From NCBI RefSeq assembly GCF_019550795.1, contig NZ_CP080545.1:5747501-5811500 (forward strand): 64,000 bases of DNA, read 5' to 3'. This DNA is from Paenibacillus sp. sptzw28. Its GTDB lineage: Bacteria; Bacillota; Bacilli; Paenibacillales; Paenibacillaceae. The notes beneath the pieces are model-generated. The model saw only the letters and a list, made by a program, of their open reading frames with translations. It searched no databases and had not been told where the DNA came from. The translations under genes and the position numbers were made by a program. Below are positions 1-64,000 of the stretch, piece after piece (position 1 is the first letter of the stretch; each line of letters opens with the position of its first letter).

Positions 1-1147
1 ATCGTCTTGGTAGATAACAGAAATTCATTAAATCCTTAATTGTATTTTCCCAATAAAACTCCGATTTCATATTCTTTATGTTTTCTCTCATCGTAACGGA
101 AAGGCCTGGATTTTGGTAAAGATCGATAAGAGAGTCGGCAATATGTTTAGCATCCTTAAACTTAACAACTTTTCCTATATTATTCTTTGTAATAACTTGA
201 GAGAAGTAATCTCCTTCAGTAGTGATCACCGGAATATTACACCAAATATAATCAAGAACACGGGTTCGATACGAGTACCTTGTCTCAAAATTATCGAAAT
301 GCGTTATGACTCCAACATTGGAACTCAACAAGTAATTCTGTCTATTTTCGTATGGTACCCATTCACTCAATATTACGTTGTTATCAAGTAATTGGTGGTC
401 TTTACAGAATGCTGTAATTTTCTCATCCTCTTTTGCTCCCATTACTAAAAGCTTTATATAGGGATGTCGGTGCTTAAGTATTACAAAGGCCTGAAGTAAT
501 GTTTCAATATCCAACCATTCCCATACTCCACCCGCCCATATTGCTAAGAAATCATTCTCTTTCACGCCATATTGGCGACGAACATCGTTTGTTTTTTCAG
601 GCTCTTCCGATGGAATCCCCATTGGAACAACACCAATTATTTCCTTGCTATTGTGACTGTGTCTGTAAGTTTTAGGATTTATTTTACCTAAAATAGCGAT
701 GCAACCTAACCAAAAATCAACTTGTCTATCATTTGAGCATATATAGTAATCTCCACAAACTATTTGTTCTTTTAGAATATCAATGTCAATTTGATATAAT
801 GTAGAATCAACAAGCCCGTTACCACGAAGTTCCAAGTTCTCCAAGATAAAAGGATCATATAAATCAACAACAAGTGGTTTATTCAAAGATTTCAGCAGAG
901 GATAATGAAATAAGGTTGTTCCTTGAACAATAATAACGTCTGCCCATTTACCCATTGCACGAATCTGTGGGTTACTTAACGGGTACCAACGTTCTTGACT
1001 CTCTACACTATCATACGACGGGATAAGCATTGTTACTTGAAAGTGTTGTTTTAATTGAAAATACATATTCACATATCTAATAGAAGGTCCGGACATTTTA
1101 TTCGTGAATGGTAATGGACTTACTAACAAGACTTTGTTTTTTAACAT
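1..1147 (-). CDS. Glycosyltransferase family 4-like protein (3' end outside window)
   Basis: The minus strand is open from an ATG at 1147 to the window edge (at least 382 codons), so the C-terminus is missing. The N-terminus reads [18 protein letters not shown], a typical first beta strand of a GT-B enzyme. Around residue 200 lies [10 protein letters not shown], and around residues 280-315 an acidic/donor-site region with [16 protein letters not shown] followed by [10 protein letters not shown], as in GT4-type sugar transferases. It probably transfers a nucleotide-activated sugar during surface polysaccharide or glycan assembly in the cytoplasm. The ATG overlaps the galU stop by 7 bases (ATGTTAA), so the two genes are translationally coupled. 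Acceptor and donor cannot be told from sequence. Confidence 0.85.
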
Positions 1148-2022
1148 CTCGTTCCTTTTTTCTCCAGCAAAATTGATAAGTATTCTAATAATTCACTCTT
1201 TAATTCCTTACGTTCTAATGCTAATTCTATCGATGTCTTAATAAAGCCGAGTTTCTCGCCAACATCGTACCGAATACCGTCAAAATGGTAGGCAAGTACA
1301 CGTTCTTGCTTACCAAGCAGGCTAATCGCGTCGGTTAATTGAATTTCACCACCCGTTCCAACTTCCAGAGAGGAGAGAATATCAAAAATAGAAGGCGTAA
1401 GAAGATATCGGCCCATAATCGCCAAATTCGACGGGGCTACTTTCAGAGGAGGTTTCTCAATCAATTCCAAAACATTGTATAACTTTTCATTGATCATTAC
1501 CCCATTCACGATACCATACCGAGATACTTCTTCATTCGGAACAGGCTTAATGCCCACAATTGATTTTTGATGATAGTCAAACAATTCTATCATTTGTTGC
1601 AAACATGGCTTTTCTGATCGAACAATGTCATCCCCAAGCAAGACAGCAAAAGGCTCATTTCCGATAAATTTCCTTGCACACCATACGGCATGTCCGAGAC
1701 CTTTCGGTTCTTTTTGGCGAATATAATGAATGTCAGCCATCTTTGATGATTTCTGTACTTCGTCTAGTAAATCAAACTTTCCTTTTTCTCTAAGGTTATG
1801 TTCCAACTCAAAACTATTATCAAAATGATCTTCTATTGCTCGTTTACCTTTTCCGGTGACAATAATGATATCTTCAATCCCAGAAGCAACCGCTTCTTCA
1901 ACTATGTATTGTATAGTAGGTGTATCCACTATGGGCAGCATTTCTTTAGGCATGGCTTTAGTTGCCGGCAAGAAACGAGTGCCTAACCCTGCCGCTGGTA
2001 TTATTGCCTTGCGAATCTTCAT
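1141..2022 (-). CDS. galU: UTP-glucose-1-phosphate uridylyltransferase (copy 1)
   Basis: 293 residues, the normal length for the GalU/GtaB family. It makes UDP-glucose from UTP and glucose-1-phosphate for surface polysaccharide and teichoic acid synthesis. The nucleotidyltransferase signature [20 protein letters not shown] is at residues 13-32, with the sugar-binding stretch [11 protein letters not shown] near residue 123 and [10 protein letters not shown] near 225. It starts with ATG at 2022 and overlaps the following glycosyltransferase. A second GalU of identical length lies at 17310-18191. Pairing with a glycosyltransferase suggests that this copy serves envelope glycan synthesis, which is inference from context. 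Confidence 0.95.
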
Positions 2023-2287
2023 AATTCTGCGTATCCTCCAATATAATGTCGAATGTCTATCGCAATCTTACCAAAGAATCAAAAAAATTGTAACATTATA
2101 TGCTCTCTATATTATGGTCTCTAGCATTTTACCTAAAAAAGATGCTAAAGTTGCGCTCAATTCTATTTGGATGAATTCAATAAGTTTACCAAATTTCCGA
2201 ATTTTATACCATAACAAACAAATAACTTTTAATTGAATATCTGGGGTTTATAGGTATTGGAAGATACTTTTTGTCGTTTGGGTGAAG

Positions 2288-2317
2288 TTAACATCACTTC
2301 TAGATTTACCGTATACT
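2288..2317 (+). promoter_or_regulatory. Sigma-A type promoter for the polymerase gene
   Basis: TTAACA (2288-2293), an 18-base spacer and TATACT (2312-2317) lie 72 bases before the ATG of the O-antigen-ligase-like gene. The rest of the 366-base divergent intergenic region (2023-2388) is AT-rich and shows no other gene. Confidence 0.5.
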
Positions 2318-2388
2318 ATTTGTTAGAATAAAAAAATACGCGATATGAAATAATAGTATTTTCCAAACACAAAGGAGCACCTAAGGAA

Positions 2389-4833
2389 ATGAAAAAAAAA
2401 GATTTGTCGATATCCAAAAAAAATGTCGTATCCGAAATCTCCCTGCTCCAGTGGGCAATACTAGCAGCTGTATCTCTATTCCTCTTTATTTTTCCGTTTC
2501 AAATTGCACTGTTCAATGGGTTTTCCTTCGATTTTGAAGGTGCATTATTGGAATCCATGATCTACGCATTCCTACTTCTTCTTATTGTCGGTATTCGTTT
2601 CTTCAGTTCCTGGCGATTGACGGATTACAGATCTCTTCTATCAATCTTCGTATTAGTGCTTCCTTTTATGTACTTCTTGTCGTACTTTAATGCGGTTGCT
2701 GTTCACAATGCGAAGCTCATGCTGCAGCTTGAGCTCATGATGGCTGCCTTCTTCATCATCGGTCTATACATAACGGAAAATAAACTAAATACATTAGTTG
2801 TTGAATTATCCATCCAAATATCCGGTTATGTTGTTGTCATTTACGGTTTAATGAATCTGCTTGGTCAAGCTTACTTCCCTAACGCGTTATGGCTGGCTGA
2901 CACTAACGGATATCGTCTGACATCCGTATTCCAATATTCCAACTCATACGCGGCTTTTCTGGCGGCTCTTTTCTTGGGCGGGCTATTCTCCGCCGTTCAT
3001 ACGAAGCAGTGGTACTGGCGAGCGCTTCATAGCTTTATGCTGGTTCCGATATGGATATCATTCATGCTCACATACTCGCGTGCCGCTCTTGTATTCATTC
3101 CGGTACTTGTGCTGATCATCCTTCCTTTCCTGCGTATCGGCAAACAATTATCATACTTAATATACATGTTTCTCGCAATTGTTTCATCTTTCGCTATTTT
3201 GAGCGAAATTACGGCCATTTCTGATAGCATTTCCAAAATCCTAGAACCTTCTTCAGGTCAGGGTAAAACGATGTCGATATGGAACCATCTTCCTCTGAGT
3301 GGATGGGGACTACTGCTAGGCGCATCCATTCTTGTTGCAGCGGTTATTACATTGACTCATGACAAGCTGCTGAAATTGCTGGAAAACAGAACTGCGAAAC
3401 TCGGGCGAACGAAATGGTCCTTCGTCGCGGTTCCCGCTGTATTCATAATAGTCGGCGCATTGGCAGCTACGCTCGTCTTCACAAGCAGTGGAGTTAGAAG
3501 TTTGCTACCAGCCAGCATTGCTAACCGCATTGAAACCATCAATTTTGAACAGCATAGCGTCCTGGAACGGGAAACGTTTTATCGGGACGCCTTAAAGGTC
3601 TCTGCAGATTATCCTCTCATTGGTGCCGGCGGCGGTGCTTGGACGGTTTTGTATGAAAAATATCAAAGCAACCCCTATACAAGCAACCAGGCGCATAACT
3701 TTTACCTTCAAACCTTGATTGAGATAGGTTGGATCGGGCTGATCCTATTACTTGCTTTTCTTGTTACGGTCTATTATCTGTTTATTAGAGCTTATATTAA
3801 AAACCCGGAGCTTCGCGGCAGCCATTTCTTGTTCTTTATCATTTCAATCTCGATTCTATCGCACAGCGCGATTGATTTCGATATGAGCTATGGCTTCCTT
3901 GCCGTTCTAGTATTCCTCTCCTTGGGGGCAATGCTTGGACCGTTCCACACGAAGCTGGTCATTACCTCTTTTGCATCTTACAAAGATCACAAATGGCGGA
4001 TGATTTACCCTGCTTCGCTATCGATACTTGCTCTTATTATGTTCTTCTGGGTGTACAGGGAATATGATGCGAACCTCAGTTACCGTCACTCCCTGGAGAT
4101 GGCGATTGTCGAGAAAAAACCGCTTAATGAAATTCTGCCGCCTATTGATCACGCGATCAGCATTTCACCGGATCAACCTGAGTATACGTTAAGAAAAATG
4201 AACTGGATGCAGCAGGCGTTCGACACTACTCATGACGTAAAATATAGGCAGGAGTACAAAAGATTACTCGATCAACTGAAACCTTTTGCACCTTACAATC
4301 GTTCATTAATATTAGATGAATATCGTTACTTCAAAGATGAAGGGCAAACGGACAAGGTGTTACAGACACTTGACGAAGGAATTGCGAAATTTCCTTGGGA
4401 TATGAACTTCTATGAGGCAGCCATTATGGAATATTTCCTGGCCGGTCAGAACGAGAAACAAAAAAATTCTAAAGACACCGACATAAAATGGGACCACTCC
4501 CTCGAATTATATCAAGAGGTATTGAATCGAATTGAACGTCTTAAATTACTTCCAGCCGGACAGCTTCAAGGCAGAGAATTCAAAGTTTCTCCACTAATGA
4601 GACAAGCGATTGGACAAATTTATTACTTCAGAAAAGAGTATCAACAGTCGATAAATCTATTAAGAGAAGATATCAACGGAGAGTTTAACGATCCAAATAC
4701 CCGAATTAATGTCCGTTTCTACCTTGCTTCTCTTGAAGCTCTGAGACAACGTGATGATAACTTATACAACAAATTAATAAAGGCTGACAGCAATGAACAA
4801 GCTGCATTGGAACAGCAATACAATAGTAACTAG
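2389..4833 (+). CDS. O-antigen ligase/polymerase-like membrane protein with C-terminal TPR-like region
   Basis: 814 residues. Residues 1-560 contain about 12 hydrophobic segments. The Wzy/WaaL family signature is at about 395-450: PLIGAGGGAWTVLYEKY, then SNQAHNFYLQTLIEIGWIG. Residues about 575-814 are soluble, helical and TPR-like. Proteins of this family join or polymerise lipid-linked glycans on the outer face of the membrane; in Gram-positives they are linked to exopolysaccharide or glycoprotein glycosylation. It starts at ATG 2389 behind AAAGGAG (2371-2377). It is divergent from galU and the glycosyltransferase, and 144 bases upstream of an SLH protein in the same direction, which hints at surface glycan work. 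The substrate is unknown. Confidence 0.85.
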   Translation: MKKKDLSISKKNVVSEISLLQWAILAAVSLFLFIFPFQIALFNGFSFDFEGALLESMIYAFLLLLIVGIRFFSSWRLTDYRSLLSIFVLVLPFMYFLSYFNAVAVHNAKLMLQLELMMAAFFIIGLYITENKLNTLVVELSIQISGYVVVIYGLMNLLGQAYFPNALWLADTNGYRLTSVFQYSNSYAAFLAALFLGGLFSAVHTKQWYWRALHSFMLVPIWISFMLTYSRAALVFIPVLVLIILPFLRIGKQLSYLIYMFLAIVSSFAILSEITAISDSISKILEPSSGQGKTMSIWNHLPLSGWGLLLGASILVAAVITLTHDKLLKLLENRTAKLGRTKWSFVAVPAVFIIVGALAATLVFTSSGVRSLLPASIANRIETINFEQHSVLERETFYRDALKVSADYPLIGAGGGAWTVLYEKYQSNPYTSNQAHNFYLQTLIEIGWIGLILLLAFLVTVYYLFIRAYIKNPELRGSHFLFFIISISILSHSAIDFDMSYGFLAVLVFLSLGAMLGPFHTKLVITSFASYKDHKWRMIYPASLSILALIMFFWVYREYDANLSYRHSLEMAIVEKKPLNEILPPIDHAISISPDQPEYTLRKMNWMQQAFDTTHDVKYRQEYKRLLDQLKPFAPYNRSLILDEYRYFKDEGQTDKVLQTLDEGIAKFPWDMNFYEAAIMEYFLAGQNEKQKNSKDTDIKWDHSLELYQEVLNRIERLKLLPAGQLQGREFKVSPLMRQAIGQIYYFRKEYQQSINLLREDINGEFNDPNTRINVRFYLASLEALRQRDDNLYNKLIKADSNEQAALEQQYNSN

Positions 4834-4896
4834 GTGAAAATGGTATAGGTTCCTTTTTTCTCTAGTAATTAAAATGCAAATTACCAAAATTAGGGC

Positions 4897-4925
4897 TTTC
4901 CTTCCTACTAGTCCTGTTATATAAT
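4897..4925 (+). promoter_or_regulatory. Possible promoter of SLH protein gene
   Basis: A consensus -10 TATAAT is at 4920-4925, with a poor -35 (TTTCCT, 4897-4902) at 17 bases. The gene also has a near-perfect ribosome binding site, AAAGGAGGTGA, just before its ATG at 4978, consistent with high expression. The weak -35 keeps confidence low. Confidence 0.35.
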
Positions 4926-4977
4926 TGATTTTCGACAGGTTGTCTAATCTTGTCATGAAAGGAGGTGAAAACAAAAA

Positions 4978-6525
4978 ATGAAAAAGGTTTTTATGACTAA
5001 AACCGCAGCTCTTATCGCATCCTTAATGATCGTTTCGATGCTTGTACCGGTTCTTGCTTTCGCCGCAACCAACTTTAACAACGTTACTTATAATGGTAGC
5101 ACGGTGACAGGTACAGTTTATGTTTCGGACGATGTTTATACTGGAGATGACGTGGTAGTTTATGTCTATGGGTCTGACGGCACAACGGTGCTGGACACTG
5201 TATATGCTACATACTCGACCTATGGAAACTACAATTTCAGCTCTAACGTGTCGTACGCAACTTACTCTACATACTTCCCGCTGCAGCTTAAGTACTTCTA
5301 CTCCGGTAACTCCGTTACTGAATGGGTTTACAACAACTCGTACAGTGGTGGCGGTTTCTTCTTCCCGAGTGGTAACGTCCTTATTGATGACAACGGCAAA
5401 GTAGACGGCACATTGCTTAGCGATCTCTTTGCGAAAGATAAGAACCCAACGATTCTATCGAAGTCCGATGTAGTAACAATTCCTGCTGACGCTTTGAGCA
5501 AAGGCGAGACTTTGACGATCAAGCTGGCGGACGGTACGTCCATCACGCTTCCGATCGCTGCACTGAAATTGGACGAGCAAGCTAAATCCCTCGGGGTTAC
5601 GCTGGCAAACCTGATTATCCGTGTAGAACTGAAGAAACTCACCGGCGACGCTGCTAAAGCGGTAACTAATGCTGTATACGGAATCGATGCGAAGCAATTG
5701 GCTACGCCGGTTGACTTCAAAATCGTAGCTGTTGGTAACGGTAAGGAGAAACAAATCAACAATCTGGGAACATACTTCAAACGTACTCTTCCAGTGAGTG
5801 GTGCAGTTGACTCCAAAACGGTGACTGGCGTTGTGTACAATCCGGAAACGAAAAAGCTGAGCTTCGTCCCAGCTACTTTCGCTACTGTTGGTGGCAACGT
5901 GATCGCTACTGTTTACCGCAACAGCACGAGCATATACACTGTGATCCAATTGGACGACGTATCCTTCAAGGATGTGACTAAACATTGGGCAAAAGAATAT
6001 GTTCAAACTCTTGCATCGAAGTTGATTGTAGAAGGTACGGGCGCTAACAAGTTCGAACCTAACCGCAACATCACTCGTGCAGAATTCGCGGCTATGATCG
6101 TTCGTTCCCTCGGTCTTGAAACTACCGGTTCAACTTCGAAGTTCTCGGATGTTGGATCCAGCAAATGGTATGCAGGTGCTGTAGCAGCTGCTGCTGAGGC
6201 TGGAATCGTCCTCGGCGACGATAAAGGTAAATTCAACCCGAATGCGAACATCACCCGCAAAGAGTTGTCAGCCATGGTCGTTCGTGCCATGAGCTATGCC
6301 GGTAAGGAAGTCAAGCTGACGGATGCGGAAGTATCCAAAGCATTGGCAGCCTTCACGGATGCTGGCAGCCTCGGCTGGGCGAAAGCGGAAGTTGCAGTTG
6401 CAGTAAACGCAGGTATTGTTAATGGCCAAACTAGCACGAAAGTGGTAGGTAACGCTAACGCATCCCGCGCTGAAGCAGCTACAATGGTAACCCGTTTCCT
6501 CACCAACGTTGGATTCATCAACTAA
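4978..6525 (+). CDS. Secreted SLH-domain surface protein
   Basis: 515 residues. A signal peptide is visible: basic MKKVFMTK, a hydrophobic core, and cleavage near VLAFA-A at about residue 30. Residues 31-125 form a Tyr/Thr/Ser-rich beta domain ending in a glycine/phenylalanine linker. Residues 140-320 form an immunoglobulin-like module with alternating VTIPADAL and TLPIAALKL strands, also found before the SLH repeats of the protein at 59835-63308. Three SLH domains follow (about 324-515), each starting with F(K/S/T)D and containing the ITRAEFA-type motif; the third is degenerate (NASRAEAATMV). SLH domains bind pyruvylated secondary cell wall polymer, so this protein should sit on the cell wall. 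The strong ribosome site and monocistronic layout with a terminator suggest an abundant protein. Confidence 0.92.
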   Translation: MKKVFMTKTAALIASLMIVSMLVPVLAFAATNFNNVTYNGSTVTGTVYVSDDVYTGDDVVVYVYGSDGTTVLDTVYATYSTYGNYNFSSNVSYATYSTYFPLQLKYFYSGNSVTEWVYNNSYSGGGFFFPSGNVLIDDNGKVDGTLLSDLFAKDKNPTILSKSDVVTIPADALSKGETLTIKLADGTSITLPIAALKLDEQAKSLGVTLANLIIRVELKKLTGDAAKAVTNAVYGIDAKQLATPVDFKIVAVGNGKEKQINNLGTYFKRTLPVSGAVDSKTVTGVVYNPETKKLSFVPATFATVGGNVIATVYRNSTSIYTVIQLDDVSFKDVTKHWAKEYVQTLASKLIVEGTGANKFEPNRNITRAEFAAMIVRSLGLETTGSTSKFSDVGSSKWYAGAVAAAAEAGIVLGDDKGKFNPNANITRKELSAMVVRAMSYAGKEVKLTDAEVSKALAAFTDAGSLGWAKAEVAVAVNAGIVNGQTSTKVVGNANASRAEAATMVTRFLTNVGFIN

Positions 6526-6533
6526 TCCAATGC

Positions 6534-6564
6534 AAAAAACGACCCTTCGGGGTCGTTTTTTTTC
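6534..6564 (+). terminator. Intrinsic terminator after SLH gene
   Basis: The hairpin AACGACCC-TTCG-GGGTCGTT is followed by a run of T directly after the stop at 6525. The tetraloop TTCG and clean T-tract make it a textbook rho-independent terminator. Confidence 0.93.
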
Positions 6565-6654
6565 GTTATTGGCACGAATAAGTCTGGTACAAATGCCCAT
6601 CCTAATTCCTGCTGCATAATAAATCGCGAAATGAAGACTTTCTAAACATTTTTG

Positions 6655-6683
6655 TTGATTTATTATTAGAGAAGTTGGATAAT
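6655..6683 (+). promoter_or_regulatory. sodA promoter
   Basis: TTGATT (6655-6660), a 17-base spacer and GATAAT (6678-6683). The ribosome site AGGAGGT lies just before the ATG at 6729. Confidence 0.6.
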
Positions 6684-6728
6684 GGGTAATGGAAAGAGAC
6701 AATACATATTATAGGAGGTATTTGAACT

Positions 6729-7340
6729 ATGGCACACCAATTGCCTGCACTGCCCTACCCGAACAATGCGCTTGAGCCTCACATCGACGAGACGACAATG
6801 ATGATCCACCACGATCGTCATCATAACGCTTATGTAACGAACCTGAATGCGGCTTTGGAGTCCGCTCCTGAACTGCAAAACAAATCCATTGAAGAATTGA
6901 TCGGTGACCTGAATAGTGTACCCGAATCGATCCGTACCGCGGTCCGCAATAACGGAGGCGGCCATGCGAACCATTCCCTCTTCTGGGAAACGATCGGCCC
7001 GAATGCCGGCGGCGCGCCAAGCGGCGCACTTGCTGACGCTATTGCAAGCGAGCTTGGCGGCTTCGACAAGTTCAAGGAAGATTTCGCAAAAGCGGCTGCA
7101 ACCCGTTTCGGCAGCGGCTGGGCATGGCTTGCTGTAGGTAAAGACGGAAAGCTGAAAGTATACAGCTTACCTAACCAGGACAGCCCCATCATGGAAGGCG
7201 ATACGCCGATCCTCGGTCTGGACGTATGGGAGCATGCTTACTACCTGAACTACCAGAACAAGCGCCCGGACTACATCGCTGCGTTCTGGAACGTTGTTAA
7301 CTGGTCCGAAGTGGGCAAACGTTACGAAGCTGCGAAGTAA
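6729..7340 (+). CDS. sodA: Superoxide dismutase, Mn/Fe type
   Basis: 203 residues, the usual length. It converts superoxide to oxygen and hydrogen peroxide in the cytoplasm. The four metal ligands are visible: His27 (in [12 protein letters not shown]), His82 ([11 protein letters not shown]), Asp165 and His169 ([18 protein letters not shown]). The GGGHANHS and DVWEHAYY contexts favour the manganese subgroup. It is preceded by its own promoter and AGGAGGT, and followed by a terminator shared with the convergent chemoreceptor gene, so it is probably monocistronic. Confidence 0.97.
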
Positions 7341-7360
7341 TAAACAATATTGAAAACAGA

Positions 7361-7406
7361 AGAAGGACCGTTGCAGGCTTAACTACGAGCCAGCAGTGGT
7401 CCTTCT
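7361..7406. terminator. Bidirectional terminator between sodA and chemoreceptor gene
   Basis: AGAAGGACC (7361-7369) pairs with GGTCCTTCT (7398-7406), with T-rich sequence on both sides. It lies between two convergent genes. Confidence 0.7.
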
Positions 7407-7453
7407 TGTTTATATACTCTTCGGAGCACCAGCTATCCACCAACATGACTCAG

Positions 7454-8926
7454 CTACTGTTTGAACTGCTCCATCCACTCTTCCGCGACATCCATCGCCG
7501 TTCTGAAGAGAAGCCGTCCTTTATTGACTAACCCTTCTTTCGCTTTATCGTATTCCCCCGCGAGCATCCATCTGGCATTCTGTTCCTTTGCTTCGGCAAA
7601 ATCGTTCCAAGCTTTCCGGAGAGCGGCTAAGTACATTCTGTCCCGTTCTTCATCCACCTTCGCTACAAGCTCCTCTACAATACCAGACAGCCGCTTCTCC
7701 TGCTCAATCTTCTTCAAATTCCAGTCTTTGATCTCTTTACTGTCTCGTGACTCGATCATCGATACCATGATGGCCCTTATACTTAAGGCGCATTCCATCC
7801 ATTGGTCGGTTTCTCTTTGCAACGGATGGCTTCTTTCACGGCTGGGCAGCTTGAATTGCGAGACGACCGAACGTAACGAAAGACTGTTACGCGCTGCTTC
7901 TTGAATGCTTCCATCCAGCTGCAGTATGTGCTGCAATTGGACCTCAGCCGATGCCAGGACCTCTTGACTTCCTGCACTTATCTGCTGGATCATCGCGGAG
8001 GTTTGGTTGACCGAGTCCGTAATGGCCAGCGTACTGGCGGCAGCACCGTTCAATTGCCCGTCGATGGCTTTCATATTATGTACGATACCGTTCAGAACGC
8101 CATCCATTTCATCGTATTTAATGACCGTTGTGCGAATCGCTTCTTCACCAAAGCCCACATTAATCCTCATGCGATCAATGGATCCATTCAACTCTTCCGT
8201 GCTTTGATGGACCGATTTTATTAACTGATGGATTTCTTCCGTTTCCGCCTTCGTCATGGCAGCGAGCTTGGATATTTCCTTGGCGACGATGGCGAATCCC
8301 CTGCCCTGCTCACCCGCATGCGCAGCTTCAATATTCGCGTTCAATGAAAGCAGCTGGGTCTGGTCCGATATATTTTGAATAAAAGCAGTCATCTCGGAAA
8401 TTTTTCCAAGCACGGCTTCGAGCTCGTTCATTCGGTTATTTACAAGCGACGTGTCTGCAGAGATTTGGTGCATCCGCTCCGCGGCCGATGCCGTATCCCT
8501 CTTACCAGAAGCAACCTCGAGTGAGAAGCGGCTGGCGGTCTCGATAACGCTGCGGTTATTGACATTGATCTCCTGAAGGAAAACATGAATTCTGCCCATT
8601 TCCTCCGCCATATTGTAAACATGGCCCGAGGCGTCCTGCATACCTGTGGCCATTTCTCTGATGGTAGTGGTCACACCACTCACTTGCTCAGCAATCATAG
8701 CCGAGTTTCCGCTCATTTCTTCCATCTGCTTGTTTAGCCCTTTTGACGAACGTTCAACAACTCGGATAAGCGATCTTAACCCCCGCGTCATTCTCCCCAT
8801 TGTCGACATAAGCGGTGAACGGCTGCCGGCGCTTGAATCGAATTGCTTTGAGAAATCACCGGAAGCAAGTCTCGACATATTACGATTCATCTCTTCATAT
8901 AATGTGGCCCTTACCCATTTCAGCAC
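7454..8926 (-). CDS. Soluble methyl-accepting chemotaxis-like protein with C-terminal helical domain
   Basis: 490 residues from a GTG at 8926, chosen because GGAGGGGG sits 10 bases upstream. The longer frame to 9079 has no good ribosome site and runs into an 18-base palindrome. There is no transmembrane segment. Residues about 12-45 resemble the end of a HAMP linker (MSRLASGDFSKQF). Residues 50-350 are the coiled-coil MCP signalling domain, with hairpin-tip sequence ISDQTQLLSLNANIEAAHAG and GRGFAIVAKEISKLA. The last ~120 residues are predicted helical (QWMECALSIRAIMVSMIESR and onward) and resemble a four-helix-bundle sensor, here placed after the signalling domain instead of before it. It probably signals to CheA/CheW from a cytosolic position; the ligand is unknown. 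Confidence 0.88.
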   Translation of the reverse strand: MLKWVRATLYEEMNRNMSRLASGDFSKQFDSSAGSRSPLMSTMGRMTRGLRSLIRVVERSSKGLNKQMEEMSGNSAMIAEQVSGVTTTIREMATGMQDASGHVYNMAEEMGRIHVFLQEINVNNRSVIETASRFSLEVASGKRDTASAAERMHQISADTSLVNNRMNELEAVLGKISEMTAFIQNISDQTQLLSLNANIEAAHAGEQGRGFAIVAKEISKLAAMTKAETEEIHQLIKSVHQSTEELNGSIDRMRINVGFGEEAIRTTVIKYDEMDGVLNGIVHNMKAIDGQLNGAAASTLAITDSVNQTSAMIQQISAGSQEVLASAEVQLQHILQLDGSIQEAARNSLSLRSVVSQFKLPSRERSHPLQRETDQWMECALSIRAIMVSMIESRDSKEIKDWNLKKIEQEKRLSGIVEELVAKVDEERDRMYLAALRKAWNDFAEAKEQNARWMLAGEYDKAKEGLVNKGRLLFRTAMDVAEEWMEQFKQ

Positions 8927-9077
8927 AGTCTGTCTTCCCCCTCCATGATTGCAGTACATCCGGATAGAACCGCTGTGAATGCAAAAGAAGCCCTGCAAGC
9001 TGCACGGTGAATCAGCCGGACGATACGGCGTCCTCTCATTCTTACCACGCGCTTGCAGAGCTTCATTGCCCTTTAGC

Positions 9078-9095
9078 ATTCACACCGGTGTGAAT
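9078..9095. promoter_or_regulatory. 18-base perfect palindrome in the chemoreceptor leader
   Basis: ATTCACACCGGTGTGAAT is self-complementary over all 18 bases. It lies about 40 bases downstream of the -10 and 152 bases before the GTG start. It may be an operator or an RNA hairpin; the binding protein is unknown. Confidence 0.5.
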
Positions 9096-9133
9096 CCGTC
9101 GCACCGTTCTATTTTATTTGTTATATAATGTGA

Positions 9134-9162
9134 ATTATAAATATATGTCAACTATTTGTCAA
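9134..9162 (-). promoter_or_regulatory. Consensus sigma-A promoter of chemoreceptor gene
   Basis: On the minus strand TTGACA (9162-9157), 17 bases, TATAAT (9139-9134): both hexamers are perfect. The implied leader before the GTG start is about 200 bases. Confidence 0.75.
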
Positions 9163-9225
9163 TAAATATAACATAATGTCGAAATGATGATTGTACCACA
9201 AAATGTTTGCTGAAAATAATCGGAT

Positions 9226-9267
9226 AAAAAGCGACTGCCGCCGGTAATTTACCGGTTTACAGCCGCT
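9226..9267 (-). terminator. Terminator after guanylate-kinase-like gene
   Basis: On the minus strand AGCGGCTG pairs with CAGTCGCT around an inner CCGGTAAATTACCGG stem, followed by TTTTT. It lies 39 bases after the stop of the gene at 9306. Confidence 0.7.
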
Positions 9268-9305
9268 ACAGCTCTCTTTTTTAGGCTGGAAAATTAGTTG
9301 CTTCA

Positions 9306-9857
9306 TTACAAATGCGATTGTATCGCGGTACGGATCTGTTCCAATGCCCTGTTGATATCATGGTTCTCGATGACGTGCTCGCATTGCTTGCGGTAAACGA
9401 CTTCTTCCGTATATTGATCCATGTAACGTTCCACGACATCGAAGGGCATACCTTTGCTCTCTAGCCGTTCCCGGACCGTTGTTTTGTCCACATAAATAAA
9501 TAAACGGATTACTTGTGCGCCATAAAGCTTTTTCATCCAAGAGGCGCCTTCACTGTTTAAAATCAGATATACATGCTTACCTTGCTCGAGCGGTCTCCTC
9601 AGCTCCTGATCCCTTATACCATAGAATTCCCTGCCGATAACCGCTTTCTGAATAAAGCTGCCCTGGCGCTCTATTTCGTCGAAGCTTTCCCTCGAGATAT
9701 AGTGGTAATCTTGGTCCGGCTTCTCCTTCTCGCGAGGTGCGCGTGTGGTATAAGAAACTACATGATAAATGCCGAGCTCCGATCCAATACGGTGGGCGAT
9801 CGTCTTTCTGCCCGATCCGCTTGTTCCGGTAAATACAAATATGAAAGGTCCCGCCAT
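9306..9857 (-). CDS. Guanylate kinase-like P-loop protein
   Basis: 183 residues from ATG 9857, chosen because AAGGGGG lies 9 bases upstream; an upstream in-frame extension to 9971 lacks such a site. The fold matches guanylate kinase: P-loop GTSGSGRKT (residues 11-19), GMP-binding SYTTRAPREKEKPDQDYHYIS and FIQKAVIGREFYGI, and a lid region. The Walker lysine position is an arginine (R17) followed by lysine, unlike GxSGxGKxT in true Gmk, so activity may be altered. The housekeeping gmk usually sits near rpoZ/priA, so this is probably a paralog. Its role is unknown. Confidence 0.8.
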   Translation of the reverse strand: MAGPFIFVFTGTSGSGRKTIAHRIGSELGIYHVVSYTTRAPREKEKPDQDYHYISRESFDEIERQGSFIQKAVIGREFYGIRDQELRRPLEQGKHVYLILNSEGASWMKKLYGAQVIRLFIYVDKTTVRERLESKGMPFDVVERYMDQYTEEVVYRKQCEHVIENHDINRALEQIRTAIQSHL

Positions 9858-10012
9858 ACGTGAAAACCCCCTTCGCATTGCCTGATAGTAGGTTACGATT
9901 GTTGCGAATGCGATTCTGCCGAATACAAGCTTTCCAGGAGTAATATATGTATTCGACATGATGATGCACATTCCTTTTTAGGTGCGATGGGCGGTGCGAC
10001 AGCTCGGCAAAC

Positions 10013-10843
10013 CTACTGAAACCGCGGCCTGGTTGAGGATTGCTTCAAGGCGAGGAGCGTTTCGTAATTGAATTTCTGCAATTCATCGTGAAACAAACCG
10101 TGACCGCTATATTCAAACGGAACCAGCCTGGATTCTCGAATCCCTCTATGCTGTACCTCTGCAAAAGCAAATGGACAAATTTTATCTAGCTTCCCATGGA
10201 GTATGGTGGTTGGTACTTGAATATGCGCCAAATCCGCACGCAGGTCTTCATCACGAAGAGACTCGGCGCTTTTTATCGTTCCATAAGAGGAAGCATCCAC
10301 TCCAAGCTGGTGGAACCAATTCATGAAAGCTTCGCTAACCGGTGCACCGAAGAAATTTGCTCCAAAATCCCTCAGCATCTGCGGACGGTCCGTGTATGCG
10401 GCTGCAATTATCGCATCGACCTCCTCCGTGGACATGCCGTACGGATAATCCGAACGACGCGTAAACAGCGGTGCGGCAGCAGCGGCCAAAATAAGCGAGC
10501 ACATTCGATGCCCGGCATGCCTGGCCATATAACGTATCGCAATTGCCCCTCCCATGGAAAAACCGATAAGAGTGGAGTTCTCGAGCTTGAGAGTATCTGC
10601 AATGACTCGAATATCGTCAGCCATTCGGTTATATTCATAACCGCTCCAAGGTGCGTCCGACCGACCGAACCCCCTCAAATCCAATCCGATGCAGCGATAT
10701 CCATGCTTAGGAAGAACGTTGAACTGGTATTCATACATTTTATGATTAACAGGCCATCCATGAATGAAAAGAACCGGCCTCCCGCTTCCCGCTTCCTCCA
10801 AATATATTTTGACGCCTCTTTCTACTTCGATATAATAACCCAT
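10013..10843 (-). CDS. Alpha/beta hydrolase
   Basis: 276 residues. The oxyanion motif FIHGWPV is at 27-33, the nucleophile elbow GFSMGGA has Ser96, an acid candidate is Asp in LHGKLDKICPF (~225), and the catalytic His in YSGHGLFHDE is near 250. The set matches small cytosolic esterases, haloperoxidase-like or epoxide-hydrolase-like hydrolases. The substrate cannot be told. It starts at ATG 10843 behind AGGAGGTG. It is a single gene with no clear operon partner. Confidence 0.88.
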   Translation of the reverse strand: MGYYIEVERGVKIYLEEAGSGRPVLFIHGWPVNHKMYEYQFNVLPKHGYRCIGLDLRGFGRSDAPWSGYEYNRMADDIRVIADTLKLENSTLIGFSMGGAIAIRYMARHAGHRMCSLILAAAAAPLFTRRSDYPYGMSTEEVDAIIAAAYTDRPQMLRDFGANFFGAPVSEAFMNWFHQLGVDASSYGTIKSAESLRDEDLRADLAHIQVPTTILHGKLDKICPFAFAEVQHRGIRESRLVPFEYSGHGLFHDELQKFNYETLLALKQSSTRPRFQ

Positions 10844-11022
10844 CCGAGCACCTCCTTCCTACAGTTATAATATACGACCCCTTGCAAGTTTATTATTGAA
10901 GTCCGCTTATAATGGACGATCTACAGTGAAAAAGTGAATTCTCTTGCACACGGGATAGGCTATTGCCGCATAAACTTAACCGAGACATTTACCTATCTGT
11001 TTAGGCAAAGGAGACTGTGTAC

Positions 11023-12582
11023 ATGTGGTATAACTCGTATATTCCCGAGCAGGCCCAGGGAGGCTACGCTACTTATCCACCTTCTGCAGGCGGCGATTGC
11101 GGATGCGGTGGTGCACGCGGGATGACATCGCCGGGGCAAGGAGCCGGTGGTGGTATGGGCGGAGCCGGTAGTGGTATGGGCGGACCCGGCGGTGGTATGG
11201 GCAGTGGCTTCGGTGACTTTGATGACGGATTCGGCGGACCCGGCGGTATGGGCGGAGGCTTCGGCGGGCCGGGTGGTGGCTTGGGCGGCCCTGGCGGAGG
11301 CTTCGGCGGGCCCGGTGCCGGCTTTGGCGGACCTGGCGGCATGGGCGGAGGCTTCGGCGGGCCCGGGGCCGGCTTCGGCGGACCTGGCGGCGGCTTGGGC
11401 GGCGGCTTGGGCGGCGGCTTGGGCGGCGATTTCGGCGGACCTGGTGGCGGCTTTGGCGGCCCTGGCGGTGGCATGGACGGAGGATTCGGCGGACCCGGTG
11501 CCGGATTCGGCGGGCCAGGCGGCGGCTTGGGCGGAGGATTCGGCGGGCCCGGGGCCGGATTCGGCGGACCTGGCGGCGGCATGGGCGGCGGTTTTGGCGG
11601 GCCCGGTGGCGGCTTTGGCGGACCTGGCGGCATAGGTGGAGGATTCGGCGGACCCGGTGGCGGCTTTGGCGGACCTGGCGGCATAGGTGGAGGATTCGGC
11701 GGACCCGGTGGCGGCTTTGGCGGACCTGGCGGCATAGGTGGAGGATTCGGCGGACCCGGTGGCGGCTTTGGCGGACCTGGCGGCATAGGTGGAGGATTCG
11801 GCGGACCCGGTGCCGGCTTTGGCGGACCTGGCGGCATAGGTGGAGGATTCGGCGGACCCGGTGGCGGCTTTGGCGGACCTGGCGGCATAGGTGGAGGATT
11901 CAGCGGACCCGGTGCCGGCTTTGGCGGACCTGGCGGCATAGGTGGAGGATTCGGCGGACCCGGTGCCGGCTTTGGCGGACCTGGCGGCATAGGTGGAGGA
12001 TTCGGCGGACCCGGTGCCGGCTTTGGCGGACCTGGCGGCGGCTTCGGAGGCCCCGGTGGAGGATTCGGCGCTCTCGGCGGTGGTTTCGGCGGACCCGGCG
12101 GTGGATTCCCTGGACCAGGGCCATTCCCCGGTCCCTTCCCCGGGCCATTCCCTGGTCCCGGACCCGGGCCATTCCCGAACATTGTGACCGTCTTTATCAG
12201 TGGAGGGCGCTTCTTCCCGTGGCTCACACGATCTTACAGGATACGTCATTTCCGCGGAATGACGATTTATCAGGCGCTGGCCGCAACGGGTGCCGTGCGG
12301 TTCCGTCCTAACGGTCGAATCGCGGCGGTAGACGGCGTCGTTGTCACCGGCAATATCGACGCCATCGTACGCGTCAACGGCCGTCGAATTCGTGAAACTC
12401 TTCTTTACTTGCCTGTACAAAGAGGCGATACGATCGGATTGGAGCTCGTTGTACGTGGAGCTGGAATTCCGCGTGAAGATGAAGAGTTTGAAACGGATAC
12501 GCAGCGAGCCGACGAAATAGAAAGCAACTATGAGCTTATTGAACAGAATGCAGAAGAAGTGAACGTCAATCAAGAAGGTTAA
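11023..12582 (+). CDS. Glycine-rich repeat protein with C-terminal beta-grasp-like domain
   Basis: 519 residues from ATG 11023 (AAAGGAG is 9 bases upstream; a GTG at 11017 is too close to it). The N-terminus MWYNSYIPEQAQGGYATYPP has no signal peptide and is followed by CGCGG. Residues ~40-385 are built from GFGGPGG-type units, including eight 17-residue repeats. Residues ~388-485 form a folded domain with FISGGRFFPWLTRSY, MTIYQALAATGAV and an RGDTIGLELVV end, similar in layout to DUF4430/transcobalamin-like beta-grasp domains (family assignment is inference). The tail is acidic. The composition resembles spore-coat or exosporium filament proteins, but no direct evidence supports that location. 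The antisense strand is also open because of the repeat composition and is not taken as coding. Confidence 0.8.
   Translation: MWYNSYIPEQAQGGYATYPPSAGGDCGCGGARGMTSPGQGAGGGMGGAGSGMGGPGGGMGSGFGDFDDGFGGPGGMGGGFGGPGGGLGGPGGGFGGPGAGFGGPGGMGGGFGGPGAGFGGPGGGLGGGLGGGLGGDFGGPGGGFGGPGGGMDGGFGGPGAGFGGPGGGLGGGFGGPGAGFGGPGGGMGGGFGGPGGGFGGPGGIGGGFGGPGGGFGGPGGIGGGFGGPGGGFGGPGGIGGGFGGPGGGFGGPGGIGGGFGGPGAGFGGPGGIGGGFGGPGGGFGGPGGIGGGFSGPGAGFGGPGGIGGGFGGPGAGFGGPGGIGGGFGGPGAGFGGPGGGFGGPGGGFGALGGGFGGPGGGFPGPGPFPGPFPGPFPGPGPGPFPNIVTVFISGGRFFPWLTRSYRIRHFRGMTIYQALAATGAVRFRPNGRIAAVDGVVVTGNIDAIVRVNGRRIRETLLYLPVQRGDTIGLELVVRGAGIPREDEEFETDTQRADEIESNYELIEQNAEEVNVNQEG
11629..12036 (+). repeat. Eight tandem 51-bp coding repeats
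   Basis: The marker GGCATAGGTGGA recurs at 11629, 11680, 11731, 11782, 11833, 11884, 11935 and 11986, exactly every 51 bases (17 codons). Units differ by a few bases (GGC/GCC Gly/Ala exchange), indicating expansion by slippage or recombination. Confidence 0.9.
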
Positions 12583-12686
12583 CTGTTTATTCCCAGGGCA
12601 ATTTCAGGGAGAATAGCCAAAAGGCTTATAATGTGATGAGAATTTTATAAGGCGGCGTAAGCCTCCTTAGGATATTTCTTTAAAAA

Positions 12687-12728
12687 ATAAGGGCCTGATC
12701 AAAGCATCCGCTTTGATCAGGCCCTTAT
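12687..12728. terminator. Bidirectional terminator between glycine-rich gene and araB
   Basis: A 19-base perfect inverted repeat (12687-12705 and 12710-12728, loop ATCC) with A-rich and T-rich flanks serves both convergent genes. Confidence 0.9.
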
Positions 12729-12743
12729 CGTCATTCCGACCGC

Positions 12744-14420
12744 TTAGTGCGCACTTGCCTCTTCCTTGATTGCTTTCAGACGTTTCATCACATCGTTGGC
12801 GCCCCTGCCGAAGTAATCGTGCAGCTGGTTGTACTCGGCGTACAACTTGTCATAGACCGCCACATTCTCCGGAATTGGCTTAAACGATTCCTCGCGGACG
12901 CGGGCCATTCTTGCAGCCGCATCTACAACATTATCGTAGCCGCCTTTGGCCGCTCCGGCGGCGACCGCTCCAAACATAGCCGCGCCAAGCGCCGGAGTTT
13001 GCTTCGATGCAGCGATCTTAATTTCGCGATTCGTCACATCCGCATATATTTGCATGAGCAGGCGGTTCTTCTGCGGCAGTCCGCCGCATGCATAAAGCTC
13101 ATTAACTTCCACGCCGTTGCTGTGGAAGGCTTCAACGATTTTGCGCGTTCCAAACGCCGTTGCTTCAAGCAGGGCCCGATAAATCTCCTGCGGCTTGGTC
13201 AGCAGGGTGCAGCCGAGCAGCAAACCGGTAAGGTCCGTATCGACGAGAACGGAACGGTTGCCATTCCACCAGTCGAGGGCAACTACGCCCGACTCACCAA
13301 CGTTCAGCTCGGACGCTTTCTTCTCCAGCCACTCATGAACGTTGATGCCTTCCTCTTTCGCCGCTTCAACCACATATGCCGGAACCGCTTCGTCCACATA
13401 CCAGGCAAAAATATCGCCGACAGCCGATTGACCGGCTTCATAACCGAAATAGCCCGGGATGATTCCGTCCTCAACAACTCCGCACATACCCTCCACCTGC
13501 TTCTCCTCGGAACCAAGCAGCATATGACAGATCGATGTGCCCATGGCCATAACCAGCTTGCCCGGTGTTACAACGCCGACAGCGGGAACCGCCGCATGCG
13601 CGTCGACATTGCCGACAGCGATGGCAATTCCAGCCGGCAGACCCATTTGCGATGCCATCTCGGAGTTCAGTTCGCCCGCTTTGGTGCCCAGTGGAAGTAC
13701 ATCACCACGCAGCTTTGTTTCGGCAAGGTTCTCAAGCCGCGGATCAAGCGCTTTGAGAAAATCACTGCTAGGGTAACCTTCCTGCTTATGCCAGATCGAC
13801 TTGTAGCCGGCGGTGCAGCTGTTGCGCACGATGTTGCCCGTCATTTGGCCGACTACCCAGTCCGTCGCCTCAACGAATTTATCCGCCGTCTCGTAGATTT
13901 CAGGCGCCTCGTTCAATATTTGCCACGATTTCGCCAGCATCCATTCGGACGATATTTTGCCGCCGTAGCGGGGAAGGAATGATTCTCCGCGCTTGGCTGC
14001 GATCTCGTTGATGAGGTTCGCCTCGTCCTGTGCGGCATGGTGCTTCCACAGCTTCACCCAGCTGTGCGGATTTTCTTTGTAGGCCGGATCGAAGCAAAGC
14101 GGCTGGCCGGCTTGGTCGATCGGCAGCATCGTGCATGCCGTAAAATCGATCCCGAGCCCGATAACCTCGGCAGGATCAATGCCGGATTCCTTCATAACCG
14201 CCGGCACCGATTGAGTAAGCACTTCAATATAATCAGCCGGATGCTGCAGGGCCCAGTCATGCTCCAGCTTGAGACCCGATTCCGGCAATTTCTCATCAAT
14301 TACGTTATGACGGTAAGGCGTCACATGCTCGGCGATTTCCGCTCCGTCGGACAGACGAACCAGCACCGCCCGCCCGGATTCCGTCCCATAGTCGACGCCG
14401 ATCGCATACTTGCTGCTCAT
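12744..14420 (-). CDS. araB: Ribulokinase
   Basis: 558 residues, close to the ~560 typical of AraB. It phosphorylates L-ribulose with ATP in arabinose catabolism (cytoplasm). The FGGY-kinase N-terminal motif [14 protein letters not shown] is at residues 8-21, [14 protein letters not shown] near 90, and the C-terminal ATPase part includes [19 protein letters not shown] (~440) with [15 protein letters not shown] (~490). It starts at ATG 14420 behind GAGGAGG. It follows araD at 138 bases in the same direction and ends at a strong terminator, so it is probably the last gene of an araD-araB transcript controlled by AraR. Confidence 0.95.
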
Positions 14421-14558
14421 AAAGTTTTTTCCTCCTCAGGGGTTTTGTATAAACAATACCGGCTCTGCAAGCGCGAACAGTATTACGCATAGCCAGCCGA
14501 TGAATGCAGCCAGACCCGGTGCATACAGCCGTATAACAATAGTTATAATAAAAACCGT

Positions 14559-15257
14559 TTACTTCTGGCCGTAATAGGCGTTTTTACCATGTTTACGCAG
14601 GTAGTGCCGGTCAAGCAGATGCTGATCCATGGGCTGAACGTTCGGATTCAGCTGGAAGGTATGAAGCGCCATCTTCGCCACTTCCTCGACAACTACCGCA
14701 TTGTGGACGGCATTATGCGGATCCTTGCCCCAACAGAACGGGGCGTGACTGAATACAAGCGCCGCAGGCACCTGGTTCGGATCAATTCCGCCTTTATCGA
14801 ATGTTTCGATAATGACATTGCCGGTCTCCAGCTCATACGCTCCTTGAATCTCAGCTTCCGTCATGGGGCGGGTACAAGGTATTTCTCCGTAAAAATAATC
14901 CCCGTGCGTCGTGCCGAGCGCTGGAACGGCACGTCCGGCCTGCGCCCAGCTTGTCGCCCATGGCGAATGCGTATGCACAATTCCGCCAATGCCCTCGAAT
15001 GCGCGGTAGAGCGCGACGTGCGTCGGCGTATCAGACGACGGCCGAAGCTCTCCCTCCACAACATTGCCCTCCAGATCGACAATTACGATTTGCTCAGGAC
15101 GCAGATCCTCGTAAGGAACTCCGCTCGGTTTAATTGCAACAAGACCGCTCTCGCGGTCAATGCCGCTCACGTTGCCCCAGGTAAAGGTGACAAGCCCATA
15201 TTTAGGAAGCTCCATATTCGCTTCCCAGACAGCCTGCTTTAATGATTCCAGCATCAT
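14559..15257 (-). CDS. araD: L-ribulose-5-phosphate 4-epimerase
   Basis: 232 residues, the standard AraD length. It converts L-ribulose-5-phosphate to D-xylulose-5-phosphate. Class II aldolase/epimerase features are visible: [20 protein letters not shown] (~27-46), [14 protein letters not shown], and metal-binding histidines in [15 protein letters not shown] (~95-100) and [14 protein letters not shown]. It starts at ATG 15257. An AraR box lies between the -35 and -10 of its promoter. Together with araB it gives two of the three arabinose steps; the isomerase araA is not in the window. Confidence 0.95.
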
Positions 15258-15326
15258 AACTCTCCTTTCGCCGATAAAAAATGCCCGTAATCTGCTGCAC
15301 GGACATGTAAGCTCTAATCTATTGTT

Positions 15327-15355
15327 ATTATAACTTGTACGTACAAGTGTGTCAC
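15327..15355 (-). promoter_or_regulatory. araDB promoter overlapped by AraR operator
   Basis: On the minus strand GTGACA (15355-15350), 17 bases, TATAAT (15332-15327). The spacer contains the perfect 16-base palindrome ACTTGTACGTACAAGT (15333-15348), matching the known AraR box of Bacillus. Bound AraR should block polymerase; arabinose should relieve it. Confidence 0.88.
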
Positions 15356-15481
15356 GATATATTTTCTTGGAAGCTCGTTATACCGGAGACAAGGCAGGCC
15401 CAACGAATAGCAGCGCAAAAGCCGAGGCAATCGCCCGCTCAATCTGCCGTGTAACCATCCTGCGAATCCACGTTGTTGCAG

Positions 15482-16591
15482 TTATAGGACGGCAGCCGGG
15501 GCGGTCGAATCGCGGACAATCAGCTTCGGCTCGTAAACGATATCCTGCACAAGGCCGCCTTTATGCTCGAGCAGACGTATCAGCAGACCCACGGCATCTT
15601 CACCCATCTTCGTCTTTGGATGCTCAAGCGTCGTCAGCTTCACTTCAGTGGCCGTAGCCAAAGTGGCATCGTCGAAACCAATCATCGACAGGTCGGCAGG
15701 TACCGTCAGACCGCTGCCCCGGACGACATCCAGCATCCGGACGGCCAGTTCGTCGTTATAGCATACAATGGCGGTCGGCCGTTCGGCAGGACCATGTCCG
15801 AGCAGCGACGCCAGCGCTTCAACCGGCTTGGTCCGCTTCTCTTCCGTCGTGTAGCGGATAAGATACTCGGGGCGCAGATTCAGCTGACGCTCACGCAGGC
15901 AGCGAAGGAAGCCGCGCATCCGGTACACCCCCTGGAAGTCGTCGGTTTTGAAAAACCCGGCAATCCGCTTATGGCCAAGCTGCGCCAGATGCTCGGCGGC
16001 GCGGAAGCCCCCGAGCTCATCATCCACCTTCAAGCACGGCGCATCAAGATCGCTGTAGCGTTCATTCAGCATGACATAGGGAATATTCCTCGCTTCAAGC
16101 GATAGAAAATAATCCAGATTCGGGTTCCCTTCCGCGCTCTTGGTAGGCTCGATGATAAGCCCGCCGAGCTGCTGCTGCAGCATCGACTCCAAGCTCTCGC
16201 GCTCCTTCTCCTTCTCGTTATCGGTGCTGGCCAGCAGCAGCCTTCCGCCCTGCAGACGAAGCGCGGATTCCACGCCGCGCACGATGGTGGGAAAGATGTA
16301 ATCGGAAATGTGCGTCGTCATCATTCCGATGGTGAGTCCTTGCGGCGCCTTAAGTGAGCTGCCGTCAGCCTTATCGGCGACGAAGGTCCCTTTGCCCTGC
16401 GAGCGGTAGAGCCAGCCTTCAGCCTCCAAATCGCCAAGCGCCTGCCGAACTGTTTGGCGGCTCATGCCGAACCGGGCGGCGATCTCGTTCTCCGACGGCA
16501 ATTTATCGTGAGTTTTGAATTGGGCGGAGGCGATCCACGACACAATCTCTTCTTTCAACTGTATATACTTGGGCGGAAGCTGTTCCTTCAC
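15482..16591 (-). CDS. araR: Arabinose-responsive repressor, GntR/LacI chimera
   Basis: 369 residues from GTG 16591 (GAGGTG just upstream). Residues 1-72 form a GntR winged helix (LPSENEIAARFGMSRQTVRQ). Residues 80-369 form a LacI-type periplasmic-binding-like sensor (GLTIGMMTTHISDYIFPTIV; later PTAIVCYNDELAVRMLDVV). This fusion is characteristic of AraR of B. subtilis. It binds ACTTGTACGTACAAGT-type boxes, and such boxes lie before this gene and before araD, giving autoregulation and control of araDB. The gap to araD is 224 bases, holding the araD promoter and no gene. Confidence 0.95.
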   Translation of the reverse strand: MKEQLPPKYIQLKEEIVSWIASAQFKTHDKLPSENEIAARFGMSRQTVRQALGDLEAEGWLYRSQGKGTFVADKADGSSLKAPQGLTIGMMTTHISDYIFPTIVRGVESALRLQGGRLLLASTDNEKEKERESLESMLQQQLGGLIIEPTKSAEGNPNLDYFLSLEARNIPYVMLNERYSDLDAPCLKVDDELGGFRAAEHLAQLGHKRIAGFFKTDDFQGVYRMRGFLRCLRERQLNLRPEYLIRYTTEEKRTKPVEALASLLGHGPAERPTAIVCYNDELAVRMLDVVRGSGLTVPADLSMIGFDDATLATATEVKLTTLEHPKTKMGEDAVGLLIRLLEHKGGLVQDIVYEPKLIVRDSTAPAAVL

Positions 16592-16616
16592 GCGGCACCT
16601 CGATTCACAATGTCCA

Positions 16617-16663
16617 ACTTGTACGCAATAAGTATATCATGCCCGAAACTTGTACGTACATAA
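16617..16663. promoter_or_regulatory. Pair of AraR boxes upstream of araR
   Basis: ACTTGTACGCAATAAG (16617-16632) and ACTTGTACGTACATAA (16648-16663) are imperfect AraR boxes starting 31 bases apart, about three helical turns, fitting cooperative binding. A minus-strand extended -10 (TGATATACT, about 16632-16640) lies between them, so AraR probably represses its own gene. Confidence 0.75.
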
Positions 16664-16777
16664 TTAAAAGGGCCGGGTAACGAGCGGCAATTTATGAATT
16701 ACATTTTGTTTTTGACAAAACACGCATTTCCCCCTAACATGATCTTCACAATGATTATAAGAATGGAGGAAATTTTG

Positions 16778-17209
16778 ATGCCTGCATCTGCAGCTGAGGC
16801 CGCTCAAGAAACGGAATCCGGCAATGCCAGACAGCCGGGCTTCGGCTACATCCGCCTGTCCTTGTTATTGCTTGGCTTTTTGTTCGCGGTATGCGTTGCC
16901 ATCCAAGTGTTTCTGGCAGGCATGGCCCTCTTCGTAAACCCGTCTCACTGGAAAGCTCATTCTACGTTCATTCACTATTTTGAAATGCTTCCTGTGGGCA
17001 TGTTCATTCTAACCTACTTCGGCCGCGTTCGCGGTGCCGTAAGGTGGTTCTCGCTCGTGATGACAGCCTTGATCGCGCTGCAGTATGCAACTGTACACAT
17101 GTCGCAGGTCGCCCCGATTTTCTCGGCGCTTCATCCGGTATTTGCTCTGCTGCTGTTCTGGACCTCCGTCGTGACAGTCAAGCGGGCTTACGCAGTATGG
17201 CGAAGCTGA
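16778..17209 (+). CDS. Four-helix membrane protein, DUF6220-like
   Basis: 143 residues from ATG 16778, chosen because GGAGG lies 8 bases upstream; a longer frame from 16694 has no ribosome site. There are four hydrophobic segments (about 30-55, 72-90, 95-115 and 118-138) with short loops and two conserved-looking histidines (STFIHYFEMLP, QYATVHMSQV). The layout matches DUF6220 membrane proteins; the function is unknown. It is divergent from araR. Confidence 0.7.
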   Translation: MPASAAEAAQETESGNARQPGFGYIRLSLLLLGFLFAVCVAIQVFLAGMALFVNPSHWKAHSTFIHYFEMLPVGMFILTYFGRVRGAVRWFSLVMTALIALQYATVHMSQVAPIFSALHPVFALLLFWTSVVTVKRAYAVWRS

Positions 17210-17229
17210 GCTCCGTGGCACATGCAAAC

Positions 17230-17265
17230 AGCCGCTGCCGGCCAATTTGGCCAGGGCAAGCGGCT
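17230..17265. terminator. Likely terminator between convergent genes
   Basis: AGCCGCT (17230-17236) pairs with AGCGGCT (17259-17265) with GGCC-AATT-GGCC at the tip. The AT-rich TTAATTAAT follows on the plus strand. It lies between the DUF6220-like gene and galU copy 2. Confidence 0.55.
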
Positions 17266-17309
17266 TAATTAATCGCGCCATGAATAATTAATGCCGAATT
17301 AACGGATCA

Positions 17310-18191
17310 TCACTTCACAAATAAACCGAGCCGCTGCAGCAAGTATGCCCGCACATCGCTGCCAAGATCCTCCCTGTCCAGGGCCAGATCAATGGTCGCC
17401 TGCACAAAACCCAGCTTATCGCCGACATCATGCCTGCGGCCGTCGAAACGGAATGCAGTCAGCGGAGACTGCCAGTTGAGACGCTGCAGGCTGTCGGTAA
17501 GCTGAATCTCGCCGCCCTTGCCCGGTTCCGCACGCTCGAGCAAATTAAAGATAGCGGGCTCCAGCACGTATCGCCCAACAACCGCCAAATTTGAAGGCGC
17601 CTCGCCGGGATGCGGCTTCTCGACCAAATCGCGCACACGTCCCCGCGTATCGCCTTCCTCCAGATCGACAATGCCGTATTTGTGCGTCTGGTCCCACGGC
17701 ACCTCCATTACGGCAATGACGGACGAGCGCTCCGCCTCGTAAACGTCAATCATCTGCTTGAGACACGGCGGTTCAGAGAGCAAAATATCATCGCCGAGCA
17801 GCACGGCAAAAGGCTCGTTCTCAGTGAAGCTGCGCGCGCACAGTACAGCATGTCCTAGGCCTAGCGGCTCCCGCTGCCGAGTATAGTAAATGTCCGCCAT
17901 ATGCGAAATACTACGCACGAGCTCGAGCATTTCCGCCTTGCCGTGAGCTTCAAGCTCGGTCTCAAGCTCCGCAGATTTGTCAAAATGGTCCTCGATCGCC
18001 CGCTTGTTCCGTCCGGTGACGATCATAATGCTTTCGATGCCGGAGGCGACCGCTTCCTCCACGATATATTGAATGGCCGGCTTATCAATGAGCGGCAGCA
18101 TCTCCTTCGGCTGCGCTTTGGTAGCCGGCAGGAACCGCGTGCCGAGTCCTCCCGCCGGAATAATTGCTTTACGCACACGTTTACCCGTCAT
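17310..18191 (-). CDS. galU: UTP-glucose-1-phosphate uridylyltransferase (copy 2)
   Basis: 293 residues, the same length as the enzyme at 1141-2022 and collinear with it. The signature [20 protein letters not shown] is at residues 15-34, [11 protein letters not shown] at ~125 and [10 protein letters not shown] at ~227. It makes UDP-glucose for cell-envelope polymers. It stands alone, which fits a housekeeping gtaB role, while copy 1 is in a glycan cluster. The GC content is visibly higher than in copy 1, so the two were not produced by a very recent duplication. Confidence 0.94.
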   Translation of the reverse strand: MTGKRVRKAIIPAGGLGTRFLPATKAQPKEMLPLIDKPAIQYIVEEAVASGIESIMIVTGRNKRAIEDHFDKSAELETELEAHGKAEMLELVRSISHMADIYYTRQREPLGLGHAVLCARSFTENEPFAVLLGDDILLSEPPCLKQMIDVYEAERSSVIAVMEVPWDQTHKYGIVDLEEGDTRGRVRDLVEKPHPGEAPSNLAVVGRYVLEPAIFNLLERAEPGKGGEIQLTDSLQRLNWQSPLTAFRFDGRRHDVGDKLGFVQATIDLALDREDLGSDVRAYLLQRLGLFVK

Positions 18192-18377
18192 ATTCGTTTC
18201 CTCTCCCTTGCTGTGACTCGTCTATTTTCATCATAACCGTATTTTTCACAACGTACCATTTATTTTACTTCAAACAGGCCTCACAAATGCGCTCATTCAT
18301 TAATTTGACACCTCCCCCGGATTCATGCCAAACTATAAGCGATTGCGACTCATTGCTTGCAAGGGAGTGATAACGCA

Positions 18378-18779
18378 TTGCTTATGAACCGGGCGCTTCG
18401 TACCTCGAAGCATGATGAGATGATCGACATTACCCGTGAAATCGCCTCTATCGTCAGCAAGGAGAAGATTCAGAGCGGCATCGCCGTAATCTATTGTCCC
18501 CATACGACGGCAGGCATAACGATTCAGGAGAACGCAGATCCTGATGTGAAGCACGACGTGCTGATGCGGCTTGACGAAGTTTATCCGTGGGAGCACCCCA
18601 AATACCGGCATGCCGAAGGCAATACCGCCGCTCATTTGAAAGCGATCACGACCGGCACCTCGCAAACCGTTCCGATTGTGGACGGGCGTCTTGTTCTCGG
18701 CAGATGGCAGGGCATTTATTTCTGCGAATTCGACGGGCCCCGCACACGTGAGTATTATGTGAAATTAATTCAAGGCTGA
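18378..18779 (+). CDS. yjbQ: YjbQ family protein (UPF0047)
   Basis: 133 residues from TTG 18378, preferred because AAGGGAG is 10 bases upstream; ATG 18384 is possible. Family motifs are [15 protein letters not shown] (~40-54), [19 protein letters not shown] and the C-terminal [15 protein letters not shown]. Members form small trimers; secondary thiamine-phosphate synthase activity is reported for the E. coli protein, but the physiological role is unsettled. It is followed by a strong terminator. Confidence 0.9.
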
Positions 18780-18805
18780 GTTGGCGGTTTGTAAGAAAAT
18801 AATAG

Positions 18806-18874
18806 CACGCTCCGGGCAGCCACGTTTCAGCGCCGCATTGAAGCAGCGTTAGTTGCGCCCGGGGCGTGTTTTTT
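18806..18874 (+). terminator. Intrinsic terminator after yjbQ
   Basis: CACGCTCCGGGC (18806-18817) pairs with GCCCGGGGCGTG (18857-18868), followed by TTTTTT. Confidence 0.85.
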
Positions 18875-18944
18875 ATTGTGAGAATAATGCGGTTTGGGTC
18901 CGCGGAAATACGGGGGTTTTTTTTGGCGGCTCCAAAACTCGGTA

Positions 18945-18976
18945 TTGACTTATTTACTTATTTATAATAATTTTAA
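18945..18976 (+). promoter_or_regulatory. trxB-dps promoter with PerR-like box
   Basis: TTGACT (18945-18950) is followed by TTATAATAATTTTAA (18962-18976), which differs at one position from the B. subtilis PerR consensus TTATAATNATTATAA and overlaps the expected -10. Further down, ATCTGG (18993-18998) and CCAGAT (19005-19010) form a small inverted repeat in the leader. Confidence 0.6.
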
Positions 18977-19041
18977 TTTACAACTTATTATTATCTGGTT
19001 CAAGCCAGATTAGGCGCGGTTAAAGAGAGGAGAGCACCATA

Positions 19042-20007
19042 ATGGAACACATTGTAATCGTAGGAACCGGGCCAGCCGGATTGACGGCAGCCATCTATCT
19101 CGCGAGGGCGGGCTATAGTCCGCTCGTACTGGAGGGACCGCAGCCGGGCGGGCAATTAACCACGACGACAGAGGTCGAGAATTTCCCTGGGTTCCCGGAG
19201 GGCATTCTTGGCTCCGAGCTGATGTCCAACATGCGCAAGCAAGCTCAGAGGTTCGGCGCACGTTTTCAAACCGGGTGGGTGCAGGCTGCCGACCTGTCGG
19301 AGCGCCCTTTCACACTAACGCTTGATAACGGCGGCACGATAATTGCGCAGTCAGTGATTATTTCCACGGGAGCTTCGGCAAAATATATGGGCATCCCTGG
19401 TGAACAGGGTAATATCGGCCGGGGCGTCAGCACATGTGCAACTTGTGACGGATTCTTCTTCCGCGGTAAAAAGATCATCGTAGTCGGCGGCGGAGACTCG
19501 GCTATGGAGGAAGCTTCTTTCCTTACCCGCTTCGCGACGGACGTGAAGCTTGTTCATCGCCGCGATGAACTGCGCGCGTCGAAAATCATGCAGGAGCGGG
19601 CTCGTGCAAATGAAAAAATCACTTGGAGCCTTAATGTCACGCCGCTTGAAGTCGTGCCCGGCGAACTCGGACTGAAGGGTCTTCTCGTCCGCGATAACGT
19701 TACCGGCGAAGAGCAGCTGCTCGAGGCGGACGGCGTATTCGTAGCGATCGGACACACGCCGAATACGAAGTTTCTCGGCGGACAAGTGACCATGGACGAA
19801 CAGGGCTACATTCTCGTCGAACCCGGAACCTCTAGAACGAACGTCCCCGGCGTATTCGCCTGCGGCGACGTACAGGACCGCAGCTACCGCCAAGCGATAA
19901 CCGCTGCGGGCAGCGGCTGTATGGCCGCGCTTGATTGCGAGCGGTATTTGGAGGCGCTGGAGGCGGAAGGCACCGGCCACGCGATTGCAGAGGTAATCGA
20001 AGCCTAA
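19042..20007 (+). CDS. trxB: Thioredoxin reductase
   Basis: 321 residues, the usual length. It uses NADPH and FAD to reduce thioredoxin in the cytoplasm. The FAD motif GTGPAG is at residues 8-13, the redox pair CATCDGFFF at ~134-142, the NADPH motif [15 protein letters not shown] at ~152-166, and the second FAD motif [10 protein letters not shown] at ~272-281. It starts at ATG 19042 behind GAGAGGAG. dps follows after 37 bases, and a PerR-like box is upstream, so both probably belong to a peroxide-responsive transcript. Whether this is the main reductase or a ferredoxin/bacilliredoxin-dedicated paralog cannot be told. Confidence 0.93.
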
Positions 20008-20044
20008 GAGAAACAACAATTTAATGCGAAGGAGCTGCCTTGAC

Positions 20045-20482
20045 ATGACAAAATTGCATGATATTTTGAACAAACAAATATCGACCTGGAGCGTTCTTTA
20101 TGTGAAGCTGCACAATTACCACTGGTATGTGAAAGGCAATCAGTTCTTCACGCTGCACGTTAAATTTCAAGAGCTGTATGAAGAAGCGACGCTCGTCGTC
20201 GATGAATTCGCAGAGCGCCTGCTTGCACTCGAAGGCAAGCCGGTAGCGACGATGACGGAGCATCTGAAGCTCTCCAGCGTGAAAGAAGCGACCGGTGACG
20301 AATCCGCTGAAGAAATGGTCGACTCCCTGATCAACGATTTCTCAGGGGTAGCCGCCGAGCTGAAGGAAGGCATGGAGGAAGCCGAGAAGAAAGGCGACGA
20401 AACAACCGCCGATATGCTGCTTGCCGTTCACAAGTCGCTTGAAAAGCATCTGTGGATGCTCAAAGCGTTCAACGGCCGTTAA
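20045..20482 (+). CDS. dps: Dps/MrgA-family ferritin-like DNA-protection protein
   Basis: 145 residues from ATG 20045 (AAGGAG upstream). It stores iron and consumes hydrogen peroxide in a dodecamer. Ferroxidase residues of the Dps family are visible: [19 protein letters not shown] (~21-39) and [19 protein letters not shown] (~42-60). The end [13 protein letters not shown] matches the last helix. It is co-directional with trxB and followed by two consecutive terminators. Confidence 0.93.
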
Positions 20483-20542
20483 TCGATACTGTCTGAAGGG
20501 GCTTTCCCTAACCGGTAATATAAGGTGAAACGGCTGGCGCTT

Positions 20543-20588
20543 CGCACGAACCATTAGCGCGTTACTGTTCGCGCTTGGTTCTGTGCCG
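20543..20588. repeat. Dispersed hairpin repeat, copy 1
   Basis: GCACGAACCATTAGCGCG and CGCGCTTGGTTCTGTGCCG form an imperfect inverted repeat. Two related copies are at 43654-43700 and 43702-43750. It lies in the 389-base gap after dps, which otherwise holds only terminators and a short shared AT-rich element. Confidence 0.6.
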
Positions 20589-20624
20589 TCCATTAGGCGG
20601 CGGAGCGCGTTTCATTCCAGAGAA

Positions 20625-20710
20625 ATATAAGAAAGTATAAGCGTGAGACTTATACTTTCTTATATTTTAACAAAATCCCGCCACTCGTATCAGCGAGCGG
20701 CGGGATTTTT
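20625..20710. terminator. Tandem terminators after dps
   Basis: First, a 17-base perfect inverted repeat (20625-20641 and 20649-20665, loop CGTGAGA) followed by TTT. Second, AAAATCCCGCC (20672-20682) pairs with GGCGGGATTTTT (20699-20710). Both could act in either direction between dps and the convergent VOC gene. Confidence 0.8.
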
Positions 20711-20871
20711 AAATTTCCGGCATTGTGCGAAGTGTTCAGTGAAAATAAAGTATTAGATTTGATTTCTTCATTTCACGCGTTTTTTTAAAAGGACAAGAAA
20801 AAAGTCCTAGACTGTCGCTGTTTCATTGAACTAACGTTACCTGGTAGCAAAACCCAAAGGCGAAACCACCA

Positions 20872-21282
20872 TTACGCCCTCTTCGTGAAAATCTGGAAGG
20901 CGACGCCGAATTTGTCTGTTACCATTCCGTACGCGGGGCTGAAGTAGACCTCCTGCAGGGGGTGATCGACCTGTCCGCCCTCTTTCAGCGCCTCATAATA
21001 CTTCTGGGCCTGCTCCTTATCGGCGATGGTGATGCAGATGTTTACCTGCTTGCCCTGCGCGAACCTGACCCCCGGTTCCGTATCGGCTACTAACAGAACC
21101 GCTCCTCCGATCATCAGGACGGAATGGGCTACTCGGTCTCTCTCCTGCTCCGACACCGCTTGTCCGGCTTCGCCGAAGGTCTGCTTGAATACCACCTTCG
21201 CGTCCAACGCTTGCTCGTAAAAGGCGATCGCCTCACGAGCGCCTCCGTCCAGCATAATATACGGGTTCAGTTGCACTTCCAT
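20872..21282 (-). CDS. PhnB-like VOC (glyoxalase fold) protein
   Basis: 136 residues from ATG 21282, chosen because AAGGAG is 9 bases upstream. It is a vicinal-oxygen-chelate fold of the PhnB/3-demethylubiquinone-methyltransferase-like subgroup: NPYIMLDGGAREAIAFYEQA (6-25), FGEAGQAV, and the end YGMVTDKFGVAFQIF. Members bind metals or small toxic compounds; no substrate is indicated. A short palindrome overlaps its promoter (21343-21357). Confidence 0.85.
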   Translation of the reverse strand: MEVQLNPYIMLDGGAREAIAFYEQALDAKVVFKQTFGEAGQAVSEQERDRVAHSVLMIGGAVLLVADTEPGVRFAQGKQVNICITIADKEQAQKYYEALKEGGQVDHPLQEVYFSPAYGMVTDKFGVAFQIFTKRA

Positions 21283-21342
21283 AGTATACAGCTCCTTCAA
21301 CATTTAGGATTGATCTTTCTCTGATAGTGTAACCTTTAATAG

Positions 21343-21357
21343 TGACAACCCTTGTCA
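21343..21357 (-). promoter_or_regulatory. Operator-like inverted repeat over VOC promoter
   Basis: TGACAACCCTTGTCA is a perfect 6-3-6 inverted repeat. On the minus strand its TTGTCA half can serve as the -35, with TATCAG 16 bases downstream as a weak -10. It is a plausible repressor site; the regulator is not identified. Confidence 0.45.
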
Positions 21358-21509
21358 TAATTGGTGGTTATTTTATCAGGCCGGGGATTGTCCGGCAGCT
21401 TTATTATAATTGGAGTCCACTGACAGCATATTGCATTGGGATTTGGACCTGACATGTGGCTATTTTCCTTCCAAGAAATCGTTTTTGGGGCACGTACAAG
21501 TTCACTGCT

Positions 21510-21671
21510 CTATTCTGCCAGTTTCAATCCTGGTCCGGAGTGGGGAATTTCCGTAAGTAAGGTTCCTACCGGATTGCCTTCCCTGTCACGGATGACGTTC
21601 CAAGGTTTATACAAATTCATAGGGAACATCAAACCAAACGGGTTCGTTTCTCGACATTCCGGTTGACACAT
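21510..21671 (-). CDS. Possible 53-residue protein, or remnant
   Basis: The frame from ATG 21671 to TAG at 21510 gives MCQPECRETNPFGLMFPMNL, later YKPWNVIRDREGNPVGTL. The composition is protein-like (VIRDREGNPVG resembles a beta turn in phospholipid-scramblase-like folds), but no family is recognised and no clear ribosome site precedes it. It may be the tail of a lost gene. It sits in a 659-base stretch between the VOC and ABC-F genes. Confidence 0.35.
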   Translation of the reverse strand: MCQPECRETNPFGLMFPMNLYKPWNVIRDREGNPVGTLLTEIPHSGPGLKLAE

Positions 21672-21761
21672 AAAACTAGCCTAAGCATATTAAAAGTGCA
21701 AGATATTTTATGTACTATACAAATAACTTGCGGCAAAGACATGCTTCAAGCGCACGACGAA

Positions 21762-21791
21762 AAACGGGAGTAGAAACAGCTACTCCCGTTT
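21762..21791. terminator. Likely bidirectional terminator
   Basis: AAACGGGAGTAG (21762-21773), loop AAACAG, then CTACTCCCGTTT (21780-21791): a perfect 12-base stem with T-tract. Confidence 0.65.
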
Positions 21792-21941
21792 GATTTCCTT
21801 CAACTCCCACTATGGCAAACTACTCCTGGACACTCCCTTTTGGCTATCTGCCAATTAGCTTAATGTCAGCGGCTAGTCTAAAACTATATTTTACAGTCGG
21901 ACGCGTAATTTGAATAGCGCAAGAGGTGTAGACTAGCTGAA

Positions 21942-23957
21942 TTAGCCTTTCTTACTTGCTGCGATGCGTTCCGCAAGCTCGTTCAAGTACGCCCAGCGGT
22001 CCATCAGCTGCTCAAGCTTCTCTTCGAGCTCCTGCTGTTCCTTGAGCAGCTGCTGGAGCAGAGCCGAATCGCTCGACGCTTCCTCCATCCGCTTGGCAAG
22101 CGCCTGCTGCGCTTCCTCCGTCTCGGCAATTACATCGTCGATCGTTTCGAATTCCTTCTGCTCCTTATAGGACATCTTGACGGACCGCTGAGTCTCCCCG
22201 CTGCCGCCTGCCGCTGTGCTTCCGGCAGTTCCGTCGCTCCCCGGCAAGCCGCCGGGAGCTGATGTTTCATTTCGTTCTCCGGCTCCGGCTTTGCCGCCTC
22301 CCGCGATGCCGCTCCGCACTGCAGCGGCGCTTTGGCCACCGCCGCCGCCACCTCCGCTGACTGAGGCATATTCTTCATAATTGGAGAAATTCCCGACATG
22401 CTGCGTAATGACCCCGTCGCCTTCGAACGCAAAGATGCGATCCATCGTACGGTCAAGGAAATATCGGTCGTGGGAGACGGTGAATACGACACCGGGAAAG
22501 TCGTCCAGATAATCCTCGAGCACAGTCAGTGTCGTAATATCAAGATCATTGGTCGGCTCATCGAGCAGCAGCACATTCGGCGCTTCCATCAGAACGCGCA
22601 GCAGCTGCAGCCGACGCTTCTCTCCACCCGACAATTTCGCAATCGGCGTCCACTGCTGTGCCGGCGGAAACAGGAACCGCTCCAGCATTTGCCCTGCCGT
22701 CACCGTCGTTCCGTCCGCCGTCGTCACGCGCTCCGCGCCTTCGCGGATATAGTCGATGACGCGCAGACTGTCGTCCATCTCTTCCCGCTCCTGCGAGAAC
22801 ACGCCGAGCCGTACCGTCGGCCCGAGTGAAACCGTACCCGCGTCCGGCTCAAGCTTGCCGGCAATCAGCTTGAGCAGCGTCGACTTGCCGAGGCCGTTAC
22901 GTCCAACAATGCCCACACGGTCGTCCGGCACGGCAATATAGCTGAAATCGCGAATCACCGGCCGTCCGCCTTCGAACGATTTGGTCAGCCCGTCGATCTC
23001 CAGTATTTTCTTACCCAGCCGTGATGAGGCAACCGAGACATCGAGCTTCCCGCCTGCCTTCTCCGGTGCCGCCGACTGCAGCGCTTCGAACCGCTGGATG
23101 CGCGCCTGCTGCTTGGTCGTGCGCGCTTTCGCTCCCCGGCGCATCCATGCCAGTTCGCTGCGGAGCAGATTCTGCCGCTTCGATTCCGATGCCGCCTCGC
23201 GTTCTTCCCGGTCCAGCTTCAGCTCCAGGAACCGGCTGTAGTTGGCCGTATAGAAATACGCCCGGCCCCGGTCGAGCTCCAGAATCCGGTTGCTGACGCG
23301 ATCGAGAAAATACCGGTCATGCGTAATCATAATCAGCGCGCCCTTGCGCTTCTGAAGCATTTGCTCGAGCCACGCGACCGATTCGTTATCGATATGGTTG
23401 GTCGGCTCGTCCAGCAGCAGCACATCCGCCGGCTGCACCAAAGCCGCCGCCATCGCGACGCGCTTGCGCTGTCCGCCGGACAGCGTGCCGAGCTTGGCAT
23501 CGAACCGTCCGATGCCAAGCTTCGTCAGCGCCGTCTTCGCTTCGCTCTCAATACCCCATGCCTCCAGCTCATCCATCTGCTGGTTGGCCCGCACCAATCT
23601 CTCCTGCAGCCCGCTATCCCCCGGCAGCAGCTCAAGCGCTTGCAGCGCTTCGGCATAAGCCCGAACGGCGCGCATCTGATTGGAATCGCCGCTCAGCACA
23701 TGCTCTAGCACCGTGAGCTCCGGATCGAACGGCGGATTTTGCGACAGCATCTGAAGCGTCACCCCGCCGCCAACAAGAATAGAGCCCGAGTCAGGGGGCT
23801 CCAAACCTGCGACGACATTCAGAAACGTCGATTTGCCGGTGCCGTTCACACCGATAATTCCGATTTTGTCGCCCATCTCCACTCCGAACGACACGTCCTG
23901 AAACAAAACCTTCTCGCCGTAACTTTTTGAAATATGATCAACCGTTAATACGTGCAT
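21942..23957 (-). CDS. ABC-F family ATPase, Uup-like
   Basis: 671 residues from ATG 23957 (AGGCGGG upstream; the frame extends to TTG 23981). Two ABC domains without membrane segments: Walker A GVNGTGKST and GRNGLGKST, signatures LSGGQRKRV and LSGGEKRRL, Walker B DEPTNHID and DEPTNDLD. The linker between them has WMRRGAKARTTKQQARI, typical of Uup. After a Gly/Ser/Ala-rich stretch (~545-600) a coiled coil (EETEEAQQALAKRMEEA and on) forms the C-terminal domain, also as in Uup. ABC-F proteins bind ribosomes or affect DNA transposition and precise excision; the antibiotic-resistance members differ in linker, so resistance is not implied. Confidence 0.92.
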   Translation of the reverse strand: MHVLTVDHISKSYGEKVLFQDVSFGVEMGDKIGIIGVNGTGKSTFLNVVAGLEPPDSGSILVGGGVTLQMLSQNPPFDPELTVLEHVLSGDSNQMRAVRAYAEALQALELLPGDSGLQERLVRANQQMDELEAWGIESEAKTALTKLGIGRFDAKLGTLSGGQRKRVAMAAALVQPADVLLLDEPTNHIDNESVAWLEQMLQKRKGALIMITHDRYFLDRVSNRILELDRGRAYFYTANYSRFLELKLDREEREAASESKRQNLLRSELAWMRRGAKARTTKQQARIQRFEALQSAAPEKAGGKLDVSVASSRLGKKILEIDGLTKSFEGGRPVIRDFSYIAVPDDRVGIVGRNGLGKSTLLKLIAGKLEPDAGTVSLGPTVRLGVFSQEREEMDDSLRVIDYIREGAERVTTADGTTVTAGQMLERFLFPPAQQWTPIAKLSGGEKRRLQLLRVLMEAPNVLLLDEPTNDLDITTLTVLEDYLDDFPGVVFTVSHDRYFLDRTMDRIFAFEGDGVITQHVGNFSNYEEYASVSGGGGGGGQSAAAVRSGIAGGGKAGAGERNETSAPGGLPGSDGTAGSTAAGGSGETQRSVKMSYKEQKEFETIDDVIAETEEAQQALAKRMEEASSDSALLQQLLKEQQELEEKLEQLMDRWAYLNELAERIAASKKG

Positions 23958-24035
23958 ATGATTCCCGCCTAACGTTAGCAAATCGCAAAACGCGCATCGC
24001 TGCGCGCTCCGCCTGTACTAACTTTAAACGATAAG

Positions 24036-25079
24036 CTAAGCTTCAATCAAATCTTTCTTCGCATAAGCCGCTGCGGACTGCTCCGCCTTGACTGCAATCG
24101 CCGCCATTGTGCGTACGGCTTCCACCGGATAACAGCCCGATGCCGTCTCGCCGGAGAGCATCACGGCGTCCGTGCCGTCCCAAACCGCATTGGCGACATC
24201 GCATGTCTCAGCGCGGGTCGGCCGCGGCTGGCTCTGCATCGAATCAAGCATCTGCGTAGCGGTAATGACGAATTTACCGGCCTGATTGCATGCGGCGATC
24301 ATAACCTTCTGCGCAACAGGCACATCTTCAACCGGAATCTCTACACCCAGATCCCCGCGCGCCACCATGATGCCGTCGGATGCTTCAATAATGGCTGCAA
24401 GCTCGTCGAGCCCTTCCTGGTTTTCAATCTTCGAAATAACCTGAATGTGGGCTGCTCCCTTATCGGCCAGCATCCGCTTCACTTCAAGCACATCCTCCGC
24501 GCGCCGAACGAACGACATCGCGATCATATCGACGTTCATTTCGATTCCAAACTGAATGTGCTGCCTATCGCGCTCGGTCACGCCAGGCAGGCTCGTCCGG
24601 ATACCCGGGAGGTTGACGCCTTTGCGGGATTTGATTACGCCGCCGTTCTTAATGACACACACGACATCCGTTCCTTCAATTCGAACGACCTGAAGCTCGA
24701 TCAGCCCGTCGTCGATCATGATGCGCGAGCCGATCGACACATCCTGCGCCAAATCATAGGAGACGGAAATCCGTTTCTCCGTTCCTTTAATTTGCTCGGT
24801 CGTCAGCGTCAGAAATTCTCCGCTCTTAAGCGAGTAAGACGGCTCCTTCAGCAGCCCTGTGCGGATTTCCGGGCCTTTAATGTCAAGCATTGTTGCGACC
24901 GGCATGTTCAGCTTGGAAGCGACAGCGCGAACATTGATAATGCGCTGACGGTGATCGTCAAGCTCGCCGTGGGCAAGATTCAGTCTTGCAATATTCATAC
25001 CCTCTTTGATCATATCCTCCAGTATATCTGAAGACAGACAAGCGGGTCCCATCGTACATACGATTTGTGTCTTTTTCAT
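24036..25079 (-). CDS. Pyruvate kinase paralog lacking the C-terminal domain
   Basis: 347 residues against ~475-585 for usual pyruvate kinases. The catalytic A and B domains are complete: [17 protein letters not shown] at the start, [12 protein letters not shown] (~64-75), [13 protein letters not shown] (~215), [19 protein letters not shown] (~236) with Arg/Asp of the active site, ATQMLDSM (~275) and [16 protein letters not shown] (~310). The allosteric C domain is absent, and the gene ends cleanly in TAA after KKDLIEA. It should turn phosphoenolpyruvate and ADP into pyruvate and ATP, perhaps unregulated. It is divergent from an AraC regulator, unusual for housekeeping pyk, so it is probably a second enzyme. 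Confidence 0.88.
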
Positions 25080-25149
25080 CGGTGGTTACACTCTCCTATG
25101 GGGTATTTCACTTCCTTTATTGTAAAAGAACGATTGCGGAAGATCGATG

Positions 25150-25179
25150 TACTATAGTACAGTAATTACACTATAGTAC
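25150..25179. promoter_or_regulatory. Repeated palindrome in pyk-AraC divergent region
   Basis: ACTATAGTAC occurs at 25151-25160 and 25170-25179, 19 bases apart. Each holds a palindromic core (TACTATAGTA in the first). It is a candidate binding site for the divergent AraC-type regulator. Confidence 0.5.
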
Positions 25180-25208
25180 TGTGAGAACGGAAACGGAGAG
25201 CTTCACTT

Positions 25209-26003
25209 ATGTTTAACATCTTTGAACTTCGGCAGGAACGAGGCATCCTTCGGCAGGAGCGCCGGACGCTTGGCGCCGATTGTTATACGCTTATCTGGGT
25301 GCGCTTCGGACAATGCAGCTTCGAATACAGAGGACAAACGGCCGTCTGCCGCAAGAACGAGCTGCTGCTTATTCCCGCAGGCGTCCCCGCCTCCGAGCTG
25401 AAGGGAAACGGCGGCATCCGCGAGAGCATGATGGTCCGCTTCAGTCCTTCCGGCGCGGAAGCTGCGGCGATTCTTCCCATTCTGGCCCGCACGGAACCGC
25501 TGCGCTGGATGACCCACATGCCGGAGCTGCTTCTGGATAAGCTGCTGCAGCTTGCCGAGCAGTGGACGGAGCAGGACCGTTATTTCACGGTGATGTGCGA
25601 TGCCCTGCTGACAGAGCTTATCGTAACGGTGAACCGAGAGGTGGACGAGGGTGCGAAGGCGCCGTCGGCTATTCGGCATATCGAGCGAATGAAGCGGTTT
25701 ATCGAAGAGCAGTACCGCAGTAAGATTACGAAGATCGAGCTTGGCGCAAGCGTCGGAGTCAGTCCCAATTACGCGGCAGCCTTGTTTCGCAAAGTAACGG
25801 GACTTACGATCAGCGAATACGTTCACCTTAGGCGCATGAAGACGGCACAATATATGCTGAGCCACTCCCACCTGTCGGTGCAGGAGATTTCGGACCATCT
25901 CGGGTACAGCGATCCCTCCTACTTTAACCGCGTCTTCAAGCGGACCGTCGGCAAGCTGCCGTCCGATATGCTTGCAGAACGGGAGCGTACAGGGCTGGTG
26001 TAG
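25209..26003 (+). CDS. AraC family transcriptional regulator
   Basis: 264 residues. The N-terminal ~150 residues form a cupin-like sensor (RFGQCSFEYRGQTAVCRKNE, LLLIPAGVPASELKG). The C-terminal ~100 residues form a double helix-turn-helix: KITKIELGASVGVSPNYAAA (~180) and LSVQEISDHLGYSDPSYFNR (~225), ending FKRTVGKLPSDML. It starts at ATG 25209 behind GGAGAG. It is divergent from the short pyruvate kinase and may control it through the repeated ACTATAGTAC palindromes; the effector is unknown. Confidence 0.9.
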   Translation: MFNIFELRQERGILRQERRTLGADCYTLIWVRFGQCSFEYRGQTAVCRKNELLLIPAGVPASELKGNGGIRESMMVRFSPSGAEAAAILPILARTEPLRWMTHMPELLLDKLLQLAEQWTEQDRYFTVMCDALLTELIVTVNREVDEGAKAPSAIRHIERMKRFIEEQYRSKITKIELGASVGVSPNYAAALFRKVTGLTISEYVHLRRMKTAQYMLSHSHLSVQEISDHLGYSDPSYFNRVFKRTVGKLPSDMLAERERTGLV

Positions 26004-26021
26004 CTGCCGGGCACGGCAGTA

Positions 26022-26495
26022 TCATTGCATTTGCGGAACAAATAACAGGAAATATTCCTTTCTATCCGGGTCGCTGTATCCGATATCGCGGTTACACTGA
26101 CTTAATAAATATACCGTTCCATTGGCCTCCCCATAAGGACCGGTGCGTTTAATTATTGCCTTACAGGTTGCTGTTCTGACGCCTTTCCCTTGTCCTCCGA
26201 ACGCATCCCATGAATTATCATAGGTATATTTAATCGCCTCTCCATTAAAATCCAGATCAGTATAGATCGGATCCCCTTCATCGGTATATTGGGCGATGCT
26301 TACTTGGCTCTTGAGCTTATTTTGAACATTCTGATGAAACTCCTCCAGTTTCCGGATGCCAGACAACCCTCCAGGGCCTGATACGACATATCCCGCTTTC
26401 TCAGCCTCGTGAAAGGTCAAATCAGAATGATTGGAAAACAAACTGCATGCAGTCAACATAATCATCGATACGAATAACAAGTATTTTTTACGCAT
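26022..26495 (-). CDS. Lipoprotein, DUF4362-like
   Basis: 157 residues. The N-terminus MRKKYLLFVSMIMLTACS is a lipoprotein signal peptide with Cys17 in the lipobox LTAC, so it should be anchored to the outer face of the membrane. The rest (EAEKAGYVVSGPGG, FHQNVQNKLKSQVSIAQYT, EGDPIYTDLDFNGEAIKYTY) matches DUF4362-type Firmicute lipoproteins as I recall them. The function is unknown. It is convergent with the AraC gene, 18 bases from its stop. Confidence 0.75.
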   Translation of the reverse strand: MRKKYLLFVSMIMLTACSLFSNHSDLTFHEAEKAGYVVSGPGGLSGIRKLEEFHQNVQNKLKSQVSIAQYTDEGDPIYTDLDFNGEAIKYTYDNSWDAFGGQGKGVRTATCKAIIKRTGPYGEANGTVYLLSQCNRDIGYSDPDRKEYFLLFVPQMQ

Positions 26496-26646
26496 TAAGC
26501 TTCGCCTCCCGCACAGATGGCAGCATCTACTCTTTCAGACGAAAATAATCCGGAATTGTTGCCTGAGAAAAAGGAGCAGCCGCGGCCGCCCCTTATGACT
26601 CTATTTTCAACTTTCCCCATGTACTCGTGTAACGCCCTGTAACAAT

Positions 26647-28532
26647 TCAGTGTTGGAAGAACGCGCCGATGTTCGTGCCGTCCGGCGTTCCTGAGCCGAT
26701 CAGTTCGCTTCCCTCCGCAAGCTTCAGGAAGTTCCCGAGGTTAGGGGAACCGTCCGCATTGCGGATTAATTCAGGCTTAAGGCTTATAAAGTCGGCGTCG
26801 CCGGCAGAAAGTCCCTTTGCATTAACACTTTTACTGTTTTGCCACCAGACATTTGTCTTCAGTACGTCGGTGCCGCTTATTTTATCGCTGGCGCCGCCCT
26901 TGTAAGATATGTTATTCATGAACACATGGGTGCCAACGGCGAAGTTGAAGTTACTTTGCCCGTTGCGCACAGACGTATTATTGGTGAGCTTAATCGATCC
27001 CGGGTTGCTGTTGTAAGTGAAGCCGTCTTGTTTATTCAGGTACGCAATGGAATTTATGACTATATGGTCTACGGCGATTTGACTGCCGCCCAATTTGAAC
27101 CCGTTGCCGTCGCTGTTAGCTGTCGATACGCCCGATGAAGTCTGACCGTTGTGGTGGGCAACACTGTTCTTGATCGTTACCGGTGAAATGGGTCCTGTTT
27201 CTGTTTTAGTGAACAGATCCCAGCCGTCATCGGTGTTGTAGGCTGCGATGCAGCCGTCAAACACATTACCTGGCCCAAGCGTCAGCTTCGCGGCGAAGCC
27301 GTCGGCATCCTCTCCGTTGTCCGGATCGAAGTTATCGTGAGAGTAAGTGTTTATGATTACGTTATTGCTGGGCCATTCGCTTCTCGGAGCTGTCGAACTG
27401 TATGCGCTGAGCTGCAGCCCCGAATCCCGGTTGTTATGGACGTCGACGTTATCAATCCGGTTAAAGTGGCCTGATACGAAGATACCGTTATCGGCGGCTC
27501 CTTTAATTTCGAGCCCTTTGATCGTCCAGTAGCTGCCGTCGATTCGAATCCCCCTGTCGTTACTTCCGACATTGGTGAAGCTGTAAGGCTCCGAGGAAAA
27601 ATCGAGCACAGGCTTCTCCGCTTCGAAGGGAACGATTTGTTTCCTGGCGTCCTGCGTACCGCTGTTCGACTGTATAATCCTGATTTCCGACGAATAAGAA
27701 TACGTTCCGCCGCGCATGTAGATCACTCCTCCGGGCGGGAGCTTCGCGATAGCCGAGCTTAACGTAGTCGGACTGATCAGCGTCCCGGAATTACCGTCCA
27801 ATCCATCCGGCGAAACATAGAAAACGCCGGGTGAAGCTGTATCGGAAGGAGCTGGAGCCGGTGGTTCAGTCGGGGCAGGCACCGGCCCGGGAGCGGGTTC
27901 AGTCGGCGATGTCTCATTGTAATAGCCCGTTACGTTGACATTGTCGAATTTGGCGAATGTCTTGTAAGCCACCAAGCCAACAGCTCCGGAAGTCAAGCTT
28001 GAATCATTAGCCGTTAACTGTAAGGTTCCATCTATGTACATGCTGATCGTTGTACCGTTCAATTCAAGCTTCACCGTATACCATGTGCCCTCAGCAAGCG
28101 GAAAATCCTTCGTTGACAGCGTTGTGGTTGAGCCGTCTATTTTCCTCCGAATCTCCAGTTTGCCTCCGTCGCTGTTAAATAAAGACGCCGCATAGAAATT
28201 GTTGCCGTCTTTATAACGTCCGGCTACATAAGTGCGGTTGCTGCCATTCCATTTGTCCACTTTAACTTTGGCTTCAACGGAATAATCCGTCCATGACTGG
28301 TCTCCAGCCATTGCCCGTCCCTCGTTCATACTGGATTGATAATAGACATAAGTACCACTGTCTCTCACAACAGACCAAGTACCCTTCTGAGCGGTCCAAT
28401 TGCCAGCGGTACCGTTCTCAAAATCATCACTGAAGGTTGTGGCTGCTAGAACCGGAGCAATCATTAGCATGCCGCAATCAAGACAAAGGAAAGAACAGAA
28501 GCGGCGATTTTTGCTAATTTTTTTCGACCCAT
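26647..28532 (-). CDS. Secreted pectate lyase, PL9-like, frameshifted in the signal peptide
   Basis: ATG 28532 behind GAGGAGGG starts a good signal peptide (MGRKKLAKIAASVLSFVLIA), but that frame stops at 28464. The mature protein is in another frame, continuous from before 28470 (MLMIAPVLAATTF) to 26647, so one indel between 28532 and 28466 separates them. The mature part has a laminin-G/DUF1080-like beta-sandwich (FSDDFENGTAGNW; TWYTVKLELNGTTISMYIDG), a Pro/Ala linker, then a parallel beta-helix with the PL9 layout: VSPDGLDGNSGT, GGVIYMRGGTYSYSSEI, HDNFDPDNGEDADGFAAKL, YNTDDGWDLFTK. PL9 enzymes cleave pectate or rhamnogalacturonan by beta-elimination outside the cell. It lies under a c-di-GMP-I riboswitch, terminator and five hairpin repeats. 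The frame break may be a sequencing error or real inactivation. Confidence 0.8.
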
Positions 28533-28547
28533 GAACATAACCCTCCT

Positions 28548-28742
28548 CAGGCGTTTTCGGAGAAAACGCAGCATCGTAAGCATAATCAGGCGTTTTCGGA
28601 GAAAACGCAGCATCGTAAGCATAATCAGGCGTTTTCGGAGAAAACGCAGCATCGTAAGCATAATCAGGCGTTTTCGGAGAAAACGCAGCATCGTAAGCAT
28701 AATCAGGCGTTTTCGGAGAAAACGCAGCATCGTAAGCATAAA
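28548..28742. repeat. Five tandem 39-bp repeats, each with a perfect hairpin
   Basis: Units begin at 28548, 28587, 28626, 28665 and 28704 and are nearly identical. Each holds GCGTTTTC-GGA-GAAAACGC, an 8-base stem with a 3-base loop. The array fills most of the leader between the riboswitch terminator and the pectate lyase start. A 39-base period keeps the reading frame, so the array is open on both strands, but nothing suggests that it is translated. Confidence 0.95.
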
Positions 28743-28781
28743 CCCTGTAAATCTGATATTTTCCTTCTATCATCACGACAA

Positions 28782-28815
28782 CAAAAAAGAACCCTCTATA
28801 CTGACAGGAAGGTTC
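28782..28815 (-). terminator. Riboswitch expression-platform terminator, pectate lyase leader
   Basis: On the minus strand GAACCTTC (28815-28808) pairs with GAGGGTTC (28796-28789), then TTTTTTG. It directly follows the c-di-GMP-I aptamer, as in transcription-attenuating riboswitches. Confidence 0.85.
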
Positions 28816-28828
28816 CGCTGATATCACC

Positions 28829-28918
28829 ATCCTTCGGCGGCTGGCTGGCATGCGGCTTTCGCCGCAGAAGCCCCTTTAGCTTTGCGTCACTGGCTTTCAC
28901 CAGGTTTGCCTTATCGAG
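28829..28918 (-). promoter_or_regulatory. Cyclic di-GMP-I (GEMM) riboswitch upstream of pectate lyase
   Basis: Read on the minus strand, the leader has the conserved GEMM core: AAGGCAAACC, a P2 hairpin capped by GAAA (CTGGTGAAAGCCAG), TGACGCAAAGC, then a second hairpin (TGCGGCGAAAGCCGCA) and the closing GCCAGCCAGCCGCCGAAG. These are the class I c-di-GMP aptamer signatures (RF01051). A terminator follows after 14 bases, so ligand binding should change read-through into the pectate lyase gene. Confidence 0.92.
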
Positions 28919-29018
28919 ATTGATCAAAAAATATGTAGAATCATGTCGAATCGCCTTTATTATACAGGAGGTGGGAGATATCTGTTTATGGTTCGAAGGA
29001 TTTAATTATTAAACACAG

Positions 29019-29762
29019 TTATTTGGGGCTTACTTCATGATTTGATAGAACGATAAGGTCAAGCAGTTCCCGCAAATCGCTAATAATCATAGCCGGCTGA
29101 TGGCCGGTATCGGGCCGGAAGCCTCTTCTGCTCAGCCATATTGCACGCCAACCCGCTTCCAGCGAGGTGATTACATCGTTCTCCCACGCATCGCCGATAT
29201 ATAAGCAGTGTTCTGGCAAATGTCCGGTAACCCGGCTGATATGCTCAAAGACACGCGGGTCCGGCTTCGCGATTCCTACCGCGTCGGATATAAAGATCCG
29301 GTCCTTAGGTACTAAACGGTCCAGCTTAAGGGCACGGATTTTGACCATCTGATGATCTACCGGTCCGTTGGTGAGAATTCCGACATCAAGACCGCGCTGC
29401 CGAAGAGCCGCTATTAACTCCTCCGCACCCGAGGACAGCATAATTTGCTGCTGCCCTTGCAAATAACGGGACTGAATGGCCGCCGCCGTCTCCTTGCTCA
29501 TTTCAATGCCAAGCTCCCCGAATGCGAGAATCAGCCGCTGCATCCGTACATCCTCCAGGCTGAGCTTCCCCTCCTTGTAGCTGTCCCACAGCCGGTCGCT
29601 GTAGTGGCGCACTCTGCGGAACAGCGTCCCGAGCTCCAGCTCTGCGGCAGTTTCTGGAGACATGGTATCGGCGACGGCCGCCCGAAACGGCTCCAATTGG
29701 TCGTAAAGCGTATCGTCAAGGTCGAAGAAAACGGCCCTGATGTTCTGCAGGAAGTCCTTCAT
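29019..29762 (-). CDS. HAD superfamily hydrolase
   Basis: 247 residues from ATG 29762 (GGAGAG 10 bases upstream; the frame extends to 29792). Motif I FFDLDDTLYD (~12-21), motif II ILTNGPVDHQMV (~130), motif III lysine in AKPDPRVFEHI (~165) and motif IV YIGDAWENDVITSLEAGW (~185). The cap insertion between I and II makes it a subfamily IA phosphatase similar to YjjG-type nucleotidases or 2-haloacid dehalogenase-like enzymes. The substrate is unknown. Confidence 0.88.
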   Translation of the reverse strand: MKDFLQNIRAVFFDLDDTLYDQLEPFRAAVADTMSPETAAELELGTLFRRVRHYSDRLWDSYKEGKLSLEDVRMQRLILAFGELGIEMSKETAAAIQSRYLQGQQQIMLSSGAEELIAALRQRGLDVGILTNGPVDHQMVKIRALKLDRLVPKDRIFISDAVGIAKPDPRVFEHISRVTGHLPEHCLYIGDAWENDVITSLEAGWRAIWLSRRGFRPDTGHQPAMIISDLRELLDLIVLSNHEVSPK

Positions 29763-29809
29763 TTGTTCTTTCTCTCCTTTATTTTGAAGCATTTTATTAA
29801 TCGTTCCGG

Positions 29810-30025
29810 TTACTTCAATAACTTCACGCTTGCCAAAAATTCTCGTACGTCATTCGGAGACTTTAGGATGATTATTTTCTTTTCATTCGATAAACTTTGA
29901 AGTTTTGCCAAAATCTTTGGCCTTTGTTTTGCTGGATTTTGCCAAGCCCATTTCAGAAATTGAGGGCTTAGCCTCTCCTCGCAGCCTTCGGAGAACAAGA
30001 AGGCAACATCATTTTCGGTAGACAA
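29810..30025 (-). CDS. Small hypothetical protein or remnant
   Basis: 71 residues if started at TTG 30025; the frame is open further upstream. MSTENDVAFLFSEGCEERLS then a basic helical part, KWAWQNPAKQRPKILAKL, and KIIILKSPNDVREFLASVK. I recognise no family and see no clear ribosome site. It abuts a transposon remnant, so it may be a truncated gene. Confidence 0.35.
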   Translation of the reverse strand: MSTENDVAFLFSEGCEERLSPQFLKWAWQNPAKQRPKILAKLQSLSNEKKIIILKSPNDVREFLASVKLLK

Positions 30026-30056
30026 GACCGTGTAAAAAGAAAGGTGAGTGCTGGAA

Positions 30057-30314
30057 ATGGCTAATTACGATCGTACAGCCCATCTGAAGAGCATCCAAGC
30101 CCAACGGAAGGCAAGCACCTTAGAGAAGGTAGGTCAGGCGATCTCACGCCTCTTACGAGTCAACAAGAGCATCAATTTCAATAGCCTATCAGAAGAATCG
30201 GGTGTCTCGCAAGCGAGTTTATATAACCATTCAAATATCCGCCAGAGGATTGAATACTTACGCTGTCAACAATTACAAGCACCTACTACGAAAAATTTTA
30301 GTTGCATTCATTGA
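30057..30314 (+). pseudogene. Tn554-type TnpC-like (DUF6262) remnant
   Basis: About 85 residues from ATG 30057 (AAGGTGAG upstream). LEKVGQAISRLLRVNKSINFNSLSEESGVSQASLYNH and RQRIEYLR match the accessory transposition protein TnpC of Tn554-like elements, which help site-specific integration. The family usually runs to ~110-150 residues. Here the protein loses similarity after LRCQQ and stops, and no TnpA/TnpB integrases are nearby. It is therefore read as a leftover of an excised or decayed element. Confidence 0.6.
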
Positions 30315-30443
30315 GTTAACGGAGGTTAGTGACACAAGTAGAGAACATGATTTCGTTGAAACGGGGGCGTGAACCCAACGTCTTTAATCTGGTTGGAGTC
30401 TTGGTCAACTAAATTTACATTAGAAACTTATATAAATTTGTGA

Positions 30444-30459
30444 TATAGTTTTATTCATG
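30444..30459 (+). promoter_or_regulatory. Extended -10 giving a possibly leaderless MarR transcript
   Basis: TGATATAGT (extended -10, hexamer 30444-30449) ends only 7 bases before the ATG at 30457, and no ribosome binding site is present. Transcription would begin at or beside the start codon. Confidence 0.45.
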
Positions 30460-30903
30460 GAACCTAAAAATAACCTGACTGAGTTGAACGTTAGCGACTT
30501 CGCTATGGTGTTCGAAGATTTAACGAGGATTTTCATTCGGTTGCCGTCAATTGAAAAACTAAGCTTTACTACACTTTCCGTCCTGCACACGTTGTCCCTC
30601 AAGAGTCCCATGCGGCTTACTGAGTTGACAGTTAATGAACAAGTTACGCAGTCGGCAGTCACACAGCTGGTGACACGACTTGAACGTGACGGGCTCGTCG
30701 AGCGCCGACCAGATCCAAATGATGGCCGAGTCGTTCAAGTGCATATTACCGCGCTGGGGGCAAATGTTATTGATTCGCGTCGATTGGATCGCATTGCGCA
30801 ACTTTCGAAATTCATGGAAGGGCTCACTCTGGAAGAAAAACAAGCAATTGCGTCCGCAATACCCGCATTGAGGCGTCTGGTCGAACTGGGAAATGATTCA
30901 TAG
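30457..30903 (+). CDS. MarR family transcriptional regulator
   Basis: 148 residues. The winged helix is at ~40-105: MRLTELTVNEQVTQSAVTQL then VTRLERDGLVERRPDPNDGR, the classic MarR recognition helix and wing, with dimerisation helices at both ends. It probably represses itself and the epoxide hydrolase 77 bases downstream in the same direction. There is no Shine-Dalgarno before ATG 30457 and the promoter -10 is very close, suggesting leaderless translation. Confidence 0.9.
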   Translation: MEPKNNLTELNVSDFAMVFEDLTRIFIRLPSIEKLSFTTLSVLHTLSLKSPMRLTELTVNEQVTQSAVTQLVTRLERDGLVERRPDPNDGRVVQVHITALGANVIDSRRLDRIAQLSKFMEGLTLEEKQAIASAIPALRRLVELGNDS

Positions 30904-30980
30904 TCTCCGCCGAGGTTGCCTTTTCCATTGTTCATACCCGGGTGGTCGAACGAAACAAACGAATACAAGGAGGAACATTT

Positions 30981-32207
30981 ATGACAACAGCTCCTTTCGT
31001 GCTTGAACCGAGTCCGATCTACGTATCGGATGAGTTACTTGCTGATCTTCAAAATCGTTTAAAATCCACTAGATGGCCTCTCGATGCCGGTAATGATGAC
31101 TGGTTTTACGGTGTTAGTCGGAACTACCTTGAGGAACTCGTCGACTATTGGATTAACGAGTTTGACTGGCGCAAATCCGAGAAGGCGATCAACGCCTACG
31201 AACACTATAAAGTAGATGTTGACGGAGTACCTGTGCACTTTATGCGTAAACCTGGCGTGGGGCCCAACCCTGTACCATTGATCCTGTCCCATGGCTGGCC
31301 CTGGACGTTCTGGCATTGGTCCAAGGTCATTGATCCACTAGCGGACCCTGGCGCATTCGGGGGCGATCCGGCTGAAGCATTCGACGTAATCGTGCCCTCA
31401 CTTCCTGGCTTTGGATTCTCGGCGCCACTGCCAAACAACCCGGACATGAACTATTGGAAAATTGCCGATCTCTGGCATACGCTAATGACCGATACTCTCG
31501 GCTATGCGAAATACGCGGCAGGGGGATGCGATGTAGGTGCTCTCGTGACCGGTCAACTGGGACACAAATATAGTGACGAGCTCTACGCAATACATATCGG
31601 GTCTGCTCTAAAACTGAGCTTTTTTAATGGAGATCGCGCTTGGGATTTCTCTGGAGGCCGTCCCATTCCCGACAACATCACTGAGAAAATCAGATCGCAG
31701 ATTTTGGAGATTGATCGCCGTTTCGCATCGCATCTCGCCGTTCACGTTCTTGATCCCGGCACACTCGCCTACGGACTGAGCGACTCGCCAGTTGGAATGC
31801 TCGCATGGATCCTAGAACGATGGGCCAAATGGAGTGACAATAACGGCAACGTCGAGAATGTCTTTACAAGGGACGACATCCTTACGCACGCAACAATCTT
31901 CTGGGTAAACAACGCAATCGAAACCTCGATGCGCGTCTATGCGAACAATAACCGTTATCCATGGACACCTGCTCATGATCGCTGGCCCGTAATTGAGGCA
32001 CCAACCGGTATAACCTTTGTGGGCTACGAAAATCCGCCGGGTATCACGACCGAAAATCGCGTACCTAATTTTCTCGACAGCGATCGGGCTCCTTGGTATA
32101 AACATGTCAACATCACAGCCCACGAACATGGTGGACACTTCATCCCCTGGGAAATTCCGGACAAGTGGGTTGAGGATTTGCGCCGCACCTTCCGAGGACG
32201 TCGATAA
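30981..32207 (+). CDS. Epoxide hydrolase
   Basis: 408 residues from ATG 30981 (AAGGAGG 7 bases upstream). Residues 8-110 are the epoxide hydrolase N-terminal lid domain (VSDELLADLQNRLKSTRWP). The alpha/beta core has the oxyanion motif SHGWPWTFWHW (~100), the nucleophile Asp in GGCDVGALVTGQLGH (~183) and a late His in EHGGHFIPWEIPDKW (~387). It hydrolyses epoxides to diols. It is probably co-transcribed with the MarR gene upstream; DoxX is convergent downstream. The set looks like a small electrophile or xenobiotic response unit. Confidence 0.92.
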   Translation: MTTAPFVLEPSPIYVSDELLADLQNRLKSTRWPLDAGNDDWFYGVSRNYLEELVDYWINEFDWRKSEKAINAYEHYKVDVDGVPVHFMRKPGVGPNPVPLILSHGWPWTFWHWSKVIDPLADPGAFGGDPAEAFDVIVPSLPGFGFSAPLPNNPDMNYWKIADLWHTLMTDTLGYAKYAAGGCDVGALVTGQLGHKYSDELYAIHIGSALKLSFFNGDRAWDFSGGRPIPDNITEKIRSQILEIDRRFASHLAVHVLDPGTLAYGLSDSPVGMLAWILERWAKWSDNNGNVENVFTRDDILTHATIFWVNNAIETSMRVYANNNRYPWTPAHDRWPVIEAPTGITFVGYENPPGITTENRVPNFLDSDRAPWYKHVNITAHEHGGHFIPWEIPDKWVEDLRRTFRGRR

Positions 32208-32395
32208 AAGATTCAACAGGATCGAGCTTTCAATAAAGGATCGCGGTTCTTTGGTCGTTTACGATAATTAAACATAAAGTATTCCACATATTAGTCATGC
32301 ATAATATGTAGAACCCTTTATGTTATTTGATTTTCTTAAGTTTAGGTCTTGATAATTTTCAGTCTACTACTTTATTTTCTTCTAACACCAGCTTT

Positions 32396-32923
32396 TTACG
32401 AATTAGTGGTTCGGGATGGTGCGGAAGATTGCTCGTTCCGATAAAGGGCTCGGGCGTATTTCCGAACCCAGGGAATGATCCAGTAATCCCCGCCAAAGCG
32501 GCCCGCGTTCATCCCGGCTGCCAAGAGGAAAAATTGGATGAGGATTAGGTTCGGATTGAGGCTAATCGCCCCGGCAAACAAAAAATTGAAGTTCATGAAG
32601 ATGCCCATGAATGCCGAGAACATCGTGAGAGTACCTGTGATCAAGGTAAGACCGACGAGAAACTCCCCCCATGGGACCAGGAAATTAAAAACATCCACAT
32701 TCGGCAGGGTAAAGCCTTGAAGGAAGTCCCCGTACCATTGTTGAACGACAGGCTTTTCTCCATCCGCTTTGGCAATCGCCCCCTTCATAAATCCGGAAGC
32801 ATCAAACGGTTTGTCGTTGGTTAATTTCCCCCACCCGGCCGAGATGAATTTCCATCCCACATACAGCCGCAACACAGTCAAAAGTCCTGCCGCTACCCTA
32901 CTGTTTCTCAACCAATTCATCAT
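32396..32923 (-). CDS. DoxX family membrane protein
   Basis: 175 residues with four hydrophobic segments (about 10-32, 75-95, 100-125 and 130-150). DoxX motifs are VLRLYVGWKFISAGWGKL near the N-terminus, NFLVPWGEFLVGLTLITGTL, and a C-terminal GGDYWIIPWV. DoxX proteins are linked to thiosulfate oxidation or to redox stress with superoxide dismutase; no specific role is visible here. It starts at ATG 32923 behind GGAGGG. Confidence 0.88.
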   Translation of the reverse strand: MMNWLRNSRVAAGLLTVLRLYVGWKFISAGWGKLTNDKPFDASGFMKGAIAKADGEKPVVQQWYGDFLQGFTLPNVDVFNFLVPWGEFLVGLTLITGTLTMFSAFMGIFMNFNFLFAGAISLNPNLILIQFFLLAAGMNAGRFGGDYWIIPWVRKYARALYRNEQSSAPSRTTNS

Positions 32924-33429
32924 GAAAAATCCCTCCAGTCAAGTATTTCGTCATCCTAGTTTGCACCAAGAAACGTGTGGCGTTGAATCACTTTCCATGT
33001 TTCCATAGGGAACAATTTTAAACCTAAAGACACATATTTGCACCGAGGAAACATTTAGTGATTCTAATATACGATGAAGAAAGGTTTTTGTAAACCGAAC
33101 AATTGTTAGCCAATTGAAATTATTTTATCAATACTACGCAACTTGCGTCTTATCCGCGGCAGAATGGCCGTGGCCTTCCCCTCCCATGACACGTTTGTGA
33201 GTAACAATTAAATCCATGTCCGCTAAGGTTGAAAAGGGGTTCGCCAAATCTTTGTAAACTCTTTTCATGCTTTCCCCCGAGGGGGGAATTTTATCGCAGA
33301 TGCGGTCCGGATAGAAAACGGAGACTCAATTATGGTGGTTAACATTACACATCATTAAGCGTGAAAAAAAGCCCCCTCCTTTACGAAACTAAGGAGTGAG
33401 GCTTCATGCCGCCTATTATATCAAACCCG
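32924..33429. other. 506-base gene-poor stretch
   Basis: It holds a C/G-run inverted repeat (TTCCCCC-GA-GGGGGGAA, about 33272-33287), the terminator of the SRAP gene at its right end, and a frame-broken minus-strand stretch (about 33268 to 33133) that is protein-like in two frames but not continuous. No gene is called. Confidence 0.5.
33364..33404 (-). terminator. Terminator after SRAP gene
   Basis: On the minus strand AAGCCTCACTCCTT pairs imperfectly with AAGGAGGGGGCTT, then TTTTTTC, 26 bases after the stop. Confidence 0.8.
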
Positions 33430-34065
33430 TCAAATGACCTCGGGACGAAACTCCACCTTCGCTCCGCCGGCCGCTGAGAGCGGAATAGAGAGCATCCGCT
33501 CCGCGTCCATTGTCCGCAGCATCGGATGCAGAGGAGAGAGCTCGACTACATCCCTCTTGAGCCATTTGTCTATATCCTCCTGCTCGAGTATGGCCGGCAT
33601 CAGTTCCTGATAAGGGGAGACGAGCCAATTGGCTCTGGTCATTAGAAGGGTGCAGGTCCGCATTTCCTCACCCGAAGCCGAGCGGAATATATCATAAAGA
33701 CCGGCGATTCCAAACGTCCCGCTGCGCATCGTAACCTTTACCCTTTCCGTCTCCTTGCCGACAGTCCTGCTCACGTAAAACCCCGTGCATGGAATAATGC
33801 AGCGCTGCTTCTTCATAACCCGGTCAAATATCGGCTTCCACAGCATGGTCCGGCAGTCCATCCGAAGCGAGTCCTTAGCCCAGTATGGCATCAGTCCCCA
33901 CCTGCATTCGTCAAGCACCCGGCTTTCCTTATGCTCGAAGATCGCCGAGACCGACTCGGTCGGATTGATTTCGTGACGGTTCGATGTATAGAACAGGACT
34001 TTCTCGATTTGAAACCGGTCAGTAAGCTCCGAAGCCTCTGCCGTAATGGATATGGCTTGGCACAT
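33430..34065 (-). CDS. Divergent SRAP (HMCES/YedK-like) protein
   Basis: 211 residues from ATG 34065, chosen so that the catalytic Cys is residue 2 as the family requires (MCQ). SRAP proteins form thiazolidine crosslinks with abasic sites in single-stranded DNA. Family blocks are seen: ECRWGLMPYWAKD (~54-66), RCIIPCTGFYVSR (~88-100) and a late LHPMLRTMD block. The usual GFYEW glutamate is Val98, and the usual HxRMPVIL histidine stretch reads YQELMPAIL. Cys2 is kept while other active-site residues are altered, so normal crosslinking or reversal is doubtful. Confidence 0.85.
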   Translation of the reverse strand: MCQAISITAEASELTDRFQIEKVLFYTSNRHEINPTESVSAIFEHKESRVLDECRWGLMPYWAKDSLRMDCRTMLWKPIFDRVMKKQRCIIPCTGFYVSRTVGKETERVKVTMRSGTFGIAGLYDIFRSASGEEMRTCTLLMTRANWLVSPYQELMPAILEQEDIDKWLKRDVVELSPLHPMLRTMDAERMLSIPLSAAGGAKVEFRPEVI

Positions 34066-34204
34066 GCGAATCACCCGCCTCTTCATGTTTTGACTAGTGT
34101 TTTCCACTTCAGCCATAATCATGTACAGAAAACGTAACTTTAATGCCAAGTAAAGTTTAAAGAATCTCCGCTCCGTTTAAAGTTACCAAGACGGGGGAGT
34201 CTAT

Positions 34205-35359
34205 ATGAGTGAAAAAAAGCATGTTCCGGAAATAAATATAATGCGAGCCATAGCCATGATTGCCGTGGTGCTGATCCATTCTACAAGCGGTGCTTCTCTG
34301 CAGCCGGCACTCGCGTTATCCTTCAACGGCGTTTATATGTTTCTGAATAAATTTTCGATTTTTGCGGTCCCGCTGTTTATTTTTATAAGCGGCTTTGTAC
34401 TGGTTTACACCTATCAGGATAAACCGCTTGATAAACGGACCATTCTCACTTACTACAGAAAAAGAATGACCAACATCGTCGTACCTTACTTTTTATTTTC
34501 ACTGTTTTACTTCATGCTGAATTATAAAAGCGGTGCTTACAGCGCATTTACGGCACTCAAAATGTTTGCATACCAGCTGTTAACCGGCAGCGCCCATTCG
34601 CATTTGTATTTCATGGTTGTCATTATTCAATTTTATCTCATATTTCCGTTCTTGTTATTACTGCTGAGAAACAAGCGGTTGAATTGGCACATGCTGTGGA
34701 TCGGCGCAATCGTGCAGTGGTCGTATTATATCTTGAACAGGGAAATAATCGTTCATATGAAGTGGCTGCCGGACGCCTTCCATAGGACAGGAAGCTTCTT
34801 CCTTTCATACTTCGCGTTTTTTATGCTTGGCGCGGTTATCGCCTCCCGCTTCGATATGTTGCGCACCTGGTTTTCTGCAGATTCAGAGTCCGGCAAAAAA
34901 TCCGCGGCGTTATGGATTCTGCCTTCAAGCTTATGGGCGGCCTTAGGTTTTTATTACGTGCATATCAACTATAAAGGAATTGTTTATAAAATTTGGGCGG
35001 ATTCAGTCGTTTTTCAAGCGACGTGGTTCTGTTTTACCCTGCTTTCGGCGTTGATTATTTTTCGTTTCTCAAAGTGGATATACAATGTGTTCCCTTCCCG
35101 TGTCGTATATTTATTCACACAGCTTGGGGCAAGCTCTTTTGGCGTGTACTTCATCCACCCGGCTGTTTTAATGTTTTACCGGAACCTATCCGCAAGTGAA
35201 GATCCTTATTCATACCATCTTTATAATGCCGGAATGTTCTTAACGGCATTAGGTATTTCCTGGCTTATAACAGCCTTCATTCAAAAATATTTCGCCTGGT
35301 CATGGGTTATTTTCGGGACAGCGTCCACCAGGAGGGCTTCCGTCAAGACTCATCATTAA
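34205..35359 (+). CDS. Acyltransferase 3 family membrane protein
   Basis: 384 residues with about ten hydrophobic segments. The N-terminal block EINIMRAIAMIAVVLIHSTS holds the Arg and His pair of the acyltransferase 3 (OatA/WecH/NodX-like) fold. These enzymes move acetyl or other acyl groups to sugars of envelope or exported polysaccharides at the membrane. It starts at ATG 34205 after GGGGGAG. There is no extracellular SGNH domain fused to it, and no glycan partner gene next to it beyond GH95. Confidence 0.88.
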   Translation: MSEKKHVPEINIMRAIAMIAVVLIHSTSGASLQPALALSFNGVYMFLNKFSIFAVPLFIFISGFVLVYTYQDKPLDKRTILTYYRKRMTNIVVPYFLFSLFYFMLNYKSGAYSAFTALKMFAYQLLTGSAHSHLYFMVVIIQFYLIFPFLLLLLRNKRLNWHMLWIGAIVQWSYYILNREIIVHMKWLPDAFHRTGSFFLSYFAFFMLGAVIASRFDMLRTWFSADSESGKKSAALWILPSSLWAALGFYYVHINYKGIVYKIWADSVVFQATWFCFTLLSALIIFRFSKWIYNVFPSRVVYLFTQLGASSFGVYFIHPAVLMFYRNLSASEDPYSYHLYNAGMFLTALGISWLITAFIQKYFAWSWVIFGTASTRRASVKTHH

Positions 35360-35390
35360 CAACAACCTTCTCCCTGTCAGGGAGCAGCAA

Positions 35391-35433
35391 AAAGCCCCGT
35401 TCTGTTACGTTACCCGTAACCGAACGGAGCTTT
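35391..35433. terminator. Bidirectional terminator
   Basis: AAAGCCCCGTTC (35391-35402) pairs with GAACGGAGCTTT (35422-35433), one mismatch, with GTTACG repeats in the loop. It lies between convergent acyltransferase and GH95 genes. Confidence 0.8.
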
Positions 35434-35436
35434 ATT

Positions 35437-37785
35437 TTAATTTCGTCTAATAACGTAAGTCTTACCTTGTGCCGCTTCGAATCGTGTCAGTGCAAGCGGA
35501 CCGACGGACTCTCTGCTTACTTCGATTAAATCGCCTTGGCCCGTTACCCGGACAGGGACCGGCGTCCTCACAACACAAGAGGAATCCAGCTCGGCCTTGA
35601 GCACAGCCTCGACAAGCTGCCCATCCTTCCAGCTGATATCGACCTCGATGCCGCCTCTGGCGCGAAGCCCTTTCACACTGCCCGTCGGCCATGCGATCGG
35701 CAGCGCCGGCAGCAGCCGAATTTCTCCGTTATGGCTCTGGAGAAGCATCTCCGCGATGCCGGCCGTACCTCCGAAGTTACCGTCGATCTGGAACGGCGGG
35801 TGGGCATCGAACAGATTCGGGTATGTCGATTTGCGAAGCAGGGTCATGACATATCGGTGAGCCGCTTCCGCGTCTCCCAAACGGGCCCACACGTTAATAA
35901 TCCACGCGCAGCTCCAGCCTGTATGGCCGCCGCCGCTGGCCAGCCTTCGTTCGAGAGATGCTCTGACCGCTGCCGCAAGCTCGGGAGTACGGTATAAATC
36001 AATTTCGTCTCCGGGGTAGAATCCGTACAAATGAGAGATATGGCGGTGCCCGGCGCTTTCCTCCTCGAAGTCTTCAAGCCATTCCTGCAGCTGACCATGA
36101 CGCCCGATCCGGTAAGGCGGAAGCTTGGCTGCAGCCTCCTCGAGCTCGGACAGGAACTCTCCGTCGATGCCCAGACGTCCGCCCGCTTCGATGCAGTGCT
36201 TAAATAACTCCCGAATGATCGCCATGTCCATCGTTGACCCTTGACTTACCGCGGATTTATAGCCGTCCGGCGCGATGAAGAAATTTTCCGGCGACGTCGA
36301 TGGGTTCGTGACGAGATATCCGTCTTCTCCCTCGACAAGCCAGTCCAGGCAAAATAAAGCCGCCTCCTTCATTACCGGATACGCGCGTTCAGCAAGAAAC
36401 CGTTCATCCCCGGTGAACAAATAGCGCTCCCACAGATGCCTGGTCAGCCAAGCTCCGCCGACCGTCCAGAACGCCCAGCTTGCCGAACCGCCCACCGGAT
36501 TGGAGGATCTCCACAGATCCACATTGTGATTGGCCGTCCAGCCGCGGCAGCCGAATTGAAGCTGCGCCGTCCTCGCTCCGCTGACGCTTAATTCTTCGAT
36601 AAAATCCATTAACGGCTCATGACATTCGCTCAAATTGCAAAGCTCTGCCGGCCAATAATTCATCTGCGTGTTAATATTGACCGTATAATTGCTTCTCCAT
36701 GGCGGACGTACATCTTTATTCCATATCCCCTGTAAATTCGCCGCCTGCGTGCCGGGCCGCGAGCTGCTGATTAATAAATAACGGCCGAACTGCGCAAACA
36801 AAGCGGCAAGCTGCGGATCATCGTCTCCCTCCTGGACACGCTTCAGCCGTTCGTCGGTGGGCAGCTCCGCCGACTTGTCGCTCCCGAGGTCCAGCTGCAT
36901 ACGCGTATATAACACCCGGTAATCGGTAACATGGCGTTCCTTCAACTGCCCATAACCGAGCTGTCCGGCTGCGGCGAGCACCTTCCCGTTTGCGATGGAG
37001 GGATCGACGCCACCCTCCGCCGGGTCCTTGGCGAAGCCATTAAAGCTTGTCGCGGCGGATAGGAGTAATGTCACGGCATTCGCGGCGGTCACTATGATTT
37101 CGCGCCCTCCCGCGATATCGCAGCGTCCATCCTCAATGTGGGCCTGTAGTCCAGCCTCGAACCGGATTCCCTTCGTTTCATCATAAATGACTTCCGGCTC
37201 CGTATTGGAAGGAGCGACTCCCCGCATGACCAGAAGCTGCGGGCCTGCCCCTTCGACAGCGGACAAGTGCGGCGTTTCCAATGCTGCCGAAGCATTAATG
37301 CTTCCCGGCTTATCCGCTTCAAGACGGACCACAAGCACCTGATCCACAGCGGAGATGAACATTTCTCTTATATAACGTACTCCCTTGCAGCGGTAGGAAA
37401 CACGGGTAACGGCCGTCTCCAAGTCCAGCTCGCGTTCATAATCTTCAACTTCATCTGACCCATGCATGCGCAGCAGCAAATCGCCAAGCGGCTGGTAAGC
37501 ATCGCTGTCCGGCCCCAGCATATGACGTTCCACCGTTTCCTGGGCTTTGGCATATTCTTTGCTGATGAGCTGTTTTCTGGCTGTTTCCAAGTATTCCAGC
37601 GCCGAATAATTTATCTTGTCCCTCGGAAAACCAGACCACAGCGTATCTTCATTCAGCTGAATCAACTCTTCATGAGCCCGGCCGAATACCATCGCTCCGA
37701 GCCTGCCGTTGCCGATAGGAAGCGCTTCGTTCCATTCGCCTGCCGGCTGCTTGTACCACAACCTCATATCCCCTTGCGAAGCCAT
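35437..37785 (-). CDS. GH95 family alpha-L-fucosidase/galactosidase
   Basis: 782 residues, the family's normal size. The N-terminal beta domain begins [20 protein letters not shown] and [13 protein letters not shown], diagnostic for GH95. The (alpha/alpha)6 barrel has [18 protein letters not shown] (~345), [13 protein letters not shown] and [11 protein letters not shown] (~490), and the C-terminal beta part [19 protein letters not shown] (~665). GH95 enzymes release alpha-1,2-L-fucose (or L-galactose) from xyloglucan, pectin or host glycans by inversion. No signal peptide is present, so it should act in the cytoplasm on imported oligosaccharides. No transporter is adjacent. Confidence 0.93.
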
Positions 37786-37990
37786 CCGCCGCAGTCACAT
37801 CCATTCCGCTTAATCTATTAAAATACGAAACTTTCTGAGCCCATTATATACCATGTGAGGCCGGCTGAGCGAGCTTTGCAAACCTTTTATTTTTTTGATT
37901 TGCTTCTCTTTTTCGCTGCTGTTACGCTAGAGATACCGATAACCCTTTTTCGGCTGTATATTGAATAATAATTACCAATTGGAGGTACAT

Positions 37991-38644
37991 ATGTTTCCCC
38001 ATCATTCAACCATATTGTTTCAAGGCGACTCTATTACAGACGGCAACCGAAGCAGAGATAATGACCTGAATCATGTAATGGGGCACGGGTATGCATACCT
38101 GATCGCGAGCCGCTTAGGCGCCGACCACCCGGACCGGAGCTTGAACTTTGTGAACCGGGGAATCAGCGGCAACCGGATTGTAGACCTTTATGTACGCTGG
38201 CAGGAGGATGCGGTCAATATCAAACCGGATATCGTCAGCATCCTGGTCGGGGTCAATGATGTCCTATTGGAATTCATGAACGGGACCGGCGTATCAGCTG
38301 CCAAGTATAGGCGTGTTTATGAGCTGCTGATCGAAGAATTGCGGCAGGCCAACCCTGAAGTGGTAACCGTCCTGTGCGAGCCGTTTATTTTGCCGGTGGG
38401 GCAGGTGGCGGACAATTGGCCGCAATGGAACAAAGAAATTTCGCTGCGCCAGGAAGCCGCCAAATTAATTGCCCGGAGAACGGGCAGCATCTATGTTCCT
38501 TTGCAGCAAGAGTTCTATTCCGCCGCCGAGAATGCGCCCTGCTCGTATTGGCTCTGGGACGGATTTCATCCTACCCCTGCAGGCCATGAAATCATAGCCC
38601 GCAAATGGATCGAGTGCGTTTCCGAGAATCTGGTCCGGCGGTAG
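37991..38644 (+). CDS. SGNH/GDSL hydrolase
   Basis: 217 residues from ATG 37991 (GGAGGT upstream). The SGNH blocks are GDSITDGNRS (Ser near 13), NRGISGNRI (Gly), GVNDVLLEF (Asn) and LWDGFHPTPAGHEII (Asp and His). There is no signal peptide. It is similar to acetylxylan or rhamnogalacturonan acetylesterases that remove acetyl groups from plant oligosaccharides in the cell. It lies divergent from GH95 and upstream of an AraC regulator and GH78. Confidence 0.9.
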   Translation: MFPHHSTILFQGDSITDGNRSRDNDLNHVMGHGYAYLIASRLGADHPDRSLNFVNRGISGNRIVDLYVRWQEDAVNIKPDIVSILVGVNDVLLEFMNGTGVSAAKYRRVYELLIEELRQANPEVVTVLCEPFILPVGQVADNWPQWNKEISLRQEAAKLIARRTGSIYVPLQQEFYSAAENAPCSYWLWDGFHPTPAGHEIIARKWIECVSENLVRR

Positions 38645-38867
38645 GGCCGGAAGTGCAAGTGAACTCGGGCACCCCCTTGCTCGGGTTCTCTTGCGTGCGG
38701 CTCCACCTGAGGAGGCTAAACTACAGGCCAAGAGGGGCAGCTTTTTTTCTTAAGCAGAGGCTTTGCAGCGTGCAAAAACAGGAGAATGCTTGCCAAGGTG
38801 CTCCGCTGCATCATGTGGTATATTGTAATAAAGTCAAAGCTTAGCGTTCATGTAAGGAGAAGATACA

Positions 38868-38948
38868 TTGGATAATCGGGCCCGTTTACCATATCGAAAT
38901 AATAGAAGCCGGCTGTCCGTCCCGATCACCGGTCAAGTCAGGAGATAG
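38868..38948 (+). CDS. Possible 26-codon upstream ORF before AraC gene
   Basis: TTG 38868 has AAGGAG about 9 bases upstream and runs to TAG 38948: MDNRARLPYRNNRSR then a short basic tail. The AraC gene starts 15 bases later at TTG 38964 with its own AGGAGG. The high Arg content (7 of 26) would suit a leader peptide, but there is no other evidence. Confidence 0.3.
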   Translation: MDNRARLPYRNNRSRLSVPITGQVRR

Positions 38949-38963
38949 AGGAGGCTGAGCAGC

Positions 38964-39905
38964 TTGAAAAAAACAGATGATTCATTGTCGGACGTTGAAT
39001 TGTTTGAGGAGTTTTCCAATGCTGAAGGCCGGTATTCGACCGGCAAGCGGCTGCTGCCCTTCTCCTCGCTCGTGCCGGAGAGCGAGACGCCGATCTATGT
39101 TAACCGGGTCCATGAGTCTTTCGATCTTCTGATGCACACTCATGATTTCATCGAAATTTGCATGGTGACCGAAGGGGCCGGCGTCCACTATATCGGCAAA
39201 GAGCAAATGCAGGTTGCCCGCGGCGATATGTTCTTCATTCCGATCGGCGTCTCCCATGTGTTTCGGCCACAGTCGACCGGCAAAGGCCGCCCCTTGATCC
39301 TTTATAACTGTACCTTCAGAATAGAGATGCTGGGCCAGCTGCTTGAAACTATCCCCGTCGAGGCGGAAATCTACCGGCAGCTGTCGGATATGAACGCGCA
39401 GGGACAGTGGGTTTACTTTCGCGACCGCAGCGAGGAGGGACAGCAGCTGTTCCGCAAGCTCCACCTTGAATTCACCTCACGCAGACCCGGATTTACCGCC
39501 TCGTTATACTCCGGTACGTTAGAGCTGCTCGTAATGGTATATCGTGCCGTTATTCCGGAACGGACGGAGGATGAGGCGACTTCCTCGATGAAGGAGCTGG
39601 CTGACTACATTCAAGAGAACATCGGCATGTCGCTTCAGATCGCAGATATGGCCTCACGGCTTGGGATGAGCGACCGGCAATTTCAAAGAAACTTCAAGAA
39701 GCATACCGGGATGACATTCATCGAATATGTGCAGAATGCTCGCATTGATCAGAGCTGCCGCCTGCTCCGCCTGACCAGGGACAAAGTAAGCCGGATCGCA
39801 GCGGCGGTCGGTTACCAAGACCTGAAATATTTCAACGCGCTGTTTAAGAAGAAAACCGGCGTTACGCCGCGGCAATACCGGGCTGCCGCGAACCGGGAAG
39901 GCTGA
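38964..39905 (+). CDS. AraC family regulator with cupin sensor
   Basis: 313 residues from TTG 38964 (AGGAGG upstream). Residues ~45-130 are a cupin: HTHDFIEICMVTEGAGVHYI and GDMFFIPIGVSHVFRP. The C-terminal HTH pair is SLQIADMASRLGMSDRQFQR (~227) and VSRIAAAVGYQDLKYFNALF (~275), ending KKTGVTPRQYR. It is similar to RhaR/YesS-like controllers of plant-sugar genes. Its position beside GH78 (convergent) and the SGNH esterase (upstream) suggests that it controls this glycan set. Confidence 0.92.
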   Translation: MKKTDDSLSDVELFEEFSNAEGRYSTGKRLLPFSSLVPESETPIYVNRVHESFDLLMHTHDFIEICMVTEGAGVHYIGKEQMQVARGDMFFIPIGVSHVFRPQSTGKGRPLILYNCTFRIEMLGQLLETIPVEAEIYRQLSDMNAQGQWVYFRDRSEEGQQLFRKLHLEFTSRRPGFTASLYSGTLELLVMVYRAVIPERTEDEATSSMKELADYIQENIGMSLQIADMASRLGMSDRQFQRNFKKHTGMTFIEYVQNARIDQSCRLLRLTRDKVSRIAAAVGYQDLKYFNALFKKKTGVTPRQYRAAANREG

Positions 39906-39967
39906 AGCGGGTACCGGACGTACTCACATGGCCCTCTCCGATCTGCCTAACGGCCGGCACCCTCCCT

Positions 39968-42658
39968 TTATTTAATGGGATATTCGAACGAATACTGTCC
40001 AGAGCCCAGCTCGACCCGAACCGCTCCGTCCAATTGCTCGGCGGTCGCTCTGATACCGGACATTACGCCAAGCGGTATTCCGCACTCGCGTACGGTAGCG
40101 AGCTTCGCGTACGGCAGTTCCACGCTCGCCGTTGTGTTCGCCGGAATTCTCAGCTCAATGTTCATAGTTCCGGCAAGTGCGTCGCGCTTCCATTGAAGCG
40201 CCACTTCACCGTACTGCGATTGATGCGACGTCCCGGCAAAATTGATACCCCGCCATGGCTTCGGCGCCATAATCGAGTGCTTGTAGCCGGGATGATCCTC
40301 GCTTGTATCCACACCGCCGACGATGCGGTATAGCCATTCCCCGATCGAGCCATAAGCGTAATGGTTAAAGGAATTCATGTCTCTGCTCCAGAACGAGCCG
40401 TCTTCCTTAATACCGTCCCAATGCTCCCACATCGTAGTCGCACCTTTCTTAACGGCATACAACCACGATGGATAATCCTCTTGCTGGACCAATTTGCCGG
40501 CGAGCTCGTGATAGCCAAAACGCGACAGAACAAGACAGAGGTACGGAGTCCCCACAAAGCCGGTGGCCAGATGGATACCGCGGTCCTCAATGTTTTTGGC
40601 TAATTCACGCGCCAACCGGGCCCGGTCCCGCTCCTTCGCAAGATCGAACATGAGCGCAAGCACGTAAGACGTTTGCGTGGCTCCCGCAAGCCGCCCGTTA
40701 GGCGTAATAAATTCCTGCTGAAACTCGGCAGTGATTCTGCGATGCAGCTCTTCGTATTTCACCGCATCCTCGTTGTTGCCGATCAAGGCTGCAGCCTTTG
40801 CCACAAGACTTGTCGAATAAGCATAGAACGCGGTCGCGATCAGATCGGTCGGCGTTGAGCCGACATAGCTGCCCTCGTGCGCGTCAAGTCCCAGCCAGTC
40901 ACCGAAATGATAGCCGGTATTCCAAAGCAGCTCGTTATCGCCCTGCTTGCGAATATATTCAACCCATGCCTTCATGCTTTCATACTGCTCGGTGAGGAAA
41001 CGAATATCCCCGTAGCTCACATAACTGACCCATGGACATATAACTGCGGCATCCCCCCAGGCTGCCGACGAATGCTCGTCAAGCTTCAAAGTGTTTGGTA
41101 TGACATACGGAACGCCGCCCTCCTCCCTCTGCTCGCTCTTCAAATCCCGAAGCCATTTTTGAAAGAAAGGTGCCACATTCATATTGAAGGCCGCCGTTCT
41201 GATAAACACCTGGGCGTCGCCGGTCCAGCCCAGGCGCTCATCGCGCTGCGGACAATCTGTCGGAACATCAAGGAAGTTGCCGCGCTGGCCCCACTCAATA
41301 TTGTGCTGCAGCTGATTAAGCCGCTCATCGGAGCATGCGAACGATCCGGTAAGCTCCATATCGGTATGGACAACGCAGCCTGTGAAGTTATCCAGTTCAA
41401 TTTCACCCGGATAGCCTTCTACCTTCACGAAGCGGAATCCCTGAAACGTAAAATGCGGCTGGTACGTCTCAGCGCCTTCGCCTTTCAGCACGTATTCGAT
41501 TTGCTGCTTCGCTTTGCGCAGGTTGTCCGTATAAAAATTGCCTTCGGCATCCAGCACTTCGGCATGGGTCAGCGACACTTTAGCGCCGGATTCGCCCGAT
41601 ACGGTAAATCTCATCCAGCCGACCATATTTTGTCCCATATCGAGAACCGTTTCGCCGGCTGGGGTTTGAATGATTCCAATTGGCCTCAGCTCCTTGACGA
41701 CGCGGGTCGGCATATTCTCCTGAGCGATCAGCGTTTCCTTCGTAAAGCTTCCCGTCTTTGCCGGATTCCACCCTTCATCGTCATAATACGGCAGCGACCA
41801 GCCGTGCTTTTCCAAACGCGCGTCATAGAGCTCCCCGTCATAAATCTCGGATTTCCGGATCGGTCCGTCGCTTGTGAGCCATGACGCATCCGTCGGGACG
41901 ACCTGCTCACTTCCATCCTCGTAGGTAACATAAAGCTGCAGCAGTGCGGCCCGTTCCGGGTTCAGACGAAACCCGTCGTTCCAAGTCAACCGCCCGGCAT
42001 ACCATCCATTGCCAAGGGTTATCCCTATCGCGTTCCGTTCGCCTCCGAGTAGCATATCCGTTACATCATAGGTCTGCACCTGAAGCCGGGTTTTGTATTC
42101 GGTCCAACCCGGAGCAAGCACCTCGTCTCCGACGCGTTTGCCGTTTACATGCAGTTCATACACACCGCGGGCGGTGGCATATATTCGCGCCCGTCTCATG
42201 CCGCCTCTCAGGTGAAACGATTTGCGGAACAGCGGCGAAGCATCCCACCCGTCGTCTCCCGCCGAGAGACCGTCCGTTATCCAGTCCGCTTGCCATTCGG
42301 CCGGATTCAGCAGACCCGTCTCGAAGTAAGCGGTTTCACTCCAAGGCGTTTCGATTCCTTCCCCGTCCCAAGCCTTGACCCGATAAAAGTAACGGGTTCG
42401 TGAAGACACTTCAAATCCGGGCAGCTCAACAAGCACGGATTTATTCGAGTTCACCTTCCCGGTATCGGCAGAAGCGGCGCTGAATGTCTCATCCTCCGCC
42501 GTCAATTGGATGCGGTAAGCCGATTGCACCACATTCCTGGCCCCGGGCGCAGCCGTCAGCTGCCAGCTGATCCGGGCAAGCGCAGGATCGATGCCGACCG
42601 GATTTTCTTTATAGTTGAAACGAAGCATGTTAACCGTCAATGGTTGATTACTCATCAT
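39968..42658 (-). CDS. GH78 family alpha-L-rhamnosidase
   Basis: 896 residues from ATG 42658 (AGGAGGG upstream; ATG 42655 is equally possible). The order is a fibronectin-like N-domain, the Bac_rhamnosid_N lectin-like domain (RARIYATARGVYELHVNGKR), a concanavalin-like domain (FTVSGESGAKVSLTHAEVLD), the (alpha/alpha)6 catalytic barrel with VPTDCPQRDERLGWTGDAQ (general acid Glu/Asp set, ~490), WEHWDGIKEDGSFW (~765) and SFNHYAYGSIGEWLY, and a C-terminal beta domain. It removes terminal L-rhamnose from rhamnogalacturonan, flavonoids or gums. No signal peptide: it acts in the cytoplasm. Confidence 0.95.
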   Translation of the reverse strand: MMSNQPLTVNMLRFNYKENPVGIDPALARISWQLTAAPGARNVVQSAYRIQLTAEDETFSAASADTGKVNSNKSVLVELPGFEVSSRTRYFYRVKAWDGEGIETPWSETAYFETGLLNPAEWQADWITDGLSAGDDGWDASPLFRKSFHLRGGMRRARIYATARGVYELHVNGKRVGDEVLAPGWTEYKTRLQVQTYDVTDMLLGGERNAIGITLGNGWYAGRLTWNDGFRLNPERAALLQLYVTYEDGSEQVVPTDASWLTSDGPIRKSEIYDGELYDARLEKHGWSLPYYDDEGWNPAKTGSFTKETLIAQENMPTRVVKELRPIGIIQTPAGETVLDMGQNMVGWMRFTVSGESGAKVSLTHAEVLDAEGNFYTDNLRKAKQQIEYVLKGEGAETYQPHFTFQGFRFVKVEGYPGEIELDNFTGCVVHTDMELTGSFACSDERLNQLQHNIEWGQRGNFLDVPTDCPQRDERLGWTGDAQVFIRTAAFNMNVAPFFQKWLRDLKSEQREEGGVPYVIPNTLKLDEHSSAAWGDAAVICPWVSYVSYGDIRFLTEQYESMKAWVEYIRKQGDNELLWNTGYHFGDWLGLDAHEGSYVGSTPTDLIATAFYAYSTSLVAKAAALIGNNEDAVKYEELHRRITAEFQQEFITPNGRLAGATQTSYVLALMFDLAKERDRARLARELAKNIEDRGIHLATGFVGTPYLCLVLSRFGYHELAGKLVQQEDYPSWLYAVKKGATTMWEHWDGIKEDGSFWSRDMNSFNHYAYGSIGEWLYRIVGGVDTSEDHPGYKHSIMAPKPWRGINFAGTSHQSQYGEVALQWKRDALAGTMNIELRIPANTTASVELPYAKLATVRECGIPLGVMSGIRATAEQLDGAVRVELGSGQYSFEYPIK

Positions 42659-43145
42659 TTGATCCCTCCTGCGATCATCATAACGAACGAACATCCCCTG
42701 TTATAGGGGTTCTCGCGACCTTTAGCAGGGTGTATTCCGACATCGTGTAGCTTACATAACTATTTCTCTTCCTCCGGTTCATGCCATCCTTCCGTAATGC
42801 CGCTTTTAGCTTAGGGAAATCGATCTTCTCAATTTTCATTTATACTTTTTCCAATTTCGTATTTATCTATATTAAACTAGATTAACTGATGCAAATCCTA
42901 TGATAAACTTATGTATTTAGAAAATATTTTGCAAAATCTCAACTATTCCTTGAAAATTAGACAGGGCATCTTATTCTTTCCTTCAAACCGGCATAATTGT
43001 CCAGTATGGCTTCGGGGTACATTCATCTCCCGCCCAAGCTGTTCAGTCTTAAGACGGAGTACAAATCATTCTAAAGGATAATTGTGAACGGGTTTCATTG
43101 TGATACGATTAGTGAAGCGAAATCCATAATGACGGAGGGAACAGA
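42659..43145. other. 487-base divergent intergenic region
   Basis: AT-rich DNA between GH78 (minus) and the small membrane protein gene (plus). Apart from the promoter at 43082-43109 and ribosome sites, no gene, hairpin or repeat was recognised. Confidence 0.5.
43082..43109 (+). promoter_or_regulatory. Promoter of the 43146 membrane protein gene
   Basis: TTGTGA (43082-43087), 16 bases, extended -10 TGATACGAT (hexamer 43104-43109). Confidence 0.5.
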
Positions 43146-43652
43146 ATGAGTAAGAGAGCACCGCTTGGTGTCTTGCTTGTATTAGCCGGCCTTTTCCTAT
43201 TTACAAGCCGAACGACTGTAATGGAACCGGGGAAATTAATCGGTTATTTCTGGCCGAGCATGTTCGTTATTCCGCTTGGTCTTCTGTTTCACTGGATGTA
43301 CTTTTATGCGACGGAACGACGCGGCGTCGGTTTGTTAATTCCCGGAGGTATTTTGCTTCTGGGAGGTGTAGTTTGCCAGATATCGATGCTGTTCGATATG
43401 TGGTCGCATTTATGGCCCGGATTCCTACTGGCCGTAGCGTTTGGGCTATTCGAATTTTACTGGTTCGGCCGCAGAAACAGATGGCTTCTCGTACCGATCT
43501 TTATACTCGGAACAATCTCTCTCGCCTTTTTTACGATATTCACCCTGAGCACAATATTCAGCTTTCAATTCATGGGGCAAACCACCGTTGCCATCGCTCT
43601 TGTTGTGTTAGGTTTAATTGTCATGTTTAAAGGAAAAAAACAGAATGAATAA
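43146..43652 (+). CDS. Multi-span membrane protein, LiaF/DUF5668-like
   Basis: 168 residues with about five to six hydrophobic segments, beginning LGVLLVLAGLFLFTSRTTVM and LIGYFWPSMFVIPLGLLFH, ending in KGKKQNE. The WPxxxIxxGL motif pattern repeated (FWPSMFVIPLGL, LWPGFLLAVAFGL) resembles the LiaI/LiaF-type TM region. It is a membrane protein of unknown role. It starts at ATG 43146 behind GGAGGG. Confidence 0.75.
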   Translation: MSKRAPLGVLLVLAGLFLFTSRTTVMEPGKLIGYFWPSMFVIPLGLLFHWMYFYATERRGVGLLIPGGILLLGGVVCQISMLFDMWSHLWPGFLLAVAFGLFEFYWFGRRNRWLLVPIFILGTISLAFFTIFTLSTIFSFQFMGQTTVAIALVVLGLIVMFKGKKQNE

Positions 43653-43653
43653 C

Positions 43654-43750
43654 CGCACGAACCGTTAACGCCGATTATCGGGCGTTCGGTTCTATGCCAC
43701 ACACGATCCGTTAACGCCGACGGTTATCGGCGTTCGGTTCTGTGCCGCAC
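43654..43750. repeat. Dispersed hairpin repeat, copies 2 and 3 in tandem
   Basis: Two ~48-base units (43654-43700 and 43702-43750), each GAACCGTTAACGCC-like arm, short loop, GGCGTTCGGTTCT-like arm, TGCC end. They match the element at 20543-20588. They directly follow the stop at 43652 and may also act as terminator or RNA stabiliser. Confidence 0.7.
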
Positions 43751-43754
43751 CAAG

Positions 43755-43799
43755 AAAAAGCCGCTTCGGTCTTCCTAGCCGAGCGGCTTCTTCGTTTTT
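43755..43799. terminator. Terminator between membrane protein gene and map
   Basis: AAGCCGCTTCGG pairs with CCGAGCGGCTT; on the minus strand TTTTTC follows. It suits the end of the minus-strand map gene. Confidence 0.7.
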
Positions 43800-43810
43800 C
43801 GACCGACAGG

Positions 43811-44557
43811 TTATATTTGTGTCAGAATAATCGGCTCTCCGTTCGTTATCGCGACCGTATGCTCGTATTGGGCGGACCACGCGCCGTCGAGCGTGCGGGC
43901 AGTCCAGCCGTCGTCATCCAATATAATGTCAGGCCTGCCCAATGTGAAAATCGGCTCTACCGTGATCACCATTCCTTCCCGCAAACGCCTGCCGCTTCCG
44001 GCTTTCCCCCGGTGCAGCACCTGCGGCGCTTCGTGCATGCGGCGGCCGATGCCATGTCCGACGAAGGCCTCGACGACAGCGAAATCCCCCTCATCCGCGA
44101 CAGTCTCCACCGCATGGCCGATATCGCCGAGCCGTTTATCGGCTCTTGCCTGCGCGATCCCCTGGAAGAGCGCGAACTGCGTAGCCTTCAAGAGCCTCGC
44201 CACGTCCGGGGATATCGTGCCGACCGCATAGGTCCATGCCGAGTCGGCCATCCAGCCATCCTTTTCGGCAACCATATCGATCGTTACAACGTCTCCGTTT
44301 CTCAGCGGGGTATCCGACGGGAACCCGTGACATACGACATCGTTGGCCGATGCGCAGGTTGCATATGGATAGCCTTTATACCCCTTCTGTGCCGGCTTCG
44401 CTCCATGATTCATCATGTACCAGTCGACGAAGCGGTCAATCTCCGCTGTTGTCACCCCAGGTCTGATACGTTTAGCGATCTCTTGATGACACGCAGCTAC
44501 AATGCGCCCGGCCTTACGAATGAGACGGATTTGCTCCTGAGTTTTAAACTCCATCAT
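43811..44557 (-). CDS. map: Methionine aminopeptidase, type I
   Basis: 248 residues. It removes the initiator methionine from nascent proteins. Pita-bread fold ligands are visible: His in NDVVCHGFPSDTPL (~77), Asp in GDVVTIDMVAEKDGWMADS (two Asp, ~94 and ~105), His in GHGIGRRMHEAP (~170), Glu in GMVITVEPIF (~202) and Glu in QYEHTVAIT (~233). It starts at ATG 44557 behind GGAGGG. It is not next to ribosomal genes, so it is probably a second MetAP, common in Paenibacillus and Bacillus (YflG-like). Confidence 0.94.
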   Translation of the reverse strand: MMEFKTQEQIRLIRKAGRIVAACHQEIAKRIRPGVTTAEIDRFVDWYMMNHGAKPAQKGYKGYPYATCASANDVVCHGFPSDTPLRNGDVVTIDMVAEKDGWMADSAWTYAVGTISPDVARLLKATQFALFQGIAQARADKRLGDIGHAVETVADEGDFAVVEAFVGHGIGRRMHEAPQVLHRGKAGSGRRLREGMVITVEPIFTLGRPDIILDDDGWTARTLDGAWSAQYEHTVAITNGEPIILTQI

Positions 44558-44582
44558 AGGCTGAACCCTCCTTTAGAAAACA

Positions 44583-44618
44583 AAAAAGCCTTGTCCCTAT
44601 TCGTACGGGCAAGGCAGA
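44583..44618 (-). terminator. Terminator after small gene at 44629
   Basis: On the minus strand GCCTTGCCCGTAC pairs with GGGACAAGGC, then TTTTTTG, between the 62-residue gene and map. Confidence 0.8.
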
Positions 44619-44628
44619 TATTACATAT

Positions 44629-44817
44629 TCAGCTAACCGAGGAACGAAGTCTTCCCATCTCATTCTCAACCAACATCGTCAGCTCGTCCTCGTATCCGCC
44701 CATAATCCGGTACTTGCGGATATATTGTTTGACAAACTTGCGCGGGTCCTTAGGCTGAAAAATTCTCGTTAACTCCTTGAGGCTTTCCTTGACTTCATTG
44801 TGGCTGCGTTTAGCCAT
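44629..44817 (-). CDS. Small conserved-looking protein
   Basis: 62 residues, charged and helical: MAKRSHNEVKESLKELTRIF, PKDPRKFVKQYIRKYRIMGG, ending with VENEMGRLRSSVS. A good ribosome site (GGGAGGGG) precedes ATG 44817 and a terminator follows, so it is a real single gene. No family is recognised and no function is proposed. Confidence 0.7.
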   Translation of the reverse strand: MAKRSHNEVKESLKELTRIFQPKDPRKFVKQYIRKYRIMGGYEDELTMLVENEMGRLRSSVS

Positions 44818-45035
44818 GAAATCCCCTCCCTATCATCGGTTGTGGTCCTTACAATTCATGTACGAGAACGCGCACGGCTTTAAGCTTACCCGCGGCTGGT
44901 ACTTTATCTGTATCGAACGATCCGGCTGATGCAAGGCGAACTCATGGGTGATATCTGAATTGTTTCATTTGTCAGTCAATTATAACATTTCTGAACTCGA
45001 TATAAAAGCGAACACCGGCTTCAATTCCATTAAAA

Positions 45036-45242
45036 TCATTTAATGTCGTCTTCAGTCGAATCTATCGCCGCGGTCTGATCGGATGACGGCAGGACATTAA
45101 TGGGGGGATCATCGATGTGCTCCTGCGGGCGCACGGGCGACCAACCGCTTTTTTTGTACAAGCGTAAGTAGGCAGCGACGCCGACGACGGCAACGATAAT
45201 GCCAAATACGATCACGCTGACCGTTATCCATGGACTGACCAA
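45036..45242 (-). CDS. Small single-span membrane protein
   Basis: 68 residues from TTG 45242, chosen because GGGAGG is 7 bases upstream; the longer frame to 45350 lacks a site. One transmembrane segment (VSVIVFGIIVAVVGVAAYL, residues ~8-26) is followed by a polar tail with PPINVLPSSDQ. Unknown function. Confidence 0.65.
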   Translation of the reverse strand: MVSPWITVSVIVFGIIVAVVGVAAYLRLYKKSGWSPVRPQEHIDDPPINVLPSSDQTAAIDSTEDDIK

Positions 45243-45350
45243 TTTGCGTCCTCCCTTTACCCGGAAAAAGATTTCCATATATAGGTTAAGTATAGGGCAA
45301 TTAGAGAACGCTTTCAATCTCAGGTACCCTCCGCAACAAAATTGTAACAT

Positions 45351-45782
45351 TTACGATAAACGACGATACGACCCGCTCCCCCATACAAGCAGTTCCCCGT
45401 CATCCCCATATAAACGTCCTTCAAGCGTGAACGTGCGCTGCGAACGGTGGATGAGCTCCGCTTCGCAGGTAAGGACGCCGAGGCCCGCACTCTTCAAATA
45501 ATGAACATTCATTTGAGCGGTCACCGTTTTCTCGGCGGGAAATGCCTGCATGACGACAAGCGCCATCGCATTGTCGAGCATCGTGGCAAGAACGCCTCCA
45601 TGAACGAGCTGAAACAGGTTCAAATGATGCGGCTGCACCTCAAGGCAAATCGTGGATTTATTTTCCTCGGCTTTAACAACCTCACATCCGATATAGCCCC
45701 AGAACGTCGACTTTGCCGCCTCCGCCAGCCTCGTTATGGAGCCCGATTGGTCAGCCTGCTTTATAAACCATTGCTCGGTCAT
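45351..45782 (-). CDS. PaaI-type hotdog thioesterase
   Basis: 143 residues. Hotdog fold with the catalytic loop LVHGGVLATMLDNAMALVV (~50-68), where the Asp is the probable acid, and MNVHYLKSAGLGVLTCEAEL. It hydrolyses acyl-CoA thioesters. Its ATG overlaps the stop of the acyl-CoA ligase by four bases (ATGA), so the two are translationally coupled. In this setting it may remove stalled acyl-CoA intermediates. Confidence 0.9.
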   Translation of the reverse strand: MTEQWFIKQADQSGSITRLAEAAKSTFWGYIGCEVVKAEENKSTICLEVQPHHLNLFQLVHGGVLATMLDNAMALVVMQAFPAEKTVTAQMNVHYLKSAGLGVLTCEAELIHRSQRTFTLEGRLYGDDGELLVWGSGSYRRLS

Positions 45783-47512
45783 GGCTTATCCTCCTTTGGA
45801 TGATCGGATTCTGCCGCAGACAATTCCTCCTCCTGCAGTTTGCGGCGAAGCACCTTGCCGATCATGGACATCGGCAAATCGTCGCGAAAATCGTATTGAT
45901 GCGGTACCTTGTAGGCAGCCAAACGATCCCGGCACCACCTGTCAAGCTGCATGTGCGAAACGCTCCAGCCATTTTTAAGCACAATAAATGCCTTCACCGT
46001 TTCACCCCGATAAGGATCCTTCACGCCGATAACCGCAGCGTCGCGTACGGCTGGATGCTCATAAAGCACCTCCTCCACCTCGCGCGGATAAATATTGAAC
46101 CCTCCTGCAATAATGACGTCCTTCATCCGGTCGACAATCGCGAAGAAACCGTCTTTGTCCATCACCGCCAAATCTCCTGTATAGAGCCAGCCGTCCTTAA
46201 GCACCGCCGCCGTTTCCTCAGGCTGCCCCCAGTAGCCCGACATTACCTGCGGACCGCGTATCAGAAGCTGCCCGATTCGGCCAAAAGGCAGCTCCTCTCC
46301 GGTTTCAACATCGATGATCCGCACATCCGTTCCCGGCAGCGGAAGCCCGATGGTCCCGATCTTGCGGGTACCCCAGATCGGATTTGCATGCGTGACAGGC
46401 GCCGCTTCAGTCAGGCCATAGCCCTCGATAAGCCGGCCTCCTGTGAGCGCCTCGAACCTCTCCTGCACCTCAAGCGGAAGGGGAGCTGAGCCGCTGACGC
46501 ATATTTCAACTGACGATAAATCGAATTTATTCACGTCTTTATGATGCATGAGCGCTACATACATCGTCGGTGCTCCAGGAAAGACAGTCGGCTTCTGTTT
46601 GCGTATGGCCTGAAGGACCGCCCCGACATCAAACCGCGGGAGTAAAATGATTGTGCCTGCCCGCAGTACAGCCTGGTTCATCAGAACGGTCAAGCCGAAT
46701 ACGTGAAACAGCGGCAGCGCGGCTAGAAACCTCTCGCTTCCGTCTTTCATCCGATAACACCATGCGGCGGTCTGAAACGCATTGGCGATAAGGTTCCGGT
46801 GAGTGAGTATTACGCCTTTCGGAAGCCCTGTTGTGCCGCCGGTATACTGCAGCAGCGCGATGTCGACAGCGGGATCGATACTTACTTCGGCAGGCATCGC
46901 GGGAGCCTTCGAGAGGAACGAGCGGAAAGAGACCACTCCGTATCGGCCGTATGGAACCACCGGATTGTGGCCGGAGCGGCGCTGTTTAATGGGGTAGAGC
47001 AGGTTTTTCGGAAAAGGAAGCTCATCCTTCACCGAAGTTACGAGCACGTGTCGAAGCTGGGGCAGCGGACCTTCCGCCGGCGACTCGCCCCGCACTCTGG
47101 CAAGGCGGGGGTATAGAAGGTCAAGCGTGACAATAACGCTTGCACCGCTGTCGCCGAGCTGATGCTCAAGCTCGCGCTCTACATAAAGCGGGTTTGTCAT
47201 GACAACTACCGCGCCGATAAGAAGCGTCCCGAAGTAGGCAACAACAGCTTGCGGGCAGTTCGGAAGCATGATCGCAACGCGGTCGCCTTTGCCGACACCA
47301 AGCGACTGAAGACAGCCGGCCATACGTTGAACGTCCGCGAGCAGCTCGCGGTAGGTTGTTTTTTTGCCGAAAAAGTAGAGCGCCTCATGGTTCGGGTATG
47401 CAGCTGCGGTTTGGAGCAATATATCGGCTGCGTTAAGGTTTGGAACCTCGATTGAGTGCGGAACCTCCGGTGGATAGTGGCGGTGCCACGGACCTCCTTG
47501 CACTTGTTCCAT
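45779..47512 (-). CDS. fadD: Long-chain fatty acid-CoA ligase
   Basis: 577 residues from ATG 47512 (AGGGGTG upstream; the open frame reaches 47569). ANL superfamily: P-loop YTGGTTGLPKGVILTH (~215), A5 motif EGYGLTEAAPVTHANP (~370), A7 YTGDLAVMDKDGFF (~450), A8 DVIIAGGFNIYPREVEE and a C-terminal lysine in SMIGKVLRRKL. It activates fatty acids with ATP and CoA at the membrane. It resembles LcfA of B. subtilis. It ends the beta-oxidation gene row with the thioesterase. Confidence 0.94.
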   Translation of the reverse strand: MEQVQGGPWHRHYPPEVPHSIEVPNLNAADILLQTAAAYPNHEALYFFGKKTTYRELLADVQRMAGCLQSLGVGKGDRVAIMLPNCPQAVVAYFGTLLIGAVVVMTNPLYVERELEHQLGDSGASVIVTLDLLYPRLARVRGESPAEGPLPQLRHVLVTSVKDELPFPKNLLYPIKQRRSGHNPVVPYGRYGVVSFRSFLSKAPAMPAEVSIDPAVDIALLQYTGGTTGLPKGVILTHRNLIANAFQTAAWCYRMKDGSERFLAALPLFHVFGLTVLMNQAVLRAGTIILLPRFDVGAVLQAIRKQKPTVFPGAPTMYVALMHHKDVNKFDLSSVEICVSGSAPLPLEVQERFEALTGGRLIEGYGLTEAAPVTHANPIWGTRKIGTIGLPLPGTDVRIIDVETGEELPFGRIGQLLIRGPQVMSGYWGQPEETAAVLKDGWLYTGDLAVMDKDGFFAIVDRMKDVIIAGGFNIYPREVEEVLYEHPAVRDAAVIGVKDPYRGETVKAFIVLKNGWSVSHMQLDRWCRDRLAAYKVPHQYDFRDDLPMSMIGKVLRRKLQEEELSAAESDHPKEDKP

Positions 47513-47548
47513 TTCTTTCACCCCTAAAGTTTTGCGTATTGAAACACT

Positions 47549-47690
47549 GCAACCGTTAGACGCTAGCACTGGAGCGGCTCGGTTGTCAGCAGCTGCAACC
47601 GTTAGACGCGAGTACTTAGCGGCTCGGTTGTCAGCAGCTGTGACCGTTAGACGGTAGTACTTAGCGGCTCGGTTGTCAGCAGCTGTGACC
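47549..47690. repeat. Three tandem ~45-bp direct repeats before fadD
   Basis: Units at 47549-47594, 47595-47639 and 47640-47684, plus a partial GTGACC, differ by a few bases. Each has CAACCG/CGGTTG-type inverted ends. They fill the gap between the acyl-CoA dehydrogenase stop (47704) and the fadD ribosome site. Confidence 0.9.
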
Positions 47691-47703
47691 GGGCTTCAGC
47701 TGG

Positions 47704-49653
47704 CTACAAGGTATATTGCTCGCTACGGATGACGCGAGCGGCTATATTTCGTTTGAGTGCGACCGTATCGGCGAGCGGGGATCTCATCAGCTTCTTCAGC
47801 ACCGAAAGCTGCGTTTGCAGAGCATCGCCTTCTTCCAAAGCGGCGAGGGCGGTCTTCGCTAAGCGCTCGATCTTCTCCATCGCTTCCTGAACGAATACAA
47901 CGGTCATGTCTATCGCATTTTGCGTTTTTGCGGATATCGAAGCGCTTGACGCTTCCCGCTTCAGCATTTTGCGGCTGCGAAGATTGGCGCTTTCCATTGC
48001 GAAAATCTGGATCATCATATCGGCCAGCATGCAGAGCACCTCCTGCTGCTGTTCGAGCGCAAGACCGAACTTCTGAACGGCAAGCCCGCCTACGGCAAGA
48101 AATGTTTTCTTCGCCTGCTGAATGCGGTATGTTTCTTTGGCGAGCGGTTCGTCGAACGGCGGAAGCGGCATGGGCTGCAGCAGCTCAGCCTGCAGGGCGC
48201 GCGCTTTTCGGAGCAGCGGAAGTTCTCCTTTGAGCGCTTTTTTCATGAGCGTGCCGGGGATCAGCATCCGGTTGATTTCGTTCGTGCCTTCAAAAATCCG
48301 GTTAATGCGCGAGTCCCGATAAACCCGCTCGATTTTGTATTCGCGGATGTAGCCGTACCCGCCGTGGATTTGCACGCCTTCGTCGGCAACGAAGTCGAGC
48401 GCTTCGGTCGCAAACACTTTGTTGATCGAGCATTCCAGCGCATATTCACTGATCGCTTTGGCCGCTCTTGCGCCTGACCCGTTGTCTTGGCCCGCCGGCT
48501 GCGGCGCAGCTGCCGCGCCGGATGGTGCGGAGGACACTCCGGTGGCAGATGGTGACTGCGATTTTCCGGCAGCGGCTTCCCCGGATGATGCGGATGTGAC
48601 TCCGGCAGCTGCCGCGTCGGATGACGCGGGCGAATCGTGGCGGGCGGCTTCTTCCGCAGCCTGCAGCATCTCGTCGATCCACCCGGCCGTGCGGTACACC
48701 ATGCTCTCCATTACGTAGGTCATGATGTTCATATCCGCGAGCTTCGCCCCGATCAACGGGAAAGATGAGATGGCACGGCCGAATTGTTTTCGCATGTTCG
48801 CGTATTTGGCCGCCAGTGAAATGGTTTCTTTTGCACCGCCGACACAGCCGGCCGCAAGCTTAAACCTTCCGATGTTCAGAATATTGAATGCGATGAGGTG
48901 ACCTTTTCCGACTTCGCCTAGCACATTTTCGACCGGAACTGGGGTATCGTCAAAGTAAATCGGGCAGGTGGAAGAGCCCTTAATGCCCATTTTGTGCTCC
49001 TCGGGTCCGACGCTGAAGCCGGGAAAACCCCGTTCGACAATAAAGGTGGTAAAATGGTCGCCGTCGACCTTGGCATATACGATAAACAGGTCCGCAAAAC
49101 CTGCATTCGTAATGTAGAGCTTCGAGCCGCTTAGCACATAATGAGTGCCGTCCGGCGATAATCTCGCCGTGGTCCGGGCGCCAAGCGCGTCCGAGCCGGA
49201 TGCGGGCTCGGTGAGACAGTAGGCGGCGATGCGTGCCGCTGATGCGAGGTCCGGCAAATATCGCCGCTTCTGCTCAGGCGTGCCGAAAAAAACAATCGGC
49301 AGTGTGCCGATACCCACGTGTGCACCGACCGACAGCGCAAACGAAGACGCTTCGGAGAGTGTTTCCGCCAGCAGCGTCGAGCTCACTTTGTCCAGTCCCA
49401 GGCCCCCATATGCCTCCGGCACATCGGCGCCGAGCAGGCCAAGCTCACCCGCTTTGCGCATAAGATCGACAGTCAATGTATAGTTGAGCGCTTCGATTTC
49501 GGCGTCGCGGGGGTGAATCTCGCCGGCGATGAAAGCTCGCGCCGCATCGGCGATCATTCGCTGCTCCTCGGTAAAATCCTCCGGAGTAGCCATCGCCTCC
49601 GGCGGCATGTCATCAACGACAAAACGTCCGCCCCAGCGAATCGTTTGCGCCAT
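47704..49653 (-). CDS. fadE: Acyl-CoA dehydrogenase with low-complexity insertion
   Basis: 649 residues from ATG 49653 (AAGGAG 8 bases upstream), longer than the ~594 of B. subtilis FadE. Acyl-CoA dehydrogenase blocks: AYCLTEPASGSDALGARTTA (~148), LYITNAGFADLFIVYAKVDG, GGAKETISLAAKYANMRKQFG (~280), and VQIHGGYGYIREYKIERVYRD (~415). Between ~335 and ~395 lies an Ala/Ser/Pro/Gly-rich stretch (AAAAGVTSASSGEAAAG type) absent from relatives, inside an alpha-helical region. It oxidises acyl-CoA to enoyl-CoA and passes electrons to ETF. The catalytic Glu should be in the 400-440 region (not pinned down). Confidence 0.93.
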   Translation of the reverse strand: MAQTIRWGGRFVVDDMPPEAMATPEDFTEEQRMIADAARAFIAGEIHPRDAEIEALNYTLTVDLMRKAGELGLLGADVPEAYGGLGLDKVSSTLLAETLSEASSFALSVGAHVGIGTLPIVFFGTPEQKRRYLPDLASAARIAAYCLTEPASGSDALGARTTARLSPDGTHYVLSGSKLYITNAGFADLFIVYAKVDGDHFTTFIVERGFPGFSVGPEEHKMGIKGSSTCPIYFDDTPVPVENVLGEVGKGHLIAFNILNIGRFKLAAGCVGGAKETISLAAKYANMRKQFGRAISSFPLIGAKLADMNIMTYVMESMVYRTAGWIDEMLQAAEEAARHDSPASSDAAAAGVTSASSGEAAAGKSQSPSATGVSSAPSGAAAAPQPAGQDNGSGARAAKAISEYALECSINKVFATEALDFVADEGVQIHGGYGYIREYKIERVYRDSRINRIFEGTNEINRMLIPGTLMKKALKGELPLLRKARALQAELLQPMPLPPFDEPLAKETYRIQQAKKTFLAVGGLAVQKFGLALEQQQEVLCMLADMMIQIFAMESANLRSRKMLKREASSASISAKTQNAIDMTVVFVQEAMEKIERLAKTALAALEEGDALQTQLSVLKKLMRSPLADTVALKRNIAARVIRSEQYTL

Positions 49654-49772
49654 ACCTTTCACTCCTTTCACTTCTGCTGCCGTAAAACCATTTCGGGAGT
49701 TGGATGCGGGTTGAATGATTTAGGCCGATTTAGTCGCACCGGTGGCACTATTTCGTGCTCACAAGTGTTGAG

Positions 49773-50972
49773 TTAAAGCGTTACTTCAAAAACGCCTGCA
49801 GCGCCCATTCCGCCGCCGACGCACATGGAGACGACGCCGGTGCCGCCGCCGCGCCGCCGAAGCTCATGAAGGAGCGAGACGGTAAGCTTCGCGCCCGTGC
49901 AGCCGAGCGGATGGCCGAGCGCGATAGCCCCGCCGTTCACATTGACGGCGGCGGGATTGATTTGCAGCCGCTCGATGATCGGCAGGCACTGGGCGGCGAA
50001 CGCCTCGTTCAGCTCGAACAGATCAACCTGTTCGAGCTTGATTCCGGCGCGGGCCAATGCTTTGGGGATCGCCTCGATCGGGCCGATTCCCATCACCTCC
50101 GGCGCTACGCCCGCAACGCTGTAAGCACGAAATGTGGCAAGCGGCTTCACCCCGAGCTCCTCGGCGCGGGCTCGACTCATGACGACAACCGCCGCCGCGC
50201 CGTCGCTCATCTGTGAGGCATTGCCGGCCGTGACCGTGCCTTCCCTTGCAAATGAAGGCTTAAGCTTGGCTAATACGTCGGTCGTTGTGTCGGGACGCAC
50301 GCCTTCATCCTTGTCGAACACGAACGCGCGGGCCCACGGCCTGCCGTTGTCGTCCACGCCTTCCCGGCTCACCTGCATCGGGACGATCTCGCCCTCAAAC
50401 CGCCCGGCTGCTACTGCAGCCGCGGCCTTGCGGTGGCTGTCGGCGGCGAAAGCATCCTGCGCCTCCCGGCTGACGCCAAACCGCCGGGCCACTTCTTCCG
50501 CGGTGTGGCCCATACCCATATAGATCTCCGGCGAGGAGTCGGCAATCCGGGGATGAGGCGACAGCTTAAAGCCGGTCATCGGCACATGGCTCATGCTCTC
50601 CACCCCACCTGCCAGAACGACGTCAGCCTCACCGAGCCGGATGCGTTCGGCTGCGTAGGCGATAGCCTGCAGGCCGGACGCGCAGAAGCGGTTCACGGTC
50701 ACGGCCGGCGTCGAAACGGGAAACCCCGCATACAGCGTCATAATGCGGGCGAAGTTAAGCCCCTGCTCGCCTTCCGGCATCGCGCAGCCGATGATAACAT
50801 CCTCGATATCGCCGTGCGCAAGTCCCGGCACACGCCTGACGGCCTCGCCAAGCACGGCGCGGCCCAGGTCCTCCGCGCGCGTATCGGCCAGACTGCCTTT
50901 CTTCGCTTTGCCTACCGCCGTTCGTACTGCCGATACGATAACCGCATCGCGGGCATCACTCATTGTCGTCAT
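49773..50972 (-). CDS. fadA: Acetyl-CoA acyltransferase (thiolase)
   Basis: 399 residues. The active-site Cys is in [18 protein letters not shown] (~95), the His in [18 protein letters not shown] (~355) and the second Cys in [16 protein letters not shown] (~385). It splits 3-ketoacyl-CoA with CoA, the last step of beta-oxidation. It starts at ATG 50972 behind GAGGGGAG. It follows fadN by 40 bases, with the typical fadN-fadA-fadE order of Bacillus, so it is part of that operon. Confidence 0.95.
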
Positions 50973-51012
50973 GGAACGACTCCCCTCTCATCAGTTGACC
51001 CTGCAATCCGCG

Positions 51013-53430
51013 TCAGTTGCGCAGCGGCTTGCCGGTTGCAAGCATATTCCGCATGCGGGCCTGCGTCAGCGGCTCGCCGCAAAGGCTGAGGAACGCTTCG
51101 CGTTCCAGGTCGAGCATATACTGCTCACTCACTTCAGCGCCGGCCGGCGCATCGCCCCCGGCAAGAACGTGCGCGAGCTTGCGGCCAATGCGCACATCGT
51201 GCGCGCTGATATGGCCGCCAAGCCTCATCGCCTCGACTGCGAGCTGCAGCACGGCCCGCCCCTCGCGGCCCGCTACACGTATTTGCGCTCCAGGGGGCGG
51301 CGGCGTGTATCCGGCGCGGCCCAGCTCGAGCACAACCCGCTTCGCTTCCGCGATCCGCGTCTCGCCGCGGATTACCGCGCGGTCCTGCGGCCGCATGAGG
51401 CCGATGCGCTTCACGTCAAAGCCGCTTGTAGATGTCTTCGCCATCGCAATCGTCTCGAACAGCGCAATGAGATGCGGCATCACATCGCCATCACCTGAGC
51501 GTGCCGCCGCCAGTCCGGCCGCCTCTTTACATCCCCCGCCCGCGGGGATTAAGCCGACTCCGGTTTCGACGAGGCCGTAATACGTCTCTGCCGCAAAAAC
51601 TATCGCGTCTGCAGGCAGGCAGGCCTCCACTCCGCCGCCGAGCGTCATCCGGTGCGGCGCGGCGACAACCGGACGGTCTACTCTTTTCAGCTCCATCATG
51701 CTGTCCTGAAACTGGCGTATAATATCGTCGATCTCGTCAAAATCGCCGTTCTGCGCCTCCATCAGCAGCATCATCAAATTCGCTCCGACACAGAAATGCC
51801 GTCCTTCGTTCGCCACGACAAGCCCGCGCCAATTGCGGCTTACTTCATTAGCACTTTGCCGGATCGCAGCCAATATATCGCCGCCGATCGCATTGTTCGG
51901 CGAATGGAACGCCAGACATGCGACCTCACCGCCAATGTCGATCAGGCTCGCACCGGTATTGCCGAGCACAACCTTACCAGCGCTCTTAAGCGCCGACAAT
52001 GAGATGATATCCGGCTGCTCGCAGGCCGCTTTATACTCGCCGCGATAGACATACATCCTCCGGATGCCTTCCGTCTTGTAGAACGACCGGTTTCCTGCCG
52101 CAAGCCATGCATCCACCCATTCCGGAACTGCGTCGCCCTCGGCTTTCATCCGCTGAACTGAACGCTCCAGCCCGATCGCATCCCACAGCTCGAATGGCCC
52201 GAGCTCCCAGTTGAAGCCCCACATCAGCGACCGGTCGATATCTTCGACCGTGTCCGCGATCGTCCCGAGCTGCCGGGCTGAATAGAGAAGCACATCCTTG
52301 AGGGTGGACCAGGCAAACTGCGCGTATTTGTCGTTCGCGTCCGTATACAGCAGCGCCTTCACCTTGGCCGCCGCGCCTTTCGCCGCTTTAGCCGCTTCAA
52401 TCACCGGCGAATTGACGCTGCGCTTGGGCGCATAGGTCATTGCCCCAAGGTCAAGCGTCTCGATGTCGCTTCCGCCGTCCGCACGTTTGATTTTGCGGAA
52501 GAACCCCTGCTTCGACTTCTCCCCGAGCCACCCTCGCGCTACAAGCGCTTCGAGCTCCGGCGGCCTTGCGAAAGCTTGGCGTTCCGCCTCGTCTTCGCTT
52601 CTCTCCCGCACATTGTCCACCACATGCAGCAGCGTATCGAGGCCGACCAGATCGAGCATGCGAAATGTCGCCGTCTTCGGCCGCCCCATCGCCGGACCCG
52701 TGAGGGCGTCGACTTCATCGACGGTCAGACCGAACCGGCGCATCGCCTCAATGGTAACAAGCATTCCGTACGTGCCGATCCGGTTAGCTATGAAATTGGG
52801 CGTATCTTTGGCCAGAACGACGCCTTTGCCAAGCTGCCGCTCACAAATATCGGTGAGCCGGGCGAGTACGACCGGATCCGTATCCGGAGACGGTACGAGC
52901 TCAACGAGCTTCATATGTCTGGGCGGATTGAAAAAATGCGTTGCGGCAAAATGACTTCGAAACGGCTCCCCCCGGCCTTCTGCCATCGCCGCCACCGAAA
53001 GCCCGGAGGTGTTCGTCGTGACAATCGTTCCGGGTCGCCTCACCGATTCAATGCGGGCGAGCACTTCGCGTTTCACATCGAGCCGTTCGACCACGGCCTC
53101 CACGATCCATTCTGCTTCGCCCAGCCTGTGAAGATCGTCTTCGAGATTGCCAGCCTTGATCCGGCCGATAAATGAAGAATCGTACAATGCCGGCGGCTGC
53201 GCCGCCTCCAATCTGGCTAAGCTGCCGGCCGCCAGCCGGTTGCGGACAGGCGGATCGGTAAGCTTAAGTCCCCTTGCCGCTTCTTCCGCGGTGAGCTCCG
53301 CAGGCGGCACATCAAGCAAAAGCACGCTCATACCCGCGTTGGCGAGGTGTGCGGCGATTCCTGCTCCCATGACACCGGAGCCGATTACCGCTGCGCGGCG
53401 GACCGGTGTCTGTGGCGATGCTGCTTCCAA
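51013..53430 (-). CDS. fadN: 3-hydroxyacyl-CoA dehydrogenase/enoyl-CoA hydratase
   Basis: 805 residues from TTG 53430 (AAGGAGGG upstream). The N-terminal Rossmann domain has GSGVMGAGIAAHLANAGMS (~17), then NTSGLSVAAMAEG, THFFNPPRHMKLVELVPS (~165) and ANRIGTYGMLVTIEAMRRFG of the hydroxyacyl-CoA dehydrogenase. The C-terminal half is a crotonase-type domain (VVANEGRHFCVGANLMMLLM ~545; GGGVEACLPADAIVFAAETY ~605). The dehydrogenase-first order matches B. subtilis FadN, not E. coli FadB. It carries out the hydration and second oxidation steps. Confidence 0.95.
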   Translation of the reverse strand: MEAASPQTPVRRAAVIGSGVMGAGIAAHLANAGMSVLLLDVPPAELTAEEAARGLKLTDPPVRNRLAAGSLARLEAAQPPALYDSSFIGRIKAGNLEDDLHRLGEAEWIVEAVVERLDVKREVLARIESVRRPGTIVTTNTSGLSVAAMAEGRGEPFRSHFAATHFFNPPRHMKLVELVPSPDTDPVVLARLTDICERQLGKGVVLAKDTPNFIANRIGTYGMLVTIEAMRRFGLTVDEVDALTGPAMGRPKTATFRMLDLVGLDTLLHVVDNVRERSEDEAERQAFARPPELEALVARGWLGEKSKQGFFRKIKRADGGSDIETLDLGAMTYAPKRSVNSPVIEAAKAAKGAAAKVKALLYTDANDKYAQFAWSTLKDVLLYSARQLGTIADTVEDIDRSLMWGFNWELGPFELWDAIGLERSVQRMKAEGDAVPEWVDAWLAAGNRSFYKTEGIRRMYVYRGEYKAACEQPDIISLSALKSAGKVVLGNTGASLIDIGGEVACLAFHSPNNAIGGDILAAIRQSANEVSRNWRGLVVANEGRHFCVGANLMMLLMEAQNGDFDEIDDIIRQFQDSMMELKRVDRPVVAAPHRMTLGGGVEACLPADAIVFAAETYYGLVETGVGLIPAGGGCKEAAGLAAARSGDGDVMPHLIALFETIAMAKTSTSGFDVKRIGLMRPQDRAVIRGETRIAEAKRVVLELGRAGYTPPPPGAQIRVAGREGRAVLQLAVEAMRLGGHISAHDVRIGRKLAHVLAGGDAPAGAEVSEQYMLDLEREAFLSLCGEPLTQARMRNMLATGKPLRN

Positions 53431-53450
53431 ATGGCTCCCTCCTTTTTCGG

Positions 53451-53468
53451 TTCATTGTGCTGAATGAA
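53451..53468. promoter_or_regulatory. Inverted repeat between fadF and fadN
   Basis: TTCATT-GTGCTG-AATGAA is a perfect 6-6-6 inverted repeat, 20 bases before the fadN start. Its half-sites contain the same TGAATGA/TCATT elements as the B. subtilis FadR box but in the opposite arrangement, so identity as a FadR site is doubtful. Confidence 0.35.
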
Positions 53469-53592
53469 GAAATGATTGTCGCCCGGCATCAGCATTACCG
53501 CGCCTGGTTCTCTGCCCGTTCCTGGACGGCCCGGCAGTGTTGCTTTCATTGAGATCAGCTTTCCGCGGTTCACGGTCAGCTGTGAAAACCTG

Positions 53593-56094
53593 CTAATTTC
53601 CGCTGCCGAACACGCTCTCCGCGAGCAGCTCCGCGACATCTCTGGCGCTCACGTCGTCTTCAGCCGCAAGCAGCTTGACGCCGTCCTCCATCATCGTCAG
53701 ACAGTACGGGCAGGCTGATCCGATTACTGTCGGCCGTACTTCCAATGCTTGCGACACTCTCGCTTCGTTCACCCGCATGCCGCTGCGCTCCTCCATCCAC
53801 ATGAGACCGCCGCCGGCGCCGCAGCACATGCCATTTTGCCGCGACCGTTCCATCTCCAGCAGCTTAACGCCCGGTATTGCGCGAAGCAGTCGCCGCGGGG
53901 CATCGTATACCCCGTTGTAACGGCCGAGGTAGCAGGAATCATGGTAGACGACGCGCTCGTCAACGCGGTGAACAGGCTGCAGCCGCCCCTGTGCGACGAG
54001 GCGGTCGAGCATAGTGGTATGGTGCTCCACAGTCACGGTCCGCCCCAGTCCGAAGCCGGGGTATTCATTCTTCATCGCGTTGAACGTGTGGGGGCAAATC
54101 GTCACGATATGCTTGATGCCGTACCGCTGCAGTGCGGTGATATTTTCGCTGCATAACGTCTGAAAAAGCAGCTCGTTCCCCATTCGTCTCGCCGTATCCC
54201 CGGAGCTTCGCTCCTCTCCGCCAAGCACGGCGAACGGCACGCCGGCGTGCTGCAGCAGGCGTACGAGCGCAAACAGGACAGAGCGGCTGCGCTGATCATA
54301 AGCCCCCATTGTTCCTGCCCAAACCAGCAGCTCCGGGCGCTCCCCCAGCCGCGCCGCTTCCTGCATGGTCCGCACGGGACGGCTCCTCCCTCCGTAAGCT
54401 TCGGCGGCGGATTCGTATGCGGCGATCCATGCTGTCCTATCTGACCGCGGCAGTCCCCACGGATTTCCCTGCCGCTCGATATTTTGCAGGGCCCGCTGGC
54501 CTTCCGCGGGAAGCCGGCCTTCGGTGAGAACGAGGTAACGGCGCATATCGATGATTTTATCGACGTGCTCGTTACCCACCGGGCACTGCTCCTCGCAGCT
54601 GCGGCATGTCGTGCATGCCCACAGCTCGGCTTCGGACATGACCTCGCCGATAAGCTGCACATCCTCTGCCGCCGCATCTGCGTGCGTGGTCCAGGCCTGA
54701 CGCTGGGCGGTCATCGTCGGCTCGATAGATGTTCTTCGGCTCGCAGCATCCTCATTGTTCATCCAGAGCGGAATAACGCTGCCCATCGTATGTGCACCGA
54801 TCTGCCTCCCGGAGGAGCCTCCGACCGCGGCGAATGCAGGCACCCACGGCGATTTTGATGTGATTGCAGCGCCTTTCTCGGTGAGATGATCGCGCAGCTT
54901 CGTAATAAGGTGCATCGGCGAGAGAAGCTTCCCGGTGCCCGAAGCCGGGCAAACGTTGGTACACCTGCCGCACTCCACACACGCATAGAGGTCGAGCAGC
55001 TGTTTTTGCGTGAACTGTTCGATTGCGCCGACACCGAAGGATTCCGCGTTCTCGTCCTCCAGATCAAGCGGCGCGAGCTCCCCCGGGGGCGATCGGCGGC
55101 GCAGCCATAGGTTCACCGGAGCGGTAAAAATATGAAAATGCTTCGATTGCGGCACATAAACGAGAAAAGCGAGCAGCACCGCATAATGGAGCCACCAGAA
55201 CAGCCAGTAGAGGTCGCCTGCAGCTGCATGCGTGACGCCTAGGTCTCTCATCGCTTCGGCCAAACCGGATGATACCGGAGCATACGGGACATAGACGGTA
55301 TCCGAAGGATCCGATGCCCGCAGTTTTATTTGCTGCGCATAGTGCGCGATATATTGGTAAAGCATATCGACCCCGCGGAACGATGGCTGAAGGGCGGCGG
55401 CTGAAGGAGTCGCACCCGCGTACCCGGACGGCGCAGTATGAGATGAAACCGCCGGCGAAGCTTCAGCCAGCATAGTAAGATTAGGACCGGCTGCCGCAGC
55501 GGCCTTATCCGGGCTTGCCTGCTCCAGTCTCTCAAACGCCTGTGTGAACAGGACGGTCGCCATGAGGCCGCCGATAAACCAGAGGACAATAGACGGCTTC
55601 CAGCCGCGCTTCAGTCTGTCGAGCCGTTCGGCATACCGCCGGAATGCGGCGTATACAACAGCAAGGAGGACGGCCAGAACCGTCACATCTTGAATCGTCG
55701 TGAATAATTCATAGGCAGGCAGCGGAAGGGCGAAACCGGTCAATCCCTTCCATATGATGTCGGCGGCGCCGAGCTGCAGCACGATAAAGCCGTAGAAAAG
55801 CACGAAGTGGAGCAGCCCGCTCCTTATATCCTTTAGAAGCTTTCGATGGCCGAGTACCTGCGCCGCCCATTCCCATCCCCGCCGGGAGTCGGATGATTTT
55901 GCATCGTCTGAGGGGAGAACTGGGTCATGCTCTTTATTTCGTGCTGCGTCTGCAGCTTGGCGCTTCCCCAGACGTATATAACCGACCCGTCTCAGGACAA
56001 CGGTCATAAAAGCCCACAATGCCGCCGCAGTCATTCCCGCAAAAATGAGCCATCGCCACAGCTGTGCCGTATCAAGCGAGCTTAATGGCTCCAA
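53593..56094 (-). CDS. fadF: Iron-sulfur heterodisulfide reductase-like electron transfer protein (FadF type)
   Basis: 833 residues from TTG 56094 (AAGGAGGG upstream). The N-terminal third has about five membrane segments with a NarI-like layout. Two 4Fe-4S clusters: CVECGRCTNVCP (~378) and CTTCRSCEEQCP (~495). The C-terminal half has two CCG domains (HDSCYLGRYNGVYDAPRRLL; MCCGAGGGLMWMEE). The family takes electrons from ETF to the quinone pool, and it accompanies fad and etf genes in Bacillus. It begins the minus-strand fad row and is divergent from etfB. A Pro/Ala/Ser-rich loop near 205-240 looks lineage-specific. Confidence 0.92.
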   Translation of the reverse strand: MEPLSSLDTAQLWRWLIFAGMTAAALWAFMTVVLRRVGYIRLGKRQAADAARNKEHDPVLPSDDAKSSDSRRGWEWAAQVLGHRKLLKDIRSGLLHFVLFYGFIVLQLGAADIIWKGLTGFALPLPAYELFTTIQDVTVLAVLLAVVYAAFRRYAERLDRLKRGWKPSIVLWFIGGLMATVLFTQAFERLEQASPDKAAAAAGPNLTMLAEASPAVSSHTAPSGYAGATPSAAALQPSFRGVDMLYQYIAHYAQQIKLRASDPSDTVYVPYAPVSSGLAEAMRDLGVTHAAAGDLYWLFWWLHYAVLLAFLVYVPQSKHFHIFTAPVNLWLRRRSPPGELAPLDLEDENAESFGVGAIEQFTQKQLLDLYACVECGRCTNVCPASGTGKLLSPMHLITKLRDHLTEKGAAITSKSPWVPAFAAVGGSSGRQIGAHTMGSVIPLWMNNEDAASRRTSIEPTMTAQRQAWTTHADAAAEDVQLIGEVMSEAELWACTTCRSCEEQCPVGNEHVDKIIDMRRYLVLTEGRLPAEGQRALQNIERQGNPWGLPRSDRTAWIAAYESAAEAYGGRSRPVRTMQEAARLGERPELLVWAGTMGAYDQRSRSVLFALVRLLQHAGVPFAVLGGEERSSGDTARRMGNELLFQTLCSENITALQRYGIKHIVTICPHTFNAMKNEYPGFGLGRTVTVEHHTTMLDRLVAQGRLQPVHRVDERVVYHDSCYLGRYNGVYDAPRRLLRAIPGVKLLEMERSRQNGMCCGAGGGLMWMEERSGMRVNEARVSQALEVRPTVIGSACPYCLTMMEDGVKLLAAEDDVSARDVAELLAESVFGSGN

Positions 56095-56406
56095 TGCCGA
56101 TCCCTCCTTTTCATGCCGCTGCGATCACGATTAGAGTTATTTGGCGCCCCGAAAAACGCCGCCTGGCCGGACAAACTGTAACCCGCTTACAAAAGTACGG
56201 AGTGTTCCAGTATATGATCCTTCTGTCCCGAACATGCGAGCAAGAGCAGCTGAGTGCTGACCTGCGCTGGCCTTTACTCGTTGGAAGACTGTGCGGCGCA
56301 AGGACTATGTCACGGCTCGCCGTTCCGGTCTATTTGACAGTCCGCGAACATATGGTAGCACTGGGAATAGGACTGTCGTTTTCATGCTTGGAGGTGTTCA
56401 TGGACG
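56095..56406. other. 312-base divergent fadF/etfB intergenic region
   Basis: It should hold both promoters. A TTGACA lies at 56334-56339, but no good -10 is at the right distance. No FadR-type palindrome was found by eye and no gene is seen. Confidence 0.4.
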
Positions 56407-57324
56407 ATGAATCTGGTTGTATTGCTGAAACAAACCTTTGATACGGAGGAAAAAATCGAACTGGTAAACGGGGCCGTGGCCGAGGATAGCGTCAAGTTCA
56501 TTATTAATCCATACGACGAGTATGCGCTGGAGGAGGTGCTTCGTCTCCGCGAGATACATGGCGGCACGGTCACGGCCGTCAGCTGCGGACCGGAGCGTGC
56601 GGCGGAAGCGCTTCGTACTGCGCTCGCCATGGGGGCGGATGATGCCGTACTGCTTGATGCGGCAGGTTTGCCGGACGACGGGCACGCTGTTGCGTCGGCG
56701 CTCGCAGCGGTAGTTCAGCAGCTGCAGCCAGACCTTGTGCTCGCCGGACTGTTTGCGATTGACAGCGGAGCAGGAAGCGTTGCGCTGCAAATCGCGGAGC
56801 GTCTCGGCCTCCCGAGCGCTTCGGCGGCCGTTAAGGTAGAGCTGTGCAGCGCTAATTCTGTTGGTGGGGCACGGGGTACAGCGAGTGCAGCGGGCCGGCC
56901 GGCTGGCGGCGATGGTGCGGAAAGCGTTGCGGGGGGCGCGGGAAGTACTGCGGGCGGGACGGCTGCAAGCGCGGCGTCATGGGTGTCGTCAATGGCGGAC
57001 CACCTGGTCCGCGTGGAGCGGGACACGGAATGGGGCCTCGAGACGGTGGAGGTTCCGCTGCCCGCGTTAATTACGGCCCAGCAAGGGCTCAACGAGCCTC
57101 GGTACCCTTCCCTGCCGGGCATTATGAAAGCCAAGCGCAAACCGCTGCGGCGTATCGCGATTGCGGAGCTTGGGCTTGCGGCGGTCGATCTGGAGCCGCG
57201 CACCGAGCGGCTGGCACTGACCGCGCCTCCGGCAAGGTCTGCAGGGAGGAAGCTGAGCGGCACGCCAGCCGAGCAGGCGGCCGCGCTCGCAGACCTGCTT
57301 CAGCATGAAGCGAAGATTTTCTAG
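56407..57324 (+). CDS. etfB: Electron transfer flavoprotein beta subunit
   Basis: 305 residues against ~255 usual. N-terminal VVLLKQTFDTEEKI and INPYDEYALEEVLRLRE (~38-54), adenine-nucleotide site DLVLAGLFAIDSGAGSVALQ (~111-130), and LITAQQGLNEPRYPSLPGIM (~220-239), all typical of EtfB. Residues ~148-195 are a Gly/Ala/Ser-rich insertion (GGARGTASAAGRPAGG type), accounting for the extra length. With EtfA it accepts electrons from acyl-CoA dehydrogenase and delivers them to FadF. It starts at ATG 56407, with GGAGG 12 bases upstream. Confidence 0.93.
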   Translation: MNLVVLLKQTFDTEEKIELVNGAVAEDSVKFIINPYDEYALEEVLRLREIHGGTVTAVSCGPERAAEALRTALAMGADDAVLLDAAGLPDDGHAVASALAAVVQQLQPDLVLAGLFAIDSGAGSVALQIAERLGLPSASAAVKVELCSANSVGGARGTASAAGRPAGGDGAESVAGGAGSTAGGTAASAASWVSSMADHLVRVERDTEWGLETVEVPLPALITAQQGLNEPRYPSLPGIMKAKRKPLRRIAIAELGLAAVDLEPRTERLALTAPPARSAGRKLSGTPAEQAAALADLLQHEAKIF

Positions 57325-57748
57325 TCTGGGTTCTTAAACGGGAAGCAGCCGCTTATGTCATCTTGCAGATGTGAGTAGGCACGCGGAGCGCAACAAGTAT
57401 GGCAGCAACTATTGAAAGCGGCTTTCCTGCTTACAAACAGTGCCGTCTCTTTTTTCGGAGCCATAGGAAGGTTTTTCCTGTCTAAACTCGCCCGATATGC
57501 CCTTCTACGTTTCGGATATAGCTTTTAATAAGGAATATCCTGCTTACAGAGTCGTCAAACGTTCTAATTTGGCTTGATACAAGGTTTTTCCTTGTTACAA
57601 GGTTTTTCCTTGTTGACAAGTTACTGAGGCACCCGCCATTCCTCGACGAAGATATGGCAGCCGGTACCACTAGAGCATGCAAAGCTGAAAAAGCAAATGA
57701 AGAGCCGTCCACCGGACGCATTTCCATAATTAAGGAGGCTGAGAGGAG
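57325..57748. other. 424-base gap between etfB and etfA with two tandem hairpins
   Basis: etfB and etfA are usually adjacent. Here 424 bases separate them, containing two copies of ACAAGG-TTTTT-CCTTGT (57579-57595 and 57597-57613), which may act as weak terminators or RNA processing sites. No gene is seen. Confidence 0.6.
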
Positions 57749-58764
57749 ATGAAGGAAAGCCGTAATCAGGTCGCACTCGTGTATGCCGAGTGCGCAGACG
57801 GCAAGCTGCGGCGCGTGGCGCTGGAGGCGCTCGGCGCCGCGCGGCAGCTGGCCGGGGACGGCGGCGCTGTGCACGCCGTCCTTGCAGGCGGCGGCGCGGC
57901 GGGGCCGACCGGCGAAGCCGCCGCCGAGCTCGCCGCCCGGGGGCGGAGGTCGTCCACGTCATCGACGACCCCGCCCTTGCGCGCTTCGCGCCGGAGGCGT
58001 ACGCCGCGGCCATCGGCGCAGCCGCTGCGGCGGTACGGCCGAGCGCGATCCTGCTCGGCCACACCGCCGCGGGGCGCGAGCTCGCGCCCCGCATGGCCGC
58101 CGCATTGCGGGGCGGCCACATCGCAGACGTCACCGCCGTCGATATCGCGGACGGCGGCGACGCCATATTTACGCGTCCGCTCTACGCCGGGAAGGCGTTC
58201 GAGCGGCGGCGCTTCCTGCCGGGCGCACCGCAGGTTATAACCGTGCGCCCAAACAATCTTCCCATAGCGGAGCCGGTTGACCACGGCCGCCAGGGCGTTA
58301 TCCGGGCGCTACCATTCACCCCGCCCCCGTTATGGACCACCATAGCCGCCGTTGTACGCAAAACGGGCGGCCGTATCGACCTCGCCGAAGCGGACGTCAT
58401 CGTCGCCGGCGGCCGGGGCGTTCGCAGCGCGGAAGGATTCGCGCCGCTGGAAGCGCTCGCGCAGACGCTCGGCGGAGCCGTCGGCGCGTCGCGCGGAGCA
58501 TGCGATGCGGGCTACTGCGATTACGCGCTGCAAATAGGGCAGACCGGCAAGACCGTCACGCCCAAGCTCTATATCGCCTGCGGTATCAGCGGCGCGATTC
58601 AGCACCTCGCGGGCATGAGCCAATCCCGCACTATTGTCGCCATAAACAAAGACCCCGACGCTCCCATCTTCGGCGTCGCTGATTACGGAATTGTCGGGGA
58701 TTTATTCGAGGTTGTTCCAAGATTGAACGAACAAATTCAGAAGCTGTTAAGCAGCGGCAGCTGA
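57749..58764 (+). CDS. etfA: Electron transfer flavoprotein alpha subunit, frameshifted
   Basis: Starts at ATG 57749 (AAGGAGG and GAGAGGAG upstream) as MKESRNQVALVYAECADGKL and runs in that frame to about 57943. The rest of the protein is in the next frame to 58764: AEVVHVIDDPALARFAPEAY, LLGHTAAGRELAPRMAAALR, TKTVTPKLYIACGISGAIQH and SRTIVAINKDPDAPIF, the FAD-binding C-domain of EtfA. The switch falls at a run of five G (57939-57943); six G would restore one frame of about 338 residues reading AARG-AEVV. Either a base was missed in this very GC-rich stretch or the gene is truly broken. EtfA binds FAD in the ETF heterodimer. Confidence 0.88.
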
Positions 58765-58880
58765 ACTCTCGTCTTTTGCAAAATAAGAAAAGACGTTGAA
58801 CGCGAATAATAGTAAAACTTGGTTCTGTTACTAGGAAACACACAGTGATAGTTTTACCAAAATAGTGTGATCATAATAAC

Positions 58881-58925
58881 GGCGGACTAGGACTTGAAAA
58901 TAAGTCGGAGTCCGCCGCTTTCTTC
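58881..58925 (+). terminator. Terminator after etfA
   Basis: GGCGGACT (58881-58888) pairs with AGTCCGCC (58909-58916) around GACTT/AAGTC, followed by GCTTTCTTC. Confidence 0.75.
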
Positions 58926-58998
58926 ATTGGAACTATCCTCCCCGTTACTTCAAAGAAGAAAGCAGACTGCCAATACAATCTGCTTCGTTTCCGTTAGT

Positions 58999-59484
58999 TC
59001 AATCATTTTGGGCTATATTCGGGATTGGCAATATTATTTCTTCATGTTGATTGAAAATCACCCTATATCCTTTAATTAAAGGCATCATTTCTTGGATTTC
59101 TACTTCCGTTAAATCACTGGTTTTTACATGAAATTGCCCGCTATATTCAACTTTTTCCTCAGATTCCAGTTTCTTTACCTCTTCGATAGGTACTATTTTA
59201 TCAAGCAATATACTTTTAGCTTTTTCAGTTAGAATAGGTTCAATTGTATAGATTTTAAAAGATCGTTTGGTTGGATTATCAAAGGTTACTGAATAATTAA
59301 CCACCCCATCCTTAACTGGGAATTGACCGACTCCCTCACTATTGCCTCCGATATAGAACAGTATTCGTACCTCTTCCGATTGGCCTGAAGAAACCTTAAT
59401 AAGTATAATGGCTATGCCAAAAATTATAAGCAAGAATCCTAAGTACTTTTGCTTTTTTAGCACTGGTTTTTTGTGTTGTAACAA
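58999..59484 (-). CDS. Membrane-anchored protein of unknown function
   Basis: 161 residues from TTG 59484 (AAAGGAG 8 bases upstream). A basic start (HKKPVLKKQKY) and one hydrophobic segment GFLLIIFGIAIILIKV (~16-31) anchor it with the rest outside. The outer part is beta-rich (VVNYSVTFDNPTKRSFKIYT), like an Ig-type fold with an NPTKR loop. No family is recognised. Confidence 0.7.
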   Translation of the reverse strand: MLQHKKPVLKKQKYLGFLLIIFGIAIILIKVSSGQSEEVRILFYIGGNSEGVGQFPVKDGVVNYSVTFDNPTKRSFKIYTIEPILTEKAKSILLDKIVPIEEVKKLESEEKVEYSGQFHVKTSDLTEVEIQEMMPLIKGYRVIFNQHEEIILPIPNIAQND

Positions 59485-59768
59485 TAGGATATCTCCTTTG
59501 GGTTTAATATCTATATAATACCACTTATTGGTACTAACATGCCGTTAACTTAATGAAGCATTGTCAGTCTAATACTTTATTTTCTTCAAACACTGACCTA
59601 TGCTGCGCTTAAAGGTATGGGGCCGATTTGTCAAAGGTTACCGTTATACGCAGTCCCCTTCTTCAGATTGAAGTCCCTATTAGATACATTAATTCATTTA
59701 AGTGTCCCCGATTCTACAATCGCTTAACCAGATAATTCCAGTCATTATCAGCGAAAGAATGAATAAGC
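59485..59768. other. Intergenic stretch with shared AT-rich element
   Basis: No gene is seen. The segment GTCTAATACTTTATTTTC (about 59569-59586) recurs, in whole or part, near 20741-20757 (opposite strand) and 32361-32378. It may be the end of a lost mobile element. Confidence 0.45.
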
Positions 59769-59817
59769 AAGAAGGGCCGTCCTTCAGCTTTGTATTCGCC
59801 TCAGGATAGCCCTTCTT
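59769..59817. terminator. Terminator after large SLH gene
   Basis: AAGAAGGGC (59769-59777) pairs with GCCCTTCTT (59809-59817), with T or A tracts on both sides. It lies 18 bases after the stop of the minus-strand SLH gene. Confidence 0.8.
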
Positions 59818-59834
59818 TAAACCACTTTCGTTGT

Positions 59835-62800
59835 CTACTTGGAATTTTTGTTATCGATCAGATTGGCCTTGATCAGCATCCGCTGAACGATGACCGCGGT
59901 CTCTGCACGTGTGATGTTGCGCTTGGGCAGCAGTCCCCCTTCGGAGCCTTTGACCAGCCCGTTCTTCACTGCAGCCGCGACTGCTTGCTTCGCCCACGCA
60001 TCTACTGCCGTGCCGTCTACGAACGAGGAAAGTACGGATACAGCGTCAACGCCGCTGACGTTCGTATCGAGCCCCGTTAGCTTCATCGCCCGTGCGATCA
60101 TCGCCAACGCTTCTACGCGCGTAATCGTTTTGCTTGGACGGAACGTGCCGTCCTCGTACCCTTTGATAATGCCGTACTCCTGTGCTTTCGACACAGCGCC
60201 GACGAACCAGTCGCTGGACTTCACATCACCATAAGGCACAGTTTTCCCGTTTTCAGGGAGACCAAGTGCCCGCACGATAATTGCCGCAAACTCTGCGCGC
60301 GTGATCACCGCGTTCGGGTTATATTGCTCCGCGTTGACTCCCTTCACGATCAGTCGGGACGCCATATCGTTCACTGCATCTTTAGACCAATGGTTTGCTA
60401 CGTCCGCGAACGTCATCGGGTGCCAGATCAATGTATACGTGCTGTTCGTTAAACTGCTTACGACCGCACTATATTTCCCGTCACGAACGGTGATGTAGGT
60501 CGGCACGTGATAAACCGTTCCGTCCGCCATAAGCACCGTTGCGGTGGTGATCTTACTCAGGTCAATGCCGTCTGGCAGCGGAATTTCCCGCTGAACGTAC
60601 ACATTGAACTTGTCTACGTCAACCGTTTTGCCATTATAGGAGGCGGTCACCGTAAAATCGACCGGTGGCACGACGACGGTGAACTTTCCTTTTTCCCCCA
60701 TGCTTTCCGCGAGTTGAACCTTAGCCGTATCGCTCTTCGCGATGACGACATGGATGACGATATCCGACAATTTCAGTTGACTGCCAAGCTGCGACGCCAA
60801 GTGATCGATCGCGATTTGTGCCGCAGGCAGCTTGTAACTTCCGTTAGCCGTCTGTACTTCCAATACCGCCTGCTTGTTCTCCATCGCTTTCACTATTTCG
60901 CCGGTCAATACCACCGTTACTTTATCCGCGCTCACCGCCGAAGCGGGCACAATTATAGTCGGCTTATCTCCTTCTTTCGCAAGCTGGGCTTCCAGTTTGA
61001 CCGGATCCACTGTCGCCGTCAGGACGGTCTTCCCGTTCTCTTGGGTTGTCGTACCTGTGGCGATTTGATCATACTCTTTACCATTCACGATGACACGGAA
61101 TGACAATGAGTTGTCGGACGTACTAGAACCGGTATCCATACTGCCGGAGCCGCCCGTCCAAGATGAAGATGCACGCGTCACCGTTACGGTGTACGTTTGT
61201 GTCGTGCCGTCCTGCGCTGTCACGACCACCTTGATCGTGTTGATGCCTACGCTCAGCGGCAGCGAATCGGAAGCTGTGCCGCTTGTCAACGTAATCGGAC
61301 CTGTCACTAACCCTTCGCTGTTATACACGCTCGCCGTGACTGTCGCATGTGCTGAATCATATACCGTTGCCGTCACAGTTGTGCTGCTAACACTGTTCGC
61401 CACACTCGAAGTATAGCCGTCTGTTGTGCCTGCCGTAAACGCCGGGCTTAACGTACCGCTCGACAACGTCAAACCGTTCAAATCCGCATTGCTGCTCGAA
61501 GCCCTTGTCACTGTTATGGTGTACGTCTTCGTTGTACCATCCTCTGCGGTCACAACGACCTTAATGGTGTTGACGCCCACACTTAGCGGAAGCGAGCCCG
61601 CCGCCGAGCCATTCGTCAGGTCAATCGGGCCGTACGTGCCTTCACTATTGTACACGCTCGCAGTTACCGTTGCGTTGCCGTCCGATAATGTCGGGGTTAA
61701 CGAAAGGCTGCTCACGCTGTTCGCCACACTTGAGGTATAACCGTCTGTTGTGTTTGCCGTAAACGCCGGGCTTAAATTGCCGCTCGATAACGTCAAACCG
61801 CTTAAGTCCGCGTTGCTAGACAATGTACGAACTGTTACTCCCGCACTGGTAGCAGACGCGTTATTCGTCGCTGTCGCTTTCACTCGGGTCACGAACGTAT
61901 AGTCTGTCTCCGGTGTCAGTCCGCTGAACGTCGGGCTATCCTGCCAGGTTACGCCGCCATCGTTGCTGTATTCCTGACCGGCAACTGTCTGCAGCGTAAT
62001 GCTCGTTGTTGTTTTACTTGTTTCTACAGGCGCTGCCGGAGCCGCCGCTCCGTCCGCTGCCGCTACTGCACCCGTCGCCGCGCTCGTTACGCTGCCTGTC
62101 GCATGCGTACCGTCGGAGGTGACCGTCACGGTGATAGCCGCACCCATATCGTCTGCGGTTAACATGTAGCTTGAACCCGTCGCATTCGTGATAGCGACTC
62201 CATCTCGGTACCACTGGTAAGTCGGCACGTTGTCCGACGTGCTGGGGGTATACGTGACCCCTGATAAGTCTGCTGTCAAGGTTTCGCCAAACTTGGCTGC
62301 ACCGCTGATCGCTACACTGCCTCCCATCGTGGGAACCGTAACATCTTGTGTGGCAGTGATGATGTTATTAATGAAACCGGAATTATACTCAACAATAACT
62401 CCTGGATCTTTAAATGCGCTGCTGCCACCGTGTGTATTGTTTACGGCTAAGTAGCCAACTTTATTAAGAGTGGTGTCTAGCAAAAGTGTAAGATGGACAT
62501 AGGTTCCATTAGGCACAAAATTACTCGTTGCCTCTAGACCTGTTGGCTGAGCGTTTGATACATACCTTGTCTGGTCGGGTAGAACTAAAGTTGACCAATT
62601 AGATGCTGCTGTTGTTTTAGTAGCGCCTATAAAGCTTATAAAGTTCCAGTTGCCTATATATGATGTCTTAAATTCTGCAAACATATTGGCAATCGCAAAC
62701 ATTTCTGCAGCTCCAGCAGCATCAGCTGTTGGCTCTAGAAGATGTCCGTTATTATTCGTTGCAATAGTCACTGCATCGTAAAAAGTCATCGTACTCGGTC

Positions 62801-63308
62801 TTTCCACATATACAAAATAACGTCCATTGTAGGTACGTACAGATGTTTTTCCATTGGCTAATGGTGCCCCTGGCGTTACATTTACTGTGATACTTTGGGT
62901 TTGCCCTGCGGGTTGTGTGAATGTCATATTTCCAATAACAGACTGAATTTCTTCATAAGTATTACCACTTGAAAAGTTGAACACTCTATTTGCAGGCGTA
63001 GATTTGTCAGTAACACGGCCACTAATTGTTATGCCATTAGTCAGCTCGGTAATACCGCTTGGAAGAGTCCCAACAGCAATTGAGCCATTATTTACAGCAA
63101 CGGTAAAGTATCCGCCCCCTGCGTTAACGACACCTATGCTTCCAAATGCAGCATTTGATAGCTGATAGGTTGTTCCGGATAATCGAACAGGAGTACCTAG
63201 ATTAAGTGTTTCCGCTGCACTCGCTTTTAACGGATGAAAAGGCATCATCGTCAATACCATAACGATTGCCATTAGTATAGATAATATTCTTCGATTTTTT
63301 AATTTCAT
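59835..63308 (-). CDS. Large secreted SLH-domain protein, c-di-GMP controlled
   Basis: 1157 residues. Signal peptide MKLKNRRILSILMAIVMVLT with cleavage near KASA-A (~31). A lectin/adhesin-like N-region (~35-320), an Ig-like/bacterial A5-type module (YQWYRDGVAITNATGSSYML ~365), a fibronectin-like part, then two cadherin-like beta-sandwich repeats (LPLSVGVNTIKVVVTAEDGT and LPLSVGINTIKVVVTAQDGT, ~500-700). Next an Ig-like pre-SLH module as in the protein at 4978-6525, and three SLH domains (MTFADVANHWSKDAVNDMAS; VPYGDVKSSDWFVGAVSKAQ; and a third, ending ITRAETAVIVQRML). It should be wall-bound by SLH, with the N-region outward. AGGAGG lies 12 bases before ATG 63308. A c-di-GMP-I riboswitch and terminator are upstream. 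Confidence 0.93.
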   Translation of the reverse strand: MKLKNRRILSILMAIVMVLTMMPFHPLKASAAETLNLGTPVRLSGTTYQLSNAAFGSIGVVNAGGGYFTVAVNNGSIAVGTLPSGITELTNGITISGRVTDKSTPANRVFNFSSGNTYEEIQSVIGNMTFTQPAGQTQSITVNVTPGAPLANGKTSVRTYNGRYFVYVERPSTMTFYDAVTIATNNNGHLLEPTADAAGAAEMFAIANMFAEFKTSYIGNWNFISFIGATKTTAASNWSTLVLPDQTRYVSNAQPTGLEATSNFVPNGTYVHLTLLLDTTLNKVGYLAVNNTHGGSSAFKDPGVIVEYNSGFINNIITATQDVTVPTMGGSVAISGAAKFGETLTADLSGVTYTPSTSDNVPTYQWYRDGVAITNATGSSYMLTADDMGAAITVTVTSDGTHATGSVTSAATGAVAAADGAAAPAAPVETSKTTTSITLQTVAGQEYSNDGGVTWQDSPTFSGLTPETDYTFVTRVKATATNNASATSAGVTVRTLSSNADLSGLTLSSGNLSPAFTANTTDGYTSSVANSVSSLSLTPTLSDGNATVTASVYNSEGTYGPIDLTNGSAAGSLPLSVGVNTIKVVVTAEDGTTKTYTITVTRASSSNADLNGLTLSSGTLSPAFTAGTTDGYTSSVANSVSSTTVTATVYDSAHATVTASVYNSEGLVTGPITLTSGTASDSLPLSVGINTIKVVVTAQDGTTQTYTVTVTRASSSWTGGSGSMDTGSSTSDNSLSFRVIVNGKEYDQIATGTTTQENGKTVLTATVDPVKLEAQLAKEGDKPTIIVPASAVSADKVTVVLTGEIVKAMENKQAVLEVQTANGSYKLPAAQIAIDHLASQLGSQLKLSDIVIHVVIAKSDTAKVQLAESMGEKGKFTVVVPPVDFTVTASYNGKTVDVDKFNVYVQREIPLPDGIDLSKITTATVLMADGTVYHVPTYITVRDGKYSAVVSSLTNSTYTLIWHPMTFADVANHWSKDAVNDMASRLIVKGVNAEQYNPNAVITRAEFAAIIVRALGLPENGKTVPYGDVKSSDWFVGAVSKAQEYGIIKGYEDGTFRPSKTITRVEALAMIARAMKLTGLDTNVSGVDAVSVLSSFVDGTAVDAWAKQAVAAAVKNGLVKGSEGGLLPKRNITRAETAVIVQRMLIKANLIDNKNSK

Positions 63309-63552
63309 CTTTTGTTCATTCCTCCTGAAGAAACTTATTTTGCCTTTACGTCGGCTATGTACTTGTTTGTGCCCTGCACCGCTAAAACGATTGTTCTTAT
63401 TCTAATCTTCTCTTGTACTCGTCCCACCCCTGTCACACAGGGAATCTCCTCGCCCCCATATCTAGATAAAATCCTTGTTCAATCGACATCCGGTTAAGAT
63501 AAAAAGTATTCCATTCAACATGTATCTTACAAAAAACTTCAATATCAGAATG

Positions 63553-63597
63553 CAAAAAACCTCCGCCCACATGAAGAATCAAAGTAGACGGAGGTTT
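63553..63597 (-). terminator. Riboswitch expression-platform terminator, SLH leader
   Basis: On the minus strand AAACCTCCG (63597-63589) pairs with CGGAGGTTT (63565-63557), then TTTTTTG. The 5' arm overlaps a competing small hairpin (GACGG-AAACCT-CCGTC) that reaches into the aptamer closing stem. Confidence 0.85.
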
Positions 63598-63598
63598 C

Positions 63599-63703
63599 CG
63601 TCGTATTCGGCAGCTGGCTGGCATCGCGGTATTGGTAGATCCGCATTAGCCCCTGTAGCATTGCGTCGCCACTTTTCAGTGGGTTTGCTATTGTCGTACG
63701 AGC
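63599..63703 (-). promoter_or_regulatory. Cyclic di-GMP-I (GEMM) riboswitch upstream of large SLH protein
   Basis: Read on the minus strand: ACAATAGCAAACC, P2 hairpin CCACTGAAAAGTGG capped by GAAA-like loop, CGACGCAATGC, a second arm (ATGCGG...CCGCGAT), and GCCAGCCAGCTGCCGAA. The closing stem P1 is TCGTA/TACGA. The layout is the same as at 28829-28918. The second-arm loop differs and the usual ACGCAAAGC reads ACGCAATGC. Confidence 0.9.
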
Positions 63704-63800
63704 TATTCGATTATTGAGGATTTTGTCGATACATCACAGTAAATACTGTATCTTGTCTAAAAATGGAATTCTATAGGTAATTGGCCCTAATTTTCATTCA

Positions 63801-63977
63801 TTGGTATTTGCGATCTTTGTCTCGCTGCTCGTGGGCTTCTTTACATCGGTACCGCGCTTCCTGTACGCCATCTACCAGTGGCGAAAATATGCACCGAAGC
63901 GGGAGCCAAGACAGGCATATAAAGCACCGCGACACCGTGGCAACAATGTCGATCGCTTCCAGCCGAGATCGCGTTAA
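63801..63977 (+). pseudogene. C-terminal fragment of a membrane protein
   Basis: The frame after a TAG at 63772 reads LVFAIFVSLLVGFFTSVPR, then FLYAIYQWRKYAPKREPRQA and a basic tail to TAA 63977. A hydrophobic segment followed by a long Arg/Lys/Pro tail is protein-like, but there is no ribosome site and TTG 63801 is the only possible start. It is read as the 3' remnant of a gene cut by rearrangement; a genuine small protein is the alternative. Confidence 0.4.
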
Positions 63978-64000
63978 GAAGTCATGAAAAAAGCCTCCTC

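Follow-up and report, generated by a model that had tools for sequence, protein, structure and literature searches.

A dispersed tag-and-hairpin RNA element joined to the Shine-Dalgarno sequence in Paenibacillaceae, with a five-unit array before a pectate lyase-like gene

Results

A five-unit hairpin array in a c-di-GMP riboswitch leader

The window analyzed here is a stretch of 64,000 nucleotides from the genome of Paenibacillus sp. sptzw28. On its minus strand, a c-di-GMP-I riboswitch aptamer and a terminator-like hairpin precede an array of five tandem hairpin units, which abuts a Shine-Dalgarno (SD) sequence. The features of the locus, in mRNA order, are as follows.

28833..28920, minus strand: c-di-GMP-I riboswitch aptamer (RF01051, 64.1 bits), upstream of the array; context, outside the element
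about 28781..28817, minus strand: terminator-like hairpin with a U run behind it, lying between the aptamer and the array (read directly; paired in the leader fold)
28547..28741, minus strand: five identical 39-nt units in tandem, each made up of tag, hairpin, and CUGA; contig G000:C1:5776047-5776241, model matches
28703..28741, minus strand: unit 1, 5'-most on the mRNA (Tandem Repeats Finder)
28664..28702, minus strand: unit 2 of the array (Tandem Repeats Finder)
28625..28663, minus strand: unit 3 of the array (Tandem Repeats Finder)
28586..28624, minus strand: unit 4 of the array (Tandem Repeats Finder)
28547..28585, minus strand: unit 5, SD-proximal; together with the SD, the top score of the array (model R2, 66.4 bits)
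28574..28585, minus strand: conserved tag UUAUGCUUACGA of unit 5, carrying the G/A dinucleotide, a putative cleavage position
28551..28569, minus strand: hairpin of unit 5, GCGUUUUC-UCC-GAAAACGC; stem pairs backed by covariation between arrays
28542..28546, minus strand: Shine-Dalgarno GGAGG, abutting unit 5 (read directly)
28536..28538, minus strand: further ATG, 3 nt past GGAGG (read directly)
28530..28532, minus strand: likely start codon ATG, 9 nt past GGAGG (read directly)
26647..28851, minus strand: open frame with a Pel9A-like beta-helix/LamG-type protein; true start expected past the SD

Tandem Repeats Finder reported the array at 28547-28741 on the minus (mRNA) strand with a period of 39, 5.0 copies, and 100% matches. 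The initial annotation had five tandem 39-bp units that were nearly identical; the five units stand, with coordinates shifted by one base, and they are fully identical. Written as DNA of the mRNA strand, each unit reads TTATGCTTACGATGCT-GCGTTTTC-TCC-GAAAACGC-CTGA. As RNA it is UUAUGCUUACGAUGCU, with stem GCGUUUUC, loop UCC, stem GAAAACGC, and tail CUGA. The perfect 8-base stem with a GGA/TCC loop (UCC on the mRNA) described earlier is present in every unit, the array does lie in the leader downstream of the riboswitch terminator, and the distance of about 16 bases given from its end to the ATG is close (ATGs at 28538-28536 and 28532-28530).

A single unit folds with -9.2 kcal/mol (z -2.76 versus dinucleotide shuffles), and a single unit with the SD has a z of only -0.63. 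The stability of the 406-nt leader of the array is not above that of shuffles (z -0.68), and the five identical units could pair with one another besides forming local hairpins, so local folding during transcription is an assumption.

The protein encoded 3' of the array combines a Pel9A-like beta helix with lectin/LamG-type domains. The signal peptide of this pectate lyase-like protein (28455-28535, minus strand) is interrupted: a good N-terminal part runs into a stop, and the mature part continues in another frame. A frameshift mutation or an error in sequencing would account for this.

The array belongs to a dispersed family in the host genome

A 22-base core allowing up to three mismatches gave 30 matches in the 6.10-Mb genome, five of them in the window, versus none for the reversed-pattern control, indicating that the repeats exceed chance. 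The 11-base tag TATGCTTACGA gave 65 genome matches versus eight in the control. Covariance model R1, built from 17 units without the SD, returned at least 149 genome matches at E <= 10, some of which are the same palindrome read backwards; this count is a floor, 150 of 4115 first-look candidates having been scored. Grouping by hand at E <= 0.01 yielded 34 arrays with 102 units by tag, 19 of the arrays having more than one unit.

The elements share one plan: a conserved tag UAUGCUUACGAAG, about 2 nt, a hairpin, a short tail, and then the SD. In general form this is 5'-UUAUGCUUACGAAG-NN-[hairpin]-CUUAGGAGG-N(5-9)-AUG, where the hairpin mostly has a stem of 7-9 bp and a loop of 3-4 nt; the element is present singly or as several copies in tandem. 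Tag, stem pairing, and SD junction are constant across elements. The UCC loop, which the initial annotation had described, is not among these constants, as loops vary (UAC, UAAA, UUC, UCC, and others).

Units of the family measure 37-43 nt (37, 38, 40, 41, and 43 besides 39). Long forms also occur, with units of 47 and about 62-72 nt (L044, L045, L077, L079, and L080), for example before thrS and hslV; the long-form array at G000:C1:193215-193689 has about eight units. Unit identity is 0.886 within arrays versus 0.649 between arrays, and some arrays alternate two unit types. Tag-like hairpins are also found at L072 (G000:C1:4215740) and L076 (G000:C1:4802603) within another dispersed repeat that has shared flanks and lacks the SD junction; this is possibly a different, look-alike family.

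The element is widespread in Paenibacillaceae

Covariance model R2, which includes the SD, matched all 22 genomes of the genus, counting that of the host; at E <= 0.01 each genome had between 2 and 124 matches (150 candidates scored per genome). In Paenibacillaceae, mostly soil bacteria, R2 matched 316 of 394 genomes in 16 of 19 genera at E <= 1e-4, with per-genome counts that are floors, 16 candidates having been scored for each. A class-wide sample gave matches in 28 of 299 genomes, 25 of them in the family and three outside it with one match each (G426, G414, and G630); the match in G426 is a bona fide single unit, followed by an SD and an ORF.

A strict pattern, ATGCTTACGAAG-N14-44-CTTAGGAGG, occurred in 19 of the 394 family genomes, from three genera, and not at all in the control. 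The same pattern matched at least 120 stretches in a named collection; the 80 of these that were listed comprised 76 from Paenibacillus, three from Paenibacillaceae MAGs, and one from Bacillus sp. FJAT-28004. One congener (G011) carries an element identical to that of Paenibacillus nasutitermitis (L125).

Rfam 15 gave no match over the array at the gathering score, nor up to E = 1 across 28500-28800. At 10 other element loci it gave a single match, a ZTP riboswitch lying outside the element (L154). By sequence, the array represents one instance of a dispersed, presumably cis-acting RNA element of one family, the Paenibacillaceae.

The 3' edge of the element is joined to the Shine-Dalgarno of the downstream gene

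An SD-like motif (GGAGG, AGGAG, GAGGT, GGAGA, GGGGG, or AGGTG) is found at the 3' junction in 31 of the 34 genome arrays; those without it lie at 5678424 (before purM, with an SD about 13 nt beyond it), 4215740, and 2924921. An SD followed by a start codon and an ORF of at least 30 codons was present after 29 of the 34 arrays, versus 59 of 2040 random same-strand positions and 0 of 34 opposite edges on the other strand. The five arrays failing this rule are the three just named, 4134286, and the window array, the last because its first ORF past the SD is short, the signal peptide being split over two frames. At L052, L054, L058, and L078, the 3' edge was set from R2, which includes the SD; without these four loci the counts are 27 of 30 for the motif and 25 of 30 for the ORF.

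On the upstream side, the stop codon of a co-directional ORF lies within 20 nt before the array in 12 of 33 cases (all genome arrays but that of the window). These include the arrays before purM, rlmB, the RnpM/YlxR gene, ffh, and a ribose transporter ATPase gene (NCBIfam names; for the last, RbsA is the best match and falls below its curated cut-off). The remaining arrays are stand-alone or, as in the window, lie behind a riboswitch.

Similar junctions were seen elsewhere. We collected 130 strict-pattern elements, 10 from family genomes and 120 from the at least 120 matches in the named collection. The pattern itself demands GGAGG, and a start codon follows 3-21 nt past it in 126 of the 130 (at 5-9 nt in 116). 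An upstream co-directional ORF was found for 102, with its stop at most 20 nt from the first unit in 32 and at most 100 nt in 73. All 20 R2 matches inspected (12 from other genera, seven from congeners, and one from another family) have an SD and a start codon; they were picked from strong matches to a model that includes the SD.

Folding did not support a simple SD-opening insulator, and we rejected this role. Predicted SD accessibility at 124 of the 130 loci was 0.372 for the native sequence, 0.399 with the element removed, and 0.326 with the element shuffled. Native values exceeded those of the removed state in 55 of 124 loci (Wilcoxon p 0.055) and those of the shuffled state in 72 of 124 (p 0.008).

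Stem pairing is kept while stem sequence changes

Among 32 aligned SD-proximal units, each from a different array, the tag hardly varies and the stems differ (one row has a one-base slip outside the stem). Eight of nine stem pairs vary on both sides, the covariation score is 0.433 versus 0.139 for shuffled and at most 0.143 for slid alignments, and 82.3% of cells are paired versus 64.0% when shuffled. In other genomes, 104 distinct rows from 100 of 120 loci (L196-L215 left out), in an alignment fitted to the model, gave a covariation of 0.378 versus 0.120 for shuffled, with 91.4% paired. A model-free comparison of 105 short distinct elements found a mean stem of 7.17 bp versus 4.09 bp in arm chimeras and 1.80 bp in shuffles, and a linker of exactly 2 nt from tag to stem was the best fit in 89 of the 105. 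These data indicate that stem pairing, rather than the stem letters, is what is kept.

The GA of the tag is present in 32 of 32 terminal units of the host genome and in 20 of 20 other loci, both sets having been found by models that contain the tag. In at least one unit (L065), the tag is itself paired in the best fold, owing to its complementarity with the region of the hairpin loop; this competing fold, which is the more stable in prediction, could possibly act as a switch. In 85 of 124 folds, the AAG of the tag pairs with the CUU of the tail, bringing the stem end flush with AGGAGG. We do not regard this as a conserved helix, as the tail varies within the host genome with no matching change in the tag. 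In 20 loci from other genomes, AAGY mostly stands directly before the tag, so the GCUU of the tag could pair with an AAGC on either side, giving two mutually exclusive mini-hairpins.

The same junctions recur, and copy number changes between species

Clustering of 163 downstream proteins (126 from pattern loci and 37 from the host genome) gave 22 groups of at least two members and 82 singletons. Names were assigned by NCBIfam on one member per group. The recurrent groups are sigE (nine), atpC (seven), ruvB (six), and nusB (four), besides rpmJ, rplJ, nadK, and malate dehydrogenase (three each), pdhB and panD (two each), and others; one seven-member group we take to be sugar-transporter permeases. 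Three pairs of loci (L087/L157, L088/L177, and L090/L137) have identical elements, and each pair appears to come from one genome present in both collections, which leaves about eight distinct cases for sigE.

At the same junction, the number of copies differs between species: one to five before sigE, one to three before atpC, and two to five before nadK. The 130 pattern elements have one to eight copies (39 with one, 48 with two, and 43 with more), by a loose rule (tag with at most three mismatches) that may overcount; at the ruvB locus L152, one of three copies lies within the upstream gene. These between-species differences, together with the homogenized units, show that copy number shifts in evolution. 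The form of the unit may differ as well: hslV is preceded by long units in the host genome (L079), and a look-alike gene in another genus by a short unit (L276).

Presence at a given site is uneven. Among 22 genus genomes, only the host carries a clear array in the purF-purM gap, and we therefore rejected this gap as a conserved element site. Of the other 21 loci, two (L240 and L245) have one tag-like stretch with at most two mismatches, and at L244 a long hairpin precedes the SD; the comparison used the last 300 nt per locus, and the rule missed the purF stop in six of 22. This lone array and the range of 2 to 124 matches per genome suggest that single sites are dispensable. Two congeneric orthologs of the window gene (62% identity) lack the riboswitch as well as the element: at their loci, neither R2 (up to E = 1) nor Rfam gave a match. 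In a separate observation, the purF-purM gaps of congeners (e.g. L246, L253, and L255) carry a different long inverted repeat with ends like CGATATGG/CCATATCG, which suggests that this junction tolerates or attracts repeats.

Other identities of the array

Two of the 15 c-di-GMP-I aptamers in the genome have an element tag within 500 nt downstream. This agrees with the earlier statement that the array is not a normal part of c-di-GMP leaders, and because 13 of the 15 lack an element within that distance, we dropped riboswitch-linked regulation as the frame. The hairpin element with a likely post-transcriptional role that the initial annotation proposed holds up, and its tie to this particular leader does not, the element being dispersed before many ordinary genes. 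The window contains a second c-di-GMP-I riboswitch (63606-63699, minus strand, 64.7 bits), which no tag follows within 500 nt (L013).

Several known classes were considered and rejected. A protein-coding repeat conflicts with unit lengths of 37, 38, 40, 41, and 43 nt besides 39, and the open frame starts inside the aptamer. The units are head-to-tail, identical, and without spacers, unlike a CRISPR array, and a CsrA-type GGA loop does not apply, as the loop is UCC on the mRNA. REP/BIME sequences are dispersed intergenic palindromes, partly in arrays, a description that the 34 arrays and 102 units share. However, the REP-associated Y1 transposase (RAYT) domain PF01797 was not found in the genome by a search whose control was positive in five of 14 genomes, and orientation and SD position are fixed in the element, unlike in REP/BIME.

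Three other tandem repeats lie in the window: a 45-bp repeat at 47552-47691 (3.1 copies, 91% matches), with a sequence unlike the array; an 18-bp repeat at 57573-57620 (2.6 copies); and long G/C-rich repeats at 11226-12176 with periods of 21, 51, and 153 bp, all multiples of three, which probably encode a Gly-rich protein.

Discussion

Sequence comparison has established a dispersed family with fixed orientation, an SD junction, covarying stems, recurrence before the same genes, and changing copy number. Roles of the element in cleavage, protection, and dosage are inferred.

The reading that we favor, tentatively and as one that may well prove wrong, is that the element is a portable mRNA-processing and 5'-stabilizing module joined to the SD. 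An RNase Y-type endonuclease would cut within the tag or close to it; a G/A dinucleotide there precedes the hairpin by about 5 nt. The hairpin at the new 5' end would block a 5'-3' exonuclease of the RNase J1 type, so that the downstream gene would remain as a ribosome-ready mRNA with a short leader. In operons, the downstream gene would gain a half-life and a dosage of its own, additional copies would act as added cleavage and protection sites, and the window array would act likewise on mRNA that escapes the riboswitch terminator. Perhaps the element tunes protein output for each gene of a shared transcript.

The ingredients of this model have precedents. According to the available parts of one report, Bacillus subtilis RNase Y prefers a G/A dinucleotide within weakly structured, AU-rich RNA that has structure on its downstream side, and at cggR-gapA the hairpin mainly stabilizes the downstream cleaved product, an effect lost upon RNase J1 depletion (PMC11780869). 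Like the cggR-gapA and glnRA sites, the element has a G/A dinucleotide followed by a hairpin close to an operon junction, and by analogy the downstream gene would have its own mRNA fate (PMC11780869). In contrast, those sites are single, with a weak consensus, and the excerpts seen describe no repeat family, tandem copies, or SD fusion (PMC11780869). In Ruminiclostridium (Clostridium) cellulolyticum, intergenic, intra-operon stem-loops of selective RNA processing and stabilization set transcript ratios (PMC10311766, PMC4423207), much as proposed here, but cleavage is mostly downstream of the stem-loop, and the sections available describe neither a shared tag nor tandem arrays nor a junction with the SD (PMC4423207, PMC10311766).

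Several findings speak against the processing model. The tag is far more conserved than the RNase Y sites, which are weakly specified, with a G that was dispensable at the sites tested (PMC11780869, in the parts available). Because this specificity is so diffuse, the strict tag favors a dedicated reader and keeps such a rival alive. The element is also unevenly distributed, and its single sites seem dispensable; the identical units of the window array may pair with one another, in a leader that folds no better than shuffles; and at L065 the best fold has the tag in a paired state.

An alternative that is credible, although we think it unlikely, places the action at translation: a hairpin beside the SD would act on initiation by shielding the SD from upstream mRNA, docking on the 30S platform, or setting initiation apart from an upstream stop codon. 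Much of the geometry is consistent with this, namely the exact SD junction, the 2-nt linker that fits best in 89 of 105 short elements, the AAG/CUU pairing that makes the stem flush with AGGAGG in 85 of 124 folds, and some arrays that span from the upstream stop codon to the SD (starting at most 20 nt from it in 12 of 33 host and 32 of 102 pattern loci). However, predicted SD accessibility is not above that of the element-removed state and only slightly above that of shuffled elements, and an initiation role alone does not explain the strict tag.

Slightly less probable is that the element is the binding site of a dedicated trans-acting factor (an RNA-binding protein, a specialized endonuclease, or a small RNA) that co-regulates many genes, with tandem copies raising avidity. 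The candidate factor is hypothetical, and no obvious regulon emerges from the downstream genes, whose 20 proteins examined (one of them, of 32 aa, had no match) mix functions in housekeeping, transport, and sporulation. A strict tag beside a hairpin kept mainly in its pairing, the tandem copies, and matches in 316 of 394 family genomes would nonetheless suit such a factor.

We regard as improbable a selfish or neutral small repeat that spreads to SD-proximal sites, expands by slippage, and is merely tolerated. Compensatory stem changes, the recurrence of the same junctions in many species, the fixed direction toward the downstream gene (the SD and ORF rule held at none of 34 opposite edges), and the failure to find PF01797 in the genome (control, five of 14 genomes) argue against it, even though many dispersed copies, uneven presence, turnover, and arrays either homogenized or alternating two unit types are what such a repeat would leave. 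A phase-variable rheostat specific to this c-di-GMP-controlled gene is very improbable, for although the five identical units suggest recent expansion and copy number varies between species at other loci, only two of 15 c-di-GMP-I aptamers have an element within 500 nt, a unit length divisible by three is not a family trait (37, 38, 40, 41, and 43 nt), and two orthologs of the window gene lack the element.

As far as we searched, the nearest precedent is the TAACTGA repeats of marine Beggiatoaceae, short tandem sets a few nucleotides from the start codons of mixed genes, for which a post-transcriptional role was proposed (PMC4679880, seen in part). Those are 7-nt units without predicted structure, and canonical ribosome binding sites are reported to be rare there; the element has structured units of 37-43 nt and a strong SD. 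The c-di-GMP-I riboswitch (RF01051) shares the window leader, with the array outside the aptamer.

The element was not described among the literature matches listed, which covered open-licence PMC text and are no proof of absence; a text search with the tag and tail letters listed matches unrelated by title. Paenibacillus is not mentioned in the main text of PMC8632094 and PMC6429828, and the available part of PMC5670726, on ribosome sites, has nothing on repeats. As far as these searches go, each ingredient of the element is known, and the combined form (lineage-wide, tandem, SD-joined, and covarying) is not.

A broader proposal, speculative and to our minds unlikely to hold in full, is a family-wide post-transcriptional layer in which a tag-plus-hairpin on many SDs is served by one dedicated reader and copy number forms an inherited, slippage-prone dial for operon output ratios. 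The element offers a way to test how bacteria draw different amounts of protein from a single transcript, and the copy series before the same gene across species is a natural dose experiment. The module could also serve as a genetic part for operon tuning in Paenibacillus and Bacillus. As the copies detected number in the hundreds and Rfam 15 has no matching family, many operon junctions would carry an unrecorded common control module.
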